Part shown: positions 1 through 64,000 of the stretch, piece by piece
How the letters are laid out: every line of letters begins with the position of its first letter
Position numbering within the stretch: position 1 is the first letter of the stretch
NCBI GenBank assembly: GCA_001899205.1
Contig: MKVL01000035.1
Coordinates: 124,001 to 188,000 of the forward strand
DNA: 64,000 bases
DNA from: Mesorhizobium sp. 65-26
Lineage (GTDB): Bacteria > Pseudomonadota > Alphaproteobacteria > Rhizobiales > Rhizobiaceae
Direction: 5' to 3'
Notes under the pieces: generated by a model
Seen by the model: the letters and a program-made list of their open reading frames with translations, nothing else
Databases searched by the model: none
Told to the model about the DNA's origin: nothing
Position numbers and translations under genes: made by a program

Positions 1-3000
1 CCCCTTACCGATGCCATGGCTGAAGGCGAGTTCCGCGCCGAGGCGCCGGCCAGAATCGCTGTGGATCCCAAGGTCGCGCTTGCGGTTGGTGAGGAGCGAT
101 TCAAGTTGAGGATCGCGTTCGAGGCTCTTGGCCATATCGGACATGGCCGAACGCGTTGACTTGTAGCCGGACATGTCGCCGGCCTGATATTGCTCCTGTC
201 CCGTCCGGTCGAGCTTTTGCCAACGTTCCACGAAACGGTCGGCGCGGCGGATCGGATCTGCGTCCAGTCCGGTGCGGATTTCCGTTTCAAGCTGGAGAGC
301 CAGCACGATGCGATTGACCCGGCCGGCGCTCGCTTCACGAACCAGCTTGGGATTTTTCACATAAGCCGCTTCGGCATCGCGCCAGCCATGCGGCCGCACC
401 TTCTCGAAAGCGCTACGGGCATCCCTCAACTCGCGCATCTGGTCAGGACTGCCCTGCCCGTCCGCATTTGCGTTGTGCAACATCGCATCGAGCGCGCGCG
501 CATGACGCACAAGCGCCTTCGTACGAGCGCTGCGCAATGCCGCTTCCGCGTCCTCCGGAACATTCGTGTCGCGCGGCACTCCAGTGGCGAGATATCCTCT
601 GCCGGGCGTTGGGCCTGCATCTCCGATCTCCGCCCCAACATTCTCCCTTCCCGGACTGCGCCCACGGTCCTGGCCGGGCTCGGCGTCGGCGGGCGAGCGC
701 AATCCGTCCAGCATCCCGCCGATCCTGTCGCGCAACTTCTCCGGAATGATCCGGCGCACGATCTCGACCACGCGCTCGCGGAACGTGATGCCGCGCCGCT
801 CGGCATAGGTCTGCGCCGGGTCGATCTGCTCGTAATCCGAAGCCATGTCCTTGGCGCGGTCCCGTGACAGCGTACGGTCCAGCCGCTCTCTAGTGGCGAA
901 GTCATCGCCGCTATAATGCAGGTCCATCCCGTCGCGATGTCGCGACAGTGCGACGTAGCTGCCATGTGCATCCATGCCCGGCGTGGCGAGCACATGGGTT
1001 CGGTCGACGGTCATGCCCTGCGCCTTGTGAATGGTCGCGGCATAGCCGTGGTCGATGTGCGCGTAGTCTTTCAGGTCGAAGCGCACCGACCTGCCGTCAT
1101 CGGTGCGCACGGTCATGCTCTGTCGGCTGAGCTCCTCCACAATGCCAAGCGTGCCGTTCTTGACGCCTAGCCCGCGCTCGTTGCGCAGGAACATGACCCG
1201 GTCGCCGCGGGCGAAGGCCCTTGCACCGCGTTCGACATTCACTTGCACTTCGTCGCCGAGATCGCCGGCAGCGCGCATGCGCTCGCGCGCTGCCTGGTTG
1301 AGCGCGCGTACTTCGTCATTGGTGTGGGTGAGGATGATCCGGCTTGCCTCTGGATGCGCCTGCCTGTCGCGATCCCAGCGCTCGACGAGTTCAGTTCGCG
1401 CTTCGTCGCGCGTTGCAGCCTGATGCACCATGCCTTGCGCGTCGTAGGCGCTGATGGCGGCGCCGATCCTGCCGGTTGCCAGATCGCGCGTGGCATCGCG
1501 CTGCCAGTCCTCACGCTGCCGGCGCACCTGACCGATTTCGACGCCGCCGTGCCGCTCGTGAATGGAGCGGAATGCAGCGCCGGCTTCGATTGCCTGCAGC
1601 TGCTGTGGATCGCCGACGAGGACGACTTTCGCGCCAACGTCGGCCGCATGGGAGAGCACGCGCTCCAACTGGCGCGTGCCGACCATGCCGGCCTCGTCGA
1701 TCACCAGGACATCGCGCGCGGTGAGCAGATCGCGGCCCTGTCCCCAGCTATGCTCCATACTGGCGATGGTGCGTGACGCGATGCCTGATCCGCTCTCCAG
1801 ATTCTCGGCGGCAATGCCGGAAAGTGCCGCGCCTCGAACCTCATAACCCGCCGCTGCCCATGCCTGGCGCGCAACGCCCAGCATGGCGCTCTTGCCCGTT
1901 CCGGCAAAGCCGACAACGACACCAAGACCGCGTCCATCGGTGATGTGCGCAAGCGCATCGCTCTGCTCGCCCGAAAGGACAAGACCGCGTTGCGCAGCCC
2001 GCGCCAGAGCGGCCTCGCGATGGACCTCACTCACCGCGTGGCGCTCGTCCAAATCGATACGGTCCGCCGCGCGGTGAAGGCGCTGTTCGGTATCGATCAT
2101 CTGCCGGGTGGTGAAGCGATCTTCGCCACGTCCGTCTTTGCCGAGCTCGACCAGATCGGGTGCGTTGCCGATCGCGACCACCACCTCGTTGAACTGCTCC
2201 ATTCCTTCGCTATGGCGATGCGCAAACTTCGCAATGTCTGTTCGGGTGAAGGTCGATTGCTGATGGGTGATGGCATCCAGCGCCACGGATGGATCGGCAA
2301 TGATGCGCGCACCATTGTTGCGCGCGATCTCGCGATGCAGTTCGCTGCGATCTGCTTCAATGTCGCCAGCAGCAAGGCCACTGCCCTCGATGCGTTGAGC
2401 CGGTCCACCAATCTGGGTTTGTGGCTCCAGCGCAATGCCCTGCGCCTCCAGGCTGCGATGATCGATGCGGGCGTCGATGTCTAGTTCGGCCAGACGTTCA
2501 TTGGCCAGCTCCGCCCATCGCTCGCGCCAGCGTTCGACCAGCTGGGTAGCATTCCAGTCGCGAACCTTGGCGCCAAACCCATTCTCGTCCACGGATCGCA
2601 TCGTCAACATGACGTGGGCATGCGGTTTGGGACTGCCATCATCCGCCATGTCCCAGTGCACATTGAGATCGGCGACCATGCCCTGGATGACGAACTCTGC
2701 CTGAACGAAGTCGCGCGCCAGTTCGATGCCTTGCCCCTGGCTGAGTTCACGCGGGAGCGCGAACTCGACCTCGCGGGCAAGCTGGGCGTCCTTCCGCACC
2801 TCGAAGGCCTCGACATCGTTCCACAGCCGTTCGCGGTCGCGCCAGGCTTCGCGTGCATCCTCGGGCAGCATCACCTCGGAATGGACGACACCGCGCTTGG
2901 CGGAGAAGTCGTGGCTGCGTTCGATCCGCTCGTCACGCAATCGCGAAGCCGAGCGGTAGGCGGCCGACGCCACAGCACTCGAGCCTGCCTTCCTTCCAAT

Positions 3001-3030
3001 GACCTTGACGTGAAGATGATAGATCGCCAT
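1..3030 (-). CDS. traA: TraA-type conjugative relaxase/helicase (MOBQ), C-terminus beyond window
   Basis: Conjugative relaxase that nicks oriT, stays attached to the transferred strand and unwinds it. The minus-strand frame is open without a stop for 1010 codons, from ATG at 3030 to the window edge, so the gene is 3' truncated by the window only. The N-terminus is a MobA/MobL domain with the AAYRS motif; the Tyr is residue 25, the catalytic position in RSF1010 MobA. A metal-binding HAHVM motif sits near residue 138. A helicase domain follows, with Walker A GFAGTGKSA near residue 374 and Walker B VLVIDEAG near residue 443. This is the Agrobacterium/Rhizobium TraA architecture. It is divergent from traC-traD, with the likely oriT between them. 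Domain assignment is by motif recognition; the family is very sure, but the C-terminus cannot be seen. Confidence 0.95.
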   Translation of the reverse strand, partial: MAIYHLHVKVIGRKAGSSAVASAAYRSASRLRDERIERSHDFSAKRGVVHSEVMLPEDAREAWRDRERLWNDVEAFEVRKDAQLAREVEFALPRELSQGQGIELARDFVQAEFVIQGMVADLNVHWDMADDGSPKPHAHVMLTMRSVDENGFGAKVRDWNATQLVERWRERWAELANERLAELDIDARIDHRSLEAQGIALEPQTQIGGPAQRIEGSGLAAGDIEADRSELHREIARNNGARIIADPSVALDAITHQQSTFTRTDIAKFAHRHSEGMEQFNEVVVAIGNAPDLVELGKDGRGEDRFTTRQMIDTEQRLHRAADRIDLDERHAVSEVHREAALARAAQRGLVLSGEQSDALAHITDGRGLGVVVGFAGTGKSAMLGVARQAWAAAGYEVRGAALSGIAAENLESGSGIASRTIASMEHSWGQGRDLLTARDVLVIDEAGMVGTRQLERVLSHAADVGAKVVLVGDPQQLQAIEAGAAFRSIHERHGGVEIGQVRRQREDWQRDATRDLATGRIGAAISAYDAQGMVHQAATRDEARTELVERWDRDRQAHPEASRIILTHTNDEVRALNQAARERMRAAGDLGDEVQVNVERGARAFARGDRVMFLRNERGLGVKNGTLGIVEELSRQSMTVRTDDGRSVRFDLKDYAHIDHGYAATIHKAQGMTVDRTHVLATPGMDAHGSYVALSRHRDGMDLHYSGDDFATRERLDRTLSRDRAKDMASDYEQIDPAQTYAERRGITFRERVVEIVRRIIPEKLRDRIGGMLDGLRSPADAEPGQDRGRSPGRENVGAEIGDAGPTPGRGYLATGVPRDTNVPEDAEAALRSARTKALVRHARALDAMLHNANADGQGSPDQMRELRDARSAFEKVRPHGWRDAEAAYVKNPKLVREASAGRVNRIVLALQLETEIRTGLDADPIRRADRFVERWQKLDRTGQEQYQAGDMSGYKSTRSAMSDMAKSLERDPQLESLLTNRKRDLGIHSDSGRRLGAELAFSHGIGKG

Positions 3031-3054
3031 CGCGACCAGATCATTTGCACGTCA

Positions 3055-3092
3055 AAGCGCACGTCGGCACGACGTATAAGCGCGCCCTCCCT
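3055..3092 (+). other. oriT: origin of transfer (oriT), MOBQ type
   Basis: Lies in the traA/traC divergent gap, where Ti-type plasmids keep oriT. A perfect 6-bp inverted repeat, ACGTCG (3061-3066) and CGACGT (3070-3075) with a 3-nt loop, is followed at once by ATAAGCGCGCCCTCCC (3076-3091). This closely resembles the RSF1010/R1162 and Ti-plasmid nick region (inverted repeat, then TAAGTGCGCCCT). The neighbouring relaxase is a MOBQ enzyme, which fits. The exact nick position is not assigned. Confidence 0.8.
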
Positions 3093-3202
3093 CCAAAAAT
3101 TCTCGGGATGGACCAGCCCGTCCCGGGCTGTCTCGGCAACCCTAAAGCCTTCCGGCGGACGCTCAACTATCATCCAGAGATCGACAATCAATGGAGACAG
3201 TC

Positions 3203-3529
3203 ATGCGCAAACCGCGGGACTTCGACGCCGAACTGAAGGCGCTGGAAGACAAGGCGCGAGAGCTCAAAAACAGAAAGGTGCAGCAGCTTGGCGAGCTGGT
3301 GATCGCCACCGGCGCCGATCAACTCAGCACTGACGAACTGGCCGGCGCGCTGGTTGCAATCGCCGAGGCGAACGACGCCACAAAGCGTGAAGCGTGGGCT
3401 AAGCGTGGGGTGATGTTTTTCGAGAGCGGGTCCCGGCGAACTGCTCCGGAATCTCAGCGCAACCCTCGCGGCGCTCCAGCGCAACCGGGCGGCTCACAAT
3501 CGCCGGCAAGCGGCTCTGGCTCGCAATGA
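3203..3529 (+). CDS. traC: TraC-like conjugal transfer protein
   Basis: Small basic protein (108 aa) at the position of traC in Ti/pSym-type transfer regions, divergent from traA across oriT. The N-terminus has a charged helical stretch (ELKALEDKARELKNRKVQQ), then GELVIATGADQLSTDELAGAL, like other TraC proteins. The C-terminus is Gly/Ser/Pro-rich and looks disordered. TraC is thought to act as a DNA-processing accessory. I chose ATG 3203 because GGAG (3193-3196) lies 6 nt upstream; an in-frame ATG at 3191 has no ribosome binding site. The stop is 1 nt before the traD start, so the two are probably translationally coupled. Confidence 0.75.
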   Translation: MRKPRDFDAELKALEDKARELKNRKVQQLGELVIATGADQLSTDELAGALVAIAEANDATKREAWAKRGVMFFESGSRRTAPESQRNPRGAPAQPGGSQSPASGSGSQ

Positions 3530-3530
3530 C

Positions 3531-3779
3531 ATGCGCACCTGGCAGGTCGAGCGTCGCAAGCGCACACGGCAGCTCATCGAACTTGGCGGTCTCGTCGTCA
3601 AGGCAGGCATCGTCGAGCTGACAAATGATGATCGCGCCATCATTTACGGCGCGATGCTTTGGATCGCCGGCAAGCTCCAGAGCCATGAAGGCGGGCATGC
3701 GCGAGACCTATGGGCCACGAAGGGAAAGCAGGCGTTCAATGCTGAACGCCATGAAGAGCAGATGAGCCATCGACCGTAG
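3531..3779 (+). CDS. traD: TraD-like conjugal transfer protein
   Basis: An 82-residue protein with the TraD family core: RRKRTRQLIELGGLVVKAG followed by a short helical region (IIYGAMLWIAGKL). It follows traC directly and is expected to assist DNA processing or coupling during conjugation. In Ti-type elements traG, the coupling-protein ATPase, follows traD. Here the next gene is an unrelated DUF2971 protein, so the transfer operon looks cut short or rearranged. The last codons plus stop overlap a 14-bp sequence that recurs at 13724-13737. Confidence 0.8.
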   Translation: MRTWQVERRKRTRQLIELGGLVVKAGIVELTNDDRAIIYGAMLWIAGKLQSHEGGHARDLWATKGKQAFNAERHEEQMSHRP

Positions 3780-3998
3780 CGGTGTTTGGCGCAAGCGGCG
3801 GGCGGTGCGAAGGCTCCGAACAATACCTCAGCCGGTGCGCCGGCAGCCTCGGTGTCGAAATTTTTAGAGACCCGGTTAGGGGAAGCAACAAGAAAATCGT
3901 CAGGTGAACCGCCCGGTCGCTGCGCGCAATTTCATCTTGCCGGATAGGCGGCTTTCGCGTTGAGATGTGGGCTCCCATTGTGAAGAAGGCACGGTTTT

Positions 3999-4739
3999 AT
4001 GAATTCGAATAATATGTTGGATATCCCCGATCCTGACGCACCGCTTTACCGCATTTTTTCCAAGAAGCGGTTTCTAGAGGTGGTTCAGGATCGACAGAAC
4101 CCACTTGTAAAGCCGCGCCTGTGGGACGATCCTTTCGAGAACTTTTTTCTACGCTCTGAAATATCGGATCCCAGCGGCAACAAAATATCGATTGAGGGGC
4201 TCGCCGAGGATTGGTACGGCCAGTGCTGGACTCTAAACGAAGACACCGATGCGATGTGGCGGATTTACAGCCATGAAAAGAATGGCATCAAAGTCCGAAC
4301 CACGATCCGTAAGCTGTTCGAGAGCTTCTACGATGCCACCGATCACTATGCGGCTCTGAAGTTCTTCATCGGCATGGTGAAATATCAAAAAGAAGCTGAG
4401 ATCGCTAACTTCATGGGAAGAACCAGCTTCACCGATATCGCCTTCGGCGGCCAGGCGACAGGCTTTGCGAGGCTCTTGTGCGTGAAGCGCGAAGCCTTCG
4501 AGCATGAACGTGAGGTTCGGCTGTTGTTCCAGGACACCGATCCCAGGCGAAGCACGGGAAATGTAGTTCGCTTCGATTTTGATGTGAACGCCATCTGCGA
4601 CGAGGTTACAGTAGATCCCCGGCTCGACGCTGCCGGTGTTGCAGCGCTTAAGTCGGAAATCATGGCCGCCGGATGCACCATCCCCGTTTCGCAATCGACA
4701 CTGTACCGGATGCCAAAATTCACCTTGCGGCTTGGCTGA
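3999..4739 (+). CDS. DUF2971 domain protein
   Basis: A 246-residue soluble protein with hallmarks of the DUF2971 family: an N-terminal LYRIFSKKRFLEVV segment, LWDDPFENFF (the usual W/NDPFE), CWTLNEDTDAMWRIYS (the usual CWS...MWxxY), and a C-terminal basic/acidic stretch with HEREVRLLF. The molecular function is not established. Members often sit in mobile or defence-associated loci. It is the first gene after traD and converges on the next gene with an 18-bp gap. It uses more AT-rich codons than the flanking tra genes, consistent with separate acquisition. Function unknown. Confidence 0.8.
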   Translation: MNSNNMLDIPDPDAPLYRIFSKKRFLEVVQDRQNPLVKPRLWDDPFENFFLRSEISDPSGNKISIEGLAEDWYGQCWTLNEDTDAMWRIYSHEKNGIKVRTTIRKLFESFYDATDHYAALKFFIGMVKYQKEAEIANFMGRTSFTDIAFGGQATGFARLLCVKREAFEHEREVRLLFQDTDPRRSTGNVVRFDFDVNAICDEVTVDPRLDAAGVAALKSEIMAAGCTIPVSQSTLYRMPKFTLRLG

Positions 4740-4757
4740 TCTTCGCGCGAGCGAAGG

Positions 4758-5948
4758 TCAGGGGTCTGTCCGATCGTCGGCGATTTGATAGCCGTGGAGG
4801 TCACGCCCTTTCACTTCGCGGAACGGAAAATTGCTTTCGAGGATGCGTTGATACTCCGGGTCTTCCATCCACGCATGGGCGACGAGGCACCAAAGGATAT
4901 CGAAATACTCACCGTCTTTGGCCACGAGGATTCCGACGCACTTCGATAGGCGCCGGTCGTATTTGTGCGCCTCGACAAGCTGCCGTAAGCCGCGAACCCG
5001 CATCACTGGCCAATCCTGGTGTGCGACCCATTCCGGATCAGCCGGAATGAAAACAAAGCCGCAACCGGTCGCGGGAAAGGTGAACCGGTAAGGCTGTGCA
5101 AATTCGCCTTTTTGCGTCTTCTCGACGCAAAGCTTTATCCGCTCTTTTACAGCACGCCAGGCCGACCGGGGAAGCTTCGCAAACTCCAGGAGAATGTCGT
5201 AATAGTCGTCGCTCAGCTCCGGCACCGAAAGATGGTTATGCAGCCCGCGCAAGAACGGCGCCAGGTTCCATTCATGCTCGTCGTCAATAAGCCGGCGAAC
5301 GAAATCCGCAGACGACGCCGTGGGAGCCAGGTTGGGGTCGCCTCCGATGAAGTGGCCGACGATAGCCGCTTCGCTGAGCGCTGCGCTGTTCGCAAATTCT
5401 GTAAGAACCATTTCACGATAGCGGAAATAGCGCACGACCTCCTCGGGAACGCGAAGCAAGCGCGATAATTCGAGGTAGTCGCCTGCATCGATGATGTGAA
5501 TAAAGCCCTCGGTCTTGCTGACGTGATGGCGAAGGCGGCGGCAATCCTCGGGTAGATTCGGAGACGGTAGATAAATAACGACTTTCAAGACATCCTTGAA
5601 GGCAGTCGCCGCCAGATTGAAGATGCGGCCGCGTTCATTCGGAACAGGGATATCCGGGCAGCTTCGCAGGTAGCGCAGCGTTTCGCGCACCTGTTTCACG
5701 GCCTTTCCGCGCACCTTGTTTTCGAACCAGCGGCGCTCGGCCTCTGCGTCGCCAGCATCAGCGCTCGCGCGTTCCTTGATTTGATAGATCAGCAACACAT
5801 CGCCCAGCATGACGACGGCGTCGGCAAATTCCACTTCGCTCGATGCCGGCGGCTTGAACGTCGTCCGGGCGAAAGTGAATTCCTCCAGAAACAGCAGGCT
5901 ATGGAGATGCTGGCTGATGAAAGTTTGTACGTCGGCGGCGGCGGTCAT
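4758..5948 (-). CDS. putative PD-(D/E)XK nuclease-like protein
   Basis: A 396-aa protein of no family I can name. Residues 40-58 read EVEFADAVVMLGDVLLIYQIKE. This gives E40, D43, Q56 and K58 in the order E-x2-D-x(12)-Q-x-K on two hydrophobic strands, a layout typical of restriction-like nucleases with Gln replacing the usual Glu. A Lys/Gln-rich helix (GKAVKQVRETLRYL) follows, as in that fold. The rest is alpha/beta with no clear motif. I chose ATG 5948; a longer frame to 6059 has a low-complexity, arginine-rich N-terminus. It lies 125 nt downstream of the SEC-C protein gene and may share its transcript. Nuclease activity is inference. Confidence 0.6.
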   Translation of the reverse strand: MTAAADVQTFISQHLHSLLFLEEFTFARTTFKPPASSEVEFADAVVMLGDVLLIYQIKERASADAGDAEAERRWFENKVRGKAVKQVRETLRYLRSCPDIPVPNERGRIFNLAATAFKDVLKVVIYLPSPNLPEDCRRLRHHVSKTEGFIHIIDAGDYLELSRLLRVPEEVVRYFRYREMVLTEFANSAALSEAAIVGHFIGGDPNLAPTASSADFVRRLIDDEHEWNLAPFLRGLHNHLSVPELSDDYYDILLEFAKLPRSAWRAVKERIKLCVEKTQKGEFAQPYRFTFPATGCGFVFIPADPEWVAHQDWPVMRVRGLRQLVEAHKYDRRLSKCVGILVAKDGEYFDILWCLVAHAWMEDPEYQRILESNFPFREVKGRDLHGYQIADDRTDP

Positions 5949-6073
5949 GGGATCGCAACAACGTTGGGGGAAGCCGGTTTTTCGGCTTATCGAGTATCGC
6001 ACCCGCGAACGGTTGCGGGCAAGCAAACACGAAACCAACCAGGATCGAAGCATCGGCAACAGACGCAGCGACG

Positions 6074-7210
6074 CTAGAACGTCTCCTGTATCCGATCATG
6101 GTTTTTGAAAGCATTGAACAGATCGGCAATGTCTGGATGAGATTCGCTGAGCACGGGCATGTCAGGGGTGAACTCAGGCCGATTGAACCCGGTGAAAGCG
6201 GTCTCCGGCCCGACATAGTAGTCATCCAGCATCATGTGGTTTGCAGGCAGGTTTGTGAAAACAAGGAGCCCACGGGTTCCGGCGGGCAATTTTCCTGGCT
6301 GCGCCTCCACGGCGCGGATTGAAGCGACGGCATCTTCTTGCCACCAAACACCTTCGCCGGGCCATTCCGGTGCGGGCGGCAGATTCATATCGATAAATAC
6401 CAACCGGTCGTCGTCGGCGGGCTTGGCAAGGGCCTCCCGCAGCAAGCGATCAACTTTTCCCTTCATGCTCTCATTGGCGGGCCTTTCCCCGGGTTTTCCC
6501 AAGAGCCCCGGCCTGCCCTTGGCCTTCATTTCAACTGCGTACCGCTTGCCGGTTCTTTTGTGTACCGCAAGCCCATCGCAATGCGCCGAAGTCGAATCCT
6601 CTTCATCGGAGAACTCGAAGGTGAACCCGGCGCGTACCAGGCAAGCCGCGATCATCAATTCGTAACGCGCGCCGTGAAACTGATCCGCGACGCGCAACGA
6701 CTTCACCAGCCGGTCGCGCTGATTGGTATTGTCGGCGATAACGAAAAGGTCGTTGGCCACGGTCAAGAAATTCAGAACGGCAACCGTCGAGGCAAGCCCG
6801 CGGTTCGCGCCCAGATGCTGCCTGGCCTTCGCCTGTGCCCGCATCGCTGTCCACCAGACGTGCAAAGGGTGCTGGGTATTTTGCCCGAATGCCTCGCCCA
6901 TTTCCCGCAACAGGTCACTTTCGAGAAAATTCAGAAAGTGCGGCCCGCCGCCCCAATGGATGACCTTCTCCCCACGGACAACCAACCGGCCGCCGCCCTC
7001 GCCCGTAACAAGCGGTGGGCGGTGCAATCCATGGATTGCGTAATGCTCGGCGCGCGCCTTCTGTTGCCGGTCAAACGCATCCCGCACATGCTGCGGCGTG
7101 GTATGCCAATTTTCAATCGGCGAATCCAATGTGTGCACCGACCATGCCCCGTGACAGTGCTTGAAGCGCCTTCCGCTGCCGCAAAAACATCTCTCGTTGC
7201 GTGTCGGCAC
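6074..7210 (-). CDS. SEC-C motif protein with PD-(D/E)XK-like nuclease domain
   Basis: A 378-aa protein. The N-terminus is a SEC-C zinc-binding motif: CFCGSGRRFKHCHG, ligands C8, C10, C19 and H20, as at the C-terminus of SecA and in many stand-alone proteins. A nuclease-like core follows: E184, D212 (CDGLAV) and E227-M-K229 (AVEMKAKGR), the order and spacing of PD-(D/E)XK enzymes. The start is GTG at 7210. It overlaps the TAG stop of the upstream ParB-like gene (TAGTG), so the two are translationally coupled. This is probably a nucleic-acid-processing or defence effector. The biological target is unknown. Confidence 0.65.
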   Translation of the reverse strand: MPTRNERCFCGSGRRFKHCHGAWSVHTLDSPIENWHTTPQHVRDAFDRQQKARAEHYAIHGLHRPPLVTGEGGGRLVVRGEKVIHWGGGPHFLNFLESDLLREMGEAFGQNTQHPLHVWWTAMRAQAKARQHLGANRGLASTVAVLNFLTVANDLFVIADNTNQRDRLVKSLRVADQFHGARYELMIAACLVRAGFTFEFSDEEDSTSAHCDGLAVHKRTGKRYAVEMKAKGRPGLLGKPGERPANESMKGKVDRLLREALAKPADDDRLVFIDMNLPPAPEWPGEGVWWQEDAVASIRAVEAQPGKLPAGTRGLLVFTNLPANHMMLDDYYVGPETAFTGFNRPEFTPDMPVLSESHPDIADLFNAFKNHDRIQETF

Positions 7211-7629
7211 TAGGTCACCACGGGCAAATGGGAAAAGCCGGCAGCTACCGACGCATAGAAACGGTGGACGCCGTTGAGGATACGATACCGATAAGGCGAA
7301 CGCGTGAGGTCGATGACCGGCATCTCTGTCACCGGCACGGGCGGAATTTCGTGTCCCTGCACAACGCCTTTTAAGATTTCAACAAACCGCCCGCGATCAA
7401 AGCCGCGCCACGTCAGGGGATGACTAATCAGCCGGGACGGCGGCTCGATTTCGGTAAGCAGAACCCTGGTTGCGCCGAAGGAGCGGTAGGATTCCTGGCC
7501 GGGACTGAAACCCGAAAACCCTGCTTCAGAAATCCACTCGTCTGGGATTTCGAAATCGCACGGAAAATGCGGCATGGAATAGCGCATGGGAAAAGGCATC
7601 TCTGGTGATCGAGGTGATGCCATAAACAT
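7210..7629 (-). CDS. small ParB/Srx-like protein
   Basis: A 139-aa protein. The C-terminal stretch RILNGVHRFYASVAAGFSHL followed by PVV resembles the ParB N-terminal/sulfiredoxin fold signature (usually DGxHRxxAxxxxGxxxxPV). An upstream region, PVTEMPVIDLTRSPYRY, fits the preceding beta strands. Such domains can bind nucleotides (CTPase) or DNA. Here the domain stands alone without a helix-turn-helix. It is coupled to the SEC-C nuclease gene by a one-base stop/start overlap, suggesting a two-protein module. Several in-frame ATGs (7629, 7623, 7599) are possible and no ribosome binding site decides among them. Confidence 0.55.
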   Translation of the reverse strand: MFMASPRSPEMPFPMRYSMPHFPCDFEIPDEWISEAGFSGFSPGQESYRSFGATRVLLTEIEPPSRLISHPLTWRGFDRGRFVEILKGVVQGHEIPPVPVTEMPVIDLTRSPYRYRILNGVHRFYASVAAGFSHLPVVT

Positions 7630-7793
7630 AGGTTTCAGCCCGCCTTGCTACAACATTGGCGAAAGCCGGGATTTTAAGCCTCCGAGTATCGCGACCAATG
7701 ATTTCGCAACGCTATCGTTTCGCGGGCGCGCCTCTAAGCGCTGCCTACACAATAGGCTCGGAACCCGCACACAGTCGGACAAAGGGGCCAATT

Positions 7794-8819
7794 TTACTGT
7801 TTGGGCTTTGCCCCTACGCCTTCGGCGGGAACGAGCGAGATTGTCGGCATCATTACGTCCTCGATCTTCGGATCGTTGATGTCGCCCGGAACCTCTATCG
7901 TCATCCGAAATTTGCCGGTCATTTTCTGAGGCACGTAGGTGCTAGGAAACAGCATTTCCCCAGGCTGCAACGATTTGCCACCGTTGGTGAAAGCGATCTG
8001 AACTGCGCCGAAAGCGGCCTTGCCAATGAAGTCCACAGCCTTTGCGAAAGAAAACTTCGGCTGCCTTGCCGTCAGTGTCTCTTCAATCGCTTCTCTGGCC
8101 TCGCCATGCATCAGCGCGTTCCGAATATGGAAGAAGAACTCAATCACTTCTTCGCTAAAACCGAGCCGTTCAAACAAAGCCCGGATGGCCTGCTTTTCGA
8201 ACGGCCGATGCTCGGAAACTTTGCCGCATGAACTGCAAACCAGACCGCCCCCACATTTCTGGCATTTATCGGTTACTTTGGCGGTAGATTTCGTGGCGAC
8301 CGCTACCGTTTCAACCACGAACCAGAAATATTGGAACTGATCCTCCATCGTCGAGGCGCCTACCCCGTTGGCAAACCACATCAGCGCGGCCTCGGCTAGC
8401 GCATTAGGGCCTTCCTTTTGAAGGTTTTCTACGGTCTTCAGAAGACCAGCGCTTAAGGCTTCAATCGGCGGTTCGCCATACGCCGAGGAATAGAAATAAG
8501 CGTCGCGTTGCTCAAGGCCAGGCGTCCAGTTGATCAGCCGCAGCAGCCGATGAATCCGAAACTGGCTGTTGGTGACGAAGCTTAGGAGATGCAGGAATTT
8601 TCTCAGCGTTCGCCGTGCCAATTCTTCGGCTTGGTCGATATCTTCCGCCTGAAAAATGACCTGTATTTTCAAATTGGCGTCCGCGTCGTCGCTCGCGGCG
8701 GAATCGGAAATATGAACCTCGTAGCTGCCATCCGGAGCGGAATAAGACAGCTTTTTGCTCTCCCCTGTGAGGGAAACAGTGGATCGAACAAGAAAATCGG
8801 CAATGAACTTATCTGGCAT
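7794..8819 (-). CDS. zinc-ribbon protein with HEPN-like C-terminal motif
   Basis: A 341-aa soluble protein I do not recognise by name. A four-cysteine zinc ribbon lies at C186-x2-C189-x5-C195-x2-C198. A helical segment then carries HIRNALMHGEA, where R233 and H238 form the R-x4-H pattern characteristic of HEPN ribonuclease domains (RNxxxH form). The N-terminal half is beta-rich, followed by helices. HEPN proteins are frequent toxins or antiviral effectors, which suits the surrounding cargo. ATG at 8819 has GAGCGGGA just upstream. It is separated from the next minus-strand gene by 164 nt, so it may be a separate transcript. RNase activity is inference from one motif. Confidence 0.55.
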   Translation of the reverse strand: MPDKFIADFLVRSTVSLTGESKKLSYSAPDGSYEVHISDSAASDDADANLKIQVIFQAEDIDQAEELARRTLRKFLHLLSFVTNSQFRIHRLLRLINWTPGLEQRDAYFYSSAYGEPPIEALSAGLLKTVENLQKEGPNALAEAALMWFANGVGASTMEDQFQYFWFVVETVAVATKSTAKVTDKCQKCGGGLVCSSCGKVSEHRPFEKQAIRALFERLGFSEEVIEFFFHIRNALMHGEAREAIEETLTARQPKFSFAKAVDFIGKAAFGAVQIAFTNGGKSLQPGEMLFPSTYVPQKMTGKFRMTIEVPGDINDPKIEDVMMPTISLVPAEGVGAKPKQ

Positions 8820-9092
8820 TCCCGCTCACCGTTTTATGCGCGTGCATACAGCCGACCAGTTGGCCGCGCTGGCGATTCGGCAGTTTGCGAAGCGCTTGGG
8901 GTCTATTCCTAGCTGAATGATGTCGAAATCCGCCGGCATCTGGCCCTCAAATTAAAAACCTGCGGAAAAATCCTAAATGGAAGGCGGCAAGCGCAGGGGA
9001 TGTAATACTATGGATTCTATTGTTAGTTCTAGTTATGTTCGCATTTTCCCACATAAAGTAGGCGCTTGAATTTCGCCCCAGGAAATTGCCGC

Positions 9093-11636
9093 GTGGACAA
9101 AGACATTCAAGATTCGATCAAGGCCGGCGAACGGAACCGCGCGGCCGTGGAGCTTGTGCGCAACTGGTGCGCGCATGCGAAAATCGAAAAATATGGCGGC
9201 GTCGGCATGATCGAGGAGGCCACGGGCCTGCCGATCGGTCTTCATGGTTTGAAATGCGACCATGCCAATGCTGGCGGCACGTTCACATGGGATTTGCACG
9301 AAGCGGCGCTGGATTTCTACGACCGGAATTGCGTCGATTGTAAAAATCGAAAGCCCGTCGGCATCCCCAACCTGTTGAGCCTGGTCAAGGAGCGGGAAGA
9401 GCGACGGGCACAAGAAGCCAAAGACGCCGCCGAAGCCGAAGCACGGCGTGTGGAAGTGCAGAACGCCCGACGGCTGGTTCGCTCGCAGTTGCGCGCAGAT
9501 TTGGGCTCGCTTTCCAATACGATTGTCGACAACATCGACGAATACGATGACCACCGCGACGATGAACACCGCGAGCGGCTTTGCGAAAGCGCGCGGCTCG
9601 CGCCGGAACACTTTAGCCAGCCGATTATCGAATACATTTTCGCCTTGGCCGAGCAGGAACCATGGTTTGTCGAAGCCGGGCTAACCGTTCTCGATTATCT
9701 GAACGCCGATCCGGCCCGCATTGCGAAAATAGCCCTGTCATCCATCGCCCGCGCCAAGCCAACAGCTGAAACGGCGCGCGTGATTTTAAGCAGGCTTTCG
9801 ATAGCAGACGCCAATCTGGTGACCGAGGCACTACCCAACGTCATCGAGCGCGCTTCCCCTTATGATCACTATGGATTTGGCCGCGCGCTTCCGTCGCCGG
9901 AACCCGGCCTGCTGCTTGGCGCCTGGAAAACGCATCAGGCGGCTGTTCGGGAGGGATTGGATAGGCTGCTCTCTTCCCGGCAAACGTATTCGGCCGAGTT
10001 GGCCGCCCGCGGCTTGATGGTATTGCAGCAAGACGACCCCAACGCCATGCATGGCTTCTTGCGGACGATGGTGTCGAAATTTTCTCGTGCCGAATTGCTG
10101 CTGGACGATTTTGACGAACGCCACGGAGCTTTTCGGCATCTGCGTGACGCGCTGGCAATGGCTTTCGCGGCCTTTCCCGATGAAATCGACACTTTGGTGC
10201 AGGAATTCATCGCCCATTCGGATCGCAACACGAAGGATCGTGCGTACAAAATCTATGAGGCGCCGTTGCGCGGTCATCGCCATGACGAGCCGCCGATCTC
10301 GCCAGAATCACGGGTGCACCGTCTATGTTTTAAGCGCCTTCTGTGGGCAACCACGACAGAGGAGAGCGAAAAAATCCTGGAATGCGCGCGTGAGGTTTTC
10401 CGGGGCCGCCCTTATGAGATGACTGATATTGCCCGCGTGGAACTGGACGGATTACTTGGAGCTATCCTGCTTCTTGACGACCGGCTGCGTCGCCACGACG
10501 AAACGGCGGTACCCAAAGACGAAAATCTTCTGGGAGCTATGCAGCGAGACCATCGGCGTAGCACTATCACATCCCTCATTACGTCGCTGATTGAATGGGC
10601 AAGCGTTGCTGCCAAGGGCGATCCCGTGCTGGTCAAAAAAGTCGTCGGATCTTTCGACCAAATCCCTGACGGCCGGGATCATCTCAAAGGCATGATGCTG
10701 ACTTGCATCGAGCATGTCGGGCAGACGGTCGAAGGGCTCAACTTGGTGCTGCCCCACCTTTATTCCGGCCTTGTTGGGAATTCCGTCGCGGTAAGGGCCT
10801 ACGCGGCAGCGGCACTGGGCAAAGCGCCACAAGAAAACGTTCCGCCGCTTGTCTACGAAGCCTTCTCGGTTTTGTTGTCGGATCAATATGTCGCCGTCCA
10901 CAAGGCGGCCGTCCGAGCGCTCGGTTACTTCCAGCTTCCGGAGAGCGTTCAGAACCGGGCGGCACAAGCCTTGCTGAATTTGATCCACCACTATTCGCAA
11001 AAAACGGGCAAAGATGATTTCCTGATCGATTGCGTGGAACGCCTGGCCTATGAACTCCGCCGCGTTGACGACACAACTGGCGGAGTTGCAAAATACCTCG
11101 TCCAGGTAATGCTGGGTATTGAACCGCTTTACCTAAGGAGCAGCCTGCGTTCGATGGGCAGAATTTTTGGCGAGACCGAAGGTTTTGTCGATCTTTTAAT
11201 CAAGCTTATTCCGGAGAGCGACGACCGCGACCATCGAAGCGACGAGCTGCATCTTCTGGCAGAATTGCCGAACGAAGCAATCCTATCCCGCAAAGCCGCT
11301 CTTGAAAAATTAGGCGTGGATATCGGGCTGAACCGTCCATGGATCGCACTTCACATTGTCGAGGTGCTTGGCCGGGCCGGCGCGCTGGCCGAAGCACACA
11401 AAATTGCCGAAGCATATGTCACCCGGCCAGATGCGACGGTTCACAACCAATGGCAGCGAATAAGAATGAAGTCCGTGGAAATTGCTACGGCGTTCGAGCA
11501 GGCCATCGCGGAGGGTCGGCGGGGGGATTTGCAGGCCCTTGCAGATCGGTGGGAAGAGAACGCTCAACAGGACAAGGAATTCCAGGCCGATGTCGAAAAA
11601 CGCAATTCTCGATCACGTTTTTCCCATCCGCTCTAA
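9093..11636 (+). CDS. large HEAT-repeat-like helical protein, partner of downstream nuclease
   Basis: An 847-aa, almost entirely helical protein. The N-terminal part (about residues 35-85) has a Cys-containing module, CDHANAGG and later CVDCKN, that could bind metal, followed by a charged coiled-coil stretch (EREERRAQEAKDAAEAEARR). The remaining roughly 650 residues look like HEAT/ARM repeats, for example YAAAALGKA, VHKAAVRALGYFQLPESVQ and repeated helical pairs. No enzymatic motif is seen. I chose GTG 9093 because AGGAA lies 8 nt before it; an in-frame TTG at 9066 lacks a ribosome binding site. The 3' end overlaps the nuclease gene by 47 bp. It is probably a scaffold or sensor for that nuclease (inference). 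Confidence 0.65.
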   Translation: MDKDIQDSIKAGERNRAAVELVRNWCAHAKIEKYGGVGMIEEATGLPIGLHGLKCDHANAGGTFTWDLHEAALDFYDRNCVDCKNRKPVGIPNLLSLVKEREERRAQEAKDAAEAEARRVEVQNARRLVRSQLRADLGSLSNTIVDNIDEYDDHRDDEHRERLCESARLAPEHFSQPIIEYIFALAEQEPWFVEAGLTVLDYLNADPARIAKIALSSIARAKPTAETARVILSRLSIADANLVTEALPNVIERASPYDHYGFGRALPSPEPGLLLGAWKTHQAAVREGLDRLLSSRQTYSAELAARGLMVLQQDDPNAMHGFLRTMVSKFSRAELLLDDFDERHGAFRHLRDALAMAFAAFPDEIDTLVQEFIAHSDRNTKDRAYKIYEAPLRGHRHDEPPISPESRVHRLCFKRLLWATTTEESEKILECAREVFRGRPYEMTDIARVELDGLLGAILLLDDRLRRHDETAVPKDENLLGAMQRDHRRSTITSLITSLIEWASVAAKGDPVLVKKVVGSFDQIPDGRDHLKGMMLTCIEHVGQTVEGLNLVLPHLYSGLVGNSVAVRAYAAAALGKAPQENVPPLVYEAFSVLLSDQYVAVHKAAVRALGYFQLPESVQNRAAQALLNLIHHYSQKTGKDDFLIDCVERLAYELRRVDDTTGGVAKYLVQVMLGIEPLYLRSSLRSMGRIFGETEGFVDLLIKLIPESDDRDHRSDELHLLAELPNEAILSRKAALEKLGVDIGLNRPWIALHIVEVLGRAGALAEAHKIAEAYVTRPDATVHNQWQRIRMKSVEIATAFEQAIAEGRRGDLQALADRWEENAQQDKEFQADVEKRNSRSRFSHPL

Positions 11637-13041
11637 GGCGGTTCTTGCCCTGCAGGCAGCGGGATCGCGTGAAGATGCGGCGGCGTTTGAGACGCTCGCG
11701 CAGGATGCAAAAGGCGTGGCCGTGGCGTTCGGAGACGCGCCTGCGGCGAAGCATTGGATTGCCTTATCGACCGCGCTTGAGATCGTGCGCTTTCTGGTCG
11801 AATGGCAAGAAGCGCTGCTTACCGCCGGTATCGACGCTGATCGCTTTTTGCGTACAGCGCGGTTGCGGTTGAGCCAACTTCGAGAAACGCCGGATCCCGA
11901 TTTATTCGTCGCGCGCCTTATCGAAGTCCTCTCCGTCATCGATGGCGCGTTCAACATGTCGATGATCGGGCATTTGCGGCAGCAAATTGCCGGCATTCCA
12001 TTGCCGATTGGTATTTTTTCCGATCCCCCCTTCGAGCGGCCCGATTGGGCGCGCGAGCAAAAGCAAAAACCGAAGGACGAAAAGCCCGATCTCACCGTTG
12101 CCTTCGTTGAGTTTAAAATCAACGGAACCACTGCCGAGCGCGTTCAAACCCTGCGCCCGCGAGAAACCCACGATCTCGACATCGCGGTGCGGGTCTCACG
12201 CTGGCCGGAAACGGCAAGCAGCTTGGTATTAAGTCCGGTTTCCCTGGAACCGCGCGACAGCTACGATCTTCCGAGTTTCCGGTTCCTGCGTCCGTCCGGC
12301 GAGCCTCCCCACTTCTTCCAGCAACACGGTAGGATGATTCTGCACGCGCCGCAGAACCTCAAAGCGCGCCCGTTCGAATTCATGTATTCGGCGGAGTTTC
12401 AACCGACGTCTTCGGAAAGGCCTGTCTCGATTGCCGGACAAAGAACCCTTCGGCTGGATGGGTCTGAGCCCAGCCGCCAACCTATAACCGGATACCCCGG
12501 CATCGACAGAAAGCTTGTCGCGATACGGGACTCCTTACGCCTCGAGCCGCTTATCCCCGAAAGCGATCTTGAGGATCTGCTTACCGTTCTCGTTCCCCTT
12601 GCCAACCTGGTGGGGCAAGCGGTGCAAGATAACCTGTTTCCGAAGGTCATTTCTGAAGCCGAGTTTCAACGGCAGGTGCGAGAATGGCTTCGGCGGGAAG
12701 CAACCATTGGCGCAGGGCTTGAGGAGCAAGCCCATTCGACGGGGGGCCGAACCGACTTATCTTTCAGAGGCGTCCGCATAGAACTCAAATCGGAAACGGC
12801 GAAGAGATTGCTTCCGGATGACTGCAAGCACTACGCTTCGCAGCCGGCAAGCTATGCAGTTGGAACCAACCGACGGGTGGCCGTGCTAAGTGTTCTGGAT
12901 TGCAGCCCGAAAAAAGAGGTGCCTTTTCCGATAGAAGACGGGTTGTGTGTGTATCCAATCGATACCGGCACCACCCCCGTGTATATCGTGTGCTGCCTGA
13001 TTCAAGGGAATTTGGCAAAGCCAAGTTCGCACTCGCGCTAG
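11590..13041 (+). CDS. PD-(D/E)XK nuclease-domain protein paired with HEAT protein
   Basis: A 483-aa protein. The N-terminal 150 residues are helical, and the middle is beta-rich with no family I recognise. The C-terminus has a convincing PD-(D/E)XK core: a helix EAEFQRQVREWLRRE, then GGRTDLSF with D389, and RIELKSE with E398-L-K400. A further strand has ASYAVGTNRRVAVLSVLD. The spacing D-x8-E-x-K is typical for restriction-like and Cap4/Mrr-type nucleases. The start ATG 11590 lies inside the HEAT gene (47-bp overlap, different frame), so the two are almost certainly co-translated. No neighbour in the same direction follows closely. The substrate is unknown. Confidence 0.7.
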   Translation: MSKNAILDHVFPIRSKAVLALQAAGSREDAAAFETLAQDAKGVAVAFGDAPAAKHWIALSTALEIVRFLVEWQEALLTAGIDADRFLRTARLRLSQLRETPDPDLFVARLIEVLSVIDGAFNMSMIGHLRQQIAGIPLPIGIFSDPPFERPDWAREQKQKPKDEKPDLTVAFVEFKINGTTAERVQTLRPRETHDLDIAVRVSRWPETASSLVLSPVSLEPRDSYDLPSFRFLRPSGEPPHFFQQHGRMILHAPQNLKARPFEFMYSAEFQPTSSERPVSIAGQRTLRLDGSEPSRQPITGYPGIDRKLVAIRDSLRLEPLIPESDLEDLLTVLVPLANLVGQAVQDNLFPKVISEAEFQRQVREWLRREATIGAGLEEQAHSTGGRTDLSFRGVRIELKSETAKRLLPDDCKHYASQPASYAVGTNRRVAVLSVLDCSPKKEVPFPIEDGLCVYPIDTGTTPVYIVCCLIQGNLAKPSSHSR

Positions 13042-13069
13042 CAGATTGTTATGGCGTCAAGCCAACCCC

Positions 13070-13726
13070 TCAGTCTGGCATGTCAACCATGGCGCCCGGC
13101 TCCCGGTCAACAAGCCCCCAAAAGCGCGTTACAGCGCGCATGTAACGCATAAAGTCGTTGTCGGAGAGCTGGATACCTTCGCTGAGAATGGCGTGTTCTT
13201 CAGACTTTGCAGCGACGGTGTTGTCCGCATAGCGCCAAAGGTGCGGAGCACGGTCACGCAACTTGGTCAGAGAACCTCCGTCGCCATGCCGCACGGCGTT
13301 TCCCAACAGGTGCAATTCCTCGATTGTCACTCTTACCTGGCCGGTTTCCAAGTCGAGGCCATGACGTAAACCCACGCCTCGGACAAGTTTATTGATCTCC
13401 ACGGTGGCAATACCTGCACGCCGATCTTCTGAGACATGCACCCTGGCCCAAATCCGGAGTTGGCGCTCAAAGAGACCGTCAAGTGTGAGCGCGAAGCTGC
13501 GCCGCGCTTCGAAAGCAAGCATGTTCGACGTGTGCATTTGGGCGTGTTCGAGAAACTCCGCCATAGATGCCGCAAGCCCGCTGGTCTTTACGCCGCTATG
13601 GAGTGGCAGGTTGTCCAGCGCAGGCAGCAAGACGCGCGTGTAGAAACGGTGGATGTCGGCCTGAAAAATTCGAGGCAATAGATCTTGGGGCATAGGCACC
13701 GCTTGAATCCAAAATCGCTGCTGCAT
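13070..13726 (-). CDS. hypothetical protein, HEPN-like
   Basis: A 218-aa helical protein of no named family. The segment EELHLLGNAVRHGDGGS resembles the conserved helix of HEPN/MAE_28990-like proteins (N-x2-R-H-G-D-G-x-S). The strict R-x4-H catalytic spacing is absent, so it may be non-catalytic. An alternative start is the ATG at 13693 (MPQDLLPRIFQ), which removes 11 residues; neither has a strong ribosome binding site. It converges on the HEAT-nuclease pair with 28 bp between the stops. Function unknown; an antitoxin, toxin or regulator of the neighbours is possible. Confidence 0.5.
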   Translation of the reverse strand: MQQRFWIQAVPMPQDLLPRIFQADIHRFYTRVLLPALDNLPLHSGVKTSGLAASMAEFLEHAQMHTSNMLAFEARRSFALTLDGLFERQLRIWARVHVSEDRRAGIATVEINKLVRGVGLRHGLDLETGQVRVTIEELHLLGNAVRHGDGGSLTKLRDRAPHLWRYADNTVAAKSEEHAILSEGIQLSDNDFMRYMRAVTRFWGLVDREPGAMVDMPD

Positions 13727-14018
13727 CGACCGTAGCGAAGATGCAGGCAGACGGCCACACGAGAACTACAGCGTCAGACTTTGGCTTAGCCTACCGACGA
13801 GATTCAAGGCCAGGATCCAGCACCCCTCTCTGCTTCCATCGCCAACTCGATGACATGCTTGCAGGCGCCGACGGACATGATAAGTGCGCATCACGCTGCA
13901 GCGACCGTTGAGAAATACCAGGCCCTATTCAGCATGAGTACCGGGATAATTTGGAACATCTCAATCTGTTCATGATAGTCGGCTCCTCGGCACCATTTGC
14001 TTACTGGGCGCACGAAAC

Positions 14019-16787
14019 GTGGCTTTGACCAAATTGCTATCTGGCCGCTCGCGCACCTACCGCCCTGGCTTCTTTGCGCGGTTCTTTCCGGCAGGAAAAT
14101 GGAAGCTGACCCTAGACCCGAAAATCTCGGGGCATTTCCGGCTGGCTCAAGATAGCGATGTAGAGCTTAGCTGCCTCGATATTGTGTCAATTTCCGTAAG
14201 CAAGGCCCTATTGTGGCACACCGTTGAGATACGAGCTCGCGGCAGAACAAACACTCTTTCGGCACTATCGGGTGAAGCGGCCGCACAACTGGCCGCAGAC
14301 CTTCATTCCTTCATCAACACTCACCTCTTTGGGTTGATCGCCACCGAGAAGAATCGCCTGCTCGATGTCGACGAAAGGCTTCGCGAGCTTACTGAAGGCA
14401 ACAGACAGTATCTTGCACAGGCCGATCTAGCCAGGGCTGTTGCCGGAGTCCCTGGCGCCGCAGCGGCGGCCCTATCTCACCCGCTTCTAAACGCAGACAT
14501 GATGCCGGCAGGACTGAAGGCCTCCCTTCCGGCCTCGTTCGCCATGATAACGGACCCGGGCGTTCGTCATGCCTACAACGAGGCTTTCGTCAGCTCGGAA
14601 TTGAGCAGGTTCCAGTCCTTTTTCGACGACCTCGACCGGCGTTCGTTTTCCGACCAGCAGCGCGAGGCCTGTATTCGCCTGGAGGACAACAACCTGCTGG
14701 TGGCCTCGGCAGGCTCCGGCAAATCCGCGACGATGGTCGGCAAGGTCGCCTACGTCCTGGAAAAGCAACTCTATCGGCCCGACGAGATTCTACTCCTGGC
14801 CTTCAATAGAAACGCAGCCGATGAACTCAGGACAAGGATCGCAGCGCAGTTACAGGTCGCGGAGGACGCCCTGGAGTGTCGGGTCACTACATTTCATGCT
14901 CTCGGACGCGGAATCATTGAGGAGGTCGAAGGTCGGCCACCGCAGCTCGCCAACTGGGTGGATCATCCCGCTGGCGAAACCAGGGTCATCGAGGCGATAA
15001 TCCAGAACCTTGTCGAGAGCGATCCGGAATTTGCCCGGATGTGGGCCGAGCTTCTCGTCGTGCATCCCAAGGCCGACATCCCGATAGAGGTATTTGACGG
15101 GGAGGCCGACTACCGGCGCTACGTATCGGACACCCTTAGAAAGGGTAGTGCCACGATCGGTTCCTTGTCCGCAGTGATCGTAAAGTCGTTGCAGGAGAAG
15201 AAGATCGCCAACTGGCTTTGGCTGCATTCAGTCGCCTTCGAATACGAACGGCAAATTCCGGTGGAGGAAGACGATGGCAGCGTCCGCCATCTGCATCCAG
15301 ATTTCTACTATCCGCAGACCGAAACCGTGCATGAGCATTTCGCGCTCGATGCGGACGGAAGCTCACCCTTTGCGGACTACGCCAAACACGCCGAGAACAA
15401 GCGGCAGGCATATCGCCGCAATGAGATCGATTTCTTCGAGACCACTTCCGCTCAAGCCAGCGACGAGACGCTGCTCAGCACGCTCGAGTCCGAACTGACG
15501 CGTCGCTCAATACCTTTCGAACGCAAGAGCTACGCCGAAATCACCAAGGCGCTCGATCCGGTGATTATCAAGCACTATCATCAGCTGATATCCACCTGCT
15601 TAAAGCACATACGTGCCAGCCACCTCACGCTCGACATGTTGCTCGAACGTGCCAAGACCTTGCACGACAAGGAGCGTGCGAGGCTGTTCGCGCGCGCGGT
15701 CTGGCTGATCACTCAAGGGTATTCCCGAAAGCTCGAGGAAGCGAAACGGATCGACTTCGATTCGATGATCGCGGATGCGGTCCGGCTGGTCGAGACTGGC
15801 CGATATCGAAGTCCCTATTCCCTCATTCTCGTGGACGAGTTTCAGGACATTTCCGAGCCGCGCGCCAACCTGATCAAGGCGCTCAAACAGCAGAAAGCGT
15901 TCAGCAAGGTCTTCGCGGTCGGAGACGACTGGCAGTCGATCTATCGCTTTGCCGGATCGGACATCACGATCTTTACACGGTTCGAAGCGAACTTCGGGAC
16001 CAGTTGGCAGGGGCGCCTGGAGCAGACGTATCGCTGTAACCAGCTTATTGCCGAGACAGCCGCTAAGTTCGTCCAGCGCAATCCTGAACAGATCAAGAAG
16101 TCAGTCCGCTCGACGCGCCCAGCCGTCTCGCGATCAATCCGCGTCATTCCCATCGATGATAAACGCGACAATCCAGACTTTGCGGTGGCATGTCATCGCC
16201 TGCTCGAACGGCTTGATGGCGCTCTGGGGGGCATTGCCAACCGGTGGCGCGACGAAAAGCGCGACAAGCTTAAGGTTCTGGTTTTGTGGCGCTACAACGT
16301 CCTCGATCCTTTTAAAGGACGGCCGCCGTCCTTTGCAAACATCGAGGTGGCCGGGCTGTCGTTTCACCGGGCCAAGGGCCTTGAGGCCGACTACACGGTG
16401 CTGCTCAACGTCAGCGAGGGCAATTACGGCGTACCAAGCCGCATCGAAGACGATGAGCTGCTAAATCTGGTCATTCCCCGCCCCGAGACCTTCGCTTACG
16501 CCGAAGAACGGCGCTTGTTCTACGTGGCGCTGACGCGTGCCAGCCGCGGCGTCTATATGATCACCAATCGCCGTCAGCCATCGCGCTATATCCAGGAGCT
16601 TTGCGAGATCGCTGGCGACGAAGTTCGCTTCGAGACGATTGAGGGGGCCGAATTGAGCCAATGTCCGGCTTGCCTCGTCGGCCAATTGGTTGAGCGACGC
16701 AACAAAGACGGATCGATATTTCGTGGGTGCAATCAGTTTCCGGACTGCAAACACACTGAACCGGCGAACGTAGTGCGAAGACGGTAA
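14019..16787 (+). CDS. UvrD/Rep-family DNA helicase, helicase IV (HelD)-like, with C-terminal zinc ribbon
   Basis: A 922-aa superfamily 1 helicase with 3'-5' polarity expected from the family. The first roughly 200 residues resemble the accessory N-terminus of E. coli helicase IV (ISVSKALLWHTVEIRARG). Walker A is ASAGSGKSATM near residue 226, motif Ia includes AFNRNAADELR, motif II is LVDEFQDIS near residue 603, motif III is GDDWQSIYRFAGS, and motif VI is RRLFYVALTRA. The last 40 residues add a topoisomerase-I-type zinc ribbon (CPAC...C-x5-C). The start is GTG 14019; no better start is seen. The gene stands alone on the plus strand. It may serve DNA repair or processing, or belong to the defence-like cargo. 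Confidence 0.85.
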   Translation: MALTKLLSGRSRTYRPGFFARFFPAGKWKLTLDPKISGHFRLAQDSDVELSCLDIVSISVSKALLWHTVEIRARGRTNTLSALSGEAAAQLAADLHSFINTHLFGLIATEKNRLLDVDERLRELTEGNRQYLAQADLARAVAGVPGAAAAALSHPLLNADMMPAGLKASLPASFAMITDPGVRHAYNEAFVSSELSRFQSFFDDLDRRSFSDQQREACIRLEDNNLLVASAGSGKSATMVGKVAYVLEKQLYRPDEILLLAFNRNAADELRTRIAAQLQVAEDALECRVTTFHALGRGIIEEVEGRPPQLANWVDHPAGETRVIEAIIQNLVESDPEFARMWAELLVVHPKADIPIEVFDGEADYRRYVSDTLRKGSATIGSLSAVIVKSLQEKKIANWLWLHSVAFEYERQIPVEEDDGSVRHLHPDFYYPQTETVHEHFALDADGSSPFADYAKHAENKRQAYRRNEIDFFETTSAQASDETLLSTLESELTRRSIPFERKSYAEITKALDPVIIKHYHQLISTCLKHIRASHLTLDMLLERAKTLHDKERARLFARAVWLITQGYSRKLEEAKRIDFDSMIADAVRLVETGRYRSPYSLILVDEFQDISEPRANLIKALKQQKAFSKVFAVGDDWQSIYRFAGSDITIFTRFEANFGTSWQGRLEQTYRCNQLIAETAAKFVQRNPEQIKKSVRSTRPAVSRSIRVIPIDDKRDNPDFAVACHRLLERLDGALGGIANRWRDEKRDKLKVLVLWRYNVLDPFKGRPPSFANIEVAGLSFHRAKGLEADYTVLLNVSEGNYGVPSRIEDDELLNLVIPRPETFAYAEERRLFYVALTRASRGVYMITNRRQPSRYIQELCEIAGDEVRFETIEGAELSQCPACLVGQLVERRNKDGSIFRGCNQFPDCKHTEPANVVRRR

Positions 16788-16972
16788 CCGCCCGCACTCA
16801 TTGTGACGGCGAACTGGGACCCTTTGGGAACTCATGCTCTAACGAGCATCGAGCTGAGCGTTGGACTGACGGGGGAAAGAAGCGGCTGGTGGATTTATCT
16901 CGGCATCGCTCCAAATTGCGATATACGGAAAATGGGCGATGCGGATCTGACCCCCATACCAGGAGCGAATAC

Positions 16973-17428
16973 TTGAGTGATCAAAACGAAGCCGTGACAG
17001 CTGATCTGATCGGGCTGACGGCAGACATTGTCTCTGCCTATGTCAGCCAAAACCCCCTGCCCGTCGCCGGGCTGCCAGACCTGATCGCGTCGATCCATTC
17101 GTCGCTTACAGGCCTTGGTCAGCCGAATATGCCCGAGCCGTCTCAACAGGAACCCGCCGTCAATCCGAAAAGATCGGTAACGCCGGACTACATCATCTGC
17201 CTGGAAGACGGGAAGAAATTCAAATCGTTGAAACGCCATCTCGCGGTACACTACGGACTCACGCCGAACGAATACCGCGAAAAGTGGGGATTGAAGCCAG
17301 ACTACCCGATGGTTGCACCGAACTACGCGGCCCAAAGATCTACGCTCGCGAAGGCGGCGGGGCTCGGACGCAAACCGCAACCATCCCCGGCCCAGAAGAT
17401 GCCTACCAAACGAAAGCCTAGGGCTTAG
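16973..17428 (+). CDS. MucR/Ros family zinc-finger transcriptional regulator
   Basis: A 151-aa regulator of the rhizobial Ros/MucR family, which controls exopolysaccharide, motility and virulence or symbiosis genes. The N-terminus SDQNEAVTADLIGLTADIVS and the DNA-binding part CLEDGKKFKSLKRHLAVHYG, then LTPNEYREKWGL and DYPMVAPNYA, are diagnostic. The finger has C76 but Asp79 in place of the second zinc-ligand Cys, with H89 and H93. Asp variants are known among Mesorhizobium MucR homologues. The start is TTG 16973, decided by AGGAG 7 nt upstream; a longer frame to 16889 adds an unrelated N-terminus. Confidence 0.9.
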   Translation: MSDQNEAVTADLIGLTADIVSAYVSQNPLPVAGLPDLIASIHSSLTGLGQPNMPEPSQQEPAVNPKRSVTPDYIICLEDGKKFKSLKRHLAVHYGLTPNEYREKWGLKPDYPMVAPNYAAQRSTLAKAAGLGRKPQPSPAQKMPTKRKPRA

Positions 17429-17632
17429 AACATCCCGGCTGTCGGTGTGTCAAACCTCGGGTGCCGTGAGGGGCAGTTAGCCGATCGCGACCGTGGGCTA
17501 CGGCCACCTAAATTCGAGCGATCATTGGCGACGTTGCGGTCTATGCGGAGCGTCGCCGATAGCAGAACAGCGCTTCTTCGATAGTGGGTCTCGCGATGTA
17601 GCGGTCTCCCGCTACCATTCTTCCTCCACTCT

Positions 17633-18475
17633 TCAGAATCGGTAGGTCATCCCCAGAACGGGGCCTGACAGCCGTGTGTCATAGACATGGCCGCCGCGTT
17701 CGTAGTCCACATCGAGCACCTTGTATCCGACAGAGGCGGAGAGGTGATCGTTGACGAGATAGTTGACCGTCGCGAGCGCCGACCATGTAAGCTTCGAGCC
17801 GGCGCCAAAACCGCCGATATCCGCCTGGGCCTGGACGGATAGCTTTTCCGTCACGGGAAGGAATGCTCGCGCGCCGATCACCGGATCAATCCAACCGAAA
17901 CTCTCGCCATAGCTGCGGGTGATACTGCCGCCGCCCAGGCCGACGGTCAGCGTCACATCGTTCGAAATGTGCCAGAAACGCGCGCCGGCGAGGGCGTCGA
18001 GCGTGAAGCTCGGCGTGTCGATGACACGATAGCCTCCCTGCAACGTCGCCGTGAACTGCTTCGTGTCAACTGCTGCGTCGATGCTTGTGCCGGCTGGCAC
18101 GACAATGCCCCCCGGAAGCTGGAACGCGGGCAGCGGTCCGGCGCCGTGGCCGTCGGTAGTATCGACATACATAATGTCGCCGGAGAAGACGAACCGATCA
18201 TAGCGCCCCCACACATTGACGAAACCGCCGAAGTTCAGGTTGTCCAAAACGTCCGAGAACGACTTGTCGACGCCGATGGTCGGCCCGCGGCGGAACGGCG
18301 AGATGTTTCCGTTGAGGCCGGCGGCCCACATATAGGGGGAAATCTGCAACGCCCAGTTCGGCCGTTCGACCGCGGTCGGCGCCGCTTCTTCCGTCTGGTC
18401 GGGAAGCGCGTCGGCGGCGTGCGCGGCCTGAGCGCCGCAAAGGCCTAGGACGACGGCAATGGCAAATCTGTTCAA
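17633..18475 (-). CDS. outer-membrane beta-barrel protein
   Basis: A 280-aa exported protein with a signal peptide ending in AQAAHAA. It is followed by alternating beta strands rich in aromatic residues (WALQISPYMWAAGL, FVNVWGRYDRFVFSGDIMYV, SASVGYKVLDVDY) and ends in GMTYRF, the terminal Phe typical for insertion by the BAM machinery. It is expected to be an outer-membrane porin or structural barrel; the substrate is unknown. The start is TTG 18475, with AAGGGGG 6 nt upstream. It lies 11 bp downstream of the amidohydrolase gene, so the two probably form an operon. Confidence 0.8.
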   Translation of the reverse strand: MNRFAIAVVLGLCGAQAAHAADALPDQTEEAAPTAVERPNWALQISPYMWAAGLNGNISPFRRGPTIGVDKSFSDVLDNLNFGGFVNVWGRYDRFVFSGDIMYVDTTDGHGAGPLPAFQLPGGIVVPAGTSIDAAVDTKQFTATLQGGYRVIDTPSFTLDALAGARFWHISNDVTLTVGLGGGSITRSYGESFGWIDPVIGARAFLPVTEKLSVQAQADIGGFGAGSKLTWSALATVNYLVNDHLSASVGYKVLDVDYERGGHVYDTRLSGPVLGMTYRF

Positions 18476-18486
18476 GGAAGCCCCCT

Positions 18487-19944
18487 TCAGGCTGAAAGCG
18501 TATTCTTGTGGATGCGCCCGTCTTTCATGACGAGTTTCATCGTGCGCTCAGGATCGGCGATCAGGGAGATGTCCTCGAGCGGATTGCCGTCGACCACGAG
18601 AATATCGGCATAGGCACCGGTCTCGATACGGCCGAGCTTGCCCGGATAGGGGTTGCGCGGCCCGGAAAGACCCGCGAGTTCGGCGTTGCCGCTGGTCAGC
18701 AGCCGCAACACGTCGGCATTGTCATACCAGCGGGCGAACTTGGCGAGTTGCCTGCCTTGCGTCCCCGTGCCCTTGGGGCTGAACAATATGTCGGTACCAA
18801 GCGCCACCTTCACTTTGTATTTGCGGCTCCATTCCACGGCCTGGACGGTGCCCTCGGCAACCAGTTGCTGTTTTGCGCGCGCCTCCGGCGTCGGCTTTTC
18901 ATTGGCGTCCTCGTCGTTCAGAAACGGCTGAAGGCTCCACCAGGCGCCTGAATCCGCGATCCGTTTGGCGGTATCCTCGTCGACAAGCTGGCCGTGCTCG
19001 ATCGATTTAACGCCGCACTTCAGCGCGCGCTGAACGGCCGCGGAGGTGTAGGCATGGATACAGACGTATGTTCCCCAATCTGCTGCCGCGGAGACCGCGG
19101 CGCTCATTTCGGCTTCCGAATATTGCAACACGTCGATCGGATCATAGGCGGACGAGACGCCGCCGCCGCCCATGATCTTGATCTGGCTGGCGCCCAGCAT
19201 GAGCTGCTCGCGAACCCTGCGCAGCACCTCCGGTTCCCCGTCGGCAATCGCGGAAATCCCCGCCTGCTCCGCCACATTGAGATCGCTCTGCGCCGTTCGC
19301 GGCAGTTCCGTGCGCATACGAAAGTCGCCATGGCCCGAGGTCTGCGAGATCATGGCTCCGGAAGGATAGATGCGCGGCCCCGCAATGCGCCCCTCGTCGA
19401 TGGCGCGCTTCAAGGCGAACGAAGGACCGCCGACGTCCCGAACCGTGGTGAAGCCGCGCAGCACCGTGCGCTCCGCTTCCTGCGCAGCGACGAGATGCAC
19501 GTAGGGAATGTCGGCCGTCATCGCGGCGACCTGCGAAATCCCGGCAAGAATCGAATGCCAGTGCGCATCGATCATGCCCGGCATGAGCGTGCGCCCACCG
19601 CAGTCGACGACATCCGCATCGGCCACCGCGTCCGCCGCGGGCACCAGGGCCTTGATGAGCTTGCCTTCGACCAGGACGCCTTGTCCCTCGACGAGCTTGC
19701 CGTTCGTGCCGTCGAATATCTTCACGTTCCTGAGCAGGAGCGGCTTGCCGGAAGTCTGCGCGAAAGCCGAATTGACGATTCCAAGCGCGGGAGCTGCGAG
19801 GCTTGCCGCTATCCCCTTGAGGATGGAACGGCGCGACAATCCCGCGCCGACACGTGCGAACAATTGTTGCGCTTGCGGGCTGTGGCAAGCACAGGCCCAG
19901 CCGCGTGTCAGGTGTTGGTATTTCTGACCAAGATCCAGCCGCAA
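18487..19944 (-). CDS. Tat-exported amidohydrolase family protein
   Basis: A 485-aa metal-dependent hydrolase of the amidohydrolase superfamily (imidazolonepropionase/prolidase-like group). A twin-arginine signal SRRSILKGIAASLAAPALG directs it to the periplasm. The metal site starts with GMIDAHWHS (HxH), a Lys-containing strand SQIKIMGGGG, CIHAYTS and SIEHG histidines, and a late Asp in VALGTDILF. The C-terminus closes with the ADILVVDGNP beta sandwich. I chose TTG 19944, preceded by GGAAGAGGGGG. It is followed by the barrel gene and is divergent from the Ntn hydrolase across about 140 bp. The substrate is unknown; peptides, lactones or amides are possible. Confidence 0.85.
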   Translation of the reverse strand: MRLDLGQKYQHLTRGWACACHSPQAQQLFARVGAGLSRRSILKGIAASLAAPALGIVNSAFAQTSGKPLLLRNVKIFDGTNGKLVEGQGVLVEGKLIKALVPAADAVADADVVDCGGRTLMPGMIDAHWHSILAGISQVAAMTADIPYVHLVAAQEAERTVLRGFTTVRDVGGPSFALKRAIDEGRIAGPRIYPSGAMISQTSGHGDFRMRTELPRTAQSDLNVAEQAGISAIADGEPEVLRRVREQLMLGASQIKIMGGGGVSSAYDPIDVLQYSEAEMSAAVSAAADWGTYVCIHAYTSAAVQRALKCGVKSIEHGQLVDEDTAKRIADSGAWWSLQPFLNDEDANEKPTPEARAKQQLVAEGTVQAVEWSRKYKVKVALGTDILFSPKGTGTQGRQLAKFARWYDNADVLRLLTSGNAELAGLSGPRNPYPGKLGRIETGAYADILVVDGNPLEDISLIADPERTMKLVMKDGRIHKNTLSA

Positions 19945-20083
19945 GATGAGCCCCCTCTTCCTCTCATTTCCTCTTGTGCCAACCGAACAAGAATAAATCA
20001 ACTCGTTGTCAGGGTATATTCTTCTAAAGATAACGCCTGTAGTGTTCAGAGCGTCAATTTTCACACTAGAGAAGGAGGCGATC

Positions 20084-21139
20084 GTGATCATCAACGGACG
20101 TTCGCTCGCAGCCATGCTTCTGTCGGCAAGCATAATGGTTTCTTCGGCGGCCGAAGCCTGTACTCGCTTCGTCTATCTTGGCGCTGGCGACGAAGTGATC
20201 ACCGCCCGTTCCATGGACTGGAAGACCGATGTCGGCACGAATCTGTGGGTCTTTCCGCGCGGTATGAAGCGATCCGGAGAGGCGGGGCCGAATTCGATCG
20301 AATGGACGTCGAAATATGGCAGCGTTATCGCATCTGGTTATGACATCTCCACAACGGATGGCATGAACGAGGCCGGGCTGGTCGCCAACGTCCTGTGGCT
20401 GGTCGAGTCCTCCTACCCCAAATACGATGGCAAGGCGCCCGGCCTGACGCTCGCGGCCTGGGCGCAATATGCGCTCGACAATTTCGCGACCGTGCGGGAG
20501 GCGGTTGATGCGCTGGCGAAGGAGCCCTTCACCATCGTCACCGACAACGTGCCGGGCGAAGACCGCCTCGCCACCCTGCATCTGTCGCTTTCGGATGCCG
20601 GCGGCGACAGCGCCATCATCGAATACATCGACGGCAAGCAGGTCATCCACCACAGCCGCGACTACCAGGTGATGACCAATTCGCCGATCTTCGAGAAGCA
20701 GCTTGCGATGGAGGAGTACTGGAAGCAGATCGGCGGCACCGTGATGCTGCCAGGAACCAACCGCGCCTCCGATCGGTTTGCGCGGGCTTCCTTCTATGTC
20801 AACGCAATTCCCAAGAGCGAGGACCCGGTCGAGGCGATCGCCAGCGTTTTCTCCGTGATCCGCAATGTCTCGGTTCCCTTCGGCATCACGACACCGGACC
20901 AGCCCAACATCTCCTCGACGCGCTGGCGCACCGTGTCCGACCAGAAGCGCAAACTCTATTTCTTCGAGTCCGCGCTCACGCCGAACGTCTTTTGGGTCGA
21001 TCTGACGAAGCTGGATTTTTCGGAAGCGACCGGCAAGGTGATGAAGCTCGACCTCGGCCCGAACCAGACGCACATCTACGCGGGCATGGCCAACGACCAG
21101 TTCAAGCAGGCCAAGCCTTTCAAGTTCCTCGGGATCTGA
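20084..21139 (+). CDS. linear amide C-N hydrolase, choloylglycine hydrolase/penicillin V acylase family
   Basis: A 351-aa secreted Ntn hydrolase. The signal peptide (AAMLLSASIMVSSAAEA) is cleaved before Cys26, which becomes the N-terminal nucleophile: CTRFVYLG. The family Arg and Asp are at mature positions 17 and 20 (ITARSMDW). A conserved Asn-containing segment (MNEAGLVANVLWL) and a late Arg (ISSTRWRTV) are also present. Family members cleave penicillin V, bile salts or N-acyl homoserine lactones. The start is GTG 20084, with AAGGAGG 5 nt upstream. It is divergent from the Tat amidohydrolase operon, with shared regulation likely. The true substrate cannot be told from sequence. Confidence 0.88.
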   Translation: MIINGRSLAAMLLSASIMVSSAAEACTRFVYLGAGDEVITARSMDWKTDVGTNLWVFPRGMKRSGEAGPNSIEWTSKYGSVIASGYDISTTDGMNEAGLVANVLWLVESSYPKYDGKAPGLTLAAWAQYALDNFATVREAVDALAKEPFTIVTDNVPGEDRLATLHLSLSDAGGDSAIIEYIDGKQVIHHSRDYQVMTNSPIFEKQLAMEEYWKQIGGTVMLPGTNRASDRFARASFYVNAIPKSEDPVEAIASVFSVIRNVSVPFGITTPDQPNISSTRWRTVSDQKRKLYFFESALTPNVFWVDLTKLDFSEATGKVMKLDLGPNQTHIYAGMANDQFKQAKPFKFLGI

Positions 21140-21181
21140 GCCTCACGCGACAAGATTTGCGCGCCTCGACCGTCGCCCGGC

Positions 21182-22354
21182 TTACCGCACGGGCGCTAGC
21201 TTGGCAGTGCCGGTGAACTCGTCGCGCCAGGTCGTGTCCCAGAGCGAGGGGAAGGCGAGCGGGCGGTAGGGATGCGCTGATATCGCGGGCTCGTCGAGCT
21301 CGATGCCGAGCCCCGGGGCCTCGGGCAAGGCAAGCCTGCCGTTGCTCAACGGATTCCAGCCGTTCACCAGGTCGTTGCGCCAGTCGACGTCGAATTCGGC
21401 GAAGCTCTCGAGCAGGAGCATGTTGGGCGTCGACCAGGCGACATGGAGCGCCGCGGCGAAGGCGACCGGCCCGACCGAGCAATGCGGAGAAATGCCGATA
21501 TCCTGCGCGGCGGCCATGGAAGCGATCTTCTTGGCCATCGCGATGCCGCCGCAATGGGCGACGTCCATCTGCACCACGTCGACGGCGCGCAGATTGATGA
21601 GCCGCGCGAAATCCGCATGCGTGTAGAGCCGTTCGCCCGACGAGATGGGCAGCCGGCAGCGATCCTTGACCTCGCGCAACAGCTCGGCGCTCTCCGGCGC
21701 CACCGGCTCCTCGCACCACAGGATCCGCAGCCCGTCCAGGCGATCGATGAAGCGGACCGCGTCGCTGACGCCGAGGCGACCATGCACCTCGATCAGCATG
21801 CCCATGTCGGGTCCGATGGCGTCGGCGACCGCCTCGACCACGGCGACAGCGTGGTCCTCCTCGGCCGGATCGAGCTGCTTCCAGGCGGTAGAGAACGGAT
21901 CGAACTTCAGCGCCCGGTAGCCACCCGCGGCAACCTGCCTTGCCCGGGCGGCGAAGTCCCGCGGGCTCTCGCAGCCGCCATACCAGCCATTGGCGTAGGC
22001 ATTGAGCTCGCGCTTGGCCTGGCCGCCGATCAGGCGATAGACCGGCTGGCCGGTGACCTTGCCGATAATGTCCCACATGGCGATCTCGACGCTGGAGATC
22101 GCGGTCATCACCGTGGAGCCGCCCTGGTACTGGTCGCGGATCATGCCGCCGACGACATGCTCTATGTCGAAAGGATCCTTGCCGATGATGCGCGAGGCGA
22201 CCCACTCGTTGACGAGCACCTCCACGGCCCTCTCCTGCCATTCGAGCGTCGCTTCGCCGATGCCGGTAACGCCGGTGTCCGTGGTGAGGCGCACGAACAG
22301 GTAGTTTCGCTGTCCGGCATTGGCCATGAACGTTTCGAGCTTCTTGATCTTCAT
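21182..22354 (-). CDS. mandelate racemase/muconate lactonizing enzyme family, sugar-acid dehydratase-like
   Basis: A 390-aa enolase-superfamily enzyme, closest in pattern to the D-galactonate dehydratase branch. It likely abstracts the proton alpha to the carboxylate of an aldonic acid. The capping domain is N-terminal. Metal-ligand segments are IEVHGRLG, CEEPVA and SGERLYT, the barrel carries RALKFDPF, and the general-acid His lies in ISPHCSVGP. Known galactonate dehydratases usually have Asp rather than Glu in the first motif, so the exact sugar is uncertain. It is the last gene of a five-gene minus-strand operon; its ATG overlaps the stop of the oxidoreductase gene (ATGA). Confidence 0.8.
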   Translation of the reverse strand: MKIKKLETFMANAGQRNYLFVRLTTDTGVTGIGEATLEWQERAVEVLVNEWVASRIIGKDPFDIEHVVGGMIRDQYQGGSTVMTAISSVEIAMWDIIGKVTGQPVYRLIGGQAKRELNAYANGWYGGCESPRDFAARARQVAAGGYRALKFDPFSTAWKQLDPAEEDHAVAVVEAVADAIGPDMGMLIEVHGRLGVSDAVRFIDRLDGLRILWCEEPVAPESAELLREVKDRCRLPISSGERLYTHADFARLINLRAVDVVQMDVAHCGGIAMAKKIASMAAAQDIGISPHCSVGPVAFAAALHVAWSTPNMLLLESFAEFDVDWRNDLVNGWNPLSNGRLALPEAPGLGIELDEPAISAHPYRPLAFPSLWDTTWRDEFTGTAKLAPVR

Positions 22355-23451
22355 GGCGCTAGCCCCTCAGCAGCAATGTCGATATCCCGGTCCTCGGCGA
22401 TCGACCGGCGGATGGCCTCGATCAACCCAACGGCGGCAGCGCCGTCGCGTGCGGGCACAGCCAGCGGCGCAACACCGCGCACGGCGTCGAGCGTGTTCTC
22501 CAGCAGGCCGGCGTAACCACCGAACGCCTCGTCGAACATCAGCGTGTTGGGAACCGCCGGGCGCCAGCTCTTGGCCGGTCCCGTCTCGTCGTCGTAGAGT
22601 GTCGTCTCGACCTGGTCGTCGACGATCAGGAAGGCGTTCCTGCCGACGATCTCGACACGCTCCCACGGCTTGAAGCTCATGCCGGCCGCGCTGGTCATCA
22701 GCGTGCCGATCGCGCCGGACGCGAAGGCGAACGAGATCACGACGCTTCGCGGCTGGCCGTCATCCCAATGGACGCCGCGCGCGTGCAGCCGCGTGACCGG
22801 TCCCATGAACCACTGGACGAGGTCGAGCAGGTGGACGGTTCCGCCCTCCAGCAGGTCGACATAGGGATAGCCGAGCGTGAACTTGCCGGTGAAGACGGTC
22901 GGCGCCGCTTTGAGCGCGCCGCCGTCGACCAGGGCCTTGGCCATGGCGTAGGGCGGAGAGAAGCGCTTGTTCGCCACCGAGGCCAGCAGAACGCCGGCCT
23001 GCGCCGCCCTGCCGACCAGCGCCGCGGCCTCCCGGAAATCGCGCGCCAGCGGCTTCTCGATCAGGCAGGCTATGCCGCGCGCGATCGCCGCGTCCGCGAT
23101 CGGCACGTGCGCCGGATCGGCGGCAAGCACCAGCAGCAGGTCGGGCCGCGCCCGGTCCAGCATCGTCGCCACGTCGGCGAAGGGCTCGGCCTGCGCGAGC
23201 ATCGCTGCCTTGGCCGCGGTCTCGGGCCGGGGATCGGCGACGGCGACGAGCGTTACGGGCTCGCCCCTCGTCTGCAGGTAGCGGATGGCGGGTAGCCATT
23301 TCGCCTGCGCGACACCGCCGGCGCCGGCGATCGCGACGGACAGGGCACGCTTGCGGGCACGGGCGTCATCGGCGCCGATGCCATAGACGTCGCCACGCGC
23401 GAACGCCGCCTCGTAGGGCGTGTGGCCGAAGTCGATCGCCGGCCACTTCAT
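22351..23451 (-). CDS. Gfo/Idh/MocA family oxidoreductase
   Basis: A 366-aa NAD(P)-dependent sugar or polyol dehydrogenase. An N-terminal extension of about 35 residues precedes the Rossmann motif SVAIAGAGGVAQ. The family signature ACLIEKPLARD carries the conserved EKP Lys. The C-terminal half holds GGTVHLLDLVQWF with the catalytic His/Asp region of the alpha/beta domain. The start ATG 23451 lies in a 4-bp overlap with the fused permease gene, and the end overlaps the dehydratase start. It is probably a catabolic step for the imported sugar or sugar acid. Confidence 0.88.
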   Translation of the reverse strand: MKWPAIDFGHTPYEAAFARGDVYGIGADDARARKRALSVAIAGAGGVAQAKWLPAIRYLQTRGEPVTLVAVADPRPETAAKAAMLAQAEPFADVATMLDRARPDLLLVLAADPAHVPIADAAIARGIACLIEKPLARDFREAAALVGRAAQAGVLLASVANKRFSPPYAMAKALVDGGALKAAPTVFTGKFTLGYPYVDLLEGGTVHLLDLVQWFMGPVTRLHARGVHWDDGQPRSVVISFAFASGAIGTLMTSAAGMSFKPWERVEIVGRNAFLIVDDQVETTLYDDETGPAKSWRPAVPNTLMFDEAFGGYAGLLENTLDAVRGVAPLAVPARDGAAAVGLIEAIRRSIAEDRDIDIAAEGLAP

Positions 23452-25433
23452 GGCGCGGCCCCCCTTCGCGAGAAGTAGCGCTGTGCCAGCGCGCGCAGCG
23501 CAAGCGCCGCAAGGATGATCGTTCCCTTGATGAGGAAGAACTGGGCATCGCCCATCTGCAGGCCGGAAAGACCGTTGTTCAGGATCGCCAGGAACAGGAC
23601 GCCGACCGCTGTGTCGCGCAGCCTGCCGGTGCCGCCCCGGAAGGACGCGCCGCCCAGGATGACGGCAACGATGGCATCGAGTTCCAACCCGAAGCCCGCC
23701 GTTGGCGCGGCCGCGCCGAGACGGCCGAGCATGACCAGCATGCCCGCCGCCGTGAAGCAGCCCATCACCATCAGGATCACCAGCCGCAGCCGGCCTTCGC
23801 CGACACCGGCCTGGCGCAGCATGCGCGGATCGCCGCCGACGGCATGGATGCGGATGCCGAGCGGGCTTCGCCGCATGATGATCCAGCCCGCGAGGAAGGT
23901 GAGCGCGACGAGCGGCGCCGAGATGGTGAAGCCGAAGGCCAGCGGCGTGTTCATGAACGTCACGAAGCCCATGTCGAAGGCGACGGTGGTCGCGCCGGTG
24001 AGCGAGACGGCAAGGCCCCGCGCCCAGATCCACGCCGCCAGCGTGACGATCAGCGGGTCGAGACCGAGGCGGCCGACGATCGCGCCATTGGCCGCGTACA
24101 CCGCCAAGCAGGCCAGGATGCCTGCCAGCAGCGACAGCGGCACCGGCACGCCGGCCTTCGCAGCAAGGGCCGCAGCGACCGCGCCGAGCACCATCACTGA
24201 GCCGGGCGAGATATCGACAGAGCGTGACACGATGCCGATCATCGCGCCGACGGCGACGATGGCCAGAGTCGCGTTCTGCTCGACCAGTGCAACCAGATTC
24301 GGCCAGGTCGCGAAGCGCGGATTGACGAAGACGAAGACCGCCGCGAGCAGCACCGTGGCCAGCGCCAGCGCGCCGCGCGTCAGCCCGGCGCCGGTGCGCG
24401 ACATTCCAGCGTAGTCATCGGCCACGGCCTCGCCCGTCGCGACATCCGCCGAGGCATCGCGTTGCAGCAGGCGGCCGGCCACCATCGCGCCGAGCAGCAG
24501 CAGGCCGGTCACCGTCGTCTGCCAGGTGCCGGGCACGCCACGGATGGTCATGTAATTGAAGGTGGCCATCAGGATCAGCGTACCGACCAGCACCTGCGAT
24601 ACCCGCACGCGACCAGCGGGCAGGCCGCCGGCGCCGAGCGCCACCACAGCGATGGCGAAGAACTCCAGCCCCTGGCCGATGGACGGACTGATCAGGCCGG
24701 TGCGCGCGGCAACCAGCACGCCGGCCACGCCCGCGAGCGCGCCACAGGCGACATAGGCTCCGGCGCGAAGCCTGCGGACGCGCAACCCGGCGAGTCGGGC
24801 GGCCACCGGTGCATCCCCCACTGCGTGCCAGGCGCGCCCTAGCATGGTGCGCGAAAGCACGAGCCAAACGAGCAGCGAGAGGAGGAAGGCCACCAGCGCG
24901 TCCAGCGGCAGGCCGACGACCGTGCGCCGGGCGAGATCGGAAAACAGCGGCCCCTTGATATCGACCCAGGAATTGTAGCGCCCCAGCATCACCAGGCTGA
25001 AGCCACGCACGGCGATCATCGTGCCCAGCGTCACGATGACGGGGCTGAGGCGCAATCCCTCGATCATCACGGCGTTGATGGCGCCGATAGCCGCCCCGAT
25101 GCCGATGCCGGCCAACATGGCGAGCGCCGGGTGCAGGCCCTCGGCCAGGGCGATGCCGGCAATGCTGGCGGAAGCGAGAACCACCGACCCGACGGAAAGA
25201 TCGATGCCGCCGACCAGCACCACGATCGCCATGGCGAGGCCAAGCACCAGCACGGAGGCCAGTTGCCGCATGATGTTGACGGCATTGCCCGGCGTGCCGA
25301 AGACCGGCGCCGTGGCGGCGAACACGATCAGGAGCAGGATGGCGGCGACAAGCATCGGGTTGCGAGAAAGGAACCCGAGTCCCGAGCCCTTGCGTCCATC
25401 CACCGGCTGACGATTGGCGATGAGAGCCATCAT
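23448..25433 (-). CDS. fused double permease of a ribose/sugar-type ABC importer
   Basis: A 661-aa inner-membrane protein made of two RbsC-like permeases (BPD_transp_2 type) in tandem. Family permeases are usually 310-350 aa. The halves (about 25-330 and 345-655) repeat the same landmarks: VGGIDLSVGSV versus RSVDISPGSV, LSPVIVTLGTMIAVRG versus LDPLIVTLAAWIWARG, AWHAVGDAP versus RIHAVGGDP, and VVALGAGGLPAGR versus VAVILGGASFRGGTGR. A hydrophilic linker of about 25 residues joins them. A single chain may therefore supply the whole transmembrane channel. The start overlaps the ATPase stop (ATGA). Confidence 0.88.
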   Translation of the reverse strand: MMALIANRQPVDGRKGSGLGFLSRNPMLVAAILLLIVFAATAPVFGTPGNAVNIMRQLASVLVLGLAMAIVVLVGGIDLSVGSVVLASASIAGIALAEGLHPALAMLAGIGIGAAIGAINAVMIEGLRLSPVIVTLGTMIAVRGFSLVMLGRYNSWVDIKGPLFSDLARRTVVGLPLDALVAFLLSLLVWLVLSRTMLGRAWHAVGDAPVAARLAGLRVRRLRAGAYVACGALAGVAGVLVAARTGLISPSIGQGLEFFAIAVVALGAGGLPAGRVRVSQVLVGTLILMATFNYMTIRGVPGTWQTTVTGLLLLGAMVAGRLLQRDASADVATGEAVADDYAGMSRTGAGLTRGALALATVLLAAVFVFVNPRFATWPNLVALVEQNATLAIVAVGAMIGIVSRSVDISPGSVMVLGAVAAALAAKAGVPVPLSLLAGILACLAVYAANGAIVGRLGLDPLIVTLAAWIWARGLAVSLTGATTVAFDMGFVTFMNTPLAFGFTISAPLVALTFLAGWIIMRRSPLGIRIHAVGGDPRMLRQAGVGEGRLRLVILMVMGCFTAAGMLVMLGRLGAAAPTAGFGLELDAIVAVILGGASFRGGTGRLRDTAVGVLFLAILNNGLSGLQMGDAQFFLIKGTIILAALALRALAQRYFSRRGAAP

Positions 25434-26995
25434 GCCGCCGCTGCTCCCTGGATCATCAGGTTGAGCTTTTCCTCGTCGACGGCCGCCGGGGTCGTCTCGG
25501 CAGCGATGACGCCGTCGCGAACGACCAGGATACGATCGACCAGCGTCAGCACCTCTGGGAGGTCGCTGGACACGATGACCACAGCCTTGCCGCCCCGGGC
25601 AAGCGCGTCGAGGCGGCGGTAAATATCGGCCCGGGCGCCGACATCGACGCCTCGCGTCGGCTCGATCAGGATGAACACATCTGCGTCCGCAAGGTCCCAG
25701 CGGGCGATCAGCGCCTTCTGCTGGTTGCCGCCGGACAGCGTTCGGATCGGCACCTCCGGCGAGGCGGCGACCACGCCGAAGTCGGACATCACCCGACGCA
25801 CCTCGGCGCGTTCGCTGGCTGCCCTGACGAAGCCCGCCGGCCCGCCGCGATCACCCAGCGACGCCACGGCGATGTTCTCGCGCAGCGACCGGTTGGGAAG
25901 GATGCCTTCGTGCTTGCGCTCCTCGGTGAGCAGCGCGACGCCGGCGGCCACCGCGTCGCTCGGTCCACCGAGACGCAACCGGCGGTCGCCGCGCATGATC
26001 GTTCCGGCATCCGCGCGCAGATCGCCGCCCATCATGCGCGCAATCTCGTTCTGGCCGCTGCCGAGCATGCCGGTGAGCGCCAGGATCTCGCCACGACGCG
26101 CCTCCAGCGAAACACCGCGCACGCGATGCCCGAACCGCAAATCGCGCGCGGCGAGCGCCACCGCGCCGGCAGTGCGCGCCGAGGCCACATAGCGCTCGGC
26201 CTGGGCGCCGACCATGGCATCGGTGAGCCGCGCCTCGGACCAGCCGGCAAGGCTCGTGGTGGTCACCTTGCGGCCATTGCGCAGGATGGTGGCCACGTCG
26301 CAGAGCGCCAGCACCTCGGCGAAGCGATGCGACACATACACGATCGCCACGCCCTGCGCCCGCAGCCGCCGGACAGCGGCGAACAATTGCTCGGCCTCGC
26401 GCTGCCCGAGCGGTGCGGTCGGCTCGTCGAGCACCAGTACCCTGGGATTCGAAGCCAGCGCCTTGGCGATCTCGATCATCTGCCGCTCGGCGAGCGAAAG
26501 ACGGCTCACCGGCGTACCGGGCGCGATCTCCAGGCCCAGGCGGCCAAGGGCCATGCGCGCCCGCGCGTTCATCGCGCCGATATCGAGCAGGCCGCGCCAC
26601 GATGGCTCTCGCCCCAGCGCGAGGTTCTGCGCCACCGTCAGGTTCGGCAGCAGGCTGAGTTCCTGGTAGACAATCGCGATGCCGAGTGCGAGCGCATGCT
26701 GGGGATCGCGGATGGCGACGGGCACGCCATCCAGCCGGATCGTGCCCGCGTCGGCTTGCAGCATGCCCGACAGGATGTTGATCACGGTCGACTTGCCGGC
26801 GCCATTCTGACCGACGAGGGCGTGGACCTCGCCCGCGCGTATGTCGAGCGACACGTCGTCGAGCGCGACCACGCCCGGGAAGCGCTTGCCGAGCCCGCGT
26901 ATCTCGAGCAGCGGCGCGGCGGGCGCCTCGGCCGTCATGTTCGTGGTTGCGTTCGTCGTCATGCGGATTTCATGGGAGCTTTCGCGGATCGACAT
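25430..26995 (-). CDS. sugar ABC transporter ATP-binding protein, RbsA-like with two ATPase domains
   Basis: A 521-aa cytoplasmic double ATPase of the ribose/xylose/galactoside importer class. The first domain has Walker A GQNGAGKST, Q-loop YQELSLLPN, signature LSLAERQ and Walker B VLVLDEPTA. The second has a degenerate Walker A GMLGSGQNE, as is usual for RbsA, then LSGGNQQK and FILIEPTRG (the family usually has LxxDEPTRG). The start ATG 26995 has CGGGAA upstream; a later in-frame ATG at 26962 is also possible. It lies between the binding protein (45-bp gap) and the fused permease (4-bp overlap). Confidence 0.9.
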   Translation of the reverse strand: MSIRESSHEIRMTTNATTNMTAEAPAAPLLEIRGLGKRFPGVVALDDVSLDIRAGEVHALVGQNGAGKSTVINILSGMLQADAGTIRLDGVPVAIRDPQHALALGIAIVYQELSLLPNLTVAQNLALGREPSWRGLLDIGAMNARARMALGRLGLEIAPGTPVSRLSLAERQMIEIAKALASNPRVLVLDEPTAPLGQREAEQLFAAVRRLRAQGVAIVYVSHRFAEVLALCDVATILRNGRKVTTTSLAGWSEARLTDAMVGAQAERYVASARTAGAVALAARDLRFGHRVRGVSLEARRGEILALTGMLGSGQNEIARMMGGDLRADAGTIMRGDRRLRLGGPSDAVAAGVALLTEERKHEGILPNRSLRENIAVASLGDRGGPAGFVRAASERAEVRRVMSDFGVVAASPEVPIRTLSGGNQQKALIARWDLADADVFILIEPTRGVDVGARADIYRRLDALARGGKAVVIVSSDLPEVLTLVDRILVVRDGVIAAETTPAAVDEEKLNLMIQGAAAA

Positions 26996-27039
26996 CCGGT
27001 TCCCGCGGGCCGGAGCGCACGCGGGAACCGGACCTGACC

Positions 27040-28038
27040 TCAGTAGCCGGCCACGATGTCGGCCAGCGGCTTCTCGAACGGGAACTTCTGCATGTTCTCG
27101 ACCTGGTCCTTGGCCAGCTTCAGCGCCGCGTCGACATTGTCGGCGGTGACGAGCACGCCCTTGATGAGGACCTCCTTGCGGTCGTCCTTCTTCGTCGCGA
27201 CGAGATACGGGAAGTAGGCCTTCCAGAAGCCCGAATATTGCGGCGCCAGCAGCACCGTGCTCTTCATCACGGAATCCTTCACGGCCTTGAGACCGGGCTC
27301 CGTGCCATCCACCGAAACCAGCATCACCTGGTCCTGCTTGCCGGCGCGCTCGATCACGCCCGCCGCCGGAACGGTGAGGCTGTCGCTGTTGCCGTAGATG
27401 AGGTCCAGGTTCGGGTGCGCCGTCATCCAGTTCTCGGTGATCGAGACGGCCTTGGTCGGATCCCAACTGGTGGGTTCCTGCGCCACCACCTTGACGTTGG
27501 GATAGGCGGCCATGACGTCGGTGAAGCCGCCGGAGCGGTCGGTGTTGAGCCCCTGCCCCAGCAGGCCCTGGAGGTTCGCGACCTCACCCTTGACCTCGCC
27601 ATTGTAGCGCTTCTTGAGCAGCTCGACGGCGTATTCGCCGACGATCTTGCCGGTGTAGCGTTCGTCGAAGCCCAGCGTTGCCGCGCACCCCTCGATCTTG
27701 GAATGCAGGCAGATCACCGGGATCTTGGCCGCGGCCGCCTTGGCCATCGTCGGCCCGAAGGCGGCGGCGTCGATGAAGTTGATCGAAATGGCGCTGACGC
27801 CTTCGTTGATCAGGTTTTCCATCGCCTGGATCTGCTTCGTCACGTCGCCCTCCCCGCTCGTGACGACGAGATCGAAGCCGGCGCGCCGCGCCGCCTCCTT
27901 GGCGCCGTCGACCTCGCCGAGGTGGAACGGGTTCGACAGGTCGATCTGGACCAGGCCGATCTTCGGCTTGTCCTGTGCGTGGGCGGCACTGCCCGCCATG
28001 ACGGCGGCCGCAAGAGCTGCCGCGAATAGTTTCAGCAT
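27040..28038 (-). CDS. periplasmic sugar-binding protein, RbsB-like
   Basis: A 332-aa periplasmic binding protein of the ribose/galactose class (Peripla_BP_4). The signal peptide is LFAAALAAAVMAGSAAHA. The mature protein starts KPKIGLVQIDLSNPFHLGEV, with the family motifs DVTKQIQAMENLINEGVSAI and VDGTEPGLKAV. It delivers substrate to the fused permease/RbsA-like complex. GGGAGGAAG precedes ATG 28038. The promoter (TTGACG, 17 bp, TAACAT on the minus strand) overlaps a GTTACCGGTAAC operator, and the leader contains an 8-bp GC hairpin at 28072-28092. Confidence 0.9.
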   Translation of the reverse strand: MLKLFAAALAAAVMAGSAAHAQDKPKIGLVQIDLSNPFHLGEVDGAKEAARRAGFDLVVTSGEGDVTKQIQAMENLINEGVSAISINFIDAAAFGPTMAKAAAAKIPVICLHSKIEGCAATLGFDERYTGKIVGEYAVELLKKRYNGEVKGEVANLQGLLGQGLNTDRSGGFTDVMAAYPNVKVVAQEPTSWDPTKAVSITENWMTAHPNLDLIYGNSDSLTVPAAGVIERAGKQDQVMLVSVDGTEPGLKAVKDSVMKSTVLLAPQYSGFWKAYFPYLVATKKDDRKEVLIKGVLVTADNVDAALKLAKDQVENMQKFPFEKPLADIVAGY

Positions 28039-28097
28039 GTCTTCCTCCCTGGAGCGCTCTGGTTGCTTGGCGCCGGCCCTTTGCGGGCCGGCATTAT

Positions 28098-28109
28098 GTT
28101 ACCGGTAAC
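28098..28109. promoter_or_regulatory. LacI-family (GntR-like) operator upstream of sugar ABC operon
   Basis: Perfect 12-bp palindrome GTTACCGGTAAC. On the minus strand it overlaps the spacer and -10 of the promoter TTGACG (28124-28119), 17 nt, TAACAT (28101-28096), so a bound repressor would block transcription. It matches the core of the E. coli GntR/IdnR operator (ATGTTACCGGTAACAT). Related copies are at 29029 and 31586. Confidence 0.75.
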
Positions 28110-28207
28110 TATAATTTGCGTCAATGCCCGCGACGCTGTGGAAATGGCGCCTCTCCTCGGGGTTCCGCCGGGATTGGCGACCATTCCCGCAAGACGCCGA
28201 TCCGTCG

Positions 28208-28984
28208 TCAGAAGGTGGGCAGCGGCTTGAGCCCGTCGCCCGTCCACTTGCGCGCGATCGCATCGAGTTCGCCATTGGTCTTGATGGCGTAGATGAAGGT
28301 GTTCACCCACTGGCGCAGATCCTGCTGGCCGCGTCTCATGCCGATGCCGAAGTGATTCTCGACCAGGGTGATCTTGGGTTCGAACTCCTTCTCGGCCTTG
28401 CCGCGATTGAGCACGATCAGCGCTGTGGTGCTGCTGCCGAGCGCATCGACCTGGCCGGTCACGAGTGCCTGGATCGAGGTGGCCTCGTCGTCGAAGCGCA
28501 TGATCTCGACGTCCGGCAGTGCCTTCTTGGTGAGGATGATGTCGGGAATGGTGCCGCGCGGCACGCCGATCTTCAGACCCTTGAGATCGTCGAAGCCCTT
28601 GATCGCCTTGTCTTTTCTCGCGGTAATCACGGTACCGACGGCGGCGTAGGGATCGGAGAACCAAACCTGCAGCGCTCGCTCAGGCGTGATCGAGAACAGC
28701 GAGATCACCAGGTCGACACGGTTGGTCAGGAGATAGGGTATGCGGTTGGTCGAGGTGACCGGCACCAGTTCCAGGTCGACGCCCATGTATTTCGCCAGCA
28801 GCCTGGCCACGTCCACGTCATAGCCGTCGGGCTGGCCGTCGGTTCCGGTGACGCCGAACGGCGCGCTGGTGGGGTCGACCGCGACCACCACTTTCCCCTT
28901 CGAAATTATCTCGTCGACCGACTGCGCATGCGCCACTCCCAGCATGGTCAGCGACGCCATCAAGAACAATGCGAGCCATCTCAT
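28208..28984 (-). CDS. polar amino-acid-type ABC transporter substrate-binding protein
   Basis: A 258-aa periplasmic binding protein of the SBP_bac_3 (HisJ/GlnH) class. The signal peptide is LALFLMASLTMLGVAHA. The core has VVVAVDPTSAPFGVT, DGYDVDVARLLAKYMGVDL, RVDLVISLFSITPERA and GVPRGTIPDI, the arrangement of glutamine/cystine-type binding proteins. It is divergent from two permease genes across about 90 bp containing an operator of the sugar-acid regulon. The ligand is unknown; shared control with sugar-acid genes suggests an amino sugar acid or similar charged compound. Confidence 0.85.
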   Translation of the reverse strand: MRWLALFLMASLTMLGVAHAQSVDEIISKGKVVVAVDPTSAPFGVTGTDGQPDGYDVDVARLLAKYMGVDLELVPVTSTNRIPYLLTNRVDLVISLFSITPERALQVWFSDPYAAVGTVITARKDKAIKGFDDLKGLKIGVPRGTIPDIILTKKALPDVEIMRFDDEATSIQALVTGQVDALGSSTTALIVLNRGKAEKEFEPKITLVENHFGIGMRRGQQDLRQWVNTFIYAIKTNGELDAIARKWTGDGLKPLPTF

Positions 28985-29028
28985 GGTTTCCTCCCCACAG
29001 GCTTGTCAAAGGCGTGCCGACTGTGCAT

Positions 29029-29040
29029 GTTATCGGTAAC
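29029..29040. promoter_or_regulatory. second GntR-like operator, between divergent ABC genes
   Basis: GTTATCGGTAAC differs by one base from the perfect palindrome at 28098. It lies in the short gap between the binding-protein gene (start 28984, minus) and the permease gene (start 29074, plus), placed to control both. On the plus strand, TTGTCA (29003) and CATGTT (29026) are a plausible but weak promoter that overlaps it. Confidence 0.65.
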
Positions 29041-29073
29041 AAGTCAATATCGCGTTCTGTTGGGAGGGGGCCG

Positions 29074-29739
29074 GTGCTGAATTACACCTTTCAGTTTGGC
29101 GCCGTCCTTCGCGACTGGCCATTGCTGCTCGACGGCCTTCTCCTGACCGTGAAACTGTCCATCGTCTCGATGGTCTTCGGCATGGCTATCGCCACGGCCT
29201 GCGCCTTCGCGTCCGCCTATGGCGGCAAGGGTTTGCAACGTGGCGTGCTCGTCTATGTCGAGTTCATCCGCAACACGCCGTTCCTGGTGCAGGTGCTATT
29301 CGTCTATCTCGGCCTGCCGAGCCTCGGCATCCGGCTTCCGGCCGAATACGCAGCGATCCTAGCGATGACCATCAATGTCGGCGCCTATGGCGCTGAGATC
29401 ATCCGGGCCGGCATCGAATCGATCCCCAGGGGGCAGGTCGAGGCAGGCAAGGTGCTCGGCCTGCGCCCATTGCAGATATTCAGGCTGATCATCCTGAAGC
29501 AGGCGCTGATCGCCATCTATCCGGCCCTGACCAGCCAGTTCATCCTGCTGATGCTTGGCTCCAGCATCGTCTCTGCCATCGCGGTCGAGGAGCTGACGGC
29601 GACCGCGAACTCCATCCAGTCACGGAACTTCCGCACCTTCGAGGTCTATTTCATTGTCACGCTGATCTACATGGCCCTGTCGCTGGCCTTTCGGGTGGCC
29701 TTCCACCTCATCCACGAACGCTGGATACGCGTGCGATGA
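29074..29739 (+). CDS. polar amino-acid-type ABC transporter permease
   Basis: A 221-aa inner-membrane permease of the HisM/GlnP class with about five membrane segments ([40 protein letters not shown]). The EAA-type loop GQVEAGKVLGLRPLQIFRLI contacts the ATPase. The start is GTG 29074, preceded by GGGAGGGG. Its stop overlaps the start of the next permease (ATGA). No ATPase gene is nearby, so this importer must borrow one. Confidence 0.9.
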   Translation: MLNYTFQFGAVLRDWPLLLDGLLLTVKLSIVSMVFGMAIATACAFASAYGGKGLQRGVLVYVEFIRNTPFLVQVLFVYLGLPSLGIRLPAEYAAILAMTINVGAYGAEIIRAGIESIPRGQVEAGKVLGLRPLQIFRLIILKQALIAIYPALTSQFILLMLGSSIVSAIAVEELTATANSIQSRNFRTFEVYFIVTLIYMALSLAFRVAFHLIHERWIRVR

Positions 29740-30389
29740 TCCGCGACTTCTCGACGGGAGACCTCGTCCTCCTCCTTCTGGCGGCGCGCTGGACGATCGC
29801 GCTCTCCGTGATCGCCTTCGTCGGCGGATCGGCCGTCGGGCTGCTGGTCGCGCTGGCGCGGACATCGAGCGCGAGAATCCCGCGCTATCTCGCCACCTTC
29901 TACATCGAGCTGTTCCAGGACACGCCGCTGCTGATGCAGCTCTTCGTGGTGTTCTTCGGTGCCAACGTGCTGGGCTTCCAGATCAGCGCCTGGACGGCCG
30001 TCTCGATCGGTCTGACGCTCTACGGCAGCGCCTTCCTCGGTGAGATCTGGCGCGGCTGTATCCAGGCCGTGCCGGCCGGCCAATGGGAGGCCGCGAAGGC
30101 GCTGGGGCTGCGCACATGGCAGGCCAGCCTGCTCGTCGTGCTGCCGCAGGCGTTGCGCCTTGCCGTGCCGCCGACGATCGGCTTCCTCGTCCAGCTCATC
30201 AAGAACACCTCGCTCGCCTCGATCGTGGGCTTCACCGAGCTCACCCGGACCGGGCAACTGGTCAACAACGCCACCTATGAGCCACTGATGGTTTTCCTGG
30301 TGGTGTCGCTGATCTATTTCGCGCTCTGCTGGCCTCTGTCGCTGGCCAGCCGGCGGCTGGAAAGACGCCTTGCCCGGACGGCTGCTTAG
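29736..30389 (+). CDS. polar amino-acid-type ABC transporter permease, second subunit
   Basis: A 217-aa permease pairing with the preceding gene. The first membrane segment is DLVLLLLAARWTIALSVIAF. The family motif YIELFQDTPLLMQLFVVFFG and the EAA loop GQWEAAKALGLRTWQASLLV are clear. Its ATG overlaps the stop of the upstream permease. Together they would form the heterodimeric channel served by the 28208-28984 binding protein. No ATP-binding gene follows; the next gene is the convergent LacI-type regulator. Confidence 0.9.
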   Translation: MIRDFSTGDLVLLLLAARWTIALSVIAFVGGSAVGLLVALARTSSARIPRYLATFYIELFQDTPLLMQLFVVFFGANVLGFQISAWTAVSIGLTLYGSAFLGEIWRGCIQAVPAGQWEAAKALGLRTWQASLLVVLPQALRLAVPPTIGFLVQLIKNTSLASIVGFTELTRTGQLVNNATYEPLMVFLVVSLIYFALCWPLSLASRRLERRLARTAA

Positions 30390-30462
30390 GACTGGACCGA
30401 GCGCGTCACGAGCCGGCCCTGACGCGCTCGATGCCGAGGGCCGCCGCCGCGATCCCACACGC

Positions 30463-31506
30463 TCAGTGCCCGCGTCGGGTGCTTTCCCGCGAAATGATGC
30501 TGAAGCCCAGATCCTGCCGCCGGCTCGGCAGCTTGCGGCCCGCCAGGCGCGCGAGGATCATGTGACCGGCCTTGCGTCCCATTTCCATTGCCGGAACCTG
30601 GACTGTGGTCAGCGTGGGCGACACTACGCGCCCGACCTCGAGATCATGAAAACCCGCTATGCCGAGCTGGCTTGGCACGTCTATGCCAAGCTCCCGACAG
30701 GCAAGGATGGCACCGACGGCGAAGACGTCGCTGGTGAAGAACACGGCGTCGATGCCCGGCTGCTGCCTGAGGACGCGGATCGCCTTCGCCCCGGTTTCCG
30801 GCTGGATGACCGCGTCATGATGCACGACGTGGATGGGCGGCGCCGACAGTCCCGCTTCCTGCATGGCGGCAAGGTAGCCCTCGGCGCGATGGCGTGCGCG
30901 TTCGTTGCTTTCCATCGGCCCGTTGACGAAGGCGATGCGGCGATAGCCGGAGCGTATCAGTTCGACCGTCATGGCGTGCGCCGCCTCGCGGTTGGAATAG
31001 CCGACAATCATGTCGACCGGATCGTCGTCGGTCTCCCAGGTTTCCACCACCGGAATGCCGAAATTGCGCAAGAGGTCGCGCGCCGCCTTGGTATGCGTGA
31101 GGCCGGTGAGCACCAGCGCGTCGGGTCGCCGTTCAAGGATCGACCGTATCTGGTTCTCCTCGACGTCCGAACGGTAATCGCTCGACGACACGAAGAGACC
31201 CAGTCCGGCCTGCGAGATGACGTCGGAAATGCCCTCCAGAGTATCGGCGAACAGGGAATGGCGCAGCGTCGGCACGATCGCGGCGACGAGGCCCGAAGTA
31301 CCGGCGTTGAGGCTGCCAGCCAGCCGGTTGGCGACATAGCCGAGTTCGGCCATCGCCGCGGAGACGCGTTCGCGCGTCTCCGGATTGACCTTTTCGGGGT
31401 GGCGCAGCACGCGCGACACGGTCATCTTCGTCACGCCCGCCCGCTCCGCCACCTGGGCCATGGTCGTGCCGGCCCCAAGCCTGGAGGTTTTCTCGCGCGC
31501 TGCCAC
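30463..31506 (-). CDS. LacI-family regulator resembling E. coli GntR (sugar acid regulator)
   Basis: A 347-aa repressor. The helix-turn-helix is MAQVAERAGVTKMTVSRVLR. The effector domain matches E. coli GntR (gluconate repressor) in several stretches: LTHTKAARDLLRNFGIPVVE, GYSNREAAHAMTVELIRSGY and AGFHDLEVGRVVSPTL. The likely effector is therefore a sugar acid. It is divergent from the DUF4432 gene. The shared gap holds a GATACCGGTAAC operator, and matching operators precede both ABC importers, so this is the local regulator of that regulon. Confidence 0.88.
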   Translation of the reverse strand: MAAREKTSRLGAGTTMAQVAERAGVTKMTVSRVLRHPEKVNPETRERVSAAMAELGYVANRLAGSLNAGTSGLVAAIVPTLRHSLFADTLEGISDVISQAGLGLFVSSSDYRSDVEENQIRSILERRPDALVLTGLTHTKAARDLLRNFGIPVVETWETDDDPVDMIVGYSNREAAHAMTVELIRSGYRRIAFVNGPMESNERARHRAEGYLAAMQEAGLSAPPIHVVHHDAVIQPETGAKAIRVLRQQPGIDAVFFTSDVFAVGAILACRELGIDVPSQLGIAGFHDLEVGRVVSPTLTTVQVPAMEMGRKAGHMILARLAGRKLPSRRQDLGFSIISRESTRRGH

Positions 31507-31585
31507 CCTGTCCTCATGGATCGAGATATCGATGCCAAATTAGAAACGAAGCGGCCGATTGCGTCCAGTGGGCGCGATACAATAG

Positions 31586-31597
31586 GATACCGGTAAC
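31586..31597. promoter_or_regulatory. third GntR-like operator, regulator/DUF4432 promoter region
   Basis: GATACCGGTAAC is one base off the perfect GTTACCGGTAAC palindrome. It lies between the divergent LacI-type regulator (start 31506) and the DUF4432 gene (start 31612), about 15 bp before the latter's ATG and its GGGAGG. It suits autoregulation plus control of DUF4432. Confidence 0.65.
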
Positions 31598-31611
31598 ACG
31601 GGAGGATATTT

Positions 31612-32718
31612 ATGGAGTTCTTCGGAGCGGACCTGACGGCGGCCGAGATACGGCGCCGGGTCGGCCACATGTCGCAGGTGGCTGGCGTCCGGTTGCTGAC
31701 CTCCGACGATGGTCCCTCGCGCGGCGTGCGCCTGATCGAGATCCGCACCGGAACCGGCTTCTCTTTCGAGATCGGCGTCGACCGCGGCTTCGACGTCGGC
31801 CGCGCCGACTATCGCGGCGCCTCGCTCGGGTGGCTGCCGCCGACATTGATGCCGGGCCCGTGGTATTTCGAGGACCAGGCGAACTTCGGATGGTTGCGCG
31901 CCGGCCTCGGTGGCTTCAACAATACCTGCGGCTTCATCCACATCGGCAATCCCGAGGAGGCGTCGGTCGCCCACTATAATTTCCCGGCGCGGCCGACCGA
32001 ACGCTACGGCGTTCATGACAGGGCGGCCCTGATCCCGGCCGAGATCGTCTCGTTCGGCGGGCGATGGGAGGGCGATCGCTACATGCTCGAAGCGGTCGGC
32101 CGCATCACGCAGGCCCAGGCCTATGGCGAGAACCTCGTCGTCACCCGCACCTACAGGGCAGAGCTCGGCGCCTCGTGGTTCACCATGGAGGACGTGGTCG
32201 AGAACGCCGGCTTCCTGCCGACCGAGCATATGCTGCTCTACCACATCAACGCCGGCTACCCCTTCGTCGACGAGGGCTCCGAACTGATCGCGCCGGTGGC
32301 GGCCGCGCCGAGGTTGCTCTTCGGCACCGCCGACGTCGAGGACAGGGCAAGCTGGTCGCGTTTCATCGCGCCGCAGCGCAACTGGGTCCAGCAGACGTTC
32401 CAGCACCGGATGAAGCCCGATGCTGACGGCGATGTCGAAGTAGCGATCTTCAACCCGCGCCTGTTCGCCGGCACGGCGCTCAGCGTGCGCTACGACGGCC
32501 GCGTGATGCCGAACTACATCGAATGGCGCATGATGGGCGAAGGGCAATACGCGGTCGGCATAGAGCCCTGCACGAACGGCTTCGGCCGCAAGGCGGTCGC
32601 CGAGGCGGGCGAGCTGATCGTGCTCGCGCCAGGCGAACGCCGTGTCTACACGACCCGCGTCGCCATCCTCTCCGCGCCGGAGGTCCAGACCCTCCGCGAC
32701 CGGATCGGAACGGGCTGA
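31612..32718 (+). CDS. DUF4432/aldose 1-epimerase-like protein
   Basis: A 368-aa beta-rich protein of the galactose-mutarotase-like fold (DUF4432). Motifs include SRGVRLIEIRTGTGFSFEI, DRGFDVGRADYRG, GFNNTCGFIHIG, MLLYHINAGYPFVDEG and VGIEPCTNGFGRKA. It probably interconverts anomers of a sugar or sugar acid, or acts as an isomerase; the DUF4432 substrate is not established. It has a strong GGGAGG ribosome binding site and is controlled by the adjacent operator. It converges on metH with a 54-bp gap that holds a GC hairpin (32730-32746) without a T run. Confidence 0.85.
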   Translation: MEFFGADLTAAEIRRRVGHMSQVAGVRLLTSDDGPSRGVRLIEIRTGTGFSFEIGVDRGFDVGRADYRGASLGWLPPTLMPGPWYFEDQANFGWLRAGLGGFNNTCGFIHIGNPEEASVAHYNFPARPTERYGVHDRAALIPAEIVSFGGRWEGDRYMLEAVGRITQAQAYGENLVVTRTYRAELGASWFTMEDVVENAGFLPTEHMLLYHINAGYPFVDEGSELIAPVAAAPRLLFGTADVEDRASWSRFIAPQRNWVQQTFQHRMKPDADGDVEVAIFNPRLFAGTALSVRYDGRVMPNYIEWRMMGEGQYAVGIEPCTNGFGRKAVAEAGELIVLAPGERRVYTTRVAILSAPEVQTLRDRIGTG

Positions 32719-32772
32719 CGCCGCCAGCCCGGGCCTTCGCGGCCCGCTATGTCGGCTGGCCGAAAGACCCGG

Positions 32773-36558
<3,786 letters not shown>

Positions 36559-36600
36559 AGCGACACTCTTCATTCTCGATGCGACACGAGAATCCATGTC

Positions 36601-36642
36601 ACATAAAGATATCTTTATGTCAATATACGATTATACAGTCAA
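36601..36642 (-). promoter_or_regulatory. metH promoter with 20-bp palindromic operator
   Basis: Reading the minus strand, TTGACT (36642-36637), 17 nt, CATAAA (36619-36614) is a good sigma-70-type promoter. A perfect 20-bp palindrome, ACATAAAGATATCTTTATGT (36601-36620), covers the -10 and start site, so a dimeric repressor is expected. Its form suits ArsR-type methionine-cycle regulators such as SahR; this identity is inference. No SAM riboswitch pattern is seen. Confidence 0.75.
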
Positions 36643-36802
36643 AAGAGCAACCTGTCGACAGACGCCGCAGGCCTCTCCTCCGGCGCCCTCGCTTGAGGCA
36701 ACAGGAGATCGTCGGTTTCGTTTCTTGGCGAGGAGAGGCGAAGGGCGCGGTCGAAGGCAGCCAAAGGCCAGGACGGCGATGGCGCGAAAGGGATCTGCCC
36801 GC

Positions 36803-37447
36803 TCAGGCGCCGGCGGCCGCTCTCGTGGGCAGGTCCGGCTCCTGGACCAACGGTCCGAGAAGCACCTCGCCGAACAGCGGCTGGTAGTGCCGGCGCACGG
36901 CCGGGTCCTCCTTGAAGGAGAGCGCGTACTGGCCGATCTGGTGGAAATAGGTGATGCGGGCGCGCACGATGCTCTGGTCTTCCGGATAGCCCATGGCGCG
37001 GAACGCCCGCACCAGGAGATCGATACGCAGGTCGTCCATCTCCTTGACTTCCTGGGCGAGCTTCTTCGACGTGCGCGACCAGTTGCGCACCGCAAGGTCG
37101 AGCAGCGGGCTGAACGGGTCCTCGTTGACCCAGGCGTGGACGATGTCGGTGAAGAACTGGAGGCCGTCGACGGTCTCGGTGCCGCGCATGGCCCAGAATG
37201 GCGCGCAATTGCTGGTCCGCCATTCCTCCAGAAGGCTGTTGCGAAGATCGGCCAGGCTGGTGAAGTGGAAATAGAAACTGCCGCGCGTGACCTTTAGCTG
37301 AAGGGCGAGATGGTCGATCTTGACCTCGCCGATGCCGCGCTTCTCCAGCACCTTGCGCGCGGCGGCGATCCAGGCCTCCCGGCTCAAGGTGCGCCGCGCC
37401 GCCTTGGGGCGCGCTGAGGATTTGGTCGCTCGCTTCGCTTTGGCCAA
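36803..37447 (-). CDS. TetR-family transcriptional regulator
   Basis: A 214-aa regulator. A lysine/arginine-rich N-terminus precedes the helix-turn-helix IDHLALQLKVTRGSFYFHF. The C-terminal ligand domain is helical with WVNEDPFSPLLDLAVRNWSR. It lies downstream of the nucleoside hydrolase gene on the same strand (87-bp gap) and may regulate the hydrolase/oxygenase/ABC cluster. The 244 bp between its stop and metH hold only the metH promoter. Confidence 0.85.
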   Translation of the reverse strand: MAKAKRATKSSARPKAARRTLSREAWIAAARKVLEKRGIGEVKIDHLALQLKVTRGSFYFHFTSLADLRNSLLEEWRTSNCAPFWAMRGTETVDGLQFFTDIVHAWVNEDPFSPLLDLAVRNWSRTSKKLAQEVKEMDDLRIDLLVRAFRAMGYPEDQSIVRARITYFHQIGQYALSFKEDPAVRRHYQPLFGEVLLGPLVQEPDLPTRAAAGA

Positions 37448-37534
37448 GACGCCTTTCGCTTTCAGCTTGTTCCAGGTACCGGCCGCGCGCGGAATGCGCT
37501 GGCGGCCGCTACCATCGATATCAGCCCCTTCAGC

Positions 37535-38479
37535 TTAGGGTAGCGCGCTGATTCGCTCTAGCATCAGGGCGAAGAAGGGCGCCGGGTCGATCCGCCTCAG
37601 CACGTTGCAGTTCTTGCGACGGCCGGTGACGTGCCACCAGTCGACAACGGTCATGCCGATCGTCTCGGGCGAGACGATGTCGACGGTCACCGCGCATTGC
37701 CGCTGCTCGTAGATCTGCGGCGCCAGCAGATAGCCGGTCACGCAGGCATCGTGGATCGGACGTGCCGCCGTCGGGAACTTGTGGTCGCCATACTGGCGAT
37801 AGAAGTCCGCCAGATTGGCGGCCTCGATCGCGGCGCGGCTGCCGGTGGCGCGAAGCTCGCCCAGCCATTCCGGCGTCATCTGCGCGCTGTAGGTGCAGTC
37901 GATGCCGGCCATGGTGACCGGCACGCCGCTGTCGAACACCTTGTGAGCGGCGTGCGGGTCGACGAAGATGTTGAACTCGGCCGCCGGCGTGGCGTTGCCA
38001 CCCTCGAAGAAGCCGCCGCCCATCAGCACCACCTCGCGCAGGCGCGGCACGATCCTCGGCTCCATCGTCATGGCCATGGCCAGATTGGTCATCGGCCCGA
38101 GCGTGCAGACGGTGAGCTCGCCTTCCGGCGCGTCCATGATGGTGCGCACCATGTAGTTCACCGCGTGCTCGCCCTGCAGCGGCGTCACCGGCTCCGGCAG
38201 GTCGGCGCCGTCGAGGCCCGTCTCGCCATGCACATACTCTGCGGTGATCAGCTTGCGCACCATCGGCGCCGGGCAGCCGGCATAGACGGGCACGTCGGGC
38301 CGGCCCGCCAGCTCGACGACCTTGAGCGCGTTCTTCGACGTCAGCGCCAGCGGAACGTTGCCGCCGACGGTGGTGATGCCGACCACGTCGAGCTCGGCCG
38401 GAGAGCCGAGCGCGAAGAGGATGGCGAAGGCGTCATCCTGGCCGGGATCGGTATCGATGATGATCTTGCGTGGTGCCAT
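37535..38479 (-). CDS. nucleoside hydrolase (IUNH family)
   Basis: A 314-aa enzyme that splits the N-glycosidic bond of ribonucleosides. The calcium-binding signature is IIIDTDPGQDDAFAIL. Further family sites are VGGNVPL, CTLGPMTNLA, VLMGGGFFEGGNATPAAEFN and the late RPIHDACVTGYLL with the catalytic His/Asp. Length fits the family. It is divergent from the oxygenase/ABC genes. A second nucleoside hydrolase lies at 47352. The substrate range (purine or pyrimidine) cannot be told. Confidence 0.9.
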   Translation of the reverse strand: MAPRKIIIDTDPGQDDAFAILFALGSPAELDVVGITTVGGNVPLALTSKNALKVVELAGRPDVPVYAGCPAPMVRKLITAEYVHGETGLDGADLPEPVTPLQGEHAVNYMVRTIMDAPEGELTVCTLGPMTNLAMAMTMEPRIVPRLREVVLMGGGFFEGGNATPAAEFNIFVDPHAAHKVFDSGVPVTMAGIDCTYSAQMTPEWLGELRATGSRAAIEAANLADFYRQYGDHKFPTAARPIHDACVTGYLLAPQIYEQRQCAVTVDIVSPETIGMTVVDWWHVTGRRKNCNVLRRIDPAPFFALMLERISALP

Positions 38480-38686
38480 GGCGGCGCGTCTACCCCTTGC
38501 GAATGGAAGGCCAGCAACCGCTCAGCGCAGTTGCTGGAATTGCTCGAGGGCATGAATTCCTTCATGTCCCCGTCTACGATTTCGGCGGCGAGCGCCTCTC
38601 TGTCCGATGCGGCCCGCGCCTGTGCGGAGCCGGCCTGTCCACCGGCTGCAAAAAGCTCTATTGCCGAAGCCGGCTGGATGTGTAGA

Positions 38687-38700
38687 ATACAGTACTGTAT
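38687..38700. promoter_or_regulatory. 14-bp palindromic operator candidate
   Basis: ATACAGTACTGTAT is a perfect palindrome about 40 bp before the oxygenase start (38742) and between divergent genes. Its size suits TetR or GntR-type dimers; the TetR gene at 36803 is the nearest candidate. No second copy was noticed at the TetR or hydrolase promoter. Confidence 0.5.
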
Positions 38701-38741
38701 CTTATGTTCAAGTCGATATGCTCAACACGGGGCGTTTGAAA

Positions 38742-39755
38742 ATGGACGCAAGCCAGCGCGGCGATTTTTCCGAAATTCCGATCCTCGACGTCTCGTCGCT
38801 CTATGGCGACGACCAGGAGGCGGTCCGGGCGACGGCGGCGACGCTGCGTCGCTACCTCGAGACGATCGGCTTCCTCTATGTCGTCGGTCACCCGATCCCG
38901 CGCGCCGACGTCGAGGCCGTGCGCGAGGCCAGCAAGCGCTTCTTCGCCCTTCCCGAGGAAGAGAAGGCGACGCTGAAGATCGACAAGAACTTCCGCGGCT
39001 TCCTGCCCTTCGCCGGCTCGACCATCGTCACCTCGTCGGTGGCGGCGGTGAGCAAGCCGAACCAGAGCGAATCCATCTTCTTCATGCATGAGGTCGCCGC
39101 GGACGACCCCCGCGCGCAAGCCGACAAGCCGCTGCAGGGCCCCAACCAGTGGCCGCAGGAAGAGGCGCTGCCGGAGTTCCGCGCCACCATCGAGCGCTAT
39201 GTCGATGAGATGAGCACGCTCGCCCGCAAGATGGTCGGCGCGATCGCGCTTTCGCTCGGCCTGCCGGCCGACAGCCTCGACCGCTATTTCGAGCAGCCCA
39301 CGACCTTCCTTCGCCTGCTGCACTATCCGACGCAGCCGCAGGAAGAAGGCCTGTTCGGCTCCGCCCCGCACACCGACTACGGCTTCATCACCCTGCTGGC
39401 GCAGGACAATGTCGGCGGCCTCGAGGTCAAGAACAAGGCTGGCGACTGGGTTCCCGCGCCGCCCGTCCCGGACTCCTTCGTGATGAATGTCGGCGACATC
39501 CTGGCTCGCTGGTCGAACGACCAGTTCGTCTCGACGCCGCACCGCGTCATCAACCGTTCCGGGCGCGAGCGTTACTCGCAGCCCTTCTTCTTCGATCCGT
39601 CGATGGACGAGACGATCGAGGCGCTATCCGTTTGCGTGCCCGCCGGCACCAGCCCGAAATACGAGCCGGTGCTCTATGGCGACTACCTGATGGAGCGCAT
39701 CGACAAGAACTACCACTACCGCAAGAAGAAGGCCGCCGAGGCAGCGGGCGCCTGA
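38742..39755 (+). CDS. isopenicillin N synthase-family 2-oxoglutarate/Fe(II) oxygenase
   Basis: A 337-aa non-heme iron oxygenase. The N-terminal DIOX_N part has IPILDVSSLYG and GFLYVVGHPIP. The 2OG-Fe(II) domain has the iron ligands in APHTDYGFITLL (HxD) and TPHRVIN (distal His), plus the cosubstrate RxS in RYSQPFF. It probably hydroxylates or demethylates a small molecule brought in by the ABC importer encoded next. ATG 38742 is chosen; ATG 38718 would add 8 residues. It has a palindromic operator upstream and is followed by the binding-protein gene after about 160 bp. Confidence 0.88.
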   Translation: MDASQRGDFSEIPILDVSSLYGDDQEAVRATAATLRRYLETIGFLYVVGHPIPRADVEAVREASKRFFALPEEEKATLKIDKNFRGFLPFAGSTIVTSSVAAVSKPNQSESIFFMHEVAADDPRAQADKPLQGPNQWPQEEALPEFRATIERYVDEMSTLARKMVGAIALSLGLPADSLDRYFEQPTTFLRLLHYPTQPQEEGLFGSAPHTDYGFITLLAQDNVGGLEVKNKAGDWVPAPPVPDSFVMNVGDILARWSNDQFVSTPHRVINRSGRERYSQPFFFDPSMDETIEALSVCVPAGTSPKYEPVLYGDYLMERIDKNYHYRKKKAAEAAGA

Positions 39756-39786
39756 GAGCCGTCCGCCGGTCCTGAACGGCCGCGCA

Positions 39787-39840
39787 GAGCAATTCCGGGG
39801 AGAACGAGCAGTCGACTTCGCTCCGGGGATTGCGAAAAAT
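39787..39840. repeat. degenerate rhizobial intergenic inverted repeat
   Basis: GCAATTCCGGGGAG near 39789 is an imperfect inverted match to CTCCGGGGATTGC ending near 39833. Its outer ends resemble the element at 63669. It lies between the oxygenase and binding-protein genes and could fold in the mRNA. Confidence 0.5.
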
Positions 39841-39917
39841 ACCCTGGAACGCGAAACGCATCCCATGCAGGATGGTCGCGCTCCGGGGATGGACGTTCAA
39901 ATAAAAGGGGAACCACA

Positions 39918-40775
39918 ATGACAGCATTTACACGCGTGGCCGGCCTGGCGCTGGCATCAATGGCAACCGTCTGGAGCGGCCTCGCCGGCGCGGCCGACCT
40001 GCCGAAATCGGCCGAGGTCAAGCAGTCGGGCACGCTCACCATCGCCAACACGGTCGACTTCGCGCCGTTCGAGTATCTCGACGCCGACGGCAAACAGACC
40101 GGCATCATCATCGATCTCGCCGGCGAGGTGGCGAAAGCTCTCGACGCCAAGCTCGACGTCCAGCGCATCCCCTTCCCGTCGATGATCCCCGGCCTTGCCG
40201 CCGGCCGCTTCAAGGTCGCCTGGGAAACCTTCTCGGCCACGCCCGAGCGCCTGAAGCAGGTCGACTTCATCATGTTCCTCAAGGCCGGCATCGCCGTCTC
40301 GACGACGCCCGACAAGAAGGACAGCCTGTCCGCTGACAACGGCCTGTGCGGCAAGCGCATCGGCGCCACCGGCGGCAGCGCCTCGGACTTCCTGATCGAC
40401 ACGCTGAGCAAGGAGTGCACGGACAAGGGCCAGGCGGCGATCCAGAAGTCGCTGTTCAACTCGACCGCCGACAGCACCCAGGCGACGCTCTCCGACCGCA
40501 TCGACGCCCGCATGGACGACGCCACAGCGTCGAGCTACTTCGAGGTCACCAGCAAGGGCCAGCTCGTCGTGCTGCCGAAGCTCTATGAGGTCGCGCCGCT
40601 CGGCATGGCGATCGCCAAGGACGACAAGGAAACCGCCGACATGATGGTCGCCGCGCTTTCCGAACTGTTCAAGAACGGCACCTACAAGGCGATCCTCGAC
40701 AAATACGGCATGGGCGCTTACACGATCAAGGAACCGTATTTCGTCAACAGCATGGACGCGTTGCGCGCCGACTGA
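39918..40775 (+). CDS. polar amino-acid-type ABC transporter substrate-binding protein
   Basis: A 285-aa periplasmic binding protein (SBP_bac_3 class). The signal peptide is LALASMATVWSGLAGAA. The core has LTIANTVDFAPFEYLDADG, TGIIIDLAGEVAKALDAKLD, FKVAWETFSATPERLKQVDF and CGKRIGATGGSASDFL. AAGGGGAA precedes the ATG. It is the first gene of a complete importer (binding protein, permease, ATPase), probably co-transcribed with the upstream oxygenase gene, which suggests that the ligand is the oxygenase's substrate. Confidence 0.9.
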   Translation: MTAFTRVAGLALASMATVWSGLAGAADLPKSAEVKQSGTLTIANTVDFAPFEYLDADGKQTGIIIDLAGEVAKALDAKLDVQRIPFPSMIPGLAAGRFKVAWETFSATPERLKQVDFIMFLKAGIAVSTTPDKKDSLSADNGLCGKRIGATGGSASDFLIDTLSKECTDKGQAAIQKSLFNSTADSTQATLSDRIDARMDDATASSYFEVTSKGQLVVLPKLYEVAPLGMAIAKDDKETADMMVAALSELFKNGTYKAILDKYGMGAYTIKEPYFVNSMDALRAD

Positions 40776-40861
40776 GGCGCATCGCATCCGGCCATGATGG
40801 TGGATTTATCGGCGACCGATTTCCTGTCGGTCGCCGTTTCCGATTAAGCAGGAGACCGACA

Positions 40862-41800
40862 ATGGAGGCAGGCGTCCCGGCCGAAATTCGCGCCGAGCCC
40901 GGCGCGGCCGATATTGCTTCGCGACTGACCGTCGTGCCGCGCCGCAACTACGGCATCTGGATCGGCACCGCGCTGGCGCTCGTGCTGGCGGCGGTCATCT
41001 TCCGGGCCTTCGCCAGCAATCCCGCCTTTGCCTGGGATACTGCAGCCGGCTACCTGTTTCACCCCTCTATCATGCGCGGTCTCGGCACCACGCTGATCCT
41101 CACCGTGGTCATCATGCTGCTGGCGATCGTCATCGGCACGGTGATCGCCATCATGCGCGTCTCGCCGAGCCCGGTGCTGCGCGGCTTCTCTGCCGTTTAC
41201 GTCTGGTTCTTCCGTGGCGTTCCGGCGCTGATCCAGCTCATCTTCTGGTTCAACCTGTCGCTGCTGGTGCGCGAGATCTCGCTCACCCTGCCCTTCATCG
41301 GCACGGTCTTCTCGGCCCGCACCAACGATTTCATGACACCCTTCGTCTCGGCCATCGTCGCCCTGTCGCTGTGCGAGGCGGGCTACATGGCCGAGATCAT
41401 CCGCGCCGGCATCAAGTCGGTGCCTTCGGGCCAGGCGGAGGCCGCGAGCGCGCTCGGCATGCCCTACCGCATGACGCTGAAGCGCATCACGCTGCCGCAG
41501 GCCATGCGCTTCGTGCTGCCGCCCACCGGCAACGAGGCGATCAACCTGCTGAAGATGACCTCGCTGGTGACCTTCATCGCGGTCGACGACCTGTTCTACT
41601 CCGCGCAGAGCATCTATGCCCGCACCTTCGAGACCATTCCACTGCTGATCGTGGTGGCGTTCTGGTACCTCGCCGTTGTCAGCATCATGTCGGTCGGCCA
41701 GCATTTCCTCGAGCGCCATTTCGGCCGCAGCGACGTCCGCACCGAGGCGATGCCGCTGCGTGCCCTGCGCAATGCCTTCAGCCTGCGGGGGACCCGCTGA
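40862..41800 (+). CDS. polar amino-acid-type ABC transporter permease
   Basis: A 312-aa permease, longer than usual because of a cytoplasmic N-terminus of about 40 residues before the first membrane helix ([16 protein letters not shown]). It contains [40 protein letters not shown] and the EAA loop [20 protein letters not shown]. As the only permease in the operon it probably acts as a homodimer. AGGAG precedes the ATG. Its TGA overlaps the ATPase ATG by one base. Confidence 0.9.
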
Positions 41801-42606
41801 TGAGCAACATCAAGACCGAGAACCGCGCCCGGTTCAGCGTGCCGGACAATTCGATGGTGTTCGCGCGCGGCGTGCGCAAGTCCTATGCCCAGCTCGAAGT
41901 ATTGAAGGGCATCGACCTCGACGTGCCCGTGGGCTCGGTCGCCTGCATCATCGGGCCGTCCGGCTCGGGCAAGAGCACCTTCCTGCGCTGCATCAACCAT
42001 CTCGAGAAGATCAGCGGCGGCATCCTTCTGGTCGACAGCCAGTTCGTCGGCTACGACCTCCGGGGCGACAAGCTCCACGAGGTGCGGGACGATCTGCTCT
42101 GCGCCCGTCGCGCCGAGATCGGCATGCTGTTCCAGTCCTTCAATCTCTTCGCCCACATGACGGTGATGGAGAACCTGATCGAGGCGCCGACGCAGGTACG
42201 CCGCGTGCCGGTCGACCAGGCGAAGGCCGAGGCCGAGGTGCTGCTGCGCCGCGTCGGCCTGCTCGACAAGGTCAACCGCTACCCGCGCGAACTGTCCGGC
42301 GGCCAGCAGCAGCGCGTCGCGATCGCCCGCGCCATGGCGATGAAGCCGAAGGTTCTTTTGTTCGACGAGCCGACCTCGGCCCTCGATCCGGAGCTGGTGG
42401 GCGAAGTGCTGCAGGTCATGCGGGACCTCGCCGAGAGCGGCATGACCATGGTGGTGGTGACGCACGAGATCGGCTTCGCACGCGAGATCGGCGACCAGCT
42501 CGTCTTCATGGACGGTGGCGTCATCGTCGAGCAGGGCGCCCCGCGCGAAATGATCGCCAACCCGCAATCGCCACGCACCCGCGAGTTCCTGTCCCGGGTG
42601 CTGTGA
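41800..42606 (+). CDS. polar amino-acid-type ABC transporter ATP-binding protein
   Basis: A 268-aa ATPase of the HisP/GlnQ class. Walker A is [12 protein letters not shown]-loop [13 protein letters not shown], signature [14 protein letters not shown], Walker [16 protein letters not shown] and H-loop VVVTHEIGF. It completes the importer started at 39918. Since the other polar-amino-acid importer in this window (28208-30389) has no ATPase, this subunit or one encoded elsewhere might also serve it (inference only). Confidence 0.92.
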
Positions 42607-42655
42607 GGGGCGGCGCGACCCTACCCCCTTGCGTCACGCGCGTCCGAACGGGTCG

Positions 42656-42988
42656 TCATTGTTCGAAGAAAGGCGGGCAAACCCGCCTTATCTTGTCCTC
42701 GGTATCGCGCTCAACAAACATGATGTCGAGGTGGTTGTCCGACCTGAAGGCCGCCGCAAAGATACTCGATACACTTTGAACGATATGCGCCTGATCGTTC
42801 CGACCACCAGCAATGCACAAGGCGACCGACCAGTCATCTGCTCCTGGTTGCATCTGAACCAGGTAAGCGCGCAGCGCCCCGCTTTGCTGCCTGAAAAAGT
42901 CAGAGATATCCCGCTTCAGTCGGTCCTCTGCCGCTCCGTTTTGCTCACCCAGGAAACGGATGTCCGACACCGAGATTTTCTCGACCAC
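42656..42988 (-). CDS. small protein resembling the SseB C-terminal domain
   Basis: A 110-aa protein with GTG start. The run ALRAYLVQMQPG, then ALCIAGG, FAAAF, HLDIMFV and VCPPFF resembles the C-terminal domain of SseB (enhanced serine sensitivity protein). Function unknown. The start lies 2 nt after the stop of a decayed upstream reading frame, so it was probably the second gene of a coupled pair. An 8-bp perfect stem (42670-42689, AAGGCGGG-CAAA-CCCGCCTT) sits at its 3' end. A 121-codon frame on the opposite strand is judged a shadow. Confidence 0.5.
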   Translation of the reverse strand: MVEKISVSDIRFLGEQNGAAEDRLKRDISDFFRQQSGALRAYLVQMQPGADDWSVALCIAGGRNDQAHIVQSVSSIFAAAFRSDNHLDIMFVERDTEDKIRRVCPPFFEQ

Positions 42989-42990
42989 CG

Positions 42991-43110
42991 CTAATGTCCC
43001 CAGTCTTTGGTAGGATCGACAATATCGATCAGTACCTGGAAGTCAGAGCCTTCGGATCCAGAGAGAAACAGAAATTCGCCAAAAGGGCCACTCCGACACC
43101 TCTGAAATTA
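42991..43110 (-). pseudogene. 3' remnant of a small gene upstream of the SseB-like gene
   Basis: After an in-frame TAA (43110-43108) the minus frame reads a protein-like stretch ending EFLFLSGSEGSDFQVLIDI then VDPTKDWGH and stop TAG at 42993-42991. There is no usable start codon and upstream frames are broken, so this looks like the surviving end of a disrupted gene. It abuts the SseB-like gene. The family is not recognised. Confidence 0.4.
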
Positions 43111-43309
43111 GTCTCTGACCTGAAGACAGGGGTGCGAGCACTGCCTGCTCAAATGTCACGCAACTCACGATACACCCAGGCGAGTATATGGGGCTCCAGA
43201 GGCGGCGAGCCTGTATGTGATTTGCATGAGAGGCCAGTCGCGACAACCAGATGGCGGCATCGGCCAGCGATGACGCCTTTGAGACGCGGCGTCTTCTGCT
43301 CAAAACAGC

Positions 43310-43337
43310 AAGCAGCGCGCCTTTCGGCGCGCCGCTT
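43310..43337 (-). terminator. hairpin terminator after glutamate dehydrogenase gene
   Basis: A 12-bp stem with one mismatch and a 4-nt loop (GAAA on the minus strand) lies 17 bp past the stop of the 43355-44623 gene. It is followed by a short T-rich run (TGCTGTTTTG). This is a plausible intrinsic terminator, though the T run is imperfect. Confidence 0.55.
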
Positions 43338-43354
43338 CGTTGGTCGTCCAGGCT

Positions 43355-44623
43355 TCAGCTCGTGAAGAAGCTCTGGGTGCCGTGCGCCTCGATGGCTTCG
43401 GCGAGGCGGCCGAGCGCGTGGACGTAGGCGGCGGTGCGCATGGTCACGCCCTTGTCGCGCGAGACGTTCCAGATGGCGCGGCCTTCCCGCTCCATGATCG
43501 CGCGCAGCCGGTCGTGGATTTCCTCGACCGCCCAGTAGAAGCCCTGCCGGTTCTGCACCCATTCGAAATACGAGACGGTGACGCCGCCCGCATTGGCCAG
43601 TATGTCGGGAAGGATGATGACGCCCTTGTCGGCCAGGATACGGTCGGCCTCCGGGGTCACCGGGCCGTTGGCGAGCTCCAGCACCAGCTTTGCCTTGACC
43701 GTAGCGGCGTTCGCGGCGTCGACCATGTTTTCGAGCGCCGCCGGCACCAGCAGGTCGCAGTCCACGCCGACCAGGTCCCTGGCCGACAGGAGCTCATGTC
43801 CGCCCTGCCCCACCGTGCTGGTGACGGAACGGCCGGCCTCCTTGGCCTGGAGCAGCATGTCGACGTGAAGGCCGGCCGGGGAGGCAACCGCGCCCTCGGA
43901 ATCCGAGACCGCCACGATCTTGTGGCCATCGGCGGCAAGCAGCCTGGCGATGTGCTGGCCGGCATTGCCGAAGCCCTGGATCGCGACGCGCATCGTCGAG
44001 GCGAGGCCGAGATCGCCGGCAAGGTGGCGCACCAGATAATATCCGCCGCGCGCCGTCGCGTCGCCGCGGCCCAGCGATCCGCCGAGCGCGATCGGCTTGC
44101 CGGTGATGACAGCGGGCTCCGCCTGGCCGACGATCTGGGCATACTCGTCGGCCATCCAGCCCATGATCATCGAATTGGTGTAGACGTCCGGCGCCGGAAT
44201 GTCCCGGTCGGGCCCGAGGATGCGCGCGAAGGCCTGGATATAGGCCCTGGAGAGCCGCTCGACCTCGGCCTTGGACAGCTTGCGGGGATCGACCTGGACA
44301 GCGCCCTTGCCGCCGCCGTAAGGCAGGTTCATCACCGCGCATTTGAACGTCATCCAGAAGGCCAGCGTCTCCACTTCATCGGCGGTTGCGTCGGGATGGA
44401 AGCGGATGCCACCCTTGGTCGGGCCGCGCGTATCGTCATACCGGCATCGCCATGCGAGGAAGGATTTTCGCGACCCGTCATCCATGCGGATCATAAGACG
44501 GACCTTCGTGGTCTCGCGCGCGTATTTCAGCTTTTCGATGACATCGGGGTCGATGCTGAGGTGGGTGGCGGCCTCGTCAAGACGGACAAGTGCGTGATGA
44601 AGTAGACTGTCTTCAGGCATCAT
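43355..44623 (-). CDS. Glu/Leu/Phe/Val dehydrogenase (glutamate dehydrogenase family)
   Basis: A 422-aa NAD(P)-dependent amino-acid dehydrogenase that interconverts glutamate (or a related amino acid) and 2-oxo acid plus ammonia. The N-terminal domain has MDDGSRKSFLAWR, GPTKGGIRFHP, FKCAVMNLPYGGGKGAV with the active-site Lys, and DIPAPDVYTNSMIMGWM. The Rossmann domain has VAIQGFGNAGQ. I chose ATG 44623 because AGGAG lies 5 nt upstream; a longer frame would add a hydrophobic, unlikely N-terminus. It is monocistronic, followed by a terminator. Confidence 0.92.
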   Translation of the reverse strand: MMPEDSLLHHALVRLDEAATHLSIDPDVIEKLKYARETTKVRLMIRMDDGSRKSFLAWRCRYDDTRGPTKGGIRFHPDATADEVETLAFWMTFKCAVMNLPYGGGKGAVQVDPRKLSKAEVERLSRAYIQAFARILGPDRDIPAPDVYTNSMIMGWMADEYAQIVGQAEPAVITGKPIALGGSLGRGDATARGGYYLVRHLAGDLGLASTMRVAIQGFGNAGQHIARLLAADGHKIVAVSDSEGAVASPAGLHVDMLLQAKEAGRSVTSTVGQGGHELLSARDLVGVDCDLLVPAALENMVDAANAATVKAKLVLELANGPVTPEADRILADKGVIILPDILANAGGVTVSYFEWVQNRQGFYWAVEEIHDRLRAIMEREGRAIWNVSRDKGVTMRTAAYVHALGRLAEAIEAHGTQSFFTS

Positions 44624-44839
44624 GGCTCCTGGTTGTTGAGATGCGCCACCGGCATAAAAGACGGCAGCCCCCATCGCAACCAGAGTCAGCACTGCTGACC
44701 TAATTGGATCGGTCATGAAGGCTGTGTGGCGCAATGAAGGGGGCAGGACCGCCCGGCACATTGAAAGCCGGGAAGACGATATATTAGCCGGCTTATCAAT
44801 AACGAAGCAGGGAGACCTGGCGCCCGCGCTCCTTAGGTT

Positions 44840-45814
44840 TTATCCCGGGATTCCGCGCAGCCTCGCATGGGCGCCGCCATGGGCGGAGACCTCGCCCAGC
44901 AGGTCCTTGCTGATCGAGCAGAGGACTGTAAAGGCCGGGTTGACCATGTTGCCGATGCGCAGCGTGCAGGCCTGGCTGACGAGCTGGTGCGCGTCGGCCA
45001 GGTCAAGGCCGGTCATGCCAGAGACCCAGCACACGAGACCGGCTACAGCGATGCGCACGGCATCGTCGAGCGGCCGTGCCACGCCGACGACGCCGACATG
45101 GCTGTCGGTCTCGAGCCGGGGCCAGTCGAAGCCGGCGTCCGGCGCGAGCCGCTCGACGGCCAGCGTCGTGTTGAAGGCCCCCTCGATGGCGGTGCCGGCG
45201 ATCTCGCCGTCGCCCTGCGCGTAGTGGCCGTCGCCGATATAGAGATGGCCGCCGTCGCGGTTGGCGCGCACATAGAGCGTCGCGCCGGGCCCGAGATCCG
45301 GTATATCGAGATTGCCGCCGAAGTCGCCCGGGTTGACCCCGAGCCGCACCTCGTCATGTGCCGGCGCCACGCCGAGCGTGCCGTGGAACGGCCGGAAAGG
45401 CACCGCCAGCCTGGCGCCGTTCGCCGCCTTGGTGGCCAGCGTGCGGCCATCCGGCTCGAACCGCCAGATCCAGACGCGCTCCTCCTGCTCGGGCTGCAGA
45501 TTCGGCGCGCCGCGCGTGCCGGACAGCAGGCCGAAATTCGGCGAGATCGTCGCCACGCCCCAGTCGCGCGCCGGCTGCAGCGAAACGAGATGCACGGCCA
45601 TAATGTCGCCGGCCTTAACGCCTTCGACGGCGATCGGGCCGGTCAGCGGGTTGACCTTGGGAAACGGCGCGACCTCGCGCGGCTTGCCGTCGGTAGAGGT
45701 CAGCTTCCCGGAAAAGCAGTCCTCGGTGAAGACGGTGAACGGCTTGCCCGACGCCACCGTCCGCTTCGGCGCGTGGCCGCCGAAATGGAAGACGAAATCG
45801 CCGCTGTCGCTCAT
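44840..45814 (-). CDS. acetamidase/formamidase family protein
   Basis: A 324-aa enzyme of the FmdA/AmdA family, which hydrolyses formamide, acetamide or related short amides to ammonia and acid. Family stretches include FTEDCFSGKL, VNPLTGPIAVEGVKAGD, LGVAPAHDEV, GGNLDIPDLGPGATLYV, GDGHYAQGDGEI and a late MTGLDLADAHQLVS. It is the last gene of the nucleoside-transport operon; the start overlaps the stop of the alpha/beta hydrolase gene (ATGA). It may release ammonia from an amide produced by base breakdown (inference). Confidence 0.87.
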   Translation of the reverse strand: MSDSGDFVFHFGGHAPKRTVASGKPFTVFTEDCFSGKLTSTDGKPREVAPFPKVNPLTGPIAVEGVKAGDIMAVHLVSLQPARDWGVATISPNFGLLSGTRGAPNLQPEQEERVWIWRFEPDGRTLATKAANGARLAVPFRPFHGTLGVAPAHDEVRLGVNPGDFGGNLDIPDLGPGATLYVRANRDGGHLYIGDGHYAQGDGEIAGTAIEGAFNTTLAVERLAPDAGFDWPRLETDSHVGVVGVARPLDDAVRIAVAGLVCWVSGMTGLDLADAHQLVSQACTLRIGNMVNPAFTVLCSISKDLLGEVSAHGGAHARLRGIPG

Positions 45815-46572
45815 GATGTGAACCAGGTGCCGGCGCCGAGCTTCTCGACGATGTCGACGAAAGCCTCGGTCGCGTCGCGGTGGATGCTGTGGCCGACGCC
45901 GGGCATGACCACGACCGCGCGTTCGCCAACCTCGCGTTTCAACCTCTCGGTGTCGTCAGGCGGCACGAAGCGGCTCTCCTCGGGCAGCACCCAGACGGTC
46001 GGCTGCCTTGCCGCGATCTCGGCGGCGCGCGGGCGCAGGTCCCACGGCGCGTTGCCGGCGAAGGCGGCGCGCGCGTCGTCGAAATCGATCTGCTGCATCG
46101 ACACCACCTTCCACGCCGCGTCGCGCCGAGACCAGCCGGGATTGAACTTGAGCAGCCCCTCAATATCGCGCGGCATGTTGGCCTCGTCCCAGTCGAGCAT
46201 GCCCTTGGGTGTCGCCTTGTCGGCGAAATAGGAGACCGGATCCTCGAGCAGCAGCGCCTTCGGCCGGAAGACGCCCGACAGCACGCCGAGCTGGGCCAGC
46301 GTGCCGCCGAAGGAATGGCCGATCAGCACGTCCGGCTCTGTCGGCACGTTGGCCTTGAAGTCGGCAAGCAGGCTGTCGAAGGAAAAGTCGCCATCGGCGC
46401 GCGTGCTCTCGCCATGGCCGCGCATGTCCGGCGCGATGAGCTGCCAGCCGCGCTCGGCCAGAACCCGCGCCGGCTCGGTCATCGCGCCGCCATTGGCGGT
46501 GATGCCGTGCAGCGCCACCACCGTCTTCGCCGCGCCGCGATCCCCCCAGCGCATGACATTGAGCGTCGTCAT
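45811..46572 (-). CDS. alpha/beta hydrolase
   Basis: A 253-aa alpha/beta-hydrolase-fold enzyme. The oxyanion region is VVALHGITANGG, the nucleophile elbow GHSFGGTLA has the catalytic Ser, and the late GVGHSIHRD holds the catalytic His. RGHGEST is the usual cap lead-in. GGGAG lies 8 nt before ATG 46572. It sits in the nucleoside operon between the ThuA-like and acetamidase genes, so it probably opens an ester, lactone or amide intermediate. The substrate is unknown. Confidence 0.85.
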   Translation of the reverse strand: MTTLNVMRWGDRGAAKTVVALHGITANGGAMTEPARVLAERGWQLIAPDMRGHGESTRADGDFSFDSLLADFKANVPTEPDVLIGHSFGGTLAQLGVLSGVFRPKALLLEDPVSYFADKATPKGMLDWDEANMPRDIEGLLKFNPGWSRRDAAWKVVSMQQIDFDDARAAFAGNAPWDLRPRAAEIAARQPTVWVLPEESRFVPPDDTERLKREVGERAVVVMPGVGHSIHRDATEAFVDIVEKLGAGTWFTS

Positions 46573-46573
46573 A

Positions 46574-47329
46574 TCAGTCTCCCGCGACCCAGTTTGCGAT
46601 CTGCTGCCACAATGGCGCATAGCCCTTCCAGTCGACGAAGGGCGGCGGCGCCCAATGCGGTCCGCAATCCGAAGCGAAGGCGACCGACCGGCCCTTGCCG
46701 AAGGAACCGGCGACGATCAACGGATCCTCGCCCGCCGTCGCCACCACCGTGCCGTCGGCCTTGGCCTGGAAACGGTTGTAGCCGAGCAGGCTCGGCCAGC
46801 TCGCCTCCAGCCCGCGCACGATGGGATGATCCTTCGCCGCGACGCGCGGCGCAACGCCTTCCGGCCGCTCGACGCGGTCGTCGTTCGCTTCCATCAGCAC
46901 CGGCAGCGCCTCTTCCACCGCCGTGCCGCGATAGCGGGCCTTGCCGTCGATGCCCTGGAAAGTCAGGTAACCACCGATCATGACCAGGCCGCCGCCTTGC
47001 CGCACATAGTCGCGGATGGCGTCGAGGCGGTTGGGCAGCACCTGCGACTTCCTGAACGTGTCGGGGTGCAGCAGCAGCGTGTTGGCGCCGATGTCGCTCA
47101 GCATGACGCAATCATAGGCCGACAGCGCCTGCGCATCGAACGGAAAGTCGGTCGCCGCCACATGCGACGGCTGGAAAGTCACCTCCCAGCCGCCGGCCTG
47201 CAGCGCGTCGCGCAGCCACTGCACGCCTTCGGCGTACTCGGTGGTGGTGAAGCTGTCGAAGCCCTTCTGGTGGATGGAGTGGACCGTCCAGGATTCCCCG
47301 GCGATCAGTACGCGGCGCTTGTCAGCCAT
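46574..47329 (-). CDS. glutamine amidotransferase-like/ThuA-like protein
   Basis: A 251-aa flavodoxin-like protein of the class I glutamine-amidotransferase superfamily (DUF1355/ThuA-like group). Segments: RVLIAGESWTVHSIHQKGFD, YDCVMLSDIGANTLLL, YVRQGGGLVMIGGYLTFQG, GRSVAFASDCGPHWAPP. A Cys in a nucleophile-elbow position is not obvious, so it may be non-catalytic or act on carbohydrates. It is co-directional and tightly packed with the hydrolase genes (1-nt gap). The role in the pathway is unknown. Confidence 0.75.
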   Translation of the reverse strand: MADKRRVLIAGESWTVHSIHQKGFDSFTTTEYAEGVQWLRDALQAGGWEVTFQPSHVAATDFPFDAQALSAYDCVMLSDIGANTLLLHPDTFRKSQVLPNRLDAIRDYVRQGGGLVMIGGYLTFQGIDGKARYRGTAVEEALPVLMEANDDRVERPEGVAPRVAAKDHPIVRGLEASWPSLLGYNRFQAKADGTVVATAGEDPLIVAGSFGKGRSVAFASDCGPHWAPPPFVDWKGYAPLWQQIANWVAGD

Positions 47330-47351
47330 CGTTTCCTCTTTCTGCTTTTGG

Positions 47352-48287
47352 TTATTTCACGAGCCGCGCGATCGCATCCAGCAACGCGCGGTGAACTCTA
47401 GCCTCGTCGAGCCCGATGACGACCTCGGCATTGGCCGGCAGGCCCGACTTGCCGGCGAAGTCGATGACGGTGCGGCCATAGGTGAACCGCCCGGCCAGCT
47501 CGACATCGACGCGCGCCGGCACGATGCGGGCAAGCGTCGGATCGGCCGCCACGAGCGGCGCCACGGGATCGTTGAGGGGCATATGGGACGGCCCGAACAG
47601 GCCCGGCCGAAAGGTGGTGACCAGCGAACGCAGGAGCTCGGCGGCGAAAGCGCCGACCGGCCCGCCAAGCGCCTCCGCCCCGGCAATCAGCGACGGCGTG
47701 ATGCCGGCGCCGGCGGCGCCGTCGACCGGAATGAGCGTGACGGGAATGCCGGCGCCGAACACGATCGCGGCGGCCTCCGGATCGCACAATATGTTCCATT
47801 CCGCGGCCGCCGTCTTGTTGCCCAGCCCCCAGGCACCGCCCAGCGTGACCACGCGCGCGATGCGGCCGGCAATGTCCGGCCGGCGCTGCAGCGCCATGGC
47901 GAGGTTGGTGAGCGGCCCCGTGGTGACGATGGTGGCGGCCTCACCCGCCGCGACGACCTCCGCGATAAGCTCGCTGGAATGTCGCGCATCGAGCGAAACG
48001 GCGTCGAGGTCGGGACGCTCCGGGTCGAGCGCGCTGTCGAAATCGAGCACGCCGGCGACCAGCCGCTCGCGCACCAGCGGGCCTTCGGCGCCGGAAGCGA
48101 CCGGAATGTCGCGACGGCCGGTACGCGCCACGGCGATGGCGCCGTTGCGCGCCGTGCGGTCGAAAGCGAGGTGGCCGGCGCCCGTCGTGACCGCGCGCAG
48201 GTCGAGCCCGGCATGGCCGGCGGCGACGAGGATCGCCAGCGCGTCGTCATTGCCGGGATCGCAATCGTGGATGATGGGAAGCGTCAT
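47352..48287 (-). CDS. nucleoside hydrolase (IUNH family)
   Basis: A 311-aa ribonucleoside hydrolase. The N-terminal signature is IIHDCDPGNDDALAIL, followed by VTTGAGHL, VTTGPLTNLAMAL, VTLGGAWGLGN, AAEWNILCDPEAA and HMPLNDPVAPLV (the late catalytic Asp region). It lies directly behind the ABC transporter genes with a 4-bp ATGA overlap, so imported nucleoside is split as it enters. It is clearly different in sequence from the family member at 37535. Confidence 0.92.
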   Translation of the reverse strand: MTLPIIHDCDPGNDDALAILVAAGHAGLDLRAVTTGAGHLAFDRTARNGAIAVARTGRRDIPVASGAEGPLVRERLVAGVLDFDSALDPERPDLDAVSLDARHSSELIAEVVAAGEAATIVTTGPLTNLAMALQRRPDIAGRIARVVTLGGAWGLGNKTAAAEWNILCDPEAAAIVFGAGIPVTLIPVDGAAGAGITPSLIAGAEALGGPVGAFAAELLRSLVTTFRPGLFGPSHMPLNDPVAPLVAADPTLARIVPARVDVELAGRFTYGRTVIDFAGKSGLPANAEVVIGLDEARVHRALLDAIARLVK

Positions 48288-49204
48288 GTCGTCTGGTGTC
48301 CGGGCAGTCTGGCCGGCCGGTTGCGCCTGTGGGCGCGCCAGCGGGCAAAGGTGAGGCCAAGTATGGCGGCGATGTAAGGCAGCATCAGCACGAACTGCGA
48401 TGGGATGGCGAAGGCTTGCAGCCTGTCGCCGAGCGCGCCGAAGAAACCGAACAGAAACGAGGCGGCGGCCGTCATCCACGGCAGCCCGCCGCCGAACAGC
48501 GTCGCCGCGAGGCCGATGAAACCGCGGCCGCTGGTCATGTCGGGCAGGAAGAAATGCAGCTTGTCCATGGCGAGCTGCGCGCCGGCGAGCCCGGAAAGCA
48601 GGCCGCTGATGCCGACGGCGAGCGCCTTCATCAGGCCGACCCGGATGCCGGCCGAGCGGGCGGCGTGCTCGTCCTCGCCGGCGGCGCGCAGATTGGCGCC
48701 GGTTGGCGTCTGGTAGAGGAAGACGGCGGTTGCCGGCACGGCCAGCAGCGCCAGGATCACGATGAAGCTCTGGCCCTCGAGGATGCGGCCGAGGAACGGC
48801 ACGAAGGACAGCGAGCCATCCGGGATATGCCAGACATCAGGGAAGGACGGGGGCCGCAGGCCGCCGGGGCTGTTGTAGAAGCGCTCGAGCGCGAACAGCG
48901 TGCCACCGGCCGCGAGCAGGTTGATGCCGAGGCCGGCGACGATGAAATCGGCCGAGAAGCGCAGCGTCAGCAGCGCCAGGAGCTGCGACATCAGGATCGC
49001 AGCCGCCACGGCGGCAAGGAAGGCGAGCGAAGCGCTGCCGGTGGCGTTGCCGACGGCGATGGCCGTGAAGGCCGCGACAAGCATCATGCCTTCCACCGCG
49101 ACGTTGAGGATGTTGGCGCGCAGCGTGATCATGGCCGCAAGCGCCGCGAGCAGGATCGGCGTTGACTGTTCGAGAACGGAGGCAAGCAGCGACTGGATGT
49201 CCAT
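48284..49204 (-). CDS. nucleoside-type ABC transporter permease, second subunit
   Basis: A 306-aa BPD_transp_2-type permease. Family landmarks are ILAALAAMITLRANILNVAV, EGMMLVAAF, the NLRAAGEDEHAARSAGIRVG loop and GLAGAQLAM. It is the partner of the permease encoded just upstream (5-nt gap). With the BMP-type binding protein it forms the nucleoside importer architecture seen in NupNOPQ/BmpDEFG-like systems. Confidence 0.9.
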   Translation of the reverse strand: MDIQSLLASVLEQSTPILLAALAAMITLRANILNVAVEGMMLVAAFTAIAVGNATGSASLAFLAAVAAAILMSQLLALLTLRFSADFIVAGLGINLLAAGGTLFALERFYNSPGGLRPPSFPDVWHIPDGSLSFVPFLGRILEGQSFIVILALLAVPATAVFLYQTPTGANLRAAGEDEHAARSAGIRVGLMKALAVGISGLLSGLAGAQLAMDKLHFFLPDMTSGRGFIGLAATLFGGGLPWMTAAASFLFGFFGALGDRLQAFAIPSQFVLMLPYIAAILGLTFARWRAHRRNRPARLPGHQTT

Positions 49205-49209
49205 CGTGG

Positions 49210-50238
49210 TCAGCCCCTCAGTCCGCTCTTGCGCAGCCGCGCCGTCATCAGCAGGACCAGCAGGCCGGTCAGCAGGTTGACCAGCGAGCGCGGCACGTCG
49301 GTCGAGATCTGCATGTAGGCGGCGCCGTTCAGCATCATGGCGTAGAACAGCGCCGTCGCCAGCGCGCCGATCGGGTGGATGCGGGCAAGCAGCGCGCAGG
49401 TGAGGCCGACCAGGCCGTAGGCCGGCGAGAAATTCTGCTCGAAGCGATGGCCGATGCCGAGCACGTAGAGCGCGCCGGCAAGCCCCGCCAGCCCGCCCGC
49501 CACGAGCATGGCGCTGATAATGCGGCGGTTCGCTGGCACGCCGACCGCATTGGCGAACCGCAGGTTGATGCCGGCGGCGCGCAGCTGCGCGCCCCACTCC
49601 GTGCGGAACAGCACAACCCAGGTCACAAGCGCCAGCACGACGGCAACAAGGAAGCCGCTGGTCGCGCCCGGCACGCCGGGCATCGGCGGCAGCCAGATCG
49701 ACTTCGCGACCATGCGGCTGACCGCGCCATAGGCGCTGGTGTCGCGAATGACCTGATTGACGAGATAGGAAGTGAACAGCAGCACGATGGTGTTGAGCAT
49801 CAGCGTCGTCACCACCTCGTCGACGGCGAGCCTCACCTTGAGCACGCCAGGGATCCAGCCGAGGAAGGCGCCGGCGGCGATGCCCGCCGCAACCGCCAGG
49901 GGCAGCAGGATCACCGCCGGCAGATCGGCGAAGAAGACGCCGACCACCGTGGCGGCGATCGCGCCGGCATAAAGCTGGCCCTCGCCGCCGACATTGAAGA
50001 CGCCGGCGCGGAACGAGAAGATGACGCCGAGCGCGATCAGCGTCAGCGGCGTCGCCCGGTTGAGGAACAGCGCGAAATTGCCGAGCGAGTCGAAATTGGC
50101 GAACAGAAGATCGCGATAGGCCTGCACCGGCTCGTCGGTGATCGAGGCGACGAGCAGGAAGCCGAGCGCCATGGTCAGCGCGATGGCGCCGAGCGGAGCG
50201 CCGATGGCGCGCAGGAAGGAACGTGCCGCCTCGTTCAT
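49210..50238 (-). CDS. nucleoside-type ABC transporter permease, first subunit
   Basis: A 342-aa permease with about 8-9 membrane helices. Markers are LIALGVIFSFRAGVFNVGGE, VVTTLMLNTIVLLF and AGINLRFANAVGVPANRRI. The start ATG 50238 overlaps the ATPase stop (ATGA). Its length and motifs fit the larger permease of BMP-dependent nucleoside importers. Confidence 0.9.
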   Translation of the reverse strand: MNEAARSFLRAIGAPLGAIALTMALGFLLVASITDEPVQAYRDLLFANFDSLGNFALFLNRATPLTLIALGVIFSFRAGVFNVGGEGQLYAGAIAATVVGVFFADLPAVILLPLAVAAGIAAGAFLGWIPGVLKVRLAVDEVVTTLMLNTIVLLFTSYLVNQVIRDTSAYGAVSRMVAKSIWLPPMPGVPGATSGFLVAVVLALVTWVVLFRTEWGAQLRAAGINLRFANAVGVPANRRIISAMLVAGGLAGLAGALYVLGIGHRFEQNFSPAYGLVGLTCALLARIHPIGALATALFYAMMLNGAAYMQISTDVPRSLVNLLTGLLVLLMTARLRKSGLRG

Positions 50239-51773
50239 GCCGCCACCGCCTCGCCGCCATTCATCAGCGTGCCGACCGTCGCCTCGTCGGCCACGGCGCG
50301 GTCCAGCACGCGCATCAGTCGGCCGGAATACATCACGCCGATGCGGTCGGAGAGCGCGAAGATCTCCGACAGTTCCGACGAGATCAGCAACACCGCGTGG
50401 CCGCGATCGGCCGCCGCCAGGATGCGCTCGTGAACGAATTCGGATGCGCCGATGTCGAGCCCGCGCGTCGGCTGGCACACCACCAGCAGCGCGGGATCGC
50501 GCTCCAGTTCGCGCGCGATCACCACCTTCTGCATGTTGCCTCCGGACAGCCAGCCGACCGGGGTCGAGGCCTGCGCGCCGCGAACGTCGAATTCCTTGAT
50601 CTTGCTCGCCGCGAACGCATCGAGCCGGCCACGGTCGACAAAGCCATGGCGCAGGATGCCGGCGCGCGAATAATTGGTGGCGGCGACGTTCTCGGCAACG
50701 CTCATCGTCACACCGAGCCCGCGGTCCAGCCTGTCCTCGGGGATAAAGCCCAGACCGGCCTCCTGGCGTTCGGCGACGCTCGCCCGCGTCACGTCACGGC
50801 CGCAGAGCTCGATCGCGCCGCCCTGGATCGCCATCAGGCCGGCAATCGCCTCGGAAAGCTCCGTCTGGCCATTGCCGTCGACGCCGGCAATGCCCATCAC
50901 CTCGCCGGCGCGCACGTCGAACGAGATGGCGTCGAGCAGCAGTCGGCCATGCGAGTTGGTCATGCTGACCCTGTCGAGCTTCAGCACCGGCGCGCCGAAG
51001 CTGCGCGCAGCGCCATCGCCCTTGCGCCCGACCAGGAAGACGTCGCGGCCCACCATGTCGCGGGCGATATCGGCCTCGCTGACATCGGCCGTGCGATGCG
51101 TCGAGATGCTCTCGCCGTGGCGGATCACGGTGACGCGGTCGGAAACGGATTTCACCTCGCGCAGCTTGTGGGTGATGAAGAGGATCGTGCGGCCCCTCGC
51201 CCGCAAGCCGTCGATCACCTGCAGAAGTTCATCGACCTCCGGCGGCGTCAGCACCGCCGTCGGCTCGTCGAGGATGAGCAGCTTGGCGTCGAAGGCGAGC
51301 GCCTTGAGGATTTCGACGCGCTGGCGCTGGCCGACCGAGAGCTGGCCGACAGGTGCGTTCGGATCGAGGCCGAAATTGTAGCGTAGGGAAAGTTCCCGCG
51401 CCCGATCGACCATGGCCGCCCTGTCGGAAAACAGGCCGAGGCGCCGCGGCTGACGGCCGAGGAAGAGGTTCTCGGCGACCGTCATCGACGGAACCAGCGT
51501 GAAATGCTGATGCACCATGCCGATGCCGTGCGCGCTTGCCGCGATCGGATCGGGGATCCGCACCGGCTCGCCGTTGAGCACGATCTCGCCGGCGCTCGGC
51601 TGATGGATACCGGCCAGTATGTTCATCAACGTCGACTTGCCGGCGCCGTTCTCGCCGCAGATGACGTGCACTTCGCCCCGCCTTACGTCGAGGTCGACGC
51701 GCTTCAGCGCGACCTTTTCGCCGAAGGTCTTGGCGATGCCCCGAAGGCTGAGAATGGTGTCGTTGTCGGTCAT
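50235..51773 (-). CDS. nucleoside-type ABC transporter ATP-binding protein, double ATPase
   Basis: A 512-aa double ATPase. Domain 1: Walker A CGENGAGKST, Q-loop MVHQHFTLVPS, signature LSVGQRQRVEI, Walker B LLILDEPTAVL. Domain 2: degenerate Walker A GVDGNGQTE, FIPEDRLDRGLG and LSGGNMQKVV, Walker B with VVCQPTRGLD (Asp-Glu replaced, normal for the family). It is the first transporter gene after the binding protein (59-bp gap). It powers the importer formed by the two following permeases. Confidence 0.92.
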   Translation of the reverse strand: MTDNDTILSLRGIAKTFGEKVALKRVDLDVRRGEVHVICGENGAGKSTLMNILAGIHQPSAGEIVLNGEPVRIPDPIAASAHGIGMVHQHFTLVPSMTVAENLFLGRQPRRLGLFSDRAAMVDRARELSLRYNFGLDPNAPVGQLSVGQRQRVEILKALAFDAKLLILDEPTAVLTPPEVDELLQVIDGLRARGRTILFITHKLREVKSVSDRVTVIRHGESISTHRTADVSEADIARDMVGRDVFLVGRKGDGAARSFGAPVLKLDRVSMTNSHGRLLLDAISFDVRAGEVMGIAGVDGNGQTELSEAIAGLMAIQGGAIELCGRDVTRASVAERQEAGLGFIPEDRLDRGLGVTMSVAENVAATNYSRAGILRHGFVDRGRLDAFAASKIKEFDVRGAQASTPVGWLSGGNMQKVVIARELERDPALLVVCQPTRGLDIGASEFVHERILAAADRGHAVLLISSELSEIFALSDRIGVMYSGRLMRVLDRAVADEATVGTLMNGGEAVAA

Positions 51774-51832
51774 GGCGCCCGTGGAAGGTTTGGAGTGGGC
51801 GGATGGCCGCCCACTCCCGTCCTGGGAGGACT

Positions 51833-52843
51833 TTACTTGAAGGCCGTCTCGACCTTGAGTTCGCCGTCGACCACCTTGGCCTTGGCCTGGTCGACCCGCG
51901 CCTTGACCTCGGCGGGAACCAGTCCGTCATTGTAGACGAGGCCGACACCGTCATTGGCAAGGCCGTAGATCTTCAGCTTGCCGAACTCGGCCTTGCCGGC
52001 CTCGATCTGCTTGATGGAATCGTAGATCGAGTTGCCGATCTGCTTCAGCATCGAGGCGAGCACGTTCTTGGGATGCAGGCCGTTCTGGTCGGAATCGACG
52101 CCGATGGCGTATTTGTTGGCGTCGGCGGCGGCCTTGAGGATGCCGAGGCCGGCCGGGCCGGCGACGTTGTAGACGACGTTGGCGCCGTTGTTGATGGCGG
52201 TGTTGGTCAGGTCATAGGCCTTCTGCGCATCGTTGAAATTGCCGATGAAGATGACCTGGACGTTGATGTCGGGCGTGACCGTCGCCGCGCCCTGCTTGAA
52301 GCCCAGGATAAAGTCCTGGATCACAGGCAGGTCCATGCCGGCGACCACGGCGATCTTGGGCTCGCCGGACGAAAGCGGGAAGTCCTTCTTGTCGGTGGCC
52401 GCGATCGCCGCCAGCACGCCCGCGAGGTAGGAGCCCTCGTTCTGCGCGTACTTCACCGAAAGCACGTTCGGCTCCTTCAGCTCGTCGTCGAAGAAGACGT
52501 ACTTCTGGTCGGGATGCTGCGGCGCCACGGCGGCGAGATTGTCGTGCATGTTCGGGCCGGTGAAGATGACGCTCCATTTGCCGGAGTTGGAAACCGCCTC
52601 GAGGTTCTGGCGCCAGAGCTGGGGATCGGTCGGCGAGGCCTGCAGCAGGCGGGTGCGCGCGCCATCCTTCTCGGCGCGGGCAAAGCCGGTGGCGGCATTG
52701 TCGTTGAAGCCCATGTCGCCGAGGTTGTCGCTCATCACGTAGACGGCGCTGAACTGGTCGGCGGCCATGGCGGCCCCGGTCAGCATGGCAAGGCCCATCA
52801 CCGTCGCGGCGGCGGCGCGTTTCAAGGATACTCTTATCGTCAT
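51833..52843 (-). CDS. BMP-family nucleoside-binding protein
   Basis: A 336-aa periplasmic binding protein of the basic membrane protein (BmpA/PnrA) family. The signal peptide is AAAATVMGLAMLTGAAMA. The mature start is FSAVYVMSDNLGDMGFND, then YAQNEGSYLAGVLAA, KIAVVAGMDLPVIQDFILGF, NVVYNVAGPAGLGIL and AIGVDSDQNGLHP. There is no lipobox Cys, so it is probably a soluble periplasmic protein. It precedes the ATPase gene and follows the LacI regulator gene by 37 bp. Confidence 0.92.
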   Translation of the reverse strand: MTIRVSLKRAAAATVMGLAMLTGAAMAADQFSAVYVMSDNLGDMGFNDNAATGFARAEKDGARTRLLQASPTDPQLWRQNLEAVSNSGKWSVIFTGPNMHDNLAAVAPQHPDQKYVFFDDELKEPNVLSVKYAQNEGSYLAGVLAAIAATDKKDFPLSSGEPKIAVVAGMDLPVIQDFILGFKQGAATVTPDINVQVIFIGNFNDAQKAYDLTNTAINNGANVVYNVAGPAGLGILKAAADANKYAIGVDSDQNGLHPKNVLASMLKQIGNSIYDSIKQIEAGKAEFGKLKIYGLANDGVGLVYNDGLVPAEVKARVDQAKAKVVDGELKVETAFK

Positions 52844-52880
52844 GACTGTACTCCCATTGTTGAGTTGCTTGACCTGTTCC

Positions 52881-53882
52881 CTATTGGCGCGGAGCCGCCA
52901 CGGACTGACGCTCGACGAGCGTGACCGGCAGTCGCGTGAGCGCCTCCGGCGCTTTCTTTTCAAACAGCGCGAGCAGCGCCCGAAGTCCGGCGCGGCCGAG
53001 CTCGGCGGTCGGCTGCCGCACGGTGGTGAGCCCCGGCGCCAGGAGATCGGCGAAGGGCATGTCGTCGAAGCCGACGAGGGAGATGTCTCCCGGCACCGAC
53101 AGCCCGCGCTGCTTGATCGCCTGCATGACGCCGAGTGCGATGAAATCGCTGCCGGCGAACACAGCCGTGGGCGCGTCGCCCGCGTCGAGCACGCCGCGCA
53201 TGGCCTCGAGCCCGAACTCGCGCGCATACGCGCCATGCTGGATGAAGCCGGGCTCCGCCTCGATACCGGCCTCGCGCAGCGCGTCGAGGAAGCCCTGGCG
53301 CCGCTCCTTGGCGCTGAACAGATCCGCAGGGCCGCCGATATGGGCGATGCGGCGGTGGCCGGCCTCGACGAGATGGCGGGTTGCCAGATAGGCGCCCTGC
53401 CGATTCTCGACGAACACCTTGGGCACGTTGACGCCAGGAATGTCCTCGTCGATGAGCACCACCTGCCGGTGCTGGTTGACCGCCGCGGCCAGCGTGCCGT
53501 CGTCCGGCTGGTTGGTCATCATGATGAGCCCGTCGACATGACGGTCCCTGAGGCGCCCAAGGCTGGCGAGTTCGCGCTCGCGCCGGCCGCCGGTGCTGGC
53601 CATGAAGACGGCATAGCCGTGCTTGTCGGCCTCGTCCTCGACGGCGGCCGCCAGCTCGGCGAAGAACGGATTGGCGATCTCGGGCGTCACCAGGCCGATG
53701 GCCTCGGACCGGCCGAGGCTCAGTCGCTTGGCGAGCGCGTTGGGGCGATAATCGAGCCGGGCGATAGCCGCGTCGATGCGGGCGGCCGTATCGGCAGGCA
53801 GTTCCAGCCGGTTGTTGAGGTAGCGCGACACGGTGGTCGCCGAGACCTTCGCCGCTGCCGCCACATCCTGGATCGTGCTCAT
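52881..53882 (-). CDS. LacI-family regulator of the nucleoside operon
   Basis: A 333-aa repressor. The helix-turn-helix and hinge are STIQDVAAAAKVSATTVSRY then LAKRLSLGRS. The effector domain has IGLVTPEIANPFFAELAAA and FDDMPFADLLAPGLTTVRQP. It is the first gene of the leftward cluster and probably senses a nucleoside or base. Its promoter carries three tandem 13-bp repeats (53918-53956), likely its own binding array. Confidence 0.88.
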   Translation of the reverse strand: MSTIQDVAAAAKVSATTVSRYLNNRLELPADTAARIDAAIARLDYRPNALAKRLSLGRSEAIGLVTPEIANPFFAELAAAVEDEADKHGYAVFMASTGGRRERELASLGRLRDRHVDGLIMMTNQPDDGTLAAAVNQHRQVVLIDEDIPGVNVPKVFVENRQGAYLATRHLVEAGHRRIAHIGGPADLFSAKERRQGFLDALREAGIEAEPGFIQHGAYAREFGLEAMRGVLDAGDAPTAVFAGSDFIALGVMQAIKQRGLSVPGDISLVGFDDMPFADLLAPGLTTVRQPTAELGRAGLRALLALFEKKAPEALTRLPVTLVERQSVAAPRQ

Positions 53883-53917
53883 CGGCCTCCCTTTCCTTGA
53901 TCAGGGATAGCTAACGC

Positions 53918-53961
53918 AATCGGTTTAGTAAAGCGGTTTTGTAAATCGGTTGTGTAAATCG
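53918..53961. promoter_or_regulatory. three tandem 13-bp repeats in the LacI promoter
   Basis: AATCGGTTTAGTA, AAGCGGTTTTGTA and AATCGGTTGTGTA follow each other without gaps (53918, 53931, 53944), then a partial fourth copy AATCG. They lie 35 bp upstream of the LacI-family gene. Spacing of 13 bp and the shared CGGTT core suggest cooperative operator half-sites. Confidence 0.6.
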
Positions 53962-54053
53962 CCGACAGCATGTTTCTCCCGCCTCTCCAGGGGCTGATTT
54001 CCGGAGCTATGGATCGTGGATGGTTTGGGTCCGGGCCGGCAAATGGCGGCGGC

Positions 54054-54707
54054 TCAGCCGCCGGTCATCAGCCCGTACACCAGCCTCTGGAGGTTGCCAC
54101 CCTCGCCGAACTCGACCTTGTCGAAGTCACGGCTGCGCTGGCGCTGCGCCTGGGACAATTCGGAGAGGTGTGCCGTGAGTTGCTCGCGGATCTTGCGGCA
54201 GGATGGATCGTCGGCCACCGTCAGCCCGACGCTGTAGGCCTCGATCGCTTTCACCATCTCCTTGATCATCTCGCCATGCACGCGCTCGTGGTCGCGCACG
54301 CCGGTGAAGAAGACTTCCCATGTCTTGCGCGCGGCCTCTCCGAGAGGACCGCTCGGCTTGGGCAGCTTGTAGATGATGGTCAGCTTCGGGCGTGCCGACA
54401 CCAGCACGCAGGCATTGCCTTGCGGCCTGTAATCGCGCTGCCATGTCAGGGTGAACGTGGTGTAGGCGATGGTGCGCTTGCCCTTGCCGATGACAGGCCC
54501 CCGCTGGCCGATCGAGGCATAGAGCTCGGGACCTGACCGGCCCTCGATGGCATAGCTCTCCACCTTCTCGATCGCCTGCCAGTCGGCGCGCGCGGCGGAC
54601 GGCAGCGCGACGCCAGCGACGAGCAGCAGGACACCGAAGCATCGGCTGGAAAGAGGCACGGTGAATTTGCGCCCGCGACGATGGGAAAGCAAAGATCTCA
54701 GAAGCAT
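54054..54707 (-). CDS. DUF922 protein, putative zinc protease-like
   Basis: A 217-aa exported protein. The signal region is FGVLLLVAGVALPSAARA. The mature part has YAIEGRSGPELYASIGQRG, YTTFTLTW and VRDHERVHGEM, an HExxH zinc-hydrolase-type motif (HERVH) followed by a Glu-rich helix, as in DUF922. It acts in the periplasm; the substrate is unknown. The gene stands alone, convergent-free, with the DedA gene divergent from it. Confidence 0.75.
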   Translation of the reverse strand: MLLRSLLSHRRGRKFTVPLSSRCFGVLLLVAGVALPSAARADWQAIEKVESYAIEGRSGPELYASIGQRGPVIGKGKRTIAYTTFTLTWQRDYRPQGNACVLVSARPKLTIIYKLPKPSGPLGEAARKTWEVFFTGVRDHERVHGEMIKEMVKAIEAYSVGLTVADDPSCRKIREQLTAHLSELSQAQRQRSRDFDKVEFGEGGNLQRLVYGLMTGG

Positions 54708-54790
54708 CCGCGCGTCATCTCTCCCTGTTTTGCCTGGAGCGCCGCGCGTCCTTTTGGACGCGCAAAGGACGCTCTTCTACCTTGACTTGG

Positions 54791-54838
54791 CGCATGATCC
54801 CTTCCGAAAATCGATGCCGATTTTCGGGGTCATGCGCT
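54791..54838. repeat. palindromic intergenic repeat
   Basis: GCGCATGATCCCTTCCGAAAATCG, centred near 54815, is mirrored by CGATTTTCGGGGTCATGCGC on the other side of a short loop, giving a long imperfect hairpin. Elements of this form occur in many copies between genes in Rhizobiales. It lies between the divergent DUF922 and DedA genes. Confidence 0.65.
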
Positions 54839-54945
54839 ATGCGGCCGTCCGTCGCGATGGCAGCCAACATGGCTGGCAAAGGTGGACAAGCCGCCGCCTC
54901 TGACGTCATACCCAAGCGATCCTTTTGTCACCAGCAGGAGTTCGC

Positions 54946-55602
54946 GTGGAATCCTTCGTCGACCAGTGCGTGCGCCTCATCGAGAACAACCAGATATGGG
55001 CCATCGTCGTGGTCGGCCTGCTGGCCTTCGGTGAATCGCTGATCCTGATCGGCATCCTGATTCCCGGCACCACCGTGCTGGTGATCGTCGGCGGCCTCGT
55101 CGGCTCCGGCATCGTCCATCCTGTCCCGATCGTTGTCGCGGCCATCATCGGCGCGGCGCTCGGCGATGTCGTCTCCTACTATCTGGGGGCATGGCTCGGA
55201 CGCGGCGTGGTGCACAAATGGCCGCTCAGCCGGTACCGGCACGACGTCGCCCGGGCGCGGCTGTTCTTTCGCCGCTACGGCTTCGCCGCGATCTTCGTCG
55301 GCCGCTTCTTCGGCCCGGTCAGGGCGACAGTGCCCCTGGTCGCCGGCATGCTGGGGATGAGCCGGCGCAAGTTCCAGATCGCAAACGTGCTTTCCGCCAT
55401 CGTATGGGGGCCGATCGTGCTTTTCCCCGGCTGGCTCGTCGCCAAGGGCGCCGGAAGCCTGGCGGCGTTCGACACCACGAGCATCGTCGCCATCGGCTCG
55501 GCACTGGTCGTGGCTGGGATTCTGTTCGCCATCATCGGTATGCGCCTGATGCAGCGCCGCGGCGGGCGACGCCGCCGCGCGAACGTTACAGGCAGGCCTT
55601 AG
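54946..55602 (+). CDS. DedA-family membrane protein
   Basis: A 218-aa inner-membrane protein with five or so helices. The DedA/SNARE-associated motif is GRFFGPVRATVPLVAGMLGM, and the N-terminal half has FGESLILIGILIPGTTVLVI and a GAALGDVVSYYLGAWLGR re-entrant region. Family members are proposed lipid or undecaprenyl-phosphate translocases; an undecaprenyl-diphosphatase gene lies 0.8 kb away. The start is GTG 54946, with AGGAG 5 nt upstream. Confidence 0.88.
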   Translation: MESFVDQCVRLIENNQIWAIVVVGLLAFGESLILIGILIPGTTVLVIVGGLVGSGIVHPVPIVVAAIIGAALGDVVSYYLGAWLGRGVVHKWPLSRYRHDVARARLFFRRYGFAAIFVGRFFGPVRATVPLVAGMLGMSRRKFQIANVLSAIVWGPIVLFPGWLVAKGAGSLAAFDTTSIVAIGSALVVAGILFAIIGMRLMQRRGGRRRRANVTGRP

Positions 55603-55645
55603 GGCCGCGCCCGCAGATAGCGGAGTTCGCCGGACACCACTCGGC

Positions 55646-56272
55646 TTACTGGACGGAGCTGACCAGCGCCTCGTCGCCGCCCCTTATGGAAACCCAGCGC
55701 CCGGTGTTCTCGCTCGATTGCCGCTTCATGTAGCGGTAGCCGGTCTGGTTCCAGAGCAGAACCTTGTCGGACAGATTGTCGAGGACGATGTCGCCCCGGT
55801 CCGTGCGTATGGTGAGCACCGAATGGCCCTCGCCGTTGCGCTTGCGCACCACCGTGATCAGCAGGTTGGCCACGGCGACACCGCTTTTCGCCAGCGTGCG
55901 CCGCTTCTCCAGCACATAGTCCTCGCAGTCGCCGTATCCGTCGTCGGGATAGGCCCAAACCTCGTCCTTACCGTAATGGTCGATGTCTTCCATCGGCTTG
56001 ACGCGGGTGTTGACGGACTTGTTGACGGAACTGATGCGCCGCAGCAGCACGTTCGTCAGATGCTCGGGCTTGCTGTTGGGCGAGCGGATCGAGCATTCAC
56101 CGGCATGGGTCTTGCAGAAATCGAAGTGGCCGACCGGCTGGGTCGTCGGACCGCCGACCGTCATCGACGCTCCCGCCGCCTTCGCCGCTCCGCATGCCGC
56201 GCCGAAGCCGACAAGCGTCAGGGCAAGGCCGAAACAACGCGCCGCCAAACGCCAACTTATCGAGGATGCCAT
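55646..56272 (-). CDS. bacterial transglutaminase-like cysteine peptidase (BTLCP)
   Basis: A 208-aa secreted protein with a signal peptide ending AAKAA. The catalytic triad is visible: Cys in GYGDCEDYVLEKR, His in GEGHSVLTI and Asp in IVLDNLS. BTLCPs of this type (LapG-related) occur in alphaproteobacteria, and some cleave surface adhesins or process periplasmic proteins. The gene is monocistronic and convergent with dedA (43-bp gap). Confidence 0.88.
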   Translation of the reverse strand: MASSISWRLAARCFGLALTLVGFGAACGAAKAAGASMTVGGPTTQPVGHFDFCKTHAGECSIRSPNSKPEHLTNVLLRRISSVNKSVNTRVKPMEDIDHYGKDEVWAYPDDGYGDCEDYVLEKRRTLAKSGVAVANLLITVVRKRNGEGHSVLTIRTDRGDIVLDNLSDKVLLWNQTGYRYMKRQSSENTGRWVSIRGGDEALVSSVQ

Positions 56273-56411
56273 GCGGCGCCGCCCAAGTCGTTCCTGTTAA
56301 AGGAAAGTTAAGGAGGAATTCCCGGCCCGTCAATCAACGGCGAACGCAATCCCTGACGCAGGCGAATCCAGCTGGCGGAGCGGGATGCCAGATCCCGCTC
56401 CCGTGCCGGCC

Positions 56412-57284
56412 TCAGGCAAGCCAGCCCATCGCGACGGAAAGCAGCAGCACGACACCCAGCACCCCGCGATAGATGACGAAGGGCCAGGCGGAGAAGCGCT
56501 CCAGGACCCGCATCAGGCCCCATATGGCGAAGAAGGCGGAGATGGAGGCGACCACCAGCCCGACGATCAGCACGGACCAGCCATGCGCGTCCAGATGCAC
56601 CTTGTGCAGTTCCCACAATTCCTTGAGGCCGGCGAGCGCGATGGCGGGCAGGCCGAGCAGGAACGAGAAGCGCGCCGCTTCCGAACGTCGGAAGCCGAGC
56701 GCCAGGGCGGCGGTCAGCGTCGAGCCGGAGCGCGAGACGCCGGGGATCAGCGCGCCGACCTGCGCCAGGCCGATCAGCACCACGTCGCGCGTGGTGGCCT
56801 CGGCGATGATGCGCTGGTGCCGCGCCCTGATTTCGGCCAGCGCCAGCAGCACCGCCATGACTAGGCAGGCGACTCCGATGACGGCAATGCCGCGCAGCGG
56901 CGAATTGCAGGCGTTGAGCAGGCCGGACAGTGCCAGGCCGGCAATGCCGATCGGCACCGTCGCCAGCACGATCCACAGCGCCAGCCGAAGATAGGGATTG
57001 CCGAAATCACGTCGTACCAGCGCGCCGATGGAGCCCACGGTGATGTCGCGCACGTCGGCCCAGAAATAGCTCACCACCGCGGCCAGCGCGGCAAGCTGCA
57101 TGGCGGCGGAAAAGGCCGAGCCGGGATCCTGCCAGCCGAGCACCGCCGGAACGATGCGCATGTGGGCGGTGGACGAGATCGGCAGCAGTTCCGTGATGCC
57201 CTGCACCACGCCGAGGAACGCAACCTTGGCGTATCCCAGCCCAACGAAGCCGGTGTCGACGCCTTGCGTGCAAATTTCAGCCAT
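56412..57284 (-). CDS. uppP: undecaprenyl-diphosphatase
   Basis: A 290-aa inner-membrane enzyme that recycles undecaprenyl pyrophosphate for cell-wall synthesis and confers bacitracin tolerance. The two active-site motifs are clear: GVVQGITELLPISSTAH near residue 26, and PGVSRSGSTLTAALALGF near residue 172 with its catalytic Arg. There are eight predicted membrane helices. GGAAGG precedes ATG 57284. Confidence 0.93.
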   Translation of the reverse strand: MAEICTQGVDTGFVGLGYAKVAFLGVVQGITELLPISSTAHMRIVPAVLGWQDPGSAFSAAMQLAALAAVVSYFWADVRDITVGSIGALVRRDFGNPYLRLALWIVLATVPIGIAGLALSGLLNACNSPLRGIAVIGVACLVMAVLLALAEIRARHQRIIAEATTRDVVLIGLAQVGALIPGVSRSGSTLTAALALGFRRSEAARFSFLLGLPAIALAGLKELWELHKVHLDAHGWSVLIVGLVVASISAFFAIWGLMRVLERFSAWPFVIYRGVLGVVLLLSVAMGWLA

Positions 57285-57514
57285 ATCGGGCCTTCCGTGT
57301 AGAGAGGTGAGAATAACAGCAATGACTGATTCCGCCCCGCCTCGCGAGCAGCGTTAGCGTCACGATTCGGAGAACGCAATTTACGGATATGTAAAGCGCG
57401 GCCGGCACGGCAGCATGACAGGCATCGGCATGGGCGGGCCAGCCCGCGCCACGACATTCCAGCCGCTTCCACAGGGCACGGCATTGCACGTTGACGCAGC
57501 TGGATTCGCTCGTT

Positions 57515-57710
57515 AGCGTGCCCTCCGGAACTGGTTCCGCCGCGAGGCGGATGAAAAGGGAACATGGTGCGGCCGGCACATCGGGCCAAAGCCATGACTG
57601 CCCCCGCAACTGTAACCGTTGAGCCATCTTCCATGATGCCACTGACCGCCGATAGGGGTCGGGAAGGCGGAGGACCGGCGAGGAGACGGAAGTCAGGAGA
57701 CCTGCCTGTT
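57515..57710 (+). ncRNA. cobalamin riboswitch
   Basis: A classical B12-sensing leader upstream of btuB. Conserved blocks in order: GGAACTGGTTCC-type P2 stem near 57527, the GAAAAGGGAAC box near 57553, GACTGCCCCCGCAACTGTAA (57596-57615), GCCACTG (57638), GGGAAGGC (57661), and the B12 box AGTCAGGAGACCTGCC (57691-57706). It is expected to shut down btuB-btuF-btuC-btuD when adenosylcobalamin or methylcobalamin is plentiful. Confidence 0.95.
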
Positions 57711-57915
57711 CCAGTCACCCATGCTTGAGCACGAGGGGTGCTCACGCGCGGTCGCCCGTGGCGGTGACATTTGCAAAAGTGTTGCCGCATGCCGGGGACG
57801 GGTCGGGGTGGGATGTACGTGCCAGAAGTCTGCCTGATGATCTTTTCCGCCTGCGGTTTTTCAGGAAAACCCGGGGCGAATTCGCTTGCCCCGCCCAGCA
57901 CATTCGGGGGCAGAC

Positions 57916-59856
57916 ATGCATCAGACGACCATTCTGGCCGGCGCCTTGGCGCTGGCATTCACGGGCAGCGCCTGCGCGCAGGAGAATGACCAGGAAAAAC
58001 CGACGCTGCTCGACAGGATCCTGATCACCGACGGGCGCACGCCGGTCGAACAGGAAAAATCCGGCCGCGCCTTCACCGTCATCACCGGGGAACAACTCGA
58101 AAAGAACCAGGTGCGCTACGTCGCCGATGCACTGCGTCAGGTGCCGGGCTTCGCCGTGTCGCGCACCGGATCGTTCGGCGGCTTCACGCAGGTGCGCGTG
58201 CGGGGCGCCGAGGCCAACCAGCTTCTGGTGATGGTCGACGGCGTCAACGTGTCCGAGACTTCGAGCGGCGAATTCGACTTCGGCAGCCTGCTGGTCGACG
58301 ACGTCGATCGCATCGAGATCCTGCGCGGGCCGCAGAGCACCTTCTGGGGTTCCAACGCCATGGCCGGCGTGGTCAACATCATCACCAAGCGCGGCACCCG
58401 CGACGGCTTCAAGGTCGACGCGCGCACCGAGGCCGGCACCGACGGCACCTTCCTCGGCGGCGTGTCGCTGCGCGGCGGCGGCAGCAACTACGACCTTTCC
58501 CTTTCGGCCGCGTTCCGGCGCACCGACGGCTTCGACATCTCGCCGATCGGCACCGAGAAGGACGGCGACCGCAACACGACGCTGAACGGCAAGTTCACGA
58601 TCGACCTCACGCCCGATCTGACGGTCGATGGCACGCTACGCTACGTCGACCGCAAGAGCGATACCGATCCGCAGGATTTCAGGTGGGGCAGCCCCACTTA
58701 CGGGCAGGTGATAGAAGGCCCCGACTGGACCGCCACCCGCGAGTTCTTCGGCTCCGTCGGCGCCACTTATGTGTCGATGGATGGAGCGCTGACCCAAAAG
58801 GCGCGTTTCACCGGCAGCAGCACCCATCGCGACAATTTCTCGAGCCTCGACACTTTTGCTCCGAATACTTGGGACGATGGCAATCGCTACAAGGGCAGCT
58901 ACCAGGCGAGCTATCAGTTCGATACGCCCGGAATGCTGGAAGCCCATCATCAGCTGACCGCCGGCTATGACTGGCAGCGCGAGACCTTCTCGCCCTCGCA
59001 CCTGTCCGGCGCCACCTTCAGCCGCGACAGCAATTCCTTTATCGGCGAGTATCGCGGCGAGTTTCTCGACCAGTTCAACGTCAATGCCGGCATCCGCCGC
59101 GACCTCAACGACCGTTTCGAGGACTCCACCACCTGGACCCTCAGCGGCTCGTGGAGGATTCCCAACAGCGAAACCCGGCTGCACAGCTCGGTCGGCACCG
59201 GCATCACCAACCCGACTTTCTATGAGCAGTTCGGCTACCTGCCCGGCAGTTTCCAGGGCAATCCCAACCTGAAGCCCGAGGAGAGCACCGGCTTCGACAT
59301 CGGCATCGAGCACGGTTTCTTCGACCGCATGCTGGTGATCGACGCCACATACTTCAACCAGAACCTGATCAACGAGATCTCGACCGACTACAGCGGTTCG
59401 CTGCCGACGCCGGTCAATCTCAGCGGAACGAGCAAGCGGCAGGGCGTCGAGCTGTCCGCCACGCTCGATCTTTCGAACGGCTTCACCGCAACCGCGACCT
59501 ACACCTATACGGACTCGACCGAACAGAAGCTTGCGGGCGGCCCCCGCCAGGAGGAGGTGCGCCGCCCGAAACACTCCGGATCGCTCGGCGCCGCCTATGT
59601 CTTCGCCGAGGAAAAGGCCCGCGTCTTCACCGACATCGTCTTCAACGGCAAGATGCTGGACACGGACTTCGCCACGTATCAGCCTGTGGCGCTTGGGGCT
59701 TACACCGTCGTCAACATCGGCGGCAGCTACAAGATCAACGAGCGGCTCGAAGCCTTTGGCCGCATCGAGAACCTGTTCGACGAGAAGCACCAGGAAGTGT
59801 TCGGCTACAGCACACAGGGGCGCACGGCCTTCATCGGCCTGAAAGGAACCTACTGA
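57916..59856 (+). CDS. btuB: TonB-dependent vitamin B12 receptor
   Basis: A 646-aa outer-membrane receptor. The signal peptide is LAGALALAFTGSACA. The plug domain has DALRQVPGFAVSRTGSFGG, MVDGVNVSETSSGEFDF and RIEILRGPQSTFWGSNAMAG, then VNIITKRG. The barrel ends IGLKGTY. The first gene after the riboswitch, with its start 206 bp beyond the B12 box, so control is probably by leader structure. It draws cobalamin across the outer membrane with TonB energy. Length matches BtuB (about 600-650). Confidence 0.93.
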   Translation: MHQTTILAGALALAFTGSACAQENDQEKPTLLDRILITDGRTPVEQEKSGRAFTVITGEQLEKNQVRYVADALRQVPGFAVSRTGSFGGFTQVRVRGAEANQLLVMVDGVNVSETSSGEFDFGSLLVDDVDRIEILRGPQSTFWGSNAMAGVVNIITKRGTRDGFKVDARTEAGTDGTFLGGVSLRGGGSNYDLSLSAAFRRTDGFDISPIGTEKDGDRNTTLNGKFTIDLTPDLTVDGTLRYVDRKSDTDPQDFRWGSPTYGQVIEGPDWTATREFFGSVGATYVSMDGALTQKARFTGSSTHRDNFSSLDTFAPNTWDDGNRYKGSYQASYQFDTPGMLEAHHQLTAGYDWQRETFSPSHLSGATFSRDSNSFIGEYRGEFLDQFNVNAGIRRDLNDRFEDSTTWTLSGSWRIPNSETRLHSSVGTGITNPTFYEQFGYLPGSFQGNPNLKPEESTGFDIGIEHGFFDRMLVIDATYFNQNLINEISTDYSGSLPTPVNLSGTSKRQGVELSATLDLSNGFTATATYTYTDSTEQKLAGGPRQEEVRRPKHSGSLGAAYVFAEEKARVFTDIVFNGKMLDTDFATYQPVALGAYTVVNIGGSYKINERLEAFGRIENLFDEKHQEVFGYSTQGRTAFIGLKGTY

Positions 59857-59859
59857 TCG

Positions 59860-60711
59860 ATGGCGGGAATCCTGCGCAAATTGTCGAGGGGAGCGGTTTT
59901 CGCCGCCCTCCTCTTGCCGGCCGCTTCCGCCGCATGGGCCGCCGAACCGCCGAAGCGGGTGGTTTCGATGAACCTGTGCACCGACGAACTGGCGATGCTG
60001 ATCGCGGCGCCCGGACAGCTCTACTCCGTCTCGTACCTCGCCGCCGACCCGGGTTCGTCCGTGCTTGCGACCCAGGCGGGCGGCTACGCCGTCAATCACG
60101 GCCTTGCCGAGGAGATATTCCTGATGCAGCCGGACCTCGTCATCGCCGGCACCTATACCACTCGGTCGACGGTGACGTTGTTGCGGCGGCTCGGCTTCCG
60201 CGTCGAGGAATTCGCGCCGGAAAACTCCTTCGACGACATCCGCGCCAATCTCAAGCGCATGGGCGAGATACTGGGACGCCAGCAACGGGCCGCCGAACTG
60301 ATCGCGGAATTCAATGTCGGGCTCGACGAGCTTGCCGCGCGCAAGGCGCCAGCCAGGACGGTCGCGTTCTACTATGCCAACAGCTATACGTCCGGTTCGG
60401 GCACGCTGGCGGACGCCATCGTCAAGGCGTCCGGGCTGGTCAACATCGGCGACACGCTCGGCCTGGCCGGCACGACGAAGTTGCCGCTCGAGATGCTGCT
60501 GATCGCCAATCCGGACATCATCGCCGATGGCATCGATCGCTACGACACACCCGCGCTGGCGCAGGAGAACTTCGTCCATCCGGCGTATCGGGCGCTGCCG
60601 GGACGCAAGGTCGCCGTGCCCGGCAAATACATGATCTGCGGCGCGCCCTTCACGCTGGAGGCGGCGCGTATCCTCAAAGACGCGGCGACTGACCACGGCG
60701 GACAGCCATGA
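59860..60711 (+). CDS. btuF: periplasmic B12-binding protein, BtuF-like
   Basis: A 283-aa periplasmic binding protein of the iron/cobalamin class III type (PF01497-like). The signal peptide is AALLLPAASAAWAA. The core starts KRVVSMNLCTDELAMLIAAP. IRANLKRMGEILG, NPDIIADGIDRYDTPA and an extended helix between lobes fit the fold. It lies 3 nt after btuB, and its stop overlaps the next start. The assignment as BtuF rests on operon context and the riboswitch. Confidence 0.88.
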   Translation: MAGILRKLSRGAVFAALLLPAASAAWAAEPPKRVVSMNLCTDELAMLIAAPGQLYSVSYLAADPGSSVLATQAGGYAVNHGLAEEIFLMQPDLVIAGTYTTRSTVTLLRRLGFRVEEFAPENSFDDIRANLKRMGEILGRQQRAAELIAEFNVGLDELAARKAPARTVAFYYANSYTSGSGTLADAIVKASGLVNIGDTLGLAGTTKLPLEMLLIANPDIIADGIDRYDTPALAQENFVHPAYRALPGRKVAVPGKYMICGAPFTLEAARILKDAATDHGGQP

Positions 60712-61709
60712 CTGACACCGCTCGCTATCGGGTCGTGCTCGCCATCCTCGCGGCCGCAACCGTCGTCCTCTTCCTCCTGTCGCTGACGGTCGGGCCGGCC
60801 GCGATCGGCCTCGGCGACAGTCTGTCAGCGCTGTTCTCCGACAAACGCGACGCCATCGCCCTCATCATGCGCGAAATCCGACTGCCGCGCGCGATACTGG
60901 GCCTGATGATCGGCGCCACCCTCGGCCTGTCGGGCGCCGCGCTGCAGGGCTGGCTGCGCAACCCGCTGGCCGAACCCGGCCTGCTCGGCGTCAGCGCCTC
61001 GGCCTCGCTCGGCGCCGTCATCGCCATCTACACCGGCTTCTCGGCGCTCTTCCCGCTCGGCCTGCCGCTGGCGGCTCTGGGTGGCGCTGTGCTTGCCGTG
61101 TTCGTCGTGCAGGCCATGGCCGGCCTGCGCGGCGGCACGCTCACCATCATCCTGTCAGGCGTCGCAGTCTCGGCCTTTGCCGGCGCGATGACCTCGCTGG
61201 CGCTGAACCTTTCGCCCAATCCCTTCGCCGCCCTCGAGATCATGTTCTGGATGCTGGGTTCTCTCACCGATCGCTCCATGACGCATGTCTGGCTGGCGGC
61301 GCCATTCATGCTCGTCGGCTGGGCGATGCTGGCGAGCCTCGGCCGCGCGCTCGACGCGCTGACGCTGGGCAGCGATACCGCCGCCAGCATGGGCGTCAAC
61401 CTGCGGCGCGTCCAGTTCCTCGCGGTCTTCGGCACCGCCGCCTCGGTCGGGGCGGCGACGGCGGTCGCCGGCGCCATCGGCTTTGTCGGCCTCGTCGTGC
61501 CGCACATCCTGCGGCCGCTTGTCGGCGCACGCCCATCCCGCCTTTTGCCCGCAAGCGCGCTGGGCGGTGCGGCGGTGCTGCTGACGGCGGACATACTGGT
61601 GCGCGTCATCGCGCCCGGCCGCGACCTCAAGCTCGGCGTGCTGACCGCGATCGTCGGCGCGCCGTTCTTCCTGTGGCTGGTCTACCGGACACGGAGGCAG
61701 TTGCTGTGA
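60708..61709 (+). CDS. btuC: B12 ABC transporter permease, BtuC-like (FecCD family)
   Basis: A 333-aa, ten-helix permease. Family motifs: RLPRAILGLMIGATLGLSGA, LRNPLAEPGLLGVSASASLG, GSLTDRSMTHVW, GAIGFVGLVVPHILRPLVG and GRDLKLGVLTAIVGAPFFLWL. It takes B12 from the binding protein across the inner membrane. The GTG of the ATPase gene overlaps its TGA (GTGA). Confidence 0.93.
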   Translation: MTDTARYRVVLAILAAATVVLFLLSLTVGPAAIGLGDSLSALFSDKRDAIALIMREIRLPRAILGLMIGATLGLSGAALQGWLRNPLAEPGLLGVSASASLGAVIAIYTGFSALFPLGLPLAALGGAVLAVFVVQAMAGLRGGTLTIILSGVAVSAFAGAMTSLALNLSPNPFAALEIMFWMLGSLTDRSMTHVWLAAPFMLVGWAMLASLGRALDALTLGSDTAASMGVNLRRVQFLAVFGTAASVGAATAVAGAIGFVGLVVPHILRPLVGARPSRLLPASALGGAAVLLTADILVRVIAPGRDLKLGVLTAIVGAPFFLWLVYRTRRQLL

Positions 61710-62521
61710 GCCTGCTGTCGGTTTCCAACCTGCACGTCGCGCTGGGCGCGCGGCCGGTGCTCAAGGACGTTTCGTTCGAAGTGACTGCCGGAGAGTTCGT
61801 CGGCCTCATCGGCCCCAACGGAGCCGGCAAGTCCACTCTACTGCGCGCTGCTCTCGGCCTCGCGCCGTCCCGGGGCCGCATCGCCATCGGCGGCGACGAA
61901 GGCCTGTCGTCCCGCCAGCGGGCGCTTCGCATCGCCTATCTCGCGCAGGAGCGCGACATCGCCTGGCCGGTCTCGGTGGAGGCGGTGGTCGCGCTGGGGC
62001 GAGCGCCGCACGGCTCCGCCTTCTCGAACGCGGCCGCGCAGGATCGCCGCATCATCGAGCAGGCCATGCGGCGCATGGAGATCGCGGCATTCCGCGATCG
62101 CCAGGCGACGCAGCTTTCGGGTGGCGAGAAGGCACGCGTGCTCATCGCCCGCGCGCTCGCGCAGGATGCACCGCTGCTGCTCGCCGACGAACCCGCATCC
62201 GGCCTCGATCCATCGCACCAGATCGTGCTGATGCGCCTTTTCGCCGAACTCGCCTCGGAGGGCCGCGCCGTCGTCGCCTCTATGCACGATCTCGGCATGG
62301 CGGCGCGCTGGTGTTCGCGTCTTATCCTTCTCGACCATGGCATGATCGTCGCCGACGGGGCGCCGCGCGCGGTGCTGACCGCGGAACGCCTGCGATCCGT
62401 CTATGGCATCGAGGCCCATCTCGGCGAGGCGGCTGACGGCATGATCGTGCAGCCTCTAGACATCGCCGCCGGCGTTGACGCGGCGACAACGCAAAGCGGC
62501 AAGGAGCAGCACGATGGATGA
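61706..62521 (+). CDS. btuD: B12 ABC transporter ATP-binding protein, BtuD-like
   Basis: A 271-aa ATPase of the iron-chelate/B12 type. Walker A is IGPNGAGKSTL, Q-loop AYLAQERDIAWP, signature QLSGGEKARVLIARAL, Walker B LLLADEPASGLDPSHQ and H-loop SMHDLGMAARW. The start is GTG 61706, inside the permease stop. The 3' end overlaps the next gene (ATG 62514) by 8 bp, which ties that unknown gene to B12 uptake. Confidence 0.92.
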   Translation: MSLLSVSNLHVALGARPVLKDVSFEVTAGEFVGLIGPNGAGKSTLLRAALGLAPSRGRIAIGGDEGLSSRQRALRIAYLAQERDIAWPVSVEAVVALGRAPHGSAFSNAAAQDRRIIEQAMRRMEIAAFRDRQATQLSGGEKARVLIARALAQDAPLLLADEPASGLDPSHQIVLMRLFAELASEGRAVVASMHDLGMAARWCSRLILLDHGMIVADGAPRAVLTAERLRSVYGIEAHLGEAADGMIVQPLDIAAGVDAATTQSGKEQHDG

Positions 62522-63542
62522 TCTTGGCCCCCTCCTTGCACGACACCTGACGAACTGGCGAACCGGGTGGAGCATGGGGACGTTCGGCGCCATAGCCGAG
62601 TTCCACCACGACGAGGGCGAGCCGGCCGTCGTCGACGAGGCCGGTGCGCTGACGCGCGCGACAGCCAGGGGCGCCGTCCGCATCGATCGGCTGGCGGGCA
62701 TCCGGGCCGTCGCCTATGAAACCGTCAGCCCGAAACGCCACCGCTGGAGCCAGGCGGTGGCGCTCTGCCTGCCGGAGGCCGAGGCGCGCCGTTCCGCGCG
62801 GTCCGTCCTCACCGAGCTCGGCCCCGACCAGCACGCCATACGCGGGCAGGACCGCGCGGCCATCCTTTTCGACATGGGCCTGTCGCTGCCCCAATGCGAC
62901 TTCTGCGTCCGCACCGACGATCCGCGTTTGCTGGAAAGCCTGTGCGCCCATGCAGGCCGCTCACTGTTTGAACACGACAATCCGGTGATGATGTCGATAC
63001 TGGCCGGCCACCCGCACCGCGTTGCGCTCACCAATCTCGGCCGCGTCGAAGTCTTTCAGAAGATCGGCGGCCCCGACACCGGCGGCGTCTCGCCACCCGG
63101 CCCGCACACCCACCTGCTGCCGAAACTCCTCAGAGCCGGACGCACGCATTCGGCCAACACGCCAATCCCGGACGGGCTGCTGCCGCTCGGCTCCATGCAT
63201 CCGGGCAATCCTGTGATCGGCGCGCAGGGCGAGGACCAGCCTTTCGATTTGCGCCTCTTCGACGATTTCCAGGCGATGCTGGACAACTTCGGCGACCCTC
63301 AGCTTCTCGCGGCAAAGAAGACTGTCGTTGCCGGGCTGGCGGCGGGCGACCCGCCCGAGAGCTTCGTCATGCCGGCAAGCCGCTTTGCCCGCGCCGCGGC
63401 GCGGCTGGCGCTCCGCCAGCAGGCGCGGCTTGCCGACCATCTGCGCGACGATCGTCTTTCCAGGGCAATCTCCGCCTGGCAAAGGCTGCACGACCAGGGC
63501 AGCGAAACCGAAAGCGAGGATGACGACGCGCCCGGTCATTGA
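62514..63542 (+). CDS. conserved unknown protein at end of B12 uptake operon
   Basis: A 342-aa cytoplasmic-looking protein I do not recognise. Visible features: CDFCVRTDDPRLLESLCAHAG, LAGHPHRVALTNLGRVEVF, a Gly/Pro/His-rich stretch GGPDTGGVSPPGPHTHLLPK that could bind metal or cofactor, and an acidic C-terminus (SETESEDDDAP). No signal peptide or membrane helices. AAGGAG lies 7 nt before ATG 62514. It overlaps the ATPase gene by 8 bp and is under the riboswitch, so a role in cobalamin handling or in a B12-linked process is likely (inference). Confidence 0.65.
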   Translation: MDDLGPLLARHLTNWRTGWSMGTFGAIAEFHHDEGEPAVVDEAGALTRATARGAVRIDRLAGIRAVAYETVSPKRHRWSQAVALCLPEAEARRSARSVLTELGPDQHAIRGQDRAAILFDMGLSLPQCDFCVRTDDPRLLESLCAHAGRSLFEHDNPVMMSILAGHPHRVALTNLGRVEVFQKIGGPDTGGVSPPGPHTHLLPKLLRAGRTHSANTPIPDGLLPLGSMHPGNPVIGAQGEDQPFDLRLFDDFQAMLDNFGDPQLLAAKKTVVAGLAAGDPPESFVMPASRFARAAARLALRQQARLADHLRDDRLSRAISAWQRLHDQGSETESEDDDAPGH

Positions 63543-63668
63543 TGCCGGACCGTTCCGTGTCGCGGACATGACGCTGACCAGGCCCGCCAAACGCGGCGCG
63601 TGGCGGCGGAAGCTCCTGGCTTCAGGGCAATTGGCTGCCCCATCAAAAACCGGAACGAAATGAAGCCT

Positions 63669-63733
63669 GAGCAATTCTAGGAAAGTGCGAAGCGGTTTCT
63701 CGTCCGGAATTGCGTAAAAACAAGAAGATAGCC
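63669..63733. repeat. rhizobial intergenic repeat, imperfect palindrome
   Basis: GAGCAATTCTAGGAAAGTGC (63669-63688) is mirrored by TCCGGAATTGC further on, followed by GTAAAAACAAGAAGATAG. This is the familiar repeat found in many copies in Mesorhizobium and relatives. It occupies the gap after the B12 operon; the rest of 63543-63834 shows no gene. Confidence 0.65.
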
Positions 63734-63834
63734 CCTCGCGGGCAATCCTGATTTTCGTCGGAACCCTCTGGACAATGGCCGACGAAGGCTGAACATTGCG
63801 CCGCCTCGCAGCCCGTAGGCTGAATCGGAATACC

Positions 63835-64000
63835 ATGGCGCTGACTGCCGAAGAAATACTGACCTACCCAGCCCTGCATCGCAGCGTCCAGGCGCAGTCT
63901 CGCGCGCTGATCGCGATTTACGAGACGAGCCCGCGCCTTGCCTCGATCTTCGCCACGCAGCAGCGCTGGCTGCTGGGCCATGTCGGACTGTCCATGCATT
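63835..64000 (+). CDS. unknown protein, N-terminal fragment cut by window edge
   Basis: An open frame from ATG 63835 (CGGAAT upstream) to the window end, 55 codons: MALTAEEILTYPALHRSVQA, then QSRALIAIYETSPRLASIF and ATQQRWLLGHVGLSMH. It is amphipathic and helical at first sight, and looks protein-like. The family is not recognised and the rest lies outside the window. Confidence 0.5.
   Translation, partial: MALTAEEILTYPALHRSVQAQSRALIAIYETSPRLASIFATQQRWLLGHVGLSMH

Follow-up and report, generated by a model that had tools for sequence, protein, structure and literature searches.

A HEAT-like scaffold gene overlapping a Lamassu-type nuclease gene as a candidate two-gene defence unit in Mesorhizobium sp. 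65-26

Two described defence systems, Lamassu and Olokun, lie closest to the locus analysed here. In Lamassu, LmuA is reportedly released and then tetramerises, whereupon its Cap4 nuclease is activated, as described in passages of PMC12409362; the system is also covered in part of PMC12904381. For Olokun, the passages seen of PMC10121019, PMC12926258 and PMC12629846 do no more than name the system or give its distribution. No paper on the mechanism of Olokun, or on the gene pair described below, was found among the open-access matches listed.

The pair lies in a 64-kb stretch of Mesorhizobium DNA, referred to here in its entirety as the window. It is made up as follows.

9080..9083, plus strand: AGGA, a possible ribosome-binding site 9 nt 5' of the GTG, read from the sequence
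9093..11636, plus strand: scaffold gene P0001, open reading frame with GTG start at 9093, 847-aa HEAT-like helical repeat protein
11590..13041, plus strand: nuclease gene P0002, open reading frame with ATG start at 11590, 483 aa
11590..11636, plus strand: 47-bp overlap of the two genes, read from both open reading frames

The open reading frames bear out all coordinates given by the sequence-only reading for the 847-aa and 483-aa proteins and their 47-bp overlap. Start codons of some relatives were assigned by us, which affects both the start-site and the overlap comparisons: a methionine stands at, or no more than 3 residues from, the position of the window's GTG start in many aligned scaffold relatives, and the overlap measures 23-56 bp in 17/17 pairs compared, including two near-identical viral copies. 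The nearest long open reading frames taken as genes lie on the minus strand on both sides, and the pair therefore looks like a lone two-gene unit on the plus strand. Promoter and terminator scans around the pair returned chance-level signals only.

The features of the second protein that bear on its function are confined to the C-terminal part.

12649..13038, plus strand: residues 354-483, nuclease domain of PD-(D/E)XK type with kinship to the LmuA-type C-terminus (PADLOC, HMM, hhalign)
12754..12756, plus strand: D389, candidate catalytic Asp, invariant in the alignments
12781..12789, plus strand: E398-L-K400, ExK motif, E and K invariant
12841..12855, plus strand: Q418-x3-Y422, QxxxY motif, Q and Y invariant

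The translation confirmed D389, E398 and K400 as they had been numbered from sequence. Together with Q418 and Y422 they are invariant in 15/15 aligned proteins, the window's included, and again in 14/14 rows when eight nucleases of the pair were aligned with six LmuA-type C-termini. The D, ExK and QxxxY elements follow one another in PD-(D/E)XK order, and a QxxxY motif goes with the PD-(D/E)XK nuclease fold. Pfam returned no family for P0002 up to E 10, and PDB sequence searches yielded no solved nuclease among the matches. PDDEXK_9 (PF08011) was matched by 2/14 of the aligned C-terminal sequences (best E 0.00099); the window's own domain differs in having no PDDEXK match. The C-terminal domain is predicted to be an active DNA nuclease.

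The link to Lamassu was obtained in several ways. P0002 matches the PADLOC LmuA model PDLC03853 (E 1.7e-13) and an HMM built from five LmuA-type C-termini (E 3.3e-8); this HMM found 11/11 nucleases of the pair, and 0/11 shuffled sequences and 0/105 decoy proteins at E <= 10. Aligned by hhalign, the P0002 domain and the LmuA-type C-terminus matched with a probability of 97.2% (E 3.6e-11, 177 columns). By these profile comparisons the C-terminal domain of P0002 is related to the LmuA-type C-terminus of Lamassu-like loci, over those columns and with the same invariant D-ExK-QxxxY residues. The rest of the locus is different: neither an LmuB SMC gene nor an LmuC gene lies beside the window pair, whose neighbours are minus-strand genes with no SMC match in Pfam or PADLOC. 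A relationship of the scaffold to LmuA was rejected after profile comparison (probability 1.8%). The effector domain, described as N-terminal in LmuA in a passage of a Lamassu review (PMC10586767), is C-terminal in P0002.

We asked how far the pair holds together elsewhere. Both genes, in the same order, were found in 13/14 genome hits and in 2/2 viral contigs, which are near-identical; the fourteenth genome hit is a 35-aa remnant adjoining an open reading frame that we read as an IS3-type transposase. The proposal of a conserved unit of two genes, the second coding for a protein of nuclease type, thus held, the pair being kept in other genomes and its motif residues invariant. Searches of Pfam, NCBIfam and PHROGs found no housekeeping family for either window protein, and those of PHROGs and NCBIfam gave nothing useful for the pair. 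The main clades are common to the scaffold and nuclease gene trees. Among close relatives in one clade dN/dS was 0.16-0.20 for the scaffold and 0.09-0.18 for the nuclease, and the pair is under purifying selection in that clade. A single-protein scan of genome contigs produced 26 stretches with no relative among them, and the phage records searched held nothing useful for the pair.

The best conserved part of the scaffold is its N-terminus.

9093..9401, plus strand: N-terminal Cys/His module (C26, H28, C55, C80, C83), from the alignment
10752..10988, plus strand: residues 554-632, repeats resembling HEAT (HEAT_2 E 0.0013, under Pfam's cut-off)

An N-terminal Cys-containing module had been noted from sequence, and it proved real and strongly conserved, its Cys and His residues being invariant in 16/16 aligned scaffolds, the window's included. 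Within the module 24/103 positions are invariant (10 rows), as are 23 positions in the first 120 residues of the scaffold (13 rows). The module occurred in 2/329 genomes, both with the pair and one of them the window's own; we would guess that it binds metal. Further along the protein, four Pfam HEAT models match within residues 554-632 (E 0.0013-0.044), all below Pfam's cut-offs (best score 19.4 bits against 27.7). The best PDB sequence matches are alphaRep designs (E 0.004), which we take to be HEAT-like, and only weak HEAT-type matches were found. On these scores, 'helical, HEAT-like' is a fair wording for the scaffold that was earlier described as a HEAT-repeat protein, although a weak one as far as family scores go.

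The sequence-only reading knew of no described system with this pair. That was too strong, because the PADLOC Olokun models (OloA/OloB, PDLC03925/PDLC03926) match both genes and the nuclease domain is of the Lamassu effector type. The matches are moderate (OloA E 2.3e-48, OloB E 1.2e-46) and recurred with two relatives of each gene. Across Pfam, PADLOC, NCBIfam and PHROGs, the Olokun model was the only family to match P0002 in its N-terminal and middle parts. Olokun also shares the two-gene plan, in which the gene for a helical protein overlaps the next one, for a nuclease-like protein, and the pair could accordingly be a divergent true Olokun whose forms lie too far apart for profile methods. 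Direct comparison speaks against this. We took as the Olokun set proteins scoring 288-688 bits on the two PADLOC models, or their partners; in bits, P0002 scores about 4-fold lower on the OloB model than the two best members scanned. With hhalign run in both directions, the scaffold reached a probability of at most 0.9% against seven upstream-gene proteins of the higher-scoring form and P0002 at most 0.3% against nine OloB proteins, with a positive control at 100%. HMM searches between the pair and the higher-scoring OloA/OloB gave no match at E <= 1 in either direction. From 11 proteins of the new family, an HMM of the nine OloB proteins picked up a single match, scoring 1.8 bits (E 18), whereas a deliberately mixed model gave 88-112 bits, with a score pattern like PADLOC's. 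The forms differ in build as well: the higher-scoring OloB carries an invariant GVD...K, which we read as nuclease-like, near its N-terminus, where the signature of the pair is C-terminal, and the pair's 847-aa scaffold with its Cys/His module compares with 596 aa in the two scored OloA. Assignment to Olokun on the PADLOC match alone was therefore rejected, and true Olokun membership seems quite unlikely. Given the lack of relationship to the higher-scoring proteins and the mixed model that mimics the scores, the Olokun label probably misleads. A separate candidate relationship, of the higher-scoring OloB form to LmuA, was also rejected (hhalign 0.1%).

The pair sits amid mobile and candidate defence genes within the window.

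1-3030, minus strand: TraA-type relaxase (MobA_MobL E 2.7e-70)
3191-3779: two TraD genes

GC content is 0.55-0.59 at about 3-18 kb of the window and mostly 0.61-0.71 outside, and GC3 is 0.61-0.69 in ten genes of this island against 0.74-0.91 in four genes to its right. The suggestion of mobile, AT-richer DNA next to a relaxase is upheld for the island and the relaxase; pair and relaxase are not adjacent, lying about 6 kb apart. A gene overlap in GC-poorer DNA, with a relaxase nearby, would also suit a mobile-element cassette of the toxin-antitoxin or addiction kind, in which the scaffold would simply serve as antitoxin to a toxin that cuts DNA, any defence being incidental. So would the patchy distribution, the cassette being rare and found in scattered bacteria, with the scaffold in 1/146 genomes of the genus (the window's own). 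We nevertheless consider this unlikely: an 847-aa scaffold with so many invariant N-terminal residues appears to exceed what an antitoxin needs, and the kin of the nuclease are LmuA-type effectors.

A DUF2971 protein of the same island matches PADLOC PDC-S31 (E 3.3e-83), and 1 kb downstream of the pair there is a gene for a UvrD helicase. On M. amorphae pM0123d a UvrD gene with 89.6% DNA identity to the window's adjoins a SIR2 gene and is separated by about 7.5 kb from an operon (nucleotidyltransferase-ThiF-Mov34-SAVED) that we read as CBASS-like. Among the neighbours of relatives there are PDC-S06, ThsA-like, HerA, DUF4297, AbiEi and RmrA matches as well as integrases; several neighbours are ordinary metabolic genes. 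Of the large neighbours scanned singly, 5/10 had no PADLOC match. In the neighbour tables, which tally families and not loci (PADLOC and Pfam, first 25 of 107 and 25 of 105 families), no PADLOC family exceeded 2/132 neighbour ORFs and no Pfam family 3/132 among the matches listed, so that neither a recurrent SMC partner nor a recurrent helicase or methyltransferase partner emerged. Individual exceptions exist. In relative L037 (Xanthomonas) the pair is preceded, at a distance of 85 bp and in the same orientation, by an SMC/AAA-like gene of 1015 aa (SMC_N E 1.8e-7, under the cut-off), and in L028 a PDC-S06 neighbour on the other strand also matches LmuB (E 2.4e-15); neither gene is a recurrent partner. 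L035 has a helicase neighbour. These data bear on a further alternative, a restriction-like or DNA-repair nuclease that serves a mobile element without abortive infection. The QxxxY signature occurs in RecB-like repair nucleases, and the nearby UvrD gene would fit. The window-type UvrD gene is nevertheless present on other plasmids without the pair, and the missing recurrent partner, L035 aside, likewise argues against such a role, which we regard as very improbable.

As the scaffold is joined to a domain type also found in Lamassu, the pair is probably a two-component anti-phage (or anti-mobile-element) defence. Somewhat less firmly, we favour a distinct, unnamed system in which a HEAT scaffold would directly control a Lamassu-type nuclease without an SMC ATPase, its invariant Cys/His module acting as the sensor. 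Olokun would then be unrelated, and present annotation would conceal the system under that label, the Olokun profiles pooling two unrelated sets of proteins. Neither protein of the pair contains a recognisable ATPase or sensor enzyme. The scaffold would take the place held in Lamassu by the SMC protein LmuB and LmuC. It would be made first, translational coupling keeping nuclease synthesis in step, and would bind the N-terminal and middle parts of the nuclease and silence it. A phage-derived signal, either a protein or a DNA structure, could dock on the HEAT surface or on the Cys/His module and free or cluster the nuclease; the enzyme would then degrade DNA, so that phage production stops, probably at a cost to the cell.

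If this is correct, the nuclease domain would be a plug-in effector for at least two unrelated control units, the SMC complex of Lamassu and a HEAT/Cys scaffold, and its silencing and release could be tested in a simple setting of two proteins that needs no ATPase. Surveys of defence content would be concerned as well, since two systems may be mixed in Olokun counts that rely on these profiles.

Two overlapping reading frames in the window encode the scaffold and the nuclease, and a relaxase gene and two TraD genes lie at its left end:

1-3030 (-), TraA-type relaxase gene, left window end
3191-3779 (+), two TraD genes, left window end
9093-11636 (+), scaffold gene, 847 aa
11590-13041 (+), nuclease gene, 483 aa

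A sequence-only reading had described this locus as a HEAT-repeat protein overlapping a PD-(D/E)XK nuclease beside a relaxase, and had proposed a two-gene defence system. We confirmed the overlapping pair, with the same frames, gene sizes, 47-bp overlap and nuclease residues D389, E398 and K400, but the relaxase does not adjoin it, lying 6 kb away. The GC content of the window drops to 0.55-0.59 from ~3 to ~18 kb, a stretch that includes the pair, and the best plasmid DNA matches of the first 20 kb are to Mesorhizobium, suggesting a Mesorhizobium-like host.

Other genes of this island were also inspected. The DUF2971 protein at 3999-4739 (+) strongly matches the PADLOC candidate defence family PDC-S31 (E 3.3e-83). 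By eye, a SEC-C protein (6074-7210, -) carries a D...VEMK motif and a second protein (4758-5945, -) a D...YQIKE motif; these are possibly two further nuclease-like proteins. Downstream of the pair, a UvrD-type helicase gene with a C4 zinc finger (14019-16787, +) shares 89.6% DNA identity with a gene of M. amorphae pM0123d, which adjoins a SIR2 gene and has an operon of nucleotidyltransferase, ThiF, Mov34 and SAVED genes ~7.5 kb away. We read these plasmid surroundings as a putative defence hotspot.

The two-gene arrangement is kept in other genomes. Relatives were sought in the species-genome collection with two peptide patterns derived by aligning four scaffold sequences, a scan that relatives without the patterns escape; 62 stretches matched, 14 of which encode scaffold relatives. 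Thirteen of these encode a complete scaffold immediately followed by the nuclease, which at locus L028 runs off the contig end. In the fourteenth, Lysobacter ruishenii (L041, 10001-10105), the scaffold gene has shrunk to approximately its first 35 residues, and a nearby ORF is read as an IS3-type transposase. The nuclease alignment also led to two near-identical viral contigs that encode the scaffold as well, one with a VapE-like primase gene 3 kb from the pair; three further viral scans returned these two again. Judged by record titles, the hosts belong to the Alpha-, Beta- and Gammaproteobacteria, with one Verrucomicrobium in addition. The system is rare: the scaffold was found in 1 of 146 genomes of the genus (the window's own), and a nuclease search across the order matched 4 of 397 genomes; besides the window's genome, two of these have the pair and one an LmuA-type protein.

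The nuclease start precedes the scaffold end by 23-56 bp in all 17 pairs, some starts having been set by us. The two gene trees have their main clades in common and differ in fine branching, with modest support for the place of the window copy (87/88 and 84/85). In both trees an Achromobacter copy falls within the Xanthomonadales-type clade, suggesting transfer. Within that clade, dN/dS was 0.16-0.20 for the scaffold (5 copies, 10 pairs) and 0.09-0.18 for the nuclease (6 copies, 15 pairs).

In the scaffold, HEAT models match within residues 554-632 with scores below their cut-offs. Conservation among 13 aligned rows is found in residues 1-120 (23 invariant positions) and in a second stretch at 541-600 (nine), and C26, H28, C55, C80 and C83 are invariant in all 16 rows of a larger set. 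Among 329 genomes, a profile of this Cys/His module matched just two, the window's own and a second one with the pair, and a PDB sequence search gave a single weak match (E 0.18); that the module might bind metal is a guess from these residues.

In the nuclease, D389, E398, K400, Q418 and Y422 are unchanged in all 15 aligned proteins, the window's included and the cut L028 gene omitted. Q418 and Y422 form what we take to be a QxxxY motif, which is linked to RecB-like nucleases. A domain-profile search of 339 genomes matched seven, two of which have the pair (one being the window's own). Of the other five matches, four are open frames of 644-680 aa, and the fifth is a frame of 190 aa from a short contig; by these profile matches, the nuclease domain is also part of longer proteins. 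We inspected the gene surroundings of these five matches and of G892. By our reading, a small gene and an SMC-like gene lie upstream of the domain gene at four loci (L025, L057, L058 and L061), which is the Lamassu order; at L060 the SMC-like pieces are split over two ORFs, and no SMC-like gene is seen on the 4-kb contig of L059. PADLOC assigned LmuA at L025 (522.7 bits), the sole locus of this set so checked. At 4603-15249 of L025, a Lamassu-like operon has LmuA at 7203-9107; behind it are, by eye, genes for an 803-aa protein, an ATPase-like and a helicase-like protein, which may be another system.

Eleven of the 17 pair nucleases were searched with an HMM of five LmuA-type C-termini, and all were picked up, with E values from 3.3e-10 to 0.017 (search size nominally set to 10,000); 11 shuffled and 105 decoy proteins gave no match. 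In hhalign, the profile of 13 pair nucleases matched that of five LmuA-type proteins at 97.2% (E 3.6e-11, 177 columns). When eight pair and six LmuA-type C-termini were aligned, 13 columns were invariant, including all five motif residues; PDDEXK_9 was matched by 2 of these 14 (best E 0.00099).

Membership of Olokun was considered. The PADLOC models OloA (PDLC03925) and OloB (PDLC03926) give the window's proteins 164 and 158 bits, respectively; for two relatives of each, the scores are 145-170 bits. The other Olokun form reaches 288-688 bits and looks different, its OloB carrying an invariant GVD...K close to the N-terminus. HMMs and hhalign in both directions showed no link between this higher-scoring form (7 and 9 proteins) and the pair (13 and 13), with the hhalign positive control at 100%, and the pair is therefore rejected as an established Olokun member. 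A model deliberately trained on eight other-form OloB proteins and three pair nucleases gave 88-112 bits for three held-out pair nucleases and 628 bits for one held-out OloB, resembling the PADLOC pattern, but with scores lower than PADLOC's and split over two stretches. We infer that PDLC03925 and PDLC03926 were probably trained on two unrelated sets of proteins and mix them; if true, this would affect Olokun counts in surveys. The other form occurs in 2 of 5,426 complete E. coli genomes (69% DNA identity) and has 34 plasmid matches, 13 covering at least 80% of the protein. DNA of a single pair-form member (L036) found no E. coli match by distant blastn. The scaffold had zero matches on plasmid records, and the sole plasmid match of the nuclease is partial, to its C-terminus (Rhizobium sp. 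WSM1274, L007, ~6875-7467; 56.5% identity).

Up to five ORFs per side of each relative were picked mechanically (142 ORFs, 16 loci), of which 132 from 15 loci were scanned, omitting L043 (7 ORFs, a near copy of L042), two L042 ORFs and one L024 ORF. The matches are a plain listing, with enrichment not claimed. PADLOC matches at E <= 1e-10 include PDC-S06, HerA, DUF4297, AbiEi and RmrA (among the first 25 of 107 families), and Pfam matches include three integrases, two KfrA and many ordinary metabolic families (among the first 25 of 105). Ten large neighbours were scanned singly, giving a strong specific match at L028 (PDC-S06), weaker matches for one protein each at L024 (ThsA-like), L032 and L033 (PifA/QatA), helicase-type matches at L035, and no match for five. 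In Xanthomonas sp. AmX2 (L037), the pair is preceded at a distance of 85 bp by a same-strand SMC/AAA-like gene of 1015 aa (6860-9907, +); the ORF listings of its close relatives L034-L036, L038 and L039 show none of this size directly upstream.

Activated LmuA is reportedly set free and tetramerises, activating its Cap4 nuclease (PMC12409362), and Lamassu has been described as a presumed abortive-infection system (PMC10586767). Given the LmuA-related domain and the lack of an adjoining SMC gene in the window, both restraint and sensing would most plausibly fall to the scaffold. The order of the genes, scaffold first and coupled nuclease second, would fit a need for restraint before toxin. A putative defensive role for the pair, as the sequence-only reading proposed, is supported by homology and context. 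The pair is not an established Lamassu member; systems of the 'sensor plus nuclease effector' kind are already known, and the window pair is a candidate new form of that kind.
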